A DNA stretch of 33,188 bases from positions 1-33,188 of IMG/VR virus record IMGVR_UViG_3300026292_000018, one strand, 5' to 3'. The DNA is from a virus. A program made the translations under genes and the position numbers. Numbering within the stretch: the stretch's first letter is position 1; every line of letters begins with the position of its first letter. The notes under the pieces are model-generated. The model worked only from the letters and a program-made list of their open reading frames with translations, was not told the DNA's origin and did no database searches. Positions 1-33,188 of the stretch are shown piece by piece.

Positions 1-232
1 TCATTTCAAATGACATTCTTGGTAATGTTATAGCAACCATTTTGTTTAAATCTGGTTGTTGTTCCAATCTTGCAAGAAACTTTTGAGATGGACCATATGC
101 CAATGGCACCTTCATTTCTTGTGCAGGTACACCTTCTTGAGTTTCATGTTTTACATGAATATTATTGAATAATGTACCAAAACCAATAATAGTTTTTCTG
201 ATTATTTCGTGATAATAATAAGTTCCTAACAT
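1..232 (-). CDS. 15: gp15-like tail terminator / sheath stabiliser, N-terminal part
   Basis: Only the first 77 residues are present; the frame runs off the low-coordinate edge of the window without a stop. The start (MLGTYYYHEIIRKTIIG, then FGTLFNNIHVKH) resembles the T4 gp15 N-terminus as I remember it (MFGYFYN..., then GDLFSNIQIKR), including the following basic residues and a PxxYGPSQKFLARL-like stretch. T4 gp15 forms the hexameric ring that caps the tail tube and sheath and meets the neck. The ATG overlaps the gp14 stop by one base (TAATG), so translation is probably coupled. Its place directly after gp14 is the T4 order. The assignment rests on remembered similarity plus synteny. Confidence 0.85.
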   Translation of the reverse strand, partial: MLGTYYYHEIIRKTIIGFGTLFNNIHVKHETQEGVPAQEMKVPLAYGPSQKFLARLEQQPDLNKMVAITLPRMSFEM

Positions 233-1626
233 TAGAATGTACCAAATGGATTTGATTCAGAGAAGTCTAGTATTTGATCTGCATCAAATTCTATGTCATC
301 GTTCTGTTGATATTTATCTGTAGTAGTGCTTGCTGTACCAGTTGTACTGGTTTCGTAGGTAGCACCAGACTTGGATCCAACTAGTCTTTCACCTTCATAG
401 AAGGTTCCAGTCATAATACCAACCTGGAGAATTCCAGTATCTGCATCCCAATTCTTAACCCGTCCAACAACATTGGATCTCTGCCCAGTCACTTCTTCAT
501 TAAACCAGAATGTTCCAACTCCAACAGTAGCACCAGCACCAATTGTAATTGTTGGTGGTGAGAAGAATCCTGCTCCAGCATCAAGAATGTATACATTTGA
601 TATTGGATTAGTTGATGCAGTACCAACGACAGCATGAGCAGTTGCTGGTAATTGTGGTGATAAAGATGGAAGACTTACTGCAACAGTTGGAGAAGTTGAA
701 TAACCAACACCATGATTTGTTATATTAATAGTTTGTAAACCTTTCTTACCTGCAGGAACTAATGAACATGTAGCAGCAGCACCTGTACCTCCACCACCAC
801 TAATTGTTATAATAGGTGCAGTATTTCCATATCCAACACCAGCATGTGTTAGATATATGTACTCAAGTGAAGTAACTTGATTCCTAGTTGTAAGAATACC
901 AATAGCAGTAGCTTGTGTTCCACCAGCAGGAGGTGCGGAAATACTTATTGTAGGAGTACTAGTAAATCCAGAACCATCATTATTCAAGAATACTCTCTGA
1001 ATTCCACCAGTTCCAATAACAGCAGTAGCAGTGGCAGTTGAAACATTCTGAACTAATGGGAAGTCTGTAATATGTCCAAGATCTTCAACTTTAGTATCAA
1101 TCTCCTCAACACCAGTATCAATAACCTCATCCTCATATTCAAAGAGTTCACATTGAAGTTTGTAAATATAGTTCTTACCTAACTGATAGAAAGGATCTTC
1201 ATGCTCTACAAATTTAACTTCAAATAATCTATTTCCCAATGGGAAGAATACTAAATCACCTTCTCTAGGACGGGTATCTATTATCATTTCATCATCAGGC
1301 ATAGCTTCCATGAAAGGAGCAATAAAGTCTTCAAACCTTTCTCTTGAAATACTTACTGTCAATTCATCTTTTAAAGTCATACCAAATTTTGTCATGATAT
1401 CACCTTGTCCACCATATCCATCAAAAGTTTCTACATATGCTTCTAATAAGAAGTTATCATCAAACTTAGATCTCTCAAGTTCTTCAAAAACAGTACTTCT
1501 GTTTACAATTTTTCGTGGAATATATGTTATTTCAACACCATAAATTTTCAGTTGCTCATTAATGAGCTCCTGCATTAAATTTTGTTCTCCAACAGAACCT
1601 TGTAAAAAGAAGGGGTTTAATGCCAT
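232..1626 (-). CDS. 14: gp14-like neck protein with repeat insertion
   Basis: This 464-residue protein is the head-completion/neck protein that links the portal-gp13 side to the tail. Residues 1 to about 180 are the recognisable gp14 core, starting MALNPFFLQGSVGEQNLMQE and containing a FDGYGGQGD segment and the acidic FEYEDEVIDTG stretch. T4 gp14 is about 256 residues, so this one is much longer. The extra length is four tandem beta repeats of about 45 residues (about 203 to 378). Each follows a pattern of hydrophobic strand, G-x-G-Y/F, P, then I-x-I, and ends in small residues (GSGF, GVGY, GVGY, GAGF). The C-terminus returns to unique sequence ending NPFGTF. The start overlaps the gp13 stop (TAATG). 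The core call is firm; the role of the repeats is unknown. Confidence 0.9.
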   Translation of the reverse strand: MALNPFFLQGSVGEQNLMQELINEQLKIYGVEITYIPRKIVNRSTVFEELERSKFDDNFLLEAYVETFDGYGGQGDIMTKFGMTLKDELTVSISRERFEDFIAPFMEAMPDDEMIIDTRPREGDLVFFPLGNRLFEVKFVEHEDPFYQLGKNYIYKLQCELFEYEDEVIDTGVEEIDTKVEDLGHITDFPLVQNVSTATATAVIGTGGIQRVFLNNDGSGFTSTPTISISAPPAGGTQATAIGILTTRNQVTSLEYIYLTHAGVGYGNTAPIITISGGGGTGAAATCSLVPAGKKGLQTINITNHGVGYSTSPTVAVSLPSLSPQLPATAHAVVGTASTNPISNVYILDAGAGFFSPPTITIGAGATVGVGTFWFNEEVTGQRSNVVGRVKNWDADTGILQVGIMTGTFYEGERLVGSKSGATYETSTTGTASTTTDKYQQNDDIEFDADQILDFSESNPFGTF

Positions 1627-2492
1627 TATCCTATTAAGTCAAGAGGTGGAAGTTCATATTCGGTAGACATTGATGATTTAATTTCTGCTAATTCATTAAC
1701 AGCATCATCATAAATTTCACGTCCATTAAGTTCAACTCCACCAGGTAATTTAGTTCCCTTAAACTTAATAAGATTTTGTCCCCATTGTTTTTTAATCAAT
1801 GCAGTCAAATATTTTTTAACAAAGGTATCATTATAAACGTCACCAAAAATAGTAGGATCCAATGCTCTATAACAATCAATAATAATCCAATCATCAACAT
1901 TTGCTTCACTCCAATTCATATCAATATATAATCTATTTGCTCTTTGATTAAATCTAAACTGTTTATCTGGTGTTAATAAAAAATCAATATCTTCCAAATA
2001 ACTTTTTGTCATTGCATACTGCATTAATTCCACTGAATTAAAGTAATACAAGTCATTTAAGAATAATTGATATTTAATACTAAACATTCCACCAGATATT
2101 GCATTAGTATCAAATTTAAAAATTTTATTAATACCAACTACTGCATCTGGAATTGGTATAAAGTTCTTAGTCTCATAAAAATAATGTGTTGAAGCTGTAC
2201 CGTTATTTGTTGTGCTATTTTCACCTGCTGCTGTTTTACTAGTTCTAGTAAGTGTAGTTGATGTACCTTGAGCAGTTCCTGTTGCTTCTCCCCTATCAAT
2301 ATCATCCTGACTAATTTTATATTTCAAATACATTCTTTCAACACCATCAAAGTGTCTTTCATTGAAATACTGAAAAGTATCATCTACTAGATCATCTATT
2401 TGATCATCATCAACGTTTATTTCAAGGACTGGAGCACCCAACTTCCTTTTACAGTAATCTACGAGTTCGACTCTTGTGGTTGGTTTTGCCAT
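1626..2492 (-). CDS. 13: gp13-like neck protein
   Basis: The 288-residue product matches gp13 of T4-like phages in size (T4 about 309) and in its N-terminus: TTRVELVDYCKRKLGAP, followed by acidic DDDQIDDLVDDTFQYFNERH. gp13 sits below the portal in the neck and acts with gp14 to complete the DNA-filled head before tail joining. A short low-complexity Thr/Ser/Ala-rich stretch (about residues 75 to 103, with GTAQGTSTTLTRTSKTAAG) looks like a loop insertion. The gene lies between a coiled-coil ORF and gp14, with a TAATG overlap at each end, so the three are almost certainly translated as one unit. Confidence 0.9.
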   Translation of the reverse strand: MAKPTTRVELVDYCKRKLGAPVLEINVDDDQIDDLVDDTFQYFNERHFDGVERMYLKYKISQDDIDRGEATGTAQGTSTTLTRTSKTAAGENSTTNNGTASTHYFYETKNFIPIPDAVVGINKIFKFDTNAISGGMFSIKYQLFLNDLYYFNSVELMQYAMTKSYLEDIDFLLTPDKQFRFNQRANRLYIDMNWSEANVDDWIIIDCYRALDPTIFGDVYNDTFVKKYLTALIKKQWGQNLIKFKGTKLPGGVELNGREIYDDAVNELAEIKSSMSTEYELPPLDLIG

Positions 2493-2710
2493 TAGAATTC
2501 TTTAGAATCAATGTTTGCTGCTATTTGCTTTTTAGTACCTCTGTTTTTTCTCTCCAATTTTTTAGTTAAATCTTCAACTTTTTCTGTTAACTCTTTAACT
2601 AGTTGACTTAATGTAGCTTGTTTTGCTTCTAAAGCAACCACTTGTGAGAATAAATCAAAGGACTTTTGTTGATATGCTATTATCAAATTTTTATAATCAG
2701 TTTCATTCAT
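2492..2710 (-). CDS. small coiled-coil protein upstream of gp13
   Basis: I place the start at the ATG at 2710, giving 72 residues (MNETDYKNLIIAYQQ...). The open frame extends upstream to a GTG at 2746, but that codon lies inside a terminator hairpin and would begin the protein with a proline-rich artefact. The product has no cysteine and is dominated by a predicted coiled coil from about residue 20 to 52, with leucine/valine heptad spacing (VVALEAKQATLSQLVKEL, then TEKVEDLTKKLERK), followed by a basic tail. It ends in TAATG overlap with gp13. I know of similar small ORFs beside gp13 in marine T4-like phages but no assigned function. A neck or whisker-like structural or assembly role is inference only. 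Confidence 0.75.
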   Translation of the reverse strand: MNETDYKNLIIAYQQKSFDLFSQVVALEAKQATLSQLVKELTEKVEDLTKKLERKNRGTKKQIAANIDSKEF

Positions 2711-2722
2711 AGTTTTATATAA

Positions 2723-2748
2723 TAAAAAAGGTGGGATTCCTCCCACCT
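2723..2748 (-). terminator. Rho-independent terminator after the fibre-like gene
   Basis: On the minus strand the stem AGGTGGGA / TCCCACCT (8 perfect pairs) closes a GGAA loop and is followed by TTTTTT. It lies about 26 bases past the stop of the 507-residue gene and should end that transcript. The right-hand flank is immediately preceded by a late promoter. Confidence 0.88.
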
Positions 2749-2749
2749 A

Positions 2750-2757
2750 TATTTATA
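2750..2757 (-). promoter_or_regulatory. T4-type late promoter for 72-aa ORF, gp13, gp14, gp15
   Basis: The minus strand reads TATAAATA, the exact T4 late -10-like box recognised by the gp55/gp33/gp45-modified polymerase. Initiation a few bases downstream would fall inside the 5' arm of the adjacent terminator, so the new RNA would lack a full hairpin and would escape termination. Confidence 0.75.
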
Positions 2758-2773
2758 ATTTATTATTTAACCG

Positions 2774-4297
2774 TTAGAACGAACCGCCATCTACGGTGAT
2801 ATTATGAAGAATTCTTTGTCCTCCACTATATCCAATTGTCTCTGTTGTACCTGCTGCATCCTTAATCCATAAAGAACCAGTTTCTAATGCAGCATGTGCA
2901 GCAGCAGTTAAAACACTAGTGGATTCAGACACTTCTGCAGCAACAACAACTCTTGCTGAAGAGTCATCCCAATATACAGCAGCTTTCTTAGCAGAACCAC
3001 TGTAATAGTGCATTATCAAACCAACGTCAATGTTGGCATCTGAACTTGGTGCTACCAGTGAACCACCACTGTTAACAAGTCCAACTTCAATAAGACTATC
3101 TTCAACCTTTAACGTCTCTGTGTTTAAGATTGATTGTGTACCCAGAACTGTTAGATTACCAGTTATGGTTGCGTTAGTTGAAACTGTAAGAGCACCAGTA
3201 ACGGCAAGTGTTGAACCATCAAAGGTTAGATTTGCACTGTCTTCTAGTTCTCCAGCAGTACCAGCAATAACAACTCTATTATCAGTTAAATCTGATATCT
3301 TCGCACTGTCAGCAACTAATGCATCAATGTTTGCTGTACCATCAACATACAAATCTTTCCATTCTAATCCAGAAGCACCTAAATCTCTGGCACCATCTGT
3401 AGAAGGAACTAAATCACTATCAAATCTACCAGTAGCAGTAATAGTATCTCCAGTAGCATTACCAATATTTACATCACCATTTAAATCTGTTCTACCTTCA
3501 ACTGTAGAAATACCTGTAACTAAAGAGTTACCTGCAACAGATACTCCTAATCCTACAACAAACTGATTATTAAATGTAGAAATTCCAGATGCTGTTACAC
3601 TATCAACATCAGCAGTACCATCTAAGTATAAGTGTCTCCATTGTTGAGAACTACTACCTAAGTCATATCCATCATCACTAGTAGGAACTAAGTTAGAAGC
3701 AAATTCACCACCAACTACAATATCATCAGTAGCAGCATCACCAAGTCTAACTGTACCACCACGGAATGTAGCGATACCAATAAATTCAGATTGTCCACCA
3801 ACATATAATCTATCAGTTACAGAAAGTGCTGCTCCGACATGAACACTCTTTTCTATACCAACACCACCTTCACATATGATAGCACCAGTATCTTTACTAG
3901 TAGAATCAGTAGTATCTGATATTGTCAGGGCACCCGTAAAGGTAGGTGCAGCAGTCCAACTTAATCCACCCGAACCATCATTTTGTAATATTGCTGTATT
4001 TGCACCCTGAGCATTTGGAAATGTTACAGAATAAGATGCTGCCAATGCAGCAGATGCTTTCATCGTGAAAGCATGTACACCGTTATTTGTTCCCTCAACT
4101 AAGTTCAATCCTGAACCAGCAGTAGCGGTTTCTTTCAACCAATATCGGTGCGAACCGAAAAACTTGTTGTTTGAAGAGTTATTATCTAATCCAATATAAA
4201 AATCATATTTGTCATTGGTGAATGCAGGTTCTCCCGCTTTCAACGCTGGCAAACTACCGAAAGCACCTCTCTTAAACTGTATTACAGGAGAAGCCAT
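2774..4297 (-). CDS. Tail-fibre-like virion structural protein
   Basis: The 507-residue protein has a fibre-like composition rich in Gly, Ser, Thr, Ala and Asp, with no membrane segment. The N-terminus (ASPVIQFKRGAFGSLPALKAGEPAFTND) is of the kind that caps many marine phage fibre proteins. It has two copies of a repeat with the pattern DLG-S/A-x-x-x-x-W-x-x-LY-x-DGTA-x-x-D (about residues 211 to 234 and 301 to 325). Each copy follows a matching GD-x-I-V/T-x-x-G-x-F-x-S-x-LVP segment, so the true unit is about 90 residues. The C-terminal part (from about 385) contains VLGTQSILNTETLKVEDSLI and ends NITVDGGSF, a pattern I associate with cyanophage structural proteins. A role in host recognition or fibre assembly is inference. 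It has a late-promoter variant upstream and its own terminator. Confidence 0.7.
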   Translation of the reverse strand: MASPVIQFKRGAFGSLPALKAGEPAFTNDKYDFYIGLDNNSSNNKFFGSHRYWLKETATAGSGLNLVEGTNNGVHAFTMKASAALAASYSVTFPNAQGANTAILQNDGSGGLSWTAAPTFTGALTISDTTDSTSKDTGAIICEGGVGIEKSVHVGAALSVTDRLYVGGQSEFIGIATFRGGTVRLGDAATDDIVVGGEFASNLVPTSDDGYDLGSSSQQWRHLYLDGTADVDSVTASGISTFNNQFVVGLGVSVAGNSLVTGISTVEGRTDLNGDVNIGNATGDTITATGRFDSDLVPSTDGARDLGASGLEWKDLYVDGTANIDALVADSAKISDLTDNRVVIAGTAGELEDSANLTFDGSTLAVTGALTVSTNATITGNLTVLGTQSILNTETLKVEDSLIEVGLVNSGGSLVAPSSDANIDVGLIMHYYSGSAKKAAVYWDDSSARVVVAAEVSESTSVLTAAAHAALETGSLWIKDAAGTTETIGYSGGQRILHNITVDGGSF

Positions 4298-4322
4298 GTT
4301 GTAATTACTATACTTTTAATTA

Positions 4323-4330
4323 TATTTATG
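4323..4330 (-). promoter_or_regulatory. Probable late promoter (CATAAATA) for fibre-like gene
   Basis: The minus strand reads CATAAATA, one mismatch from the T4 late box, 25 bases before the ATG of the 507-residue gene in the 48-base gap after the 88-residue gene. No clear Shine-Dalgarno lies between the box and the start. Confidence 0.5.
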
Positions 4331-4345
4331 GTTGTAGAAACTTAC

Positions 4346-4612
4346 TTAGAAAGTTCCAGCATCCATTGCATTATCTTGGGTTGCATCTGACATATCTACA
4401 ATATGATATGGTGATACATGTTCATACTTTTGAGTAGATGTATTATACATTAATACTGTATTTGTAGAACTCCTAGCAGAAGCATCAATATCATTGATAC
4501 TACTAAGATTACCAATTGAAAATGAAGATGAGTTTACAAGTTTAGTTGCATTAACATTACCTAGTCTAACTCCAACTGAGGATACTGAACCTCTTCTTAC
4601 TCTGATTGCCAT
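4346..4612 (-). CDS. Small probable structural protein (88 aa)
   Basis: The protein begins with a very basic stretch (MAIRVRRGSVSSVGVRLG) and continues with Ser/Asn/Asp-rich sequence to DAGTF. There are no cysteines, membrane segments or catalytic motifs. The ATG overlaps the stop of the 111-residue gene (CTAATGGC), and the gene is read in the late direction between virion genes. The terminal acidic-Gly-Thr-Phe resembles the GGSF end of the next gene and the FGTF end of gp14, which may be coincidence. Small virion component is the likeliest reading; the function is not recognised. Confidence 0.65.
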   Translation of the reverse strand: MAIRVRRGSVSSVGVRLGNVNATKLVNSSSFSIGNLSSINDIDASARSSTNTVLMYNTSTQKYEHVSPYHIVDMSDATQDNAMDAGTF

Positions 4613-4947
4613 TAGGTAACTCCGTCTCTTACTATTGCCATACCTTCAACAACCCTTTCTTTAGTTCCGTCAGGGTGAGTCAACAAAATATCATAAACCT
4701 GTCTACCAGGTGCTAACGCTGCTGTTTGAGTATCAGTTAAAGTTAATTTAATTTCTCCACCAGTAGCATTAGAAATTGATGCACTAAATGATGTTTGTGT
4801 AGTAGAAGCATGATGCTTTGATATTTTCGCATCAACACTATATCCAGTCAAATTCTGTGCAGAATTGGAATTACTATCTTCCAATGTGTACGTCTGACTG
4901 AAATCAGCACCTTGGTTTATAAGGATATTTGCGACGTATACTGCCAT
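4612..4947 (-). CDS. Phage beta-sandwich structural protein (111 aa)
   Basis: The sequence opens with INQGADFSQTYTLEDSN, then NLTGYSVDAKISKH, later TGGEIKLTLTDTQTAAL and a closing YDILLTHPDGTKERVVEGM. This order (QG-D-F-x-x-x-x-x-x-D, LTGY, I-x-x-x-x-x-G-x-I-x-L-x-L-x-x-x-x-T, then a YD-I/L strand and a final V-x-x-G strand) is a common small Ig-like/beta-sandwich module beside phage tail and baseplate genes, often as an adaptor or fibre-associated domain. The protein is about the usual length for such a single domain. A late-promoter-like box lies 22 bases upstream. The exact virion position is unknown. Confidence 0.68.
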   Translation of the reverse strand: MAVYVANILINQGADFSQTYTLEDSNSNSAQNLTGYSVDAKISKHHASTTQTSFSASISNATGGEIKLTLTDTQTAALAPGRQVYDILLTHPDGTKERVVEGMAIVRDGVT

Positions 4948-4968
4948 GTTATACGATTATAATTTTAA

Positions 4969-5160
4969 CTATTTATTAGTTATTTCTTTCAATAAAGATT
5001 TTATCTCATCAATTTCATTACGTAATTGATCAATCTCTTCTTTTTCAGTTTTTCTTTTCTTTTTTAAATTAATATAGTTATTATACCCTACCGTATCGGT
5101 GCTAATAATAGCACCAGATTCATTACGGTAGAGATCTCTATGTCCTTCAACTCTTTGCAT
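4969..5160 (-). CDS. Small coiled-coil protein after the DUF4815 gene
   Basis: The 63-residue product starts MQRVEGHRDLYRNESGAI, has a short ordered N-terminal half, then a basic linker (LKKKRKTEKE) and a C-terminal predicted coiled coil (EIDQLRNEIDEIKSLLKEI). Similar small ORFs with a VEGH-x-DLYR start occur in T4-like cyanophage structural clusters as I recall, but without assigned function. The ATG overlaps the stop of the 2384-residue gene (TAATG), implying coupled expression with it. Confidence 0.72.
   Translation of the reverse strand: MQRVEGHRDLYRNESGAIISTDTVGYNNYINLKKKRKTEKEEIDQLRNEIDEIKSLLKEITNK
4970..4977 (-). promoter_or_regulatory. Possible late promoter (AATAAATA)
   Basis: The minus strand reads AATAAATA, one mismatch from TATAAATA, 22 bases upstream of the 111-residue gene. 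The box overlaps the last codons and stop of the 63-residue gene (AAT AAA TAG), so coding constraint alone could produce it. Confidence 0.35.
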
Positions 5161-8100
5161 TATGCTAAAGCAATGATTCGTAAATCTTTGAATCTAGGTG
5201 CAAATGCTTCATTAGTTCCACTCATGACAATCTTAACTTTGAATCCAGTAAATGTATCAAGTTCACTAGCAGTAAACTGATATTCCTTAAATTCACCTTC
5301 TCCACTTGCAACTACCTTAGCATCTGGGCGACCGCTTCTCTTACTTAGACGTTCAGTACCAAATCCAACATCACCGAAACCATCACCATCAGTATCTCTC
5401 ATATTATCATAACCAGGGAATAATTCCCACTTCTGCTCTACATCAGCAGAATCAGGTCTGAATAATTGATAGAGAAGTCTAAAGTCAGCAGATTCATGTC
5501 TGTATGCACCAACAAGTACTTTTAGTGATGATGCTGGTTGTGCAAGATCTACTCTCTTGGTAGAGTATATTGCTGAATGTGGGTCGTTAGTTAGTTCATT
5601 AACTCTTCCATCAGTAGAATAATCAACAACAGGATTATTCAATCTACTTCTACCAGTTATCATTACAACATTAGCATAATCAATAACAGGTGAAAGATTA
5701 GGATCTGCAGAACTAAGATCTACTTGATATGTAAATGACTTATTTCTTGGAAGAGCAGTTAAATACTGTTCTTCATTTGGTGCAGATGCAACAATTCTTG
5801 GACTGTTCAATATATTAAGTTGATCAATTTCAACTGGTTGGAATCCTTTATCAAGGAATGGTGTTTCAAACCCACCAGCACTTCTACCAGATACAGTTCT
5901 AATTCTACCCTTCATTGATGTTGATTCACCTGGTGTGATAACAACCATTCTTGGATCTATAGTATTGAACTGAACGTTTTTAGAAGCCTGTGTACTATGT
6001 CCACCAATAGCATCTTCATTAGTGAAACTAACGTCATTAGGTGAACCAGTACGATTTATATCTAGATAGTAACTATCCATCAATGGTTCTTTTACTCTAG
6101 TAGAAGTATGTGAAGCATTGACTCTCCTTAAATCCATACCATTAAGTTCATACTTAAGTATTTGAGAATTAATTGGATGTGTTCTTGGAAGTGAACCATC
6201 AACTCCCCTAGTACCAATTCCAAGAGTTCCTGCACCAGCAGTACCTGCATTAATTGAATCATAGAAGATTATCTCATCATTAAGTAATGCATAACCTGTA
6301 GTTCCATAATCACCATTAAACTGATTAAATCCTACAGTACTTGCAACAGAAATAGTTCCAGAAGAACCATCACTAATACTAACTATAGCATCTGTAGTTG
6401 TTGGAGTTGTACTTGGATAAATGCCAGAAATTTTTACTACATCAGTACCACTATGCATTGCATGATTGTACTGTTTTACATTAATGTAATTACCAGTACT
6501 GTATGTTCCATTTACAGTAGAACTTGTAACATCAGTATTTCCACTATTAAACTTAGTTGCTAATTCATTAAGATAGAAATCACCATTAGGAATACTATCT
6601 CCCTGAACACCAGTTAGATATATCGTATCTCTATTTGTAAGAGCACTAATAGTAATCTGTGTTCCAGTACCTTTAGAGACAGAAGATGTCTTAATACCGA
6701 CAACATCACCAATCTTATAACCAGTTCCAGCAGTAGCAACTGTTGGTACTGTTAATAAGTGTACATGAACTGCATTACCAGTTCCAAATGTACATCCATC
6801 CATTGTTAATCCACTACCATTACCAGTAATGTTGTAAGTTTCAACACCATTAAACACTCCAGTACTATAACCAATACCAGCAAGACTAGGTAATAGAGTA
6901 TTAGCAGCACCACCAACACCTTCAATGTATCCATGATTAGCACTTGGTGCAGTTGTAACACCAACTCTTGTACCAACAGTAAGACTATTAATCAAACCAG
7001 TAGTTGTTATTGCCTGAATACCAACTTTTAATTTTCTTGGAAGAGTTGTAATTGAATTATTATTCAATGTAGTAATTTCATGATCTTCCACATTAAATGG
7101 AGGATTGTAGAAAGTTACTGTTCCTTTAGTTGCAAATTCTGCTTTATAAAGTTTAAACTTCAAGTCTTGGAATTGATTTGGACTCCAAATTGTTCCATTC
7201 TGAGATTTAAACAAACTACCACCAGTATACTGTCTAGTAACAATAACATTTTCATCATCTGGTAAATCAGATGTTCCAACAGTCTTCTCACCCATTTGAG
7301 CAATCCATGCTTCATAGAAGTTAGAACTTGGTGCTAAAATTGCTATAGCATACTCAGTACTTGGTTGTAGATAAACTGGTGATGGGAATTTAATATGAGT
7401 TGCAACAGATGCATCATCAGAAACATTGATATCTTCTGGATTTAGTATTACTTGAGCAAAATCAGCTACTACAGTAGATGTTGGTGTACCCAATTCTACA
7501 GTTCTAATCTCAACTCTAACATTCTCTTCCTCGTCCTTATGTCCAAAGAATAAATCAACAGCAGTTAAGAATGCACCTGTTTCATCAACAGTAAATGATT
7601 GTGCTAGAGGATCACATTCTGGTTCTGGAGGTGGAGGTGGAATACGAACAATAACTAATGTTTGTGTATATGTATCAACAACACCAGTTGTTCTATAAGT
7701 TACATCTGCTCTACTAATTAATAGACTTCCAGGTAATGGATCTGAGTTTGTTGAACTATTAGTAAGTCTAAATGTTCTTGTACCAGTATTCCATCTTAAT
7801 GGTGGGGGTGGAACATGATTAGGATCTTTAAAGAAGAATGAACCTTCTAAATCACCCCAGTTATCATTAATTAAACGAATATTGCTAACGGTTGCTTCTG
7901 CTTTACTTGTTTCACCAACAATAGTCATTCCTTTAGTAATATAACCATTAAACTTACCTTGTGCTTCTTCAGCAAGAGCAGTAATATCAATATTCAATAC
8001 AGTAGATGATGCTGAATATGCAGTACCTAGTGTTATAGATCTGTCGTAAGGATTCTTACCATATGTCTTAGTAGGACTACTAATATTACCAGATTTATGT

Positions 8101-11100
8101 CCTGGTTGTGCTATTCTAGCAGTAAATACATGAGGACAATGAGTACCTCTTATATAACCTTTAACAGTCTCACCAACCTGGAATGTTCCAGAACCCATAG
8201 TAATTTCAACCAATTTTGGAATAATATCAATTCCACTAGCACTATCAAAGAATGGATAATATCTAGTATATGGTTGTAATCCCCATGATCTAAATTTAAC
8301 GTTTCTAGAACGAATATACTTATCAGGTGCTCTACCTGTTTTCTTAGTTTCTATAAACTGATCGTTTCTATCACCCCAAATTTCTCTTACACCACCATCA
8401 ACGTAAATATTTCTTACCCAGTTATCTGATGCAGGAGAAAGTTTAATAATACCTACCCATTCAATCATATTAAATGGGTTAACATTTTCAACTCTTGATG
8501 CTAATGGTTGATTAATCCATTCCTTTTCAGTATATGCAAGTGTAATTAAATCACCTGTTTTTTGAACATTAGAATCTAAAAGTGGTAAATCAGCAGAAAA
8601 ATCAGCAGTCTCTACATTTACTGATGGATCTAAAGCAAGTTCTGGTTTAAATGACTCAAAATCAGTAGGAGTTTCTAGTTCATTTGTACTAGTATCAACA
8701 TTAACTTTAGATGAAGAATCAAATCTTTGATCATCTTTGAAGTCATCGACAAAGAATCCAGTCTTAAATCTATCAAGTCCGTCTGCATCTCTAACTTGAA
8801 GTACCTTTGTATCCAACTCTAACATTGTTAGAGAGGTTATTGTTTCTAAATTTTCTATCCTATCCTCTAATCTACCAATATCACGCATGGTGTATCTCTT
8901 ATTATCCACCATAGTAACTTTTACATTATCTGTATCAAACACATATGCAGGTATTTCAAGTGTGGCAATATCCATTGCCTCTTCTTCATTAATAGGAGTC
9001 GTTGCATTTATAGCAGGATTTCCTTCAATAACAGTAAACTTACCTTGCTTATTCAATACAAGTCTATCATTTCGCTCAAGATAATATTGGAAACTAATAA
9101 GTGAAGCTTCATTAGGAGCAACAATTAATGCAGGGTTAATTCCAGCAGTTCCAAAGTTTCTAGAAGATGGTGCAAATGGAGATGTTGTTGTAGAACTGAA
9201 TACTGGTACTCTAGGTCTAAAATCTAGAAGGTTACTAGCACGATGTCCACCTGCTCTTTCTGTATACTCAGTTGTATCACGTTCAATATTAGAAATTGGT
9301 ACAATTGGAATATCTGATTTGTATCTCTCAGCATCATATGATGCTACAGTATATACATCTCCAGTATCGTTTGCAGGAACATCATATCTATTAAATATTG
9401 CTAATAATTTAAATGTTGGTTTATATCCATCACCTTTCCTAACTAACCTACCATAATCATAATAAGATTGCTTTTGTCCCTTATCTAAATCAAATTTAGT
9501 AGTAACATCACTAAAGGTTCCTTCATTTACCTGAGCAACAGTAGTAGTAATATTAGATTCTTGGAATGTTGCTAATTCACCAACTTCAAATCTACTTGTA
9601 TTCAAATAGACAATTTCCATCTTAGTATTAGATGTTCTGTCAGTAATTTGTGCTAATGCACCACTATCAGCACCAATAATAGTTTCTCCAAGAATAGCAG
9701 CATCTGCTAAACCTAAACCTGCAGGAAATTCAACACTTTCTAACTCAATAAGATTATTACTATCTAATGCTTCATAAACACCAACAAGTTTAACTGGATC
9801 TGGATAGTTTAAACAAATCTCCTCATCTTCAACACGTAATCCATAAAAACTATTTTGTGTTAATCCACTAGTAGTTGTAGATGCTAAAGATACACACTTA
9901 TCGATAGTTACTTTTGTGCTTCTTATATAATCTTTCTTCTTACTTGTAAGTCCCTGTTTTTTAAGTGTTGTATTGACAGTAACCTGACTACTACCACTAA
10001 CTGTCTGATTTGGTAATAAACCATTTAAATTAACAGTAGAACCATTATTGGCAAGAGTAACTTGATCACTAGTTAATGCTTCAATAGTATCATTATTATA
10101 GAAAACAGAATATCTTTCAGCATCATATGGTTCAAAGAATGCACTTTGAATACCAGTAACAGCACTTGTCGGTAATATCATATTACCAGTAGAAGAATCA
10201 GTTTCTCTACCAGTTATCTGTTGTGTAACTGCAAGATTAGAAGTAGATAGATTTATAGATGCAACTGGGAGTCTTCTACTTATTACACCATACAGACCAC
10301 CTTTCTGTTGAACTACTGGTTCCACTAAACTAAAAGTACCAGTATATGCTAAATCAGAATCTTTATCACAAACATTAGAAACATCAGCAGGTGCATCATC
10401 TAATGTTATTGTATTTCCAGTTGATGCTACTGCAGTAACTTTATTAAATGTTGGTACAGTTTTATCACTACGCTGATACTTAATAACAGAACCAACCTTA
10501 ACCTTAGATGCCCAATTTCTACCAGCACATGTTGTTATACCTGTAGTGGCAGCAATTGTAATATCATCAGTAAGACTAAATCCTTGTATTTTCTGTTCTT
10601 TTAATACTGTATCTGCTACAAATACTTGCTTAATAGTATTATCTAATGATGGAGAATTCTGGAAAACAGACTTAACATCTTTAGTGCTATTAATCGTTAT
10701 TTCACGTATAGTCCTTGATGGACCAGTTTCATCTTCATTAATAGTAATTGCTTCACCATTAAGGAATGTTCCAGAGGTTTGAGTTATATTAATCGAAGTT
10801 CCACCACCACCTGCTGCTACAGCAAATCCAGTTGCACCACTAGAACGTCCTTTAATCCTAGAGTTTGCTGGTAATTCTGCACTTGTTAATGAAGTATTTA
10901 CAGTTATATTTGTATAAGTCTGCAAATCATAAACATATAAATCCCATTCTGTAGCAGCATTTTCATAAGAATCATCAGTTAAATTGAATGAATATACCTT
11001 TGCTTCACCTATTTTAGTTCCATTAGAAGCATTTACAGAATTCTTTCTATCATTATACAATTCTACTACGTTATTAGCACCAACTCTAAGCCAAGGAGTA

Positions 11101-12314
11101 CCATTAACATTATTCAATCTTATTAATGTTCCAAATTCAAATGGAATATTTGAAGATGTAGTTGGATCAGTAGTTCTTGGTTTATTAACATCTAGAACTG
11201 TTGTACTAACACTCTCAATATCATATCCTCTAACATATGCCTTACCTGGAGATACACATACTGCCATCAAATCATCAGATGGTTTATTTCTTTGATCAGT
11301 CTCTTGCTCTGGTAAAAAGACACCGTTATTACCTTCACGGTCATTTAGAGTCTCTTTAACATCAATATCATATCTACCTACAGAATAGTTTCCAGATTCT
11401 TCAAAAGTTCTCTTAGCAAAATAATCTTTAATTATAGAATATTGCGTTTTATCCTGGAGTTTCTTAATTACACCATTTTCAACTCTTACTAACTCAACAA
11501 ATGTCTTATCATCATGATCAGTTAATAGTTTTTTGGATAATGTAGTAGAAATTTTTAATCTATCTGCACCTGGAGCAGCATAGTTAGAAAATCCTTTAGC
11601 ATTATCATATAATGATTCATCATCCTTTGCAGAAATAATTTCTTCACTTACACTTAATCCTACTCTATATGATGGAGTATTTGTATATGGATCAAGAAGT
11701 ATAGTGACAGTACTAACGTCTACAAAAGTTCCTCTAATAAAATATACACCTTGCCCAACAGAAGCAGCACTACCAACAGAAGTTGCATTTTCTGATATAA
11801 GAGTTGCTATAGTATCTTCTGCATTAACTGTAGTATTACCATAAGTAAATGGTTTTTCTACAATTAATGTCTCACCATCTGTAAATGGAACTACTTCATT
11901 AGTATTACCAGATCTAATATATTTTACAAATACTGTTGGATCACTAATTCCAGCAGATTCAGAAATATTTTCATATCTAGTAACAGTAGCAACTACACCA
12001 GAATCTTGTCCTCTAAGACGATTACCAATTAATTTATCACCATATACAGATACATCTACACCTAAATGATCGGAATTTAATTTAACAGCAGCAAAATTTA
12101 CATCGACGTTAATATTTCCAGGAATCACCATTGATCCCTCTTTGAAAATATGACTACCAAACGACTCTACTTGGTTTTGTAGAGTTGACTGTAAAGCAGT
12201 TAATTCCCTTGCTTGGACTGGATGCCCTGGTTTGAATAAGACCCTATAGAAATTCTTGTACTTGTCAAAGTCATCATAATAGGGACTTATATTTAAATTC
12301 GTTTTTTGTGGCAT
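5160..12314 (-). CDS. Giant DUF4815-type baseplate/fibre-associated virion protein
   Basis: The protein has 2384 residues. The N-terminus (NISPYYDDFDKYKNFYRVLF, then KPGHPVQARELTALQS) is the signature of the phage-tail DUF4815 family, which continues through a GVYFIRGTFVDV segment. Further along are two polyproline stretches (about residue 1500, VPPPPLRW; about 1557, IPPPPPEPE). They flank or precede a domain beginning DPLAQSFTVDETGAFLTAVD and ending QDLKFKLYKAEF (about 1567 to 1740), a beta-rich unit found in other marine phage structural proteins. G-x-G-Y repeats lie around 1800 to 1900. The C-terminal domain (about 2225 to 2384) carries a Ca-binding-like DTDGDGFGD loop and ends FKDLRIIALA. 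It follows gp8 by a TAATG overlap and stands where T4 has gp9 to gp12, so a peripheral baseplate or fibre-anchoring role is likely. I do not assign a T4 gene number. Confidence 0.8.
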   Translation of the reverse strand: MPQKTNLNISPYYDDFDKYKNFYRVLFKPGHPVQARELTALQSTLQNQVESFGSHIFKEGSMVIPGNINVDVNFAAVKLNSDHLGVDVSVYGDKLIGNRLRGQDSGVVATVTRYENISESAGISDPTVFVKYIRSGNTNEVVPFTDGETLIVEKPFTYGNTTVNAEDTIATLISENATSVGSAASVGQGVYFIRGTFVDVSTVTILLDPYTNTPSYRVGLSVSEEIISAKDDESLYDNAKGFSNYAAPGADRLKISTTLSKKLLTDHDDKTFVELVRVENGVIKKLQDKTQYSIIKDYFAKRTFEESGNYSVGRYDIDVKETLNDREGNNGVFLPEQETDQRNKPSDDLMAVCVSPGKAYVRGYDIESVSTTVLDVNKPRTTDPTTSSNIPFEFGTLIRLNNVNGTPWLRVGANNVVELYNDRKNSVNASNGTKIGEAKVYSFNLTDDSYENAATEWDLYVYDLQTYTNITVNTSLTSAELPANSRIKGRSSGATGFAVAAGGGGTSINITQTSGTFLNGEAITINEDETGPSRTIREITINSTKDVKSVFQNSPSLDNTIKQVFVADTVLKEQKIQGFSLTDDITIAATTGITTCAGRNWASKVKVGSVIKYQRSDKTVPTFNKVTAVASTGNTITLDDAPADVSNVCDKDSDLAYTGTFSLVEPVVQQKGGLYGVISRRLPVASINLSTSNLAVTQQITGRETDSSTGNMILPTSAVTGIQSAFFEPYDAERYSVFYNNDTIEALTSDQVTLANNGSTVNLNGLLPNQTVSGSSQVTVNTTLKKQGLTSKKKDYIRSTKVTIDKCVSLASTTTSGLTQNSFYGLRVEDEEICLNYPDPVKLVGVYEALDSNNLIELESVEFPAGLGLADAAILGETIIGADSGALAQITDRTSNTKMEIVYLNTSRFEVGELATFQESNITTTVAQVNEGTFSDVTTKFDLDKGQKQSYYDYGRLVRKGDGYKPTFKLLAIFNRYDVPANDTGDVYTVASYDAERYKSDIPIVPISNIERDTTEYTERAGGHRASNLLDFRPRVPVFSSTTTSPFAPSSRNFGTAGINPALIVAPNEASLISFQYYLERNDRLVLNKQGKFTVIEGNPAINATTPINEEEAMDIATLEIPAYVFDTDNVKVTMVDNKRYTMRDIGRLEDRIENLETITSLTMLELDTKVLQVRDADGLDRFKTGFFVDDFKDDQRFDSSSKVNVDTSTNELETPTDFESFKPELALDPSVNVETADFSADLPLLDSNVQKTGDLITLAYTEKEWINQPLASRVENVNPFNMIEWVGIIKLSPASDNWVRNIYVDGGVREIWGDRNDQFIETKKTGRAPDKYIRSRNVKFRSWGLQPYTRYYPFFDSASGIDIIPKLVEITMGSGTFQVGETVKGYIRGTHCPHVFTARIAQPGHKSGNISSPTKTYGKNPYDRSITLGTAYSASSTVLNIDITALAEEAQGKFNGYITKGMTIVGETSKAEATVSNIRLINDNWGDLEGSFFFKDPNHVPPPPLRWNTGTRTFRLTNSSTNSDPLPGSLLISRADVTYRTTGVVDTYTQTLVIVRIPPPPPEPECDPLAQSFTVDETGAFLTAVDLFFGHKDEEENVRVEIRTVELGTPTSTVVADFAQVILNPEDINVSDDASVATHIKFPSPVYLQPSTEYAIAILAPSSNFYEAWIAQMGEKTVGTSDLPDDENVIVTRQYTGGSLFKSQNGTIWSPNQFQDLKFKLYKAEFATKGTVTFYNPPFNVEDHEITTLNNNSITTLPRKLKVGIQAITTTGLINSLTVGTRVGVTTAPSANHGYIEGVGGAANTLLPSLAGIGYSTGVFNGVETYNITGNGSGLTMDGCTFGTGNAVHVHLLTVPTVATAGTGYKIGDVVGIKTSSVSKGTGTQITISALTNRDTIYLTGVQGDSIPNGDFYLNELATKFNSGNTDVTSSTVNGTYSTGNYINVKQYNHAMHSGTDVVKISGIYPSTTPTTTDAIVSISDGSSGTISVASTVGFNQFNGDYGTTGYALLNDEIIFYDSINAGTAGAGTLGIGTRGVDGSLPRTHPINSQILKYELNGMDLRRVNASHTSTRVKEPLMDSYYLDINRTGSPNDVSFTNEDAIGGHSTQASKNVQFNTIDPRMVVITPGESTSMKGRIRTVSGRSAGGFETPFLDKGFQPVEIDQLNILNSPRIVASAPNEEQYLTALPRNKSFTYQVDLSSADPNLSPVIDYANVVMITGRSRLNNPVVDYSTDGRVNELTNDPHSAIYSTKRVDLAQPASSLKVLVGAYRHESADFRLLYQLFRPDSADVEQKWELFPGYDNMRDTDGDGFGDVGFGTERLSKRSGRPDAKVVASGEGEFKEYQFTASELDTFTGFKVKIVMSGTNEAFAPRFKDLRIIALA

Positions 12315-13900
12315 TAGAATTCCAGAATAATTTTAACGTCTTCTTTTTGTCGAGAGTTTCGGGTAATCTCAGGACGGTTATCGATATAGATTATGTCACC
12401 CGTTCCTTTATTTATCTCAGGACTAGCAATACCATTTGTAAACTCAAGTCCTAATGAAATAAGTTTAGAACCACTAGGATTAGTGTTAATTCCAGTGTAG
12501 TTGCGATCTATTGTTCCCGTAAATCCATCAGAACTCAAAATGTTATTAATGGTAATACCACCTGGAGCATCAGTCTCAAATGGTAATACATTTCCTGCTG
12601 TACTAATACCAGCATGATCGGTACTATCATATGTGGTTGGATTTAGGAATAATGTCCTATCCTGTGTATATTTAAGAACTTTTGTTTCCCTATCATAAGA
12701 AGAAACATAACCCTGTGCAGTTCCTTCACTAGTCGCTTGAGTAATCTTGGAACCAATTGCAGGTACAGTTGTAGTTTCACCAGAAACTGATAAAAACTTA
12801 AATGCACCTAAAGATGAGAACTGTGGAGCAGTAAATACTGAACTAGCAGTTCCTATTGTAGTTGGGTTCTTAACTATTCCAATTTGTCCAAATTTAGTAT
12901 CAATCGGGAAATCCCTTGTTGAATCATCAAATCTGGCATAAACCAATACTTTATCAGCACCCAATTCACTGTAAATATCATTACCATGCCCCTTTGAAGG
13001 AGGAATAATAGGAATTAATTTAGCGTTAGCTGTTCCTACACCAACAGGTCTAATTGGACCTAAATCAATAGCACCAAAACTATACCCTTTACCACCAGCA
13101 GATACTACTGCATTTGTTATATTACCACTTGAGTTGACATCAACTACAACTTTACCTCCAGAACCATCACCTAAAATGTTCAATTCCCAAGAACCTGTAG
13201 AATATCCTTGTCCTCTATTATCAATATAAACCTGTTTAATTTGGTTTTCATTAATATCAGAATCTCCATTATTTCTTACTGATGTTATTTGTACATCAGT
13301 TGTACTATCCCAATTATTTGGTAATGAAATATATTCTGTAGAATCAAATTTTATAATATCACTTGGACTAACGGTAAATAGATACTTCCATGTATAACCA
13401 TCACTACCATCACCTGCTTTAGTAGGTTCTAAATCCGTAAATGTTGGTTCATTTAGAGAAGCATTACCAGTAGTTGATATTCCAGAAGCACCGTTATTAA
13501 TACAAATATAAACTTTAAATTCACTATTAATCACATAGTAGTTTGCATCATATAATCTTGATGAACCTGTAATAGGTGAAAGATTAGTCAAACTATAGTC
13601 ATGACGATACATTTCATATTTTGTTCCTCTTGCCCAAGTAATCTTTCTTGCTAACCTTCTTACATTGGCAGAAGTAACCTTCTTACCAAAAGACATGTTA
13701 TCACCAACAAATCCTTGATAATCAAAATTATCCACAGGACTAGGTGTTGCGGTATCCCAAGTACTAGCCTTACCATACCCAGTTGCTTTAGGGTTTGATA
13801 ATCCTACGAATACGAAATATGAATTAGAAGTATCTGTAACGGAGTCAACAAAGTTACTCGCATTTAATATTCTAAATTGATCTGTTACAATTGCAGCCAT
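12314..13900 (-). CDS. 8: gp8-like baseplate wedge protein
   Basis: The protein has 528 residues, against about 334 for T4 gp8. Matches to the T4 protein are clearest in the KAGDGSDGYTWKYLFTVSPS segment (T4 has GDGYVWEYLFEIPP), in the following EYI-x-x-P, and in the C-terminal IIYIDNRPEITRN ... KEDVKIILEF (T4 has MIYMENRPPI ... EEINILFTF). gp8 is a wedge component bound to gp7 and gp10 in T4. The extra length includes two G-x-G-Y type beta repeats near residues 229 and 272 (GQGYSTG and GKGYSFG). A perfect late promoter precedes the ATG by 18 bases; an AGGA lies about 13 bases upstream of the start, further than ideal. The stop overlaps the next start (TAATG). Confidence 0.88.
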   Translation of the reverse strand: MAAIVTDQFRILNASNFVDSVTDTSNSYFVFVGLSNPKATGYGKASTWDTATPSPVDNFDYQGFVGDNMSFGKKVTSANVRRLARKITWARGTKYEMYRHDYSLTNLSPITGSSRLYDANYYVINSEFKVYICINNGASGISTTGNASLNEPTFTDLEPTKAGDGSDGYTWKYLFTVSPSDIIKFDSTEYISLPNNWDSTTDVQITSVRNNGDSDINENQIKQVYIDNRGQGYSTGSWELNILGDGSGGKVVVDVNSSGNITNAVVSAGGKGYSFGAIDLGPIRPVGVGTANAKLIPIIPPSKGHGNDIYSELGADKVLVYARFDDSTRDFPIDTKFGQIGIVKNPTTIGTASSVFTAPQFSSLGAFKFLSVSGETTTVPAIGSKITQATSEGTAQGYVSSYDRETKVLKYTQDRTLFLNPTTYDSTDHAGISTAGNVLPFETDAPGGITINNILSSDGFTGTIDRNYTGINTNPSGSKLISLGLEFTNGIASPEINKGTGDIIYIDNRPEITRNSRQKEDVKIILEF

Positions 13901-13918
13901 CTTATCAGCTTTTTCCTA

Positions 13919-13926
13919 TATTTATA
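13919..13926 (-). promoter_or_regulatory. T4-type late promoter for gp8 and downstream genes
   Basis: The minus strand reads TATAAATA in the 26-base gap between the gp7 stop and the gp8 start, exactly the late consensus. It lets gp8 and the 2384-residue gene be transcribed without reading through the 13.8 kb gp7 gene. Confidence 0.8.
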
Positions 13927-16900
13927 CTACCCAAGATCCTTTCTGAGAGCACCACTGGATCTAATACCATATGAACGTCTCTGAATGGTTGGGAATGAAC
14001 TTAATCCAACATTGAGATAATTACCAGTAACAGCAACACCAACTGGTGAAAGTCTAGTTGCTTTACCATCCACATTAGCATTATCAAACTCTAATGCACC
14101 CCAAGAGAATCTACCAATATCTCCAGTGGATATTCCAGATGTTGCAGCAATACCAGGAATATGTGCTGCAGTCTGAATTCTACATGTAATAATACCAGTT
14201 TGATTATTAAACTTAGTGAAATGTAGAACCTTGTACACATTATCTAGCATACTTGTACCAATACCAACAACTGAATTCTCATGCCCATCAATTGAGGTAA
14301 CACCAAATGCCACTGGACCCACAGTAGTTCCAGTAATATTAATTGGATAACCAATTTTTAAAGCATTATCACCAGTATTTTCGATATTTTGTCCACTATC
14401 ACCGTTAGAAATCTGGAAGTTAACATATAATTCACTACCACTATGTGAAGTAGTAATTCCAGTAACAATACCAGAGAATCCTCTTACAGTATTAATACCC
14501 GTAATAAGTTCTTTTGTAGGTGTTGTTGGATGTGGAACAATAACACTTGGTGGAGCACTCCATGTATATCCTGCACCAATACTTGTTATACTTGAAACAC
14601 CACTCAAAGATCCACTTACAACTGGCACAAGAGCACTTGCAATACCAGTGTAAACAGCTTTTCCACCACTGAATGTAACTCCATATCCAGCAGGATAAGC
14701 AATAGCAACTTCTACATGGTTTCCAGTGTAACCAGAACCACCATTAGTGACTGTTAATGCACTTATTGTTCCCAATCCAGAAACAGTAGCAGTAACTGCT
14801 GCACCCACTCCAGAATCTTGCTGCATAATAAAAGCACCAACCTCTACAATATTAACACTTGTAGCTGGATCTTCTTCTTCATAATTAAAGAATCTTGCAT
14901 CATCAACATATATTGTTGAAATTCCTGATGAAGGTAAATCTCCAATAACTCTAGCAGTAGGATAAACTAACCCTTCAATAGAATCTCTTGTCTTATAAAT
15001 CCTCTCACCTTCAATAGTCTTATCAACTTTTTGCTTATTCCAATCTATAAGTCTATAATTAACTTCATCAATATGTCGTCCTGTATACAAGTTAGTTTGT
15101 ATCTTATCAGAACTAGAAATTCCAGAAATTGTTCTTGTATCTTGTCCTTGGAAAGCACCAGTTGTCTTAAGTTGTATATCATCACCAACTTTCAATGACT
15201 CATTAATATCAATATACTTACTATCAGAACCACGAGTTCCTCTATAGAAGAATACAGTAACATCATCACCTTCATTTCCTTCAGCATCAGCACCTTGAGG
15301 TGGTCTGCCTAGAATAAATGATGTACCACCATCAAATGTATAATGCTCTCCTGGTTCTTGAATCACACCATTTACGAATATTAATAGAACAGAATTCAAA
15401 TCAACATCAGGATTAGAAGTTTCAAAACTCAATAAATCTCCATTATACTTAAGTGGGAAGCGAACTCTCTTTCCATTTTGAAGATCTTTAATAGTATCAA
15501 TGTAATCTAATTCACCAAACTGCCATGCAGCAAATCCATCAGTAAAGGTATCAACTACAGTTAATGAAAATTCTTCTGATAAGGAAGATAGATTTCTGTC
15601 AGTAACAAGTCCTACTGGTTTGAATACATCACCAGGTTTAAATCCATATCCAGGTCTGGTTATACTGAAATCATTAACCTCATATGTTTCAATAGCTGAT
15701 ACGGTTCTACTTGCAGGTAATTGAGAAGAATTATGTGTCTTAATAACAGCAGTAACTATTCCAACAAGAGTGTTGATAGAAGATGCAATAGTTGCACACT
15801 TAGGATCTGCAGTATCTACAGTTACGGTGTTATCAAATGTTTGTGACTTACTTGTCTGTGATGTGGAAGAAACACCAACGTTAACTGTAACTGAAGAAGT
15901 AGTTGTGGATGCAATTGATATCTGTTTCTTATTCCAAGAGAATGGATCGCCTGGACGTGGGTATAATTGCTGTGCTACACCCTGTGGATTGGCAGCATTA
16001 GCGTCTCTAGTACACTTAAACCCTAATTTACTGGTTCCAATACCAATACCAGCATTTGCCTTCTTAACGCCAGCAGTTGCTGATACAAATGTATGTGCAG
16101 AAGTATCAGGAGATTGTCCAATATTAACCCATATTCTATTTGCTGATACCTGATGAATTGGCAACCATGTACCACTTACAGATGATCTTGATAATGGATA
16201 AGAATGTTGAGTAGTATTATTATCTCTAGCACATGTGAATGTTAATGAATTATCATCAATCTTAATATAATCACCAACTGAACAACCATGTCCTGTAATA
16301 GTAAGTCTTAAAACACCTGTTGATGGGGCATATGTTGCTGTTGTAGGAGCATTTAATGTGGTTGGTGCAAGGAATCCATGATTAGAACCAACATTAAGTA
16401 CTAAATCACCAGTTTTAGCATCATATGAAGTTGCTTCAGCACCAGCACCAGCAACTACACTCTTGAATACTAATGGTGATGTACCAACAGTTACTGTCAA
16501 TACTGTCGTACTACTTACAGTAGCAGTTAATGTAGAACCTGAAGCAGGATCAGTTGCTCTTGGATATGAATGCTTAGTAGCATGTCCATCTCTAGCACAT
16601 GTGAATACTAATGAATTATCTGCAATGGTTACATTTCCACCATTTGCAACCCCATGAGCAGTAGCAAATGTTAATTGTAAAGTACCTGCAACTGCATCAT
16701 ATACAGCAGCAGTTGGTTTCTTAGAACCATTAATGGCAGTAGAAGAGGAATCTGCTGCAATATATGTGTGAGCATAGTTACCACCAGAAACAACTGCGTT
16801 TGCTACTGTGCCACTTGTATATGTGTGAGCATATTGTGCTCCTAGATGCTTATAGATTTTCTCATTTCTCATTGCTCTCTGTGCCATATCTCTGGCTTCA

Positions 16901-19900
16901 TGTAGAGCATAAATTACTTGCTCCTCCTCACCAGTAACAGGTGCAGGGTTAGAATAAACACCAGTTACAAAGAGATTTGCAGCATCATAAGTCTTATCAT
17001 TACCACCAAACTTAACGTTATGTGCAGTAGCATCTAAAACATCTACTACATCATCAATACAATCTTGTTCTGTAAATCCAGATGGATAACTATAGGATGA
17101 GTTAGAACCATTGTTCCATCTATTAAACATCCTTCTTGCTGCCAATTCAGAGATAAATGCACTGTTTGCATCAATTAAATCAGAAGCATCACCTGCTTTA
17201 TTATTAACTGGTAATGCATCAGTTGGTCCAACTTCAACATCTAATAATAAACCAATTCCAGTATCAGTTGTACTTCCAATACCTCTTCTTGATACACCAA
17301 CAACTCCCAAATTACTATAAGAAGGTGAAGGAACATTTATACGTGGGTTAACGTAATTCTGTCCACCAGCAGAAACACCAAATACGATGGTTCCACCAGC
17401 ACCAACAGTTGCTGTAACTGTTGCACCCTTTCCTTTACCACCACCAGAACCAACATTGATAGAAATTGTATCATTATCAATCTTAGTAAGTGCTAAGTTG
17501 TTTCCATTAGCAGCAGGATCAGTTGTTCTTGGATAAGTATGCTCACTTCTATAGTTGTCTCTAGAACATGTGAATACTATTGAATTATTAACAAGTTGAA
17601 CATTACCACTACTTCTTCCATGACTAGGGATAGTTAGAGTTAATTTACCTGTATGTGACTCATATGAAGCACCAGTAGGTGTGAAAGGTCCACCTGAACC
17701 AGTAACACAATTAGCAGAACATCTTACAAATCTGTGTGTATATGCTTCATCGGTTACACCAATACCAACAGTACCACGATAACCAGAACCATTAATATCT
17801 GTTGTACCAATACCAACTGCAGTAATTGCACCACTTGTATTCAATACAGCAGTTACAGAAGCACCTACTGGTTGTGCATATCCACGTCCAATACTAGAAC
17901 CAAGAGAAACAATCATTCCTCCTCTTGGTAATTGGTTTTTATTTACATCATAATCTGATATTATTAACTCTCCATTATCATCTGTTATACCAGTAAACTT
18001 GATATCAGATCTTCCACTAGGTTGAGTTAATTCCCAATTATTTCCTGTATTATTGGTTGTAGTAGGAGTTTGGAAGATATTATTAACAAAAACAATACCA
18101 CTACCAGTTTCTATTCCTGTATTATTTGCACCTTCAACAGTTAATGTATATGTTGCACCAATTCCAGTAAACTGTTTTGAGATATTATCATAAACTTGGT
18201 TATTTGTATAATCTTGTCTTAAATAGACTCTACCACCAAATGTTGCTCTTGGAGTTGCAAGATTAGTCGTAGGATCAATTACAGTTATATTATTTCCAGT
18301 AGGTGCTTCTGTAAAGTTAATCTTACTATCAATAATATTATAAGCACCAAGATAAACTCTTGCAGTTGCAGCATCACTATGAGATGCAGCAGTAGTTCCA
18401 ACAAATCCTCTCTCAAGTTCAACTAGATTATATGCACCAGTTTCAGTAATTGGTCCAACAGCAGTAGTTCCTAAACCAACTGTCTTAACTTTAGTAAATT
18501 CATCATCAATCTTAAGAACATCTCCAGGTAGAATTGAAGAAATACCACTTAAAGAAGCAAATGTATCTGTAGCACTTATAGAACCAAAATTATCTGTTAA
18601 TGTGTAATTAACTGGTGTATAAGTTAATGGACTTTGTACAATACCATCAAGAGACATAATAGTCTTAGATGCTTTCTTCTTCATGCCCAACTTATGAGCA
18701 TTTCCTGCACCAGCACTATTAAAGGTAATTGCTGTTCCAGCAGTAGCATTTGATTTACTTGTTGCTAACTGGAATTCATCACTAGTAACTTTAATTGCAT
18801 AAACGGTTGCTGGTAATACAGAACCATTACTCATTACCATCGATGTTGGTGAAACATTACTAAAAGTAGAACCTGATACGTAACTTAATTCTTCACCTGT
18901 TTCAAAGAAATGGTCCTTAATTACAAATGTACCATTACCTAATGTTGCAACAGTTCCTGGATTGAATGTTTTACTGAATATATCAATACCATTATGTGTT
19001 AAATCAAACTCAGTAACATTAACTCTAGCACCATTGATACCATTAAAGGCAGAAGTAAGATGTCTTTCACCAACTGTTCCAAATACATGATCTTGAGGTA
19101 TATTGACTAAATCTTGTTCTGTTTGGATTAATTCACTATATGCTTGTACTAAAACTACATCATTAATACCAGAATCAGGGTAGAACTTAAGAATGATATT
19201 AGAACCACTAAATTCAGATCCAAATGTACCTATACCAGTCTCTCCACCAATTGATAAGAATGGGAATTGTGTAGTATAAACATCTCCACCATTATGAACT
19301 GATAATAGTTGATGTAATGCTGATGTATTACCATAACCAACCTTAACAATTGATTTAATACTAGTTACATCTGTTTTAGTAGTACTAAAGATTGTAGTAG
19401 GGGTTGCAGGAGCAAGGGTATATGCAAACTTACTTTCATATCTTGCTGTCTCTTCAGTACCAGCAGATTGTCCAGTTGTAAGGAATCTATGTGTTCCAAT
19501 ACCAGAAGCTGTTGTACCAAAACCAACTACTCTAGATCTAACAAGAACAGGATTTGCTTCTGTACTATTAGTAAAGTTAACTTTAACAACACCAGAACTT
19601 ATACTTCCACCAAAAGTACCAATAAAGTTTCCATTAGCACCTTCTTTGTTATCAACATAGAAATCTGAAATATATGTGTCAGTTCCATCTTGATCAACAT
19701 ATAATTCAACATATGTTGTGTCATCAGTTAATTGGTTTATAACTTCAACATTTGCAAAGAATCCTTCATTATCAACTACTTGTGCAGAAATAATTTCAGC
19801 AGTATTTCCTATACCAACATTACTAGTTGTACCAGTTAAAGTAACAAATCCGAATGATGTATTACCTGTTCCAGCAACATTACTAACAAATTGATTCCTA

Positions 19901-22900
19901 ATAAGTTTAATATCATAATTGTTGTTATATGGATCCTCTGGATCAAATCTTAAATACCCTTTACCATCCGCACTATATCCAGAAATATCACCTAATCTTG
20001 TAACCTTATAGTTATTATTAGAACCAGTAGTTGCAATTCCAACAGAACCCTTTTCAAAAGTAAATATATCACCACTATTATCAGTAAGTGTTATAACTTC
20101 AGTTACTTGTCTCTCATCATTATCTGGGTTAACAAGTTGAACCAAATATCTGTTATATCCAGCACCAAGAGCAATTGTATCAATATTAGCGTATAGATTT
20201 GGTAATGGATCTGCTTTTGAGAAGAATGGTCCAATATCATCTATTTTTAATACACGGTTTGTTTCACAATTAATATAATCAGATAATCTCTTATTTTGGA
20301 ATTTAACATACCTAGACTTGGTAGAAGTAGCATCTAAGTCTATACCAAAGTCAAAGTTACTAATAGTATCAACTCTCTTATCACTAATAATATCAATTAA
20401 AGCAACACTTCCTGAATCACTAGGAGTTTGTACAGTAATATTTGTTGTAGTTGTTATTCCTGTATCAGCGAAGTTCTTTAATCCAGTTGTATGTAAAAGT
20501 CTGTTTACTGGGTTAGATAATTCCTCATATTCAATAGGACTTTGAATAGCATAAGAAAGATTCTGATAGTAATCATTATCTGGAAGAACTTGATGATCTT
20601 CATCTAATTTTCCAGTATCATTAGACCAACCATAATCTCTTCGTAGAGAATAATCTATTTTAAATATTGCTTTATTCTCTACAACTTTTTTAATTGTTGC
20701 AACAGTTCCAGATTCCGTACCTCTAATTAAATCACCTACTTTTAATTCGTAAGTTCCTCTAACTTTAATTTGATCGCTTAAATTTAAAGTTATATACAAG
20801 TCCTCAGAAATATATGTTGAACCTTGTAAAACTTGAAGTCTTTCTTCAAGAATGAAATCTAATGGTGTTTGTGTTACTTTAAATGTTGGATAATCAGACT
20901 CTTTAACTATAGTTGCAAATCCATTTTGATCTGTTTTTGCAATTCCAGGATAACCTGTTGTTGCTTCTCCAAGATTAAATTTAACTTTAAATGGGTTAGC
21001 ATTAACAATTGAATCTACAGGGAAGAATGCATATCCATAATCAGCAGAGTTAAATCCTGAACCACTACTTGTTGTACCAATACCAGTAGAAGAGAATCCT
21101 GCTAATTTTTCAATACCTTCAACAAAAACTTGATCAGAAGCAGAAAATGGTGGAACAGAAAATCCATTAATTGGTGTAGTTAATGTACATGTAACAATAC
21201 CAGATAATGATGTTTCTACCTTTTCAATACCAATAGAATTGGTATTATTAATTGTACGAACTACATTAACAGTATCTGATAAACCTCTTGGAGACTGTAA
21301 AATATTAATCTTAGAAATTGATGAACCCTGCAATTCTGCTGTCATGAATCCATCAGTGTATATCTCACCAGTATTTGGATTAACAACTACAACATCTGGT
21401 GCATAAGTATATCCTGAACCACCAGAAACTATATTTACATCTGATATTACATTTCTGTCTACTACAGTAATGCTTGGCGAAATAAAGACTTCAGGATTTA
21501 ATGTCTTATCTCCAGAATAATCAAATCCAGGATCTTGTATATCAACTTCTTTTATTCTACCAACAGTTGATGACTGAGGTATAATATCAGCATTTAATCC
21601 TGCAGTAGATTTAATTTTAGTAAACTTAGGTAAACTCTTATAATTAAGTCCACCTGAAGTAATACGCATAGCGTGAACACCACCTCTAGCAGTCGTAGAA
21701 GGAGTTGTATAGTCCATAAGACTAGATGTGTCACCTGTATAACTTAGAGACTCTGGAACCCCTTTTAGAGATAGTCTGAAACTAGTCGTACCTACACCAG
21801 CAACACTATATGTTCCATCATAAACACTTGGAGTAAAGATTATTTCAGAATTATTTGAAACATCAGTATCTGCAGTGCTAATAAATCCACTCCTTTCTAA
21901 AGTGTAGAATAACTTAGATGGAAGTGTTGTTGAATAAGTTAATGTTAATGCTGCACCAACATTTCCTGGTTTTACAATACTACGTTCAACATTAAATTCT
22001 GTAATAGTACCACCAACAGAAACTAATTCATTATCAAAAGCATCATCATAGAATAATCTCAAATCATAATCTGCTAGACTACTATCAGAAAGATCAAATA
22101 CCAAATTGTTATTATCAATTACTTCAAGTTGAGGATTAATCTTGGAAAGTTCATGTCCAATAATTCCACCAGGTGATGCTGTAACAGGAGCAGAAAGATC
22201 TAATATTGTTGGAGGTTCTGCAATGGAATCTAAACGTGTAGATGATAGATTAAACTTATCATCATCTATTCTATAAACGTAATATGCACCTGTTCCCAAT
22301 CCAGTTATTGGTTGAACATTTGTAGTGTTATAGAAAACTTTATCGCCTGTTTTAAACCCATGCGAAGTAAGAGTTATTTCATTTTTAGTTGCATTTAGTA
22401 CAGATTCAGTAAATGTTGTTAATCCTACTGTAATCTTATCGTTTTCAGCATTATAAGCAACTTTTACAGCAGCAGAATTACCAACACCAATAGATCTCTT
22501 AGATTTTAATGATAGATTAATTGTATCACCATTTAATAATCCATGTGCAGTCGTAACACCAACTATAGAAGTAATTTTTTCAACTCTTGCAGTTTGTTGA
22601 GTATAACCAGATTCAATATAATACTTCCAATCTCTTACATCACCATTTGGAGTAAATGCTCTGAAATATAGTCCAGAAGTGTTAAATCCTACTGCAGTAG
22701 TAAGTCCAATATAATCTTTACCCTTATTGACAATATACATTGTCTGAGATGAACCACTTACAGGTAAAGCTGTAGTTGCATTGTCAGGTGATGTACTTAC
22801 AAGTATATTTTGCCACCCTGCATTAGTTTTACTGAAAGTTACCTGTTGATTATGGGTAAATTTATGATCTGGAAGATAAATGCTCTGATATGGGACAGAT

Positions 22901-25900
22901 AATGATTCTACTGTATTACCAACCTGGAATTCTCTGGAAGCATCTCCACCAGCAGTAGTTCCTAAACCAACAGCTTGTGTAGGGTTAAAGTATACCTTTT
23001 CGTTAACTTTAGAGTCAAATTGTTTTACACTAACTGGTAAAGTAAATGTATCAGCAATCTTAGAGATTAAGGTAGATGCTGTATGTGCAGTACCAGTATT
23101 TGTACCTCTAACTACTCTTACAACATTTCTATTTCTGAATACATTAAGAACAGAAACCAGTTCAGGAATTGTACCTATACCAACTGTAGATCCAACAGAT
23201 ATATTATTTGGCATTGATGATACGTAAATATCAGTTACCATACCCACAGTTGTGTTAGAAGCAACTGGAGCAGTTAAATAAGCAGATTCTGAAGTAACAC
23301 CTATCTTATGTGACTTAGTTAATCCAGCAACATAAGTAGATAATCCAGAAATAACAATATTGTCTTCATCTAAGAATCCATGAATTGAACTTGTCTTAAC
23401 AGTAACTTGACTAGAATTATCCCAAACTATTAATGAGTCTTGGAATGTTTCGACAGTAGTATCAATACTTCTTATTGTTTTACCTTTCAAATCAGAAACG
23501 TAAGCATTTAATCCACCACCCTTTGTTCCTGTATTATCAAATTCTGCAATATCATTAATAGCATACTCACTACCAGATTCATTAACTATCAATTCATCAA
23601 CAGAACCTTTACTTACAGATTTAACTACACTTCTTTGTTGTATAGTTTCATATGGTTCAGAAATAAAGTCATTATTAGCAGTTAAATCCTTAGATTTATA
23701 TGGGAAGGTATTTCTAATTAAATCAGAATCATTGAAATTGAAACTCTGATCTACTTTTTGTTCAACTAATGGTGATCTATAAGAATCTCCAATAAAATAC
23801 GGGAATTTTGGTTCTCTTGTTATTGTTGTTATACCTGCAAAATAAGCATAAACACCATTAGGATATTCGGGAGTTTTTGTATATCTACCATTATGCTCAT
23901 CAAGATCTCCAGAACCATTATATTTGTAGTCCTCAACAAAGAATCCTGCACTAAATCCAGAAGGTCTATCTACAATATCACTAGAAGATAGTACATATCC
24001 AGTATTAAGATATTTTAGAGCAGAGTTTTCATCATTTGGATCTGAGTAACCATTGGGACCATATATTGGATTTCCATCATATGCCCAACCAATAATTGGT
24101 GAATGTCCATCTAAACTATCACCAAAATTACTTTGAGCTATTGCTGTAGAATGTCCAACAAATCCATAAGCAAGTTTATCATTATTTTCAGTTAATATCT
24201 CATTACCAAATCTTCCAGCATTACTTACAGTCAAAGATCTAATATGAGATTCAATATAAGCATTAGAACCAACTGAAGTTACAGCAACACCAGTATTTGC
24301 AGCATAATTAACACCTGGATTTATTATAACAACATCAACAATTTTTCCATCTTCAATAATTCCTCTTACTTTTGCACCAATACCAGAACCTATACCAGTA
24401 AATGTGAAATCTGGTGAAGAAGTATACTCCAAACCACCATACTGTACTTGAACTTTATCAACTTTTCCACCTACAACAATTGGTTTAAGTTCAGCATCTT
24501 TACCACTCTTTACAGTTACAATTGGATTTTTATCAAAGTTTAATATATCCGAACCATATCCATTTCCTTTGTCATATAAGTATGCATCAATAATTTCACC
24601 CCTAATTGATGGAGTTGCAGTTATTACACCAACAGTAGATGCAATAGAAGCATTAACAGTTAATACAATATCAGGATATGCGAAGTTATGATATCCAACA
24701 CCACTAGATGCTAAACTTACATAATTTTTTCTTGTAAAGTTGGATGTTATTGTTCCACCAACACCTGCACTTGCAAGTCTGAATGAATTATCATCAACCT
24801 TAATAACATGGTATTGATGTGCTGTTGTTAATCCACTTATTACTGTACCATCAGCAGAATATACAACTGCATCACCATCATCAAATCCATGTCCATCAAA
24901 ATTAATTGTATCTGATATTGTGTTTACTCCTACAGGATCAACAATCAGTTTCCTATTAGTATATCCAGAACCACCATCAAGAACTTTAATTGCTCTTAAA
25001 GTTTTAGTAAGTCTTGCTTTTTTAAATTTATGAATTCCTTGTGTATTAGCATTAAGAGGTACTATACCAGTTCCAGCATCTAAATCACCAACACTTGTAT
25101 AAAGTTTAATTGTTTTACTACTAACAATTTCTGGATAATAAATTGAATTATTAGTTAATCCAGTTGTACCAATTCCAAGAGCAGTATTACCATTAGAATC
25201 ATAAACAAGTTCTTCTCCTCGAACAAAATTATGATCTTTAGTAAATGTAACGCTATTATTAGATAAACTTAAACCACCACCATATAAATCTGCTCTACAA
25301 TCAAATTCAACTTCACGCTGCCTAAAACCAGTCATTGGTAAGAAATTAGCACCAGATCCATTACCACCAGCAATAGTAACAGAATCTACTGAATCAACAT
25401 CAAAATCTTGAGGATCTACTAATACCTCCTTAACACTACCACTTACAACAGGTTGTATCTTAGCAGTTACACCTGCTCCAGCAGCAACCGTTATAGATGG
25501 TAAATTAAGTACATCATAATCTTTTCCAGCATTATATACATTAATTTTTTCAATTGGACCATAATAAACTTTATCTAAAGACTTATAGTTAAATATTTCA
25601 ACACCATTAATCAACATTCCAGTAGATCCTGGAATTGTTTTGGTACTAGTACCAGACTTTAAATTTTGTGAAGATGGAAATTTCTTAAGAAGTGCTTGTG
25701 GAGAAATAGAATCATCTTCTTGTCCTGCAAGAATAAAGTCATGATTATTAGTACCATTTGCCTTAAATCCTACAGAAGTATCAGCAGCAATTAATGCTAA
25801 TGATTGGTATAGTTTAATCTTACCACCACTAAGAACCTTTACATAGTAAAATCCTTCAGATATTCCTTCTAAACTAACAGTTTCTGGTTTATAATAAACT

Positions 25901-27750
25901 TTATCACCTGTAATAAAATCAAGAACAGCTTGTGGGAATGATATAGTAGTAAACTTCTGAATATTAGCATCAAAATCCTGCAATGCAGTTGATGTTGATG
26001 TGTCTATACTATACTTAACAGTAGATTCTGTTATATCATAAGAAGGTAATGAGTTTGATGCAACGTAAAAAGATTCATCATTTTCATTATAAACATTCTG
26101 AATATCTGCAATAACTTTATTCTGTCCATATGTTATAGGAGTTCCAGAACTAGTTGCAGTATTTACTTTTCTCCTAATTGTATATGTTTGAGTAGGATCG
26201 TAATTAAATCCACTAATATTACCAAGAATTACCTGTTTTAAAGGTGCGTTGATAACCTGCACTATTCCATTTGAAAATCCTATATTCTCAGTAGTTCCTA
26301 ATAAAATATCAATTCTATCACCAACTTTTAATTGTGCCTTATCTATTGATGATTTTAATGTAATTGTAGATGAACCAGTATTAATATCTTCTATATCAAA
26401 TCTATTACTAGTATTGTAAATCCAAGAATTAGCAAATATTTCTTTGTTGGTTTTATCTACTTCAGGATTTTGAATTCTTTCACCGACATTTTTTACAAAT
26501 AAAACCTGTTCTTCTGAAGTATCTAAGATATCATTAACTAATTTAACATCAGATAATACACCACCAAGACGTATTTCTACCCTTTTAGTAGTATCTCCAT
26601 CTTCATAACCATAAAATACCTCATTAGTTCTTATCTCATCTGCTGTACCAATACCTGAAACAACTCCAGAACACCCCAGAAACTGGTTAACAGTCTTATC
26701 GGTATATGTAATGGTATTTGTACCAGCAACAAGGGTTCCAGTAGCACCAAACCCTACAGTAGAATCAACTGTAATAATAGAATCAGATACTGCAACAGGG
26801 TTAATTACCTTACTTTTTGGTTGAACTTCCCAAGTACCTTCAATTAGAGCATTATCATCATAACCAACAAACAGTCCAATCTTATAATAAGTCTTAATTC
26901 CAGACCTTGTAAAGACTTCAACTTCAGAAACAGAACCCTGAGTAGCATCATCTGTAGACTTTCTAATTGTTTGTCCAACTAATTTTGCTGGATTTCCAGA
27001 AATTCTTTCAGCAACTACTATTTCTCTACGTAAAAACTCTGCCGAGGAGGGTTTGGGGAGGTAATTTTCAAGATCAATAACTTTAGGATCTACACCATAC
27101 AGTACATTGAACAGAATTCTAAAGGATTCTTCAGTACCTTTTGTTTCATATAAGGTTCTTGCTTCTTTAATAAAGTTATTGACATCAAGATTTGACTGAA
27201 AATCAACATCTTCCAGTCCTGGAGTATAAGTATATTTTAATTTTCTATAAAAATCTTTTAAAAATAGAGCACTTAAGTTCTGAACTTTAGTAGTTGCAGT
27301 ATGAGTTGCAGCACTTGTATCACTGAAAATTAATTCTTCAGCATTTAAGTCAGTTCTATAACTGGTAATTCCACTAAATCCACGTATAACACCAGTAAAT
27401 GTATTAGTTGTTAGTCCAGTATATGTAAAAACTTCATCATCAATCTTAAATAAACCATTCTCATTAGGAAATCCCTTAGTAGAATACACTTGAACAGTGG
27501 TATCACTAGTGGAAATATCAGAATATAGAGTAGTTTCACCAGAAATTACCTCTGGAGTAAGATTATCAACCTTTAAATATTGATCCAGATTAACGGCAAT
27601 ATCAGCAGCACCACCTTGATGTTCTTGAGAAAGGTAATATTGCTTTAAAAAATCTACTGCCTTTGGACTTTCAGAGAGTACAAATTCAGGCAGCTGATTT
27701 TCTATTATCTGCTGAACAGATACTCTCTTTTCAAACCCAGTTTGTATCAT
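13927..27750 (-). CDS. 7: Giant gp7-like baseplate wedge protein (4607 aa)
   Basis: This single uninterrupted frame fills over 40% of the window; T4 gp7 has about 1032 residues. Identity as gp7 comes from its place between gp6 and gp8 and from an N-terminal core (about 1 to 300) with LYETKGTEESFRILFNVLYG. That matches T4 gp7 TKGIEASYKFLFKVLYNEE. gp7 initiates wedge assembly and spans the baseplate. The rest is a chain of beta modules: H-x-F-x-x-G-D/E repeats (about 597, 832, 944, 1787, 2939), many G-x-G-Y strands, a YHYH domain (about 1205 to 1320), NG-V/I-x-Q-x-P loops (about 3032, 3215, 4122), Cys-x-Arg-Asp repeats (about 3350 to 3967) and a helical insert (about 3530 to 3637). It ends SSGALRKDLG. 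A good ribosome site (AGAGGA) lies seven to nine bases before the ATG, and only three bases separate it from gp6. Confidence 0.85.
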   Translation of the reverse strand: MIQTGFEKRVSVQQIIENQLPEFVLSESPKAVDFLKQYYLSQEHQGGAADIAVNLDQYLKVDNLTPEVISGETTLYSDISTSDTTVQVYSTKGFPNENGLFKIDDEVFTYTGLTTNTFTGVIRGFSGITSYRTDLNAEELIFSDTSAATHTATTKVQNLSALFLKDFYRKLKYTYTPGLEDVDFQSNLDVNNFIKEARTLYETKGTEESFRILFNVLYGVDPKVIDLENYLPKPSSAEFLRREIVVAERISGNPAKLVGQTIRKSTDDATQGSVSEVEVFTRSGIKTYYKIGLFVGYDDNALIEGTWEVQPKSKVINPVAVSDSIITVDSTVGFGATGTLVAGTNTITYTDKTVNQFLGCSGVVSGIGTADEIRTNEVFYGYEDGDTTKRVEIRLGGVLSDVKLVNDILDTSEEQVLFVKNVGERIQNPEVDKTNKEIFANSWIYNTSNRFDIEDINTGSSTITLKSSIDKAQLKVGDRIDILLGTTENIGFSNGIVQVINAPLKQVILGNISGFNYDPTQTYTIRRKVNTATSSGTPITYGQNKVIADIQNVYNENDESFYVASNSLPSYDITESTVKYSIDTSTSTALQDFDANIQKFTTISFPQAVLDFITGDKVYYKPETVSLEGISEGFYYVKVLSGGKIKLYQSLALIAADTSVGFKANGTNNHDFILAGQEDDSISPQALLKKFPSSQNLKSGTSTKTIPGSTGMLINGVEIFNYKSLDKVYYGPIEKINVYNAGKDYDVLNLPSITVAAGAGVTAKIQPVVSGSVKEVLVDPQDFDVDSVDSVTIAGGNGSGANFLPMTGFRQREVEFDCRADLYGGGLSLSNNSVTFTKDHNFVRGEELVYDSNGNTALGIGTTGLTNNSIYYPEIVSSKTIKLYTSVGDLDAGTGIVPLNANTQGIHKFKKARLTKTLRAIKVLDGGSGYTNRKLIVDPVGVNTISDTINFDGHGFDDGDAVVYSADGTVISGLTTAHQYHVIKVDDNSFRLASAGVGGTITSNFTRKNYVSLASSGVGYHNFAYPDIVLTVNASIASTVGVITATPSIRGEIIDAYLYDKGNGYGSDILNFDKNPIVTVKSGKDAELKPIVVGGKVDKVQVQYGGLEYTSSPDFTFTGIGSGIGAKVRGIIEDGKIVDVVIINPGVNYAANTGVAVTSVGSNAYIESHIRSLTVSNAGRFGNEILTENNDKLAYGFVGHSTAIAQSNFGDSLDGHSPIIGWAYDGNPIYGPNGYSDPNDENSALKYLNTGYVLSSSDIVDRPSGFSAGFFVEDYKYNGSGDLDEHNGRYTKTPEYPNGVYAYFAGITTITREPKFPYFIGDSYRSPLVEQKVDQSFNFNDSDLIRNTFPYKSKDLTANNDFISEPYETIQQRSVVKSVSKGSVDELIVNESGSEYAINDIAEFDNTGTKGGGLNAYVSDLKGKTIRSIDTTVETFQDSLIVWDNSSQVTVKTSSIHGFLDEDNIVISGLSTYVAGLTKSHKIGVTSESAYLTAPVASNTTVGMVTDIYVSSMPNNISVGSTVGIGTIPELVSVLNVFRNRNVVRVVRGTNTGTAHTASTLISKIADTFTLPVSVKQFDSKVNEKVYFNPTQAVGLGTTAGGDASREFQVGNTVESLSVPYQSIYLPDHKFTHNQQVTFSKTNAGWQNILVSTSPDNATTALPVSGSSQTMYIVNKGKDYIGLTTAVGFNTSGLYFRAFTPNGDVRDWKYYIESGYTQQTARVEKITSIVGVTTAHGLLNGDTINLSLKSKRSIGVGNSAAVKVAYNAENDKITVGLTTFTESVLNATKNEITLTSHGFKTGDKVFYNTTNVQPITGLGTGAYYVYRIDDDKFNLSSTRLDSIAEPPTILDLSAPVTASPGGIIGHELSKINPQLEVIDNNNLVFDLSDSSLADYDLRLFYDDAFDNELVSVGGTITEFNVERSIVKPGNVGAALTLTYSTTLPSKLFYTLERSGFISTADTDVSNNSEIIFTPSVYDGTYSVAGVGTTSFRLSLKGVPESLSYTGDTSSLMDYTTPSTTARGGVHAMRITSGGLNYKSLPKFTKIKSTAGLNADIIPQSSTVGRIKEVDIQDPGFDYSGDKTLNPEVFISPSITVVDRNVISDVNIVSGGSGYTYAPDVVVVNPNTGEIYTDGFMTAELQGSSISKINILQSPRGLSDTVNVVRTINNTNSIGIEKVETSLSGIVTCTLTTPINGFSVPPFSASDQVFVEGIEKLAGFSSTGIGTTSSGSGFNSADYGYAFFPVDSIVNANPFKVKFNLGEATTGYPGIAKTDQNGFATIVKESDYPTFKVTQTPLDFILEERLQVLQGSTYISEDLYITLNLSDQIKVRGTYELKVGDLIRGTESGTVATIKKVVENKAIFKIDYSLRRDYGWSNDTGKLDEDHQVLPDNDYYQNLSYAIQSPIEYEELSNPVNRLLHTTGLKNFADTGITTTTNITVQTPSDSGSVALIDIISDKRVDTISNFDFGIDLDATSTKSRYVKFQNKRLSDYINCETNRVLKIDDIGPFFSKADPLPNLYANIDTIALGAGYNRYLVQLVNPDNDERQVTEVITLTDNSGDIFTFEKGSVGIATTGSNNNYKVTRLGDISGYSADGKGYLRFDPEDPYNNNYDIKLIRNQFVSNVAGTGNTSFGFVTLTGTTSNVGIGNTAEIISAQVVDNEGFFANVEVINQLTDDTTYVELYVDQDGTDTYISDFYVDNKEGANGNFIGTFGGSISSGVVKVNFTNSTEANPVLVRSRVVGFGTTASGIGTHRFLTTGQSAGTEETARYESKFAYTLAPATPTTIFSTTKTDVTSIKSIVKVGYGNTSALHQLLSVHNGGDVYTTQFPFLSIGGETGIGTFGSEFSGSNIILKFYPDSGINDVVLVQAYSELIQTEQDLVNIPQDHVFGTVGERHLTSAFNGINGARVNVTEFDLTHNGIDIFSKTFNPGTVATLGNGTFVIKDHFFETGEELSYVSGSTFSNVSPTSMVMSNGSVLPATVYAIKVTSDEFQLATSKSNATAGTAITFNSAGAGNAHKLGMKKKASKTIMSLDGIVQSPLTYTPVNYTLTDNFGSISATDTFASLSGISSILPGDVLKIDDEFTKVKTVGLGTTAVGPITETGAYNLVELERGFVGTTAASHSDAATARVYLGAYNIIDSKINFTEAPTGNNITVIDPTTNLATPRATFGGRVYLRQDYTNNQVYDNISKQFTGIGATYTLTVEGANNTGIETGSGIVFVNNIFQTPTTTNNTGNNWELTQPSGRSDIKFTGITDDNGELIISDYDVNKNQLPRGGMIVSLGSSIGRGYAQPVGASVTAVLNTSGAITAVGIGTTDINGSGYRGTVGIGVTDEAYTHRFVRCSANCVTGSGGPFTPTGASYESHTGKLTLTIPSHGRSSGNVQLVNNSIVFTCSRDNYRSEHTYPRTTDPAANGNNLALTKIDNDTISINVGSGGGKGKGATVTATVGAGGTIVFGVSAGGQNYVNPRINVPSPSYSNLGVVGVSRRGIGSTTDTGIGLLLDVEVGPTDALPVNNKAGDASDLIDANSAFISELAARRMFNRWNNGSNSSYSYPSGFTEQDCIDDVVDVLDATAHNVKFGGNDKTYDAANLFVTGVYSNPAPVTGEEEQVIYALHEARDMAQRAMRNEKIYKHLGAQYAHTYTSGTVANAVVSGGNYAHTYIAADSSSTAINGSKKPTAAVYDAVAGTLQLTFATAHGVANGGNVTIADNSLVFTCARDGHATKHSYPRATDPASGSTLTATVSSTTVLTVTVGTSPLVFKSVVAGAGAEATSYDAKTGDLVLNVGSNHGFLAPTTLNAPTTATYAPSTGVLRLTITGHGCSVGDYIKIDDNSLTFTCARDNNTTQHSYPLSRSSVSGTWLPIHQVSANRIWVNIGQSPDTSAHTFVSATAGVKKANAGIGIGTSKLGFKCTRDANAANPQGVAQQLYPRPGDPFSWNKKQISIASTTTSSVTVNVGVSSTSQTSKSQTFDNTVTVDTADPKCATIASSINTLVGIVTAVIKTHNSSQLPASRTVSAIETYEVNDFSITRPGYGFKPGDVFKPVGLVTDRNLSSLSEEFSLTVVDTFTDGFAAWQFGELDYIDTIKDLQNGKRVRFPLKYNGDLLSFETSNPDVDLNSVLLIFVNGVIQEPGEHYTFDGGTSFILGRPPQGADAEGNEGDDVTVFFYRGTRGSDSKYIDINESLKVGDDIQLKTTGAFQGQDTRTISGISSSDKIQTNLYTGRHIDEVNYRLIDWNKQKVDKTIEGERIYKTRDSIEGLVYPTARVIGDLPSSGISTIYVDDARFFNYEEEDPATSVNIVEVGAFIMQQDSGVGAAVTATVSGLGTISALTVTNGGSGYTGNHVEVAIAYPAGYGVTFSGGKAVYTGIASALVPVVSGSLSGVSSITSIGAGYTWSAPPSVIVPHPTTPTKELITGINTVRGFSGIVTGITTSHSGSELYVNFQISNGDSGQNIENTGDNALKIGYPINITGTTVGPVAFGVTSIDGHENSVVGIGTSMLDNVYKVLHFTKFNNQTGIITCRIQTAAHIPGIAATSGISTGDIGRFSWGALEFDNANVDGKATRLSPVGVAVTGNYLNVGLSSFPTIQRRSYGIRSSGALRKDLG

Positions 27751-27753
27751 TCT

Positions 27754-29643
27754 TTATATCCTCTTAAGTTCTCCATTTAAGTAGCTGGAAGTTGTCTTAT
27801 ACCCGATACCAGATATCTGTTCACCAGAAGTAATCGTATCCTTAATCATATTTATTGCACTCTTAGAAACGGAAAAATCTAGGTATAAATCCGATAATCC
27901 GATGACATCATTAGATTCTGGGACTGCTTGTACCTCAATTATGTTGTTTGGTTCAACTGTAGATGTAATATTTACAGTATTAATGATAATTTCACCCTTA
28001 ATATAGTCTACAGTACCAGCAGATTTGGTAACAACAGTGTTTTTACCTTCTTCTTGTGCCTCTTTTACGATAGAAATTACACCTGTACCATCATCTCTAG
28101 GAGTATCGGTAAAATAACAGATGTCATTACTACCAGCAATCTTAAATCCAGTACTCTTTATGTTAAATCCAGCATTTGTATGGTGGAATTTGTTACCATA
28201 ACATAACTCATATTGAGCATAAGTGTTTATAAGTGCTTTCAAATTCCTTCTAATAATCACTCTAGTAATATTTGATGTAATAGCACTATCAACATCATCA
28301 ATTACCTGACAAACTTTACTGTATTTGAACCTTCCACCAAACTTATTGATGTTAGATTTCTTAAATGCAGTCAAAGTATTGGTAATTCTTGACTTTAAAT
28401 CCTCAATATTACTTACTTTAGTAGTATCATAGTAGACTGCAGAGTCTATTTCGACAAAAAGTACCTTCAAATCAGTAATTTGCTGATTTATACCTGAAAG
28501 TGAGTACTGTTTTAACTTTGAAAGGATTGTACTCCTATCAAAATCAGAAATATAGTCACCATTTTTAGGTTTTATACTTATAATTACGTTTCCAAACTGT
28601 GGAGGATCCAATTCTTCACCACCAACAACAGAAACTGACTCTGTATTAGGGTAAATGTTCTGAATTATTGCTTCATAGTCCCTTGCAGTCACCGCACGGT
28701 ACTGAGAAGAGTAAATTCTAGGTGCAAAATACTTAATTGAGTCAACAGATTCAATATCAGCACCATTTACTGCATTTTGAGAGGTTGTAATTTCAATAGA
28801 ATTAGTCGGAACCTCAATATTTCCATTATCATCTCTAAATCTACCTGAAAAAGCGAAATTAGATGCTCCATTCCCCTCTTTTCCATCTGTAATGATGTAT
28901 GAGACATCAATTACGTTACCAGTTTCTAATTTTTTACCAAAAAACCCGTCTCCAAACAATAATTCATACTTTTCATCCTGAACTTCTTGTAAAAAGTAGA
29001 CTTCAGAGGATGTATCAATCTTTAAGATGTTATCTGAGACTTGATATTCCCTTCCATCTGATATATCGTTACTAGAATCACGAACTCTGACTACAATAGT
29101 CGCAGAATCAATAAATGAGTTGTCTAAAATGAATCTTTGGTCCAAAGAACCGTCTACAACAAAGGATTTCTGTAAGAATGTACCTTGATAAACTGTAATA
29201 TTGTCAAAAGTCGCATTTTGACTTGAATCAACTGTAGTAACTATCTTCTCTGGTATTGAAAAGACGAAATTTGTGTCATTTGAGCTACCTACACAAACTA
29301 ATCCTGCCTCTAAGTCTAGTGTACTTGTCTGTGTATCTGCTATAGTGACACTAAATGAGACTTCTGCCTTTGCAGCAGCACGAGAACGTGGTACATACCC
29401 AATATTCCTTGCAAGTGATACAACGTTCTCTCTGAGGGTTGCAGAGTCCAAGAAAGACTCATTAACAGTCATATTAGAGTTGAATGCAGTAATATAAGTG
29501 TTATATGCTAGGGTATCAATTAGGACTGAGAAGTTAGAACCCTCAAAATCAAAGTCAGTAAAGTTAGAATTAGCACGAAGGTAATCCTTAATCTGTACTT
29601 TTATTTGATCGAAATCAAGATTAGTAAACTTAGTAATAGGCAT
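27754..29643 (-). CDS. 6: gp6-like baseplate wedge protein
   Basis: The 629-residue product is close to T4 gp6 (about 660). gp6 belongs to the baseplate J-like family; its dimers join neighbouring wedges into the ring around the hub. Recognisable parts are the N-terminus ITKFTNLDFDQIKVQIKDYL, then SNFSVLIDTLAYNTYITAFN and a LRENVVSLARNIGYVPRSR segment typical of J-like proteins. In the middle are YELLFGDGFFGKKL and the RAVTARDYEAIIQNIYPN motif. The C-terminus is LSDLYLDFSVSKSAINMI and following. No internal repeat expansion is present, unlike gp7, gp8 and gp14. It follows gp25 by one base (TAATATG) and ends three bases before gp7. Confidence 0.93.
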   Translation of the reverse strand: MPITKFTNLDFDQIKVQIKDYLRANSNFTDFDFEGSNFSVLIDTLAYNTYITAFNSNMTVNESFLDSATLRENVVSLARNIGYVPRSRAAAKAEVSFSVTIADTQTSTLDLEAGLVCVGSSNDTNFVFSIPEKIVTTVDSSQNATFDNITVYQGTFLQKSFVVDGSLDQRFILDNSFIDSATIVVRVRDSSNDISDGREYQVSDNILKIDTSSEVYFLQEVQDEKYELLFGDGFFGKKLETGNVIDVSYIITDGKEGNGASNFAFSGRFRDDNGNIEVPTNSIEITTSQNAVNGADIESVDSIKYFAPRIYSSQYRAVTARDYEAIIQNIYPNTESVSVVGGEELDPPQFGNVIISIKPKNGDYISDFDRSTILSKLKQYSLSGINQQITDLKVLFVEIDSAVYYDTTKVSNIEDLKSRITNTLTAFKKSNINKFGGRFKYSKVCQVIDDVDSAITSNITRVIIRRNLKALINTYAQYELCYGNKFHHTNAGFNIKSTGFKIAGSNDICYFTDTPRDDGTGVISIVKEAQEEGKNTVVTKSAGTVDYIKGEIIINTVNITSTVEPNNIIEVQAVPESNDVIGLSDLYLDFSVSKSAINMIKDTITSGEQISGIGYKTTSSYLNGELKRI

Positions 29644-29644
29644 A

Positions 29645-30046
29645 TTATCTGGTTGCTTCTAATAGGAACGAAAACTCTTGGGTTGGAAACTGTTGTCCTA
29701 CAATATCAAATTCGACATACACTTCAAAAGAGTTATTATCAGGTTGTGGATCCACATATACTTGTAGGTTCTCAACTCTAGGTTCATAGTTGTCAACAAC
29801 GCTTTCTATTTCCGATTTAATAACTTCAGCAGTACCAAAGTCAACAAAGTTAAATAGACTACTGCGTACATTAGAACCTATATCGGAACTAAAGAAACGT
29901 TCGGTAGGAATAGTCTCTACAAGGTTCCTTACAGAGCGTATAATCGCACGTTCGTTCTTTAAGACAGGTATATCTTTTGTAATTGGGTGGGCATTAAAGG
30001 ATAGACTAATATCTTTAAATCCTCTAGAAACCCGTTGTACTGCCAT
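29645..30046 (-). CDS. 25: gp25-like baseplate wedge protein
   Basis: The protein has 133 residues, like T4 gp25 (132). It belongs to the GPW/gp25 family, whose fold resembles a lysozyme-like wedge core that nucleates sheath polymerisation together with gp6 and gp53. Diagnostic parts are RGFKDISLSFNAHPITKDIP, then ERAIIRSVRNLVETIPTERF with FFSSDIGSNVRSSLFNF. It is the first gene of the late block, 23 bases after a perfect late promoter. The start follows CTAATGGC, which looks like the TAATG couplings elsewhere, although here the upstream gene already ended at 30128. There is no evident Shine-Dalgarno. Confidence 0.95.
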   Translation of the reverse strand: MAVQRVSRGFKDISLSFNAHPITKDIPVLKNERAIIRSVRNLVETIPTERFFSSDIGSNVRSSLFNFVDFGTAEVIKSEIESVVDNYEPRVENLQVYVDPQPDNNSFEVYVEFDIVGQQFPTQEFSFLLEATR

Positions 30047-30069
30047 TAGGTCAATAGTTTTCTTACGTT

Positions 30070-30077
30070 TATTTATA
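30070..30077 (-). promoter_or_regulatory. T4-type late promoter heading the baseplate operon
   Basis: The minus strand reads TATAAATA between the terminator of the small-gene operon and the gp25 start. Exact match to the late consensus and its position at the early/late boundary make it the likely main promoter for gp25, gp6 and gp7. Confidence 0.82.
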
Positions 30078-30095
30078 AGCGATATTTAGAAAAAC

Positions 30096-30121
30096 AAAAA
30101 AACGCCTCTTTCGAGACGCTT
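30096..30121 (-). terminator. Rho-independent terminator after the small basic gene
   Basis: On the minus strand a 9-pair stem (AAGCGTCTC with GAGGCGTTT, two G-U pairs) closes a GAAA tetraloop and runs into seven Ts. It starts seven bases after the stop of the 48-residue gene and separates that operon from the gp25 late promoter. Confidence 0.88.
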
Positions 30122-30127
30122 CGTAGG

Positions 30128-30274
30128 TTATTTTCCCTGTCCTCTGTACCTTTTACGAGTCGAGTTACGGGAGGTAGCGGCATATTTTGTGTGCTTGCCC
30201 CTTCCTTGACGAGTTTTTTTCGGGGTTGATTCGAGTTCCTCTCTTCCCCATGCACCAGTCGTTGCTTTTGCCAT
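30128..30274 (-). CDS. Small basic protein (48 aa), conserved-looking
   Basis: The frame starts MAKATTGAWGREELE and ends RKRYRGQGK before a TAA. It is rich in Lys, Arg, Thr and Gly, with a central KKTRQGRGKHTKYAATSRN stretch, so the product should be strongly basic and may bind nucleic acid or pack against DNA. A near-identical start is familiar to me from small T4-like cyanophage ORFs with no function. The ATG lies one base after the stop of the membrane-protein gene (TAACATG), and a strong terminator follows directly, so it is the last gene of the operon. A different open frame over this region, which begins MHGEERN, is the wrong one. Confidence 0.72.
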   Translation of the reverse strand: MAKATTGAWGREELESTPKKTRQGRGKHTKYAATSRNSTRKRYRGQGK

Positions 30275-30275
30275 G

Positions 30276-30485
30276 TTATTCTTTAGTGATTTTCTTAGTA
30301 ACCTTCTTAACGGTGTCCGAAGGTAATAATGCAGTTACTACTATACCTAATAAAACGGATAGTAATATCTTAGTGGACAGTAATTGTAACACAAAGATTA
30401 CCAATGTGGCAACACCGAATATCTGCCATTTGTCTTTAATGTAGTTAATCACCTTCTCAACGGTGATGGTTGACTTAGCAGCCAT
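30276..30485 (-). CDS. Small membrane protein with two predicted helices
   Basis: The 69-residue protein has a hydrophilic N-terminal part (KSTITVEKVINYIKDKWQ), two adjoining hydrophobic segments (IFGVATLVIFVLQLL, about 22 to 36, and ILLSVLLGIVVTALL, about 40 to 54), and a basic tail (KKVTKKITKE). That suggests an inner-membrane helical hairpin with the charged tail in the cytoplasm. The family is not recognised. A holin-like role is conceivable from size alone but nothing else supports it. A good ribosome site (GGAGG) lies seven bases before the ATG, which overlaps the preceding stop (CTAATGGC). Confidence 0.75.
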   Translation of the reverse strand: MAAKSTITVEKVINYIKDKWQIFGVATLVIFVLQLLSTKILLSVLLGIVVTALLPSDTVKKVTKKITKE

Positions 30486-30655
30486 TAGTCTTCCTCCAAA
30501 TAAGTTTCAGTAATAATATCATCGGGATGTGGAGTACCTGTCTGATAATACTCTATCGACAGATCCTCCATAAATCTGAAGTACTCTGATTCTGATAAAT
30601 CTGAGAGTAACTCCTTACCCTTTACAGTGACTTTATATAACTCTCGTCTTTTCAT
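30485..30655 (-). CDS. Small acidic protein (56 aa) overlapping the glycosyltransferase-like gene
   Basis: A 56-residue frame fills the gap between the glycosyltransferase-like gene and the membrane-protein gene. It starts MKRRELYKVTVKGKELLSDL and ends DDIITETYLEED. Its ATG is 23 bases inside the end of the upstream gene in another frame, with AGGA directly before it; its TAA overlaps the next ATG. The product has a basic start and an acidic second half rich in Asp, Glu and Tyr. I recall similar short ORFs in T4-like cyanophages but no function. The tight overlaps at both ends support it being real. Confidence 0.72.
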   Translation of the reverse strand: MKRRELYKVTVKGKELLSDLSESEYFRFMEDLSIEYYQTGTPHPDDIITETYLEED

Positions 30656-31397
30656 GTCCTACTCTTACACGAGGATCACACCATATTTCAAATCCTGCTT
30701 CGATTGCATCTAGACAGAAAGAAACGTCTTCACCACACATATCCTGTACTTCACCAGATTCAAAGACTTGCATCTTAGGAGCAAACCAAGGATACTTCAT
30801 CTCTTCATGTTCCCATACACCATGCTTGATTAGCAACCAACCGAATCCAGCATAATCAACTGTAAATGGTTTCTTACGCTTAGACATAGTTTCTAGTGTT
30901 TCATGATTCATGACTCCACCATTCTTACGGAAGTCATCTTCTTCCATCCAGTGTGCAACAGAACTAGTTTGTCCATCTTCTGTACAATACCAACCAGATG
31001 CTATATCTTGATCCATAAGAACTAACTTATAGAATGCTTCTGTGTTAAAAACTATATCAGAGTCAATCCATAACTGATAGTCATACTTTAACTTACCATC
31101 CCAAGGTTTCTGATCTGGACCTCTGAGTACATTCGCTCCTAGACACTTACATCTAGCGAAGTTAACCATAGAAGAATAGTCTTGAGATATTTGTATCTGT
31201 CCACCATTCTGTACTATATCGAAACAGAGTTGTACGAAGTTCTTTAAGTAAGTATATGATACTCCTCTTCCTGGTAGGCAAAAGACTACGCTCTTACCCC
31301 TAATCATTTCCTTTGCTTTATCAAAATCCCATTCAGGTTCTTTCTTTGCTTGTGCAGCAATAGGAGTCTTTGCTTTAACAGTAAATCCTTTAGCCAT
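30633..31397 (-). CDS. GT-A-like glycosyltransferase
   Basis: The 254-residue protein shows the layout of a GT-A (Anp1/GT2-like) nucleotide-sugar transferase. The N-terminal Rossmann-like strand VVFCLPGRGVSYTYL is followed by MVNFARCKCLGANVL and by YDYQLWIDSDIVF, whose D112-S113-D114 is the D-x-D metal site. A GED (222 to 224) and a C-terminal V-x-VGH (H248) match the acidic catalytic and metal-binding histidine positions of the fold. Family knowledge suggests transfer of a sugar, perhaps to phage DNA, protein or a cell surface polymer; the acceptor cannot be told from sequence. It has no signal peptide or membrane segment. A consensus sigma70 promoter lies immediately upstream, and it heads a four-gene operon ending at the terminator near 30100. 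Confidence 0.68.
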   Translation of the reverse strand: MAKGFTVKAKTPIAAQAKKEPEWDFDKAKEMIRGKSVVFCLPGRGVSYTYLKNFVQLCFDIVQNGGQIQISQDYSSMVNFARCKCLGANVLRGPDQKPWDGKLKYDYQLWIDSDIVFNTEAFYKLVLMDQDIASGWYCTEDGQTSSVAHWMEEDDFRKNGGVMNHETLETMSKRKKPFTVDYAGFGWLLIKHGVWEHEEMKYPWFAPKMQVFESGEVQDMCGEDVSFCLDAIEAGFEIWCDPRVRVGHEKTRVI

Positions 31398-31419
31398 AAT
31401 GTCTTGTAATTACGTTTCA

Positions 31420-31448
31420 ATTATACATCAGAATATGTATAATGTCAA
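31420..31448 (-). promoter_or_regulatory. Consensus sigma70 promoter
   Basis: On the minus strand TTGACA (31448 to 31443) and TATAAT (31425 to 31420) are separated by exactly 17 bases. Both hexamers match the bacterial consensus at six of six positions. The ATG of the glycosyltransferase-like gene is 23 bases past the -10 box. The -35 box overlaps the stop of the 57-residue gene. Confidence 0.88.
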
Positions 31449-31618
31449 TAAGATGCTTCAATATATTTTTCGTTCGGTTGTTCCCCTATCTCTGTATATG
31501 TTAACTCGTCTTTATAGTATGAATGAAACAATCTTCCCCATATAACCTTAAACTCCCTTTCATCAAGATCTTTGAATAATACCTCGTTATTCAGATAGAC
31601 ATGATAGGTTTTACTCAT
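31445..31618 (-). CDS. Small unknown protein (57 aa)
   Basis: I choose the ATG at 31618 (MSKTYHVYLNNEVLFKDL...), not the in-frame ATG at 31642. The shorter start gives an ATGAGTAA overlap with the previous gene and a product whose start resembles small T4-like cyanophage ORFs I recall. The protein contains DEREFKVIWGRLFHSYYKDE and ends KYIEASY; it is aromatic-rich with no metal or catalytic motif. No function is recognised. Its TGA overlaps the -35 box of the following sigma70 promoter, so it belongs to the preceding transcription unit. Confidence 0.68.
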   Translation of the reverse strand: MSKTYHVYLNNEVLFKDLDEREFKVIWGRLFHSYYKDELTYTEIGEQPNEKYIEASY

Positions 31619-31784
31619 CTGCATCTGTGATAATGACTTCATCCGAATCTATATTGAACTCTATCGGGGCACCTTCATACCAATCCATATCATGAATCAC
31701 CCACTCAGGTATAACAGTATAATACTCCCCAGTTATTGTGTCAACCTCTACAGTCGTTTTTTCATGATCGAATTTTTTTTGCAT
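31611..31784 (-). CDS. Small AbrB-like protein candidate (57 aa)
   Basis: The frame starts MQKKFDHEKTTVEVDTITG and continues YYTVIPEWVIHDMDWYEG, then APIEFNIDSDEVIITDADE. The order strand, I-P-x-W-V, helix, W-x-E-G, then two closing strands resembles the swapped-hairpin AbrB/SpoVT fold, where a short proline-led turn precedes a helix and G-x-x-V/I strand. The product is acidic overall, which argues against simple DNA binding, so the fold similarity is tentative. The 3' end overlaps the next gene by eight bases. No strong ribosome site is seen before the ATG. Confidence 0.65.
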   Translation of the reverse strand: MQKKFDHEKTTVEVDTITGEYYTVIPEWVIHDMDWYEGAPIEFNIDSDEVIITDADE

Positions 31785-32007
31785 AGCGGTTAACGAGGAT
31801 TCTGTTTTTCTCTTCTGTGGGTATATAGTACTAAAAATTTTTTCGCAAATTTTTTTATATTAAAAGGAATTTATATCTCGCTTCCGTAACACTTTGTAGG
31901 TTAGGGGAGTCATCGATTTTTAACATATAAGGGGCATAATATAATATAACTGTGTATACACCAACGCATGGCTATTGCATCACTATATGTTATTAACTGT
32001 TATATGC
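31785..32007. other. AT-rich intergenic region with repeats and possible promoters
   Basis: No open frame here is convincing. On the minus strand there is a possible sigma70 promoter (TTGGTG, 17 bases, TATTAT; 31964 to 31936) and a late-like TATAAATT (31868 to 31875). There is also an AT-only inverted repeat (AAAAATTT / AAATTTTT, 31833 to 31854) and a 10-base perfect palindrome GTGTATACAC (31952 to 31961). The right-hand end holds one unit of a tandem repeat that continues into the ligase-like gene. No tRNA fold was seen. Confidence 0.5.
31936..31964 (-). promoter_or_regulatory. Possible sigma70 promoter for the two small ORFs
   Basis: On the minus strand TTGGTG (3 of 6) and TATTAT (5 of 6) are spaced by 17 bases, about 150 bases upstream of the 57-residue AbrB-like frame. 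The palindrome GTGTATACAC lies in the spacer, where an operator could sit. The match is weak and the region is AT-rich, so chance is possible. Confidence 0.3.
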
Positions 32008-32034
32008 CTATTTGTTATTAACTGTGTGTATGCC
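31984..32034. repeat. Tandem repeat, two units of about 25 bp
   Basis: Two head-to-tail units of 25 and 26 bases share TGTTATTAACTGT and ATGCC. One unit lies in the intergenic region (31984 to 32008) and the other covers the last codons and stop of the ligase-like gene (32009 to 32034). A looser AACTGTGTATAC copy is at 31948. The core GTTATTAAC is nearly self-complementary. Confidence 0.65.
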
Positions 32035-32949
32035 TGAATGAAAATTAGCATATGCAAATTGTCTTCTATTAATTAACTTATAGTCTCCTAATTTGCTATG
32101 CATTGTATAACCCTCCCCCTGCACACAGTTGTTGTTAATATATGCAGCGAAATCGCATTCATGGCGACATTCATGTAATGCATCTAATTTGATTCGCATT
32201 ACTAACAAATAGAGTTCACACAGTTGTTTATACTTACCGCCCATAAATGTCTCTGGCACTATATCTAACTGTGTGCGTATGTGAGTATTAATTTCCTTCT
32301 TAAATACCTTCGCCTCTTTATCACTTAGGAACTGCACAGTTGTTGATAATGAACGGGCGAAATCTACAAGGGGTTTTGTGTTAACAAAGGAATTAATACT
32401 TTCTCCTATAGGTGAACCAAACCCCGCCCTAATATATGCCCTTGGTTGTACAAAACGACAGAAGGAATTACCCTTTAATTGTTTACACATAGGGGACGCA
32501 ATCGCATCACGCAATGTTGTATCTGACGTATAGAAAGTATGGGGTGCTACAATGATATTTTCCGTAACGTAATTATCGAACTTATATGTTATCGTATTTG
32601 GGGTAAATTCATCAACGAAACTATCACCGAATCCGATGAAATCACCCTGAATAATGTTGTTAGTATGTGGAAGATATTTAAAACACTGATGTAAGATAGA
32701 GGCGACATTTCCACTGTGATTCTTATCAATATCCTCATGCGATTCGTTAATCTTAATTAATCTTTTATTAAATACGGATTTCGTGCCAACGAAGAAATTT
32801 CCCGTTTCTGGATTACGCCCCCAAACAATAGCGGGTGCCCCGTCAATCTTTAGCGTAACGTGGCACCACATTAAAAAAGCATCCAACACGGATAAATCAC
32901 CTGTGAGGATGCAGTCTTCGGGGTGCTCAAGATGTAAGTTCTTTGTCAT
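32008..32949 (-). CDS. RNA/DNA-ligase-superfamily nucleotidyltransferase-like protein
   Basis: The 313-residue protein has the motif layout of covalent nucleotidyltransferases. Motif I is K34-I-D-G in VTLKIDGAPAIVWG, with K34 the likely AMP-accepting lysine. Next comes FFVGTKSVFNKR, then QGDFIGFG (101 to 108, the motif III position). EGYTM (279 to 283, motif IV) and YKLINRRQF with K291 (motif V) follow near the end. Ligases of this fold seal RNA or DNA through a lysyl-AMP step. I have seen such proteins in marine T4-like phages labelled only as DUF or ligase-like. Substrate is unknown, and no OB-fold domain is visible after motif V, so it may be a stand-alone adenylyltransferase module. Cysteine content is higher than in the virion genes. 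A terminator lies just upstream, so it must have its own promoter, which I cannot define. Confidence 0.7.
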   Translation of the reverse strand: MTKNLHLEHPEDCILTGDLSVLDAFLMWCHVTLKIDGAPAIVWGRNPETGNFFVGTKSVFNKRLIKINESHEDIDKNHSGNVASILHQCFKYLPHTNNIIQGDFIGFGDSFVDEFTPNTITYKFDNYVTENIIVAPHTFYTSDTTLRDAIASPMCKQLKGNSFCRFVQPRAYIRAGFGSPIGESINSFVNTKPLVDFARSLSTTVQFLSDKEAKVFKKEINTHIRTQLDIVPETFMGGKYKQLCELYLLVMRIKLDALHECRHECDFAAYINNNCVQGEGYTMHSKLGDYKLINRRQFAYANFHSGIHTVNNK

Positions 32950-32991
32950 AACGAATCGAGGGAAAATTCTCTATACATGTATTGTACCAAT

Positions 32992-33015
32992 AAAAAACCC
33001 CCTAATGGGGGTTTT
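32992..33015 (-). terminator. Strong Rho-independent terminator
   Basis: On the minus strand AAAACCCCC / GGGGGTTTT (9 pairs) closes an ATTA loop and runs into TTTTTT. It ends the partial gene at the window edge, 22 bases after that gene's stop. On the plus strand the same hairpin is followed by only four Ts, so activity in that direction would be weaker, and no plus-strand gene needs it. Confidence 0.9.
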
Positions 33016-33036
33016 GTGTGCCACTTTACGAACTGG

Positions 33037-33188
33037 TTACGCTACCTCTAAGTGGTTAGCGTCAACGAGTATCATACCATCCCAAAAATCAGCAGTCTCA
33101 TCAGCGAATGACACGAACCAATCAAAGTTTTTTTGGAATACCCGTGCCCCGAATTTGACTTCCTGGAGAATAGCGTTTAAACGTGATT
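33037..33188 (-). CDS. Unknown protein, C-terminal 49 residues only
   Basis: The frame is open from the window edge to a TAA and encodes an aromatic- and acid-rich tail (LNAILQEVKFGARVFQKNFD, later FADETADFWDGMILVDANH). The other two minus frames are closed in this stretch. The family is not recognised. The following hairpin terminator supports this as a true gene end. Confidence 0.65.
   Translation of the reverse strand, partial: SRLNAILQEVKFGARVFQKNFDWFVSFADETADFWDGMILVDANHLEVA

Follow-up and report, generated by a model that had tools for sequence, protein, structure and literature searches.

Can a late promoter be fused to a terminator in such a way that only incoming transcripts are stopped? 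The question is raised by a short minus-strand element in a virus record of 33,188 bases, all of which was analysed and is referred to here as the window. Among named phage records, its gp14-like protein is closest to those of AG-345-E02 (a marine virus) and of the Prochlorococcus phages P-SSM5 and P-SSM2 (approximately 56% identity), and the window is therefore taken to come from a T4-like phage of cyanophage type. The minus-strand gene order is baseplate wedge gene, 2,384-aa gene, small genes, 507-aa gene, element, 72-aa ORF, gp13 and gp14 (Table 1), and the stop codon of the 507-aa gene ends 16 nt before the promoter box. The window's own copy of the 72-aa ORF matched no Pfam or PHROG family; the N-terminus of this ORF is strongly conserved (MNExDYKxLIxxYQQKSFDLFSQ), and its relative in the named phage S-B43 adjoins other genes than in the window.

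Table 1. Coordinates in the window of the element, its neighbouring genes and a terminator–promoter unit of the usual order
Feature	Position	Strand	Remark
T4-type late promoter box TATAAATA	2750..2757	minus	Sequence read directly
Single spacer base T	2749..2749	minus	Between box and stem
5' arm of terminator stem, AGGTGGGA	2741..2748	minus	Contains predicted +1
Predicted transcription start	2744	minus	From the T4 spacing rule
GGAA tetraloop	2737..2740	minus	
3' arm of stem, TCCCACCT	2729..2736	minus	8-bp stem with 2748-2741
T-rich terminator tail TTTTTATT	2721..2728	minus	
Small ORF, 72 aa	2492..2710	minus	Downstream of element; coiled-coil-like by reading of sequence
gp13-like neck protein	1626..2492	minus	Head-tail adaptor Ad2, phrog_211
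gp14-like neck protein	232..1626	minus	Head closure Hc2, phrog_460
Structural protein gene, 507 aa	2774..4297	minus	phrog_697; upstream; its transcripts would meet the hairpin; 'fibre-like' in the preliminary description
CATAAATA	4323..4330	minus	Candidate late box of the upstream 507-aa gene
Baseplate wedge gene	12314-13900	minus	At start of the minus-strand series leading to the element
Usual-order contrast	30070..30122	minus	Hairpin 30122-30099; boxes 30090-30083 and 30077-30070

The box, the stem and the T-run are read directly where the preliminary description had located them (2723-2757). It also had the box preceding the stem on the minus strand, which is correct, but with a gap of two bases, and there is only one (2749). 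The stem is GC-rich and runs directly into the T-run, as in an intrinsic terminator; among the 11 terminator-like sites listed in the first 14 kb, where it appears once per strand, it is the richest in G-C pairs. As for a late promoter, the TATAAATA-like box closely precedes a late gene, on the coding strand. The octamer itself is not over-represented in the window (three copies, compared with 6.3 expected in shuffles). All three are on the coding (minus) strand, as are the nine copies of TATAAATA, NATAAATA and NCTAAATA taken together, five of which are intergenic. A complete box–hairpin–T unit is present just once in the window, and none of 150 dinucleotide-shuffled windows contains one; the unit is thus confirmed. 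A single sigma-70-like site (9/12, at 2706-2679) is listed on the minus strand within 100 bases of it. Far from the element, the same strand carries a perfect (12/12, 31448-31420) and a near-perfect (11/12, 31744-31716) sigma-70-type promoter match, possibly early promoters.

The preliminary description proposed looking for the same box-plus-hairpin spacing in related phages, and it is found there. Our sample consisted of 68 distinct 75-base regions upstream of relatives of the 72-aa ORF, reduced to 67 by removal of a false ORF (L072); the regions were chosen by ORF pattern, some are near copies, and the pattern missed some loci of the site, among them L236, L237, L257 and L269. A hairpin (the best anywhere in the gap, at least -6 kcal/mol) is present in 59/67 regions, and 58 of those 59 also carry a late box. 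The gap between box and GC core is 0, 1 or 2 nt in 58/58 (18, 8 and 32 cases, respectively), counted from the box nearest to the stem where a region has several; when only single-box regions are taken, the figure is 43/43. At least five T residues occupy the 8 nt after the core in 58/59 hairpin regions, compared with 5.7% of window minus-strand positions. The box-to-core distance varies little (s.d. 0.9 nt) compared with the stem-to-ATG distance (s.d. 5.3 nt). The stop-to-box distance is fairly steady too (mean 16.8, s.d. 3.9), and part of the constancy of spacing may therefore be an inherited short gap; nor are the 58 regions independent, since relatives share ancestry.

A late box is found in 66/67 regions, in the form CTAAATA in L120 and L141. 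The exception is DSL-LC02 (L181), where CTAAATA overlaps the stop codon and the hairpin follows 6 nt later, so that the full stem would stay in the RNA. S-B43, which infects Synechococcus MW02, has the element, in its AATAAATA version, upstream of its 72-aa ORF relative, CDS QDH50483, and P-SSM2 has neither box nor hairpin at the corresponding place. Eight regions have no clean hairpin (the stem of L139 is mismatched, and the hairpin is wholly absent from the other 7/67), and since all eight keep the box, it presumably has a role of its own. On an ORF tree built on 76 columns and tested with the seven hairpin-free regions, L139 being left out, four changes of the no-hairpin state are asked for, of which the starred branches force only one. 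More than one late-type box is present in 16/67 regions (for example L171, L106 and L248); RNA begun at the upstream box in these would include the entire hairpin and could be terminated while still short. At the corresponding junction of T4, wac-13 (L271 23596-23611), there is a GGGGCC-GCAA-GGCCCC hairpin with neither T-run nor late box.

Conservation of the stem as a structure was assessed on an alignment of 27 distinct TATAAATA-class elements against 500 shuffles. In it, 89.4% of cells pair, five of the eight pairs are changed on both sides and there are 20 doubly changed cells. No shuffle of the 500 scores as high as the real alignment in percentage paired, in doubly changed cells or in covariation score, while weaker measures are reached more often (doubly changed pairs by 20/500, further pair types by 46/500). 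Sliding the partner by 1–3 columns lowers both the pairing and the covariation score, a comparison in which the tested structure, having come from the window, is favoured over the slid versions. The stem is thus kept by compensatory change, as would be expected of a terminator, and is very likely to be maintained as a structure. With the stem covarying and both the box-to-arm offset and the T-rich tail conserved, the layout looks selected.

Where would a transcript begin? T4 late boxes (TATAAATA) are described as spanning -13 to -6, and the Aeh1-type CTAAATA as beginning at -12, in the available text of PMC1524935. The published T4 rule places +1 at 2744, the fifth base of the 8-base 5' arm. 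Across 57 hairpins, +1 falls inside the 5' arm in 56, with 3 to 7 arm bases upstream of it, L181 again being the exception. In predicted folding, the mean energy of these 57 hairpins is -12.8 kcal/mol when whole and -3.5 kcal/mol for RNA from +1; in the class with CTAAATA or AATAAATA as its box, the stem energy for RNA from +1 is about zero, L181 excepted. The window hairpin is predicted at -13.8 kcal/mol whole compared with -6.3 for RNA from 2744, which keeps a 4-bp stem, GGGA/UCCC. The statement that a transcript started at the box would begin in the first arm therefore agrees with the T4 rule, whereas its corollary, that such a transcript could not form the hairpin, goes too far: the stem is halved and not abolished. 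This residual stem is not negligible, and we have counted it against the reading that we prefer. The exact start matters, because a shift of only 3 nt upstream in the window restores an almost complete stem (-13.4 kcal/mol).

The overlap also has a consequence for the promoter. T4 late promoters tend to have an AT-rich segment after the box, according to the portion of PMC2988020 available to us. The corresponding segment of the window, TAGGTGGG, is not AT-rich (5/8 GC), and at 60 fused sites the mean GC content of the 8 nt after the box is 0.65, with 60/60 at 0.5 or more. The same segment has a mean of 0.22 at 22 T4 boxes (2/22 at 0.5 or more), 0.35 at six S-B43 boxes (2/6) and 0.27 at 13 DSL-LC02 boxes (3/13). 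Downstream of the box, the seven hairpin-free regions (L139 left out) are AT-rich (GC 0.12-0.38), with the exception of L255 (0.75). The promoter may therefore be weak: a GC-rich segment lowers the strength to be expected of a late promoter without excluding it from that class, and it seems that the terminator arm is gained at a cost to the promoter, which is unusual and possibly weak.

In T4-like phages, a late start that removes part of a hairpin is a known device, albeit for another purpose. T4-type late promoters are described as being placed such that late RNAs lose the 5' part of a hairpin at the ribosome site of I-TevI, with similar arrangements at I-TevII, I-TevIII, segB and Aeh1 mobE (available text of PMC2988022), and at gene e the late start likewise removes the 5' part of the hairpin (available text of PMC3014915). 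Scanning for the fused order of box and hairpin returned one unit in the 149 kb of T4 that were scanned, where it immediately precedes gene 49, one in 200 kb of S-B43, at the neck site, and none in the 150 kb of DSL-LC02. The regulation of gene 49 is reportedly the subject of a paper from 1988. The closest precedents of the element are thus gene e, I-TevI, segB, Aeh1 mobE and, by our scan, gene 49, which share with it a late box so placed that only longer RNAs keep the 5' arm and form the hairpin. These precedents, together with the T4 unit at gene 49, suggest another reading of the neck site: the hairpin in read-through RNA would block translation of the small ORF, termination being secondary or absent, and RNA from the late box, devoid of the 5' arm, would be translated. 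Cover of a ribosome site is possible in the CTAAATA/AATAAATA class, where no more than 4-9 nt lie between the end of the stem or GC core and the ATG. At T4 gene e and its like, however, the hairpin hides the ribosome site, whereas the window stem ends 18 nt before the ATG, no ribosome site is seen in it and cover of one is not apparent. The T-rich tail in 58/59 hairpins is not needed by a translational hairpin, and with late structural genes on both sides there would be no obvious conflict of early and late timing for a translational switch to settle. We consider this reading unlikely; compared with the T4 ribosome-site hairpins, a hairpin with a T-run has termination as its more likely outcome. 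The literature that we searched, to which the PeSL papers and the Syn9 transcriptome did not belong and whose silence is weak evidence, contained no late promoter with its start in a terminator arm. The T4 start-in-arm geometry is known for translational hairpins, and its combination with an intrinsic terminator is a new variant.

A simpler reading would dispense with the promoter: the element would be a plain, perhaps two-way, terminator and the AT octamer no more than the A-rich flank that is common before stems. AT-rich flanks are indeed common (the 8 nt before other terminator cores are 0.71 AT), the bases after the octamer are richer in GC than is usual for a late promoter and the terminator scan calls a terminator on the opposite strand of the element as well. 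Against this, the box–hairpin pattern matched 41 stretches of the viral collection, part of them near copies of one site, compared with 0 and 7 for two permuted octamers combined with the same hairpin pattern. Of these stretches, 23 are at the homologous neck site; the 18 elsewhere, of which 15 represent one phage type with another gene order and the rest are L147, L158 and L166, were set aside. Phage DNA fetched by homology or as reference, 2.1 Mb in all, holds 100 distinct terminator contexts, 44 of them at the neck site; the box is found in 4/56 of the others, and as these four (L236, L237, L257 and L269) prove to be the same site, the count becomes 0/52. Moreover, TATAAATA is identical in 27/27 aligned elements (a class chosen by having that octamer), its place is taken in other relatives by the Aeh1-type CTAAATA or by AATAAATA, and a box is kept where the hairpin is missing. 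A terminator without a promoter is accordingly a decidedly improbable account of the site.

The fused order differs from the usual one. Terminator followed by box is present in T4, S-B43, DSL-LC02 and the window, where the unit at 30070-30122 consists of a hairpin and T-run followed by a tandem of TCTAAATA and TATAAATA, with a baseplate wedge gene (29645-30046) downstream. As in the insulated T4 promoters of the usual order (before genes 9, 36 and alt), the element holds a terminator and a late box in one short gap; in the usual order of T4-like phages, however, 3-12 nt separate the end of the stem from the box in the close cases, and up to 50 nt in others, whereas in the element the box comes first, and promoter and terminator overlap. 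An arriving polymerase must therefore cross the box before terminating, which it need not do when the terminator comes first. The preliminary description mentions neither this nor the GC-rich arm that stands in for the AT-rich segment of T4 late promoters. It could be imagined that a polymerase released at the T-run, approximately 20 bp past the start, is taken up again by the late machinery for a second start, so that initiation at the neck genes would depend on polymerases coming in from the tail operon. E. coli polymerase in vitro is described as mostly staying on DNA after intrinsic termination, diffusing in one dimension and being able to reinitiate nearby, upstream promoters included (available text of PMC6978380 and PMC6978322), and the fused order, unlike the usual one, sets termination beside the start. 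Such recycling is scarcely credible, given that the in vitro basis is E. coli polymerase and not a T4-type late polymerase, that terminator-then-box units would also allow reinitiation and that the sequence offers no direct evidence; a version in which polymerase is released some tens of bases from a box whose GC-rich melting region makes it a poor promoter for free polymerase, so that the neck operon is fed largely by polymerases finishing the tail operon and the output of low-copy neck proteins is tied to that of tail and fibre proteins, we hold to be very doubtful.

Similar units occur at other sites. A looser pattern matched at least 120 stretches. Among the matches listed, the 113 loci that had not been analysed before were examined; a clean hairpin is present in 50 of the first 74 and in 26 of the other 39 (76/113), and 23 of these 76 are of the neck type by simple motif. 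Fused units lie just after genes for gp32-like single-strand binding proteins in L341 (minus strand, box approximately 255-248) and L300 (minus strand, box approximately 2942-2935), the gp32-like gene being assigned by PHROG in both; L286 (315) and L325 (3082) share the flank of L341, and the units after gp32-like genes lead into different small ORFs. Another fused unit (L302, between 4196 and 4270, minus strand) is flanked by a gp23-like capsid gene on one side and a tail-tube-like gene on the other, and the downstream ORF starts in L354 and L365 are similar to that of L302. Terminators after genes 23 and 32 are stated to be conserved in T4-like phages (available text of PMC1524935). In a phage type represented by L152 (5666) and like contigs, TATAAATA stands just before a GGGGGG/CCCCCC stem between 180-aa and 619-aa genes, as a candidate promoter. 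Units of TATAAATA plus hairpin occur also in phages that do not necessarily rely on T4 late promoters, and many other matches, in phages of unknown or other kinds, may be unrelated to such promoters.

Composite elements of promoter and stem-loop are known in T4-like phages as PeSL (promoter-early stem-loop) cassettes (available text of PMC4503421). The neck element shares this composition but differs in carrying a late box in place of an early promoter and in its orthologous late site; a single strong copy per matching record, as counted below, may be a further difference. PeSL cassettes are said, in work of Arbiol from 2010 and Comeau from 2014, to carry early promoters and to be dense in shuffled regions. 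Model R1, built on the TATAAATA class, gave one strong match (E below 1e-5) and no second in 12/36 records, most of which are fragments, and no strong copy in T4, P-SSM2, AG-345-E02 or AG-345-F15; it misses the CTAAATA/AATAAATA class, so that S-B43 scores nothing despite its AATAAATA version. A mobile cassette is not favoured by this single strong copy per matching record, a result to which R1 contributes nothing for the class that it misses. At gathering scores, an Rfam scan of the window returned no family, and a similarity search of the 61-base element against named phages returned 33 records (best E 0.1), none covering 80%.

Taken from the sequence, the reading that we prefer, and regard as probable, is that two signals are superimposed in the element: a terminator acting on polymerase that comes in from upstream, and a late promoter whose transcripts largely escape that terminator. 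RNA from the fibre-like and upstream tail genes would hold the whole stem and be released at the T-run. The late holoenzyme would start at the box, inside the 5' arm, and make RNA with a partial stem (four of eight pairs in the window, fewer in the CTAAATA/AATAAATA class). This RNA would be only some 21-24 nt long at the T-run and, with its partial stem, would not be terminated. The element would thus form a compact boundary at which one late transcript ends and that of the small ORF, gp13 and gp14 begins. The sequences show the conservation, the fixed spacing, the covariation, the T-rich tail and the predicted loss of stem stability, and from this layout we infer promoter activity, the exact start, termination and insulation; that the neck genes are insulated from upstream late transcription, as the preliminary description held, is reasonable to suppose, albeit not as an obligatory arrangement, since 7/67 relatives have the box without the hairpin.

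If this reading is right, it provides a rule: a promoter may share bases with a terminator without silencing itself if its start sits inside the 5' arm. The GC-rich start region would predict a measurable cost in promoter strength. Diverged relatives retain the layout at a single place in the late region, and look-alikes follow gp32-like and gp23-like genes; annotation built on the usual order, terminator and then promoter, may therefore overlook operon boundaries in T4-like phages.
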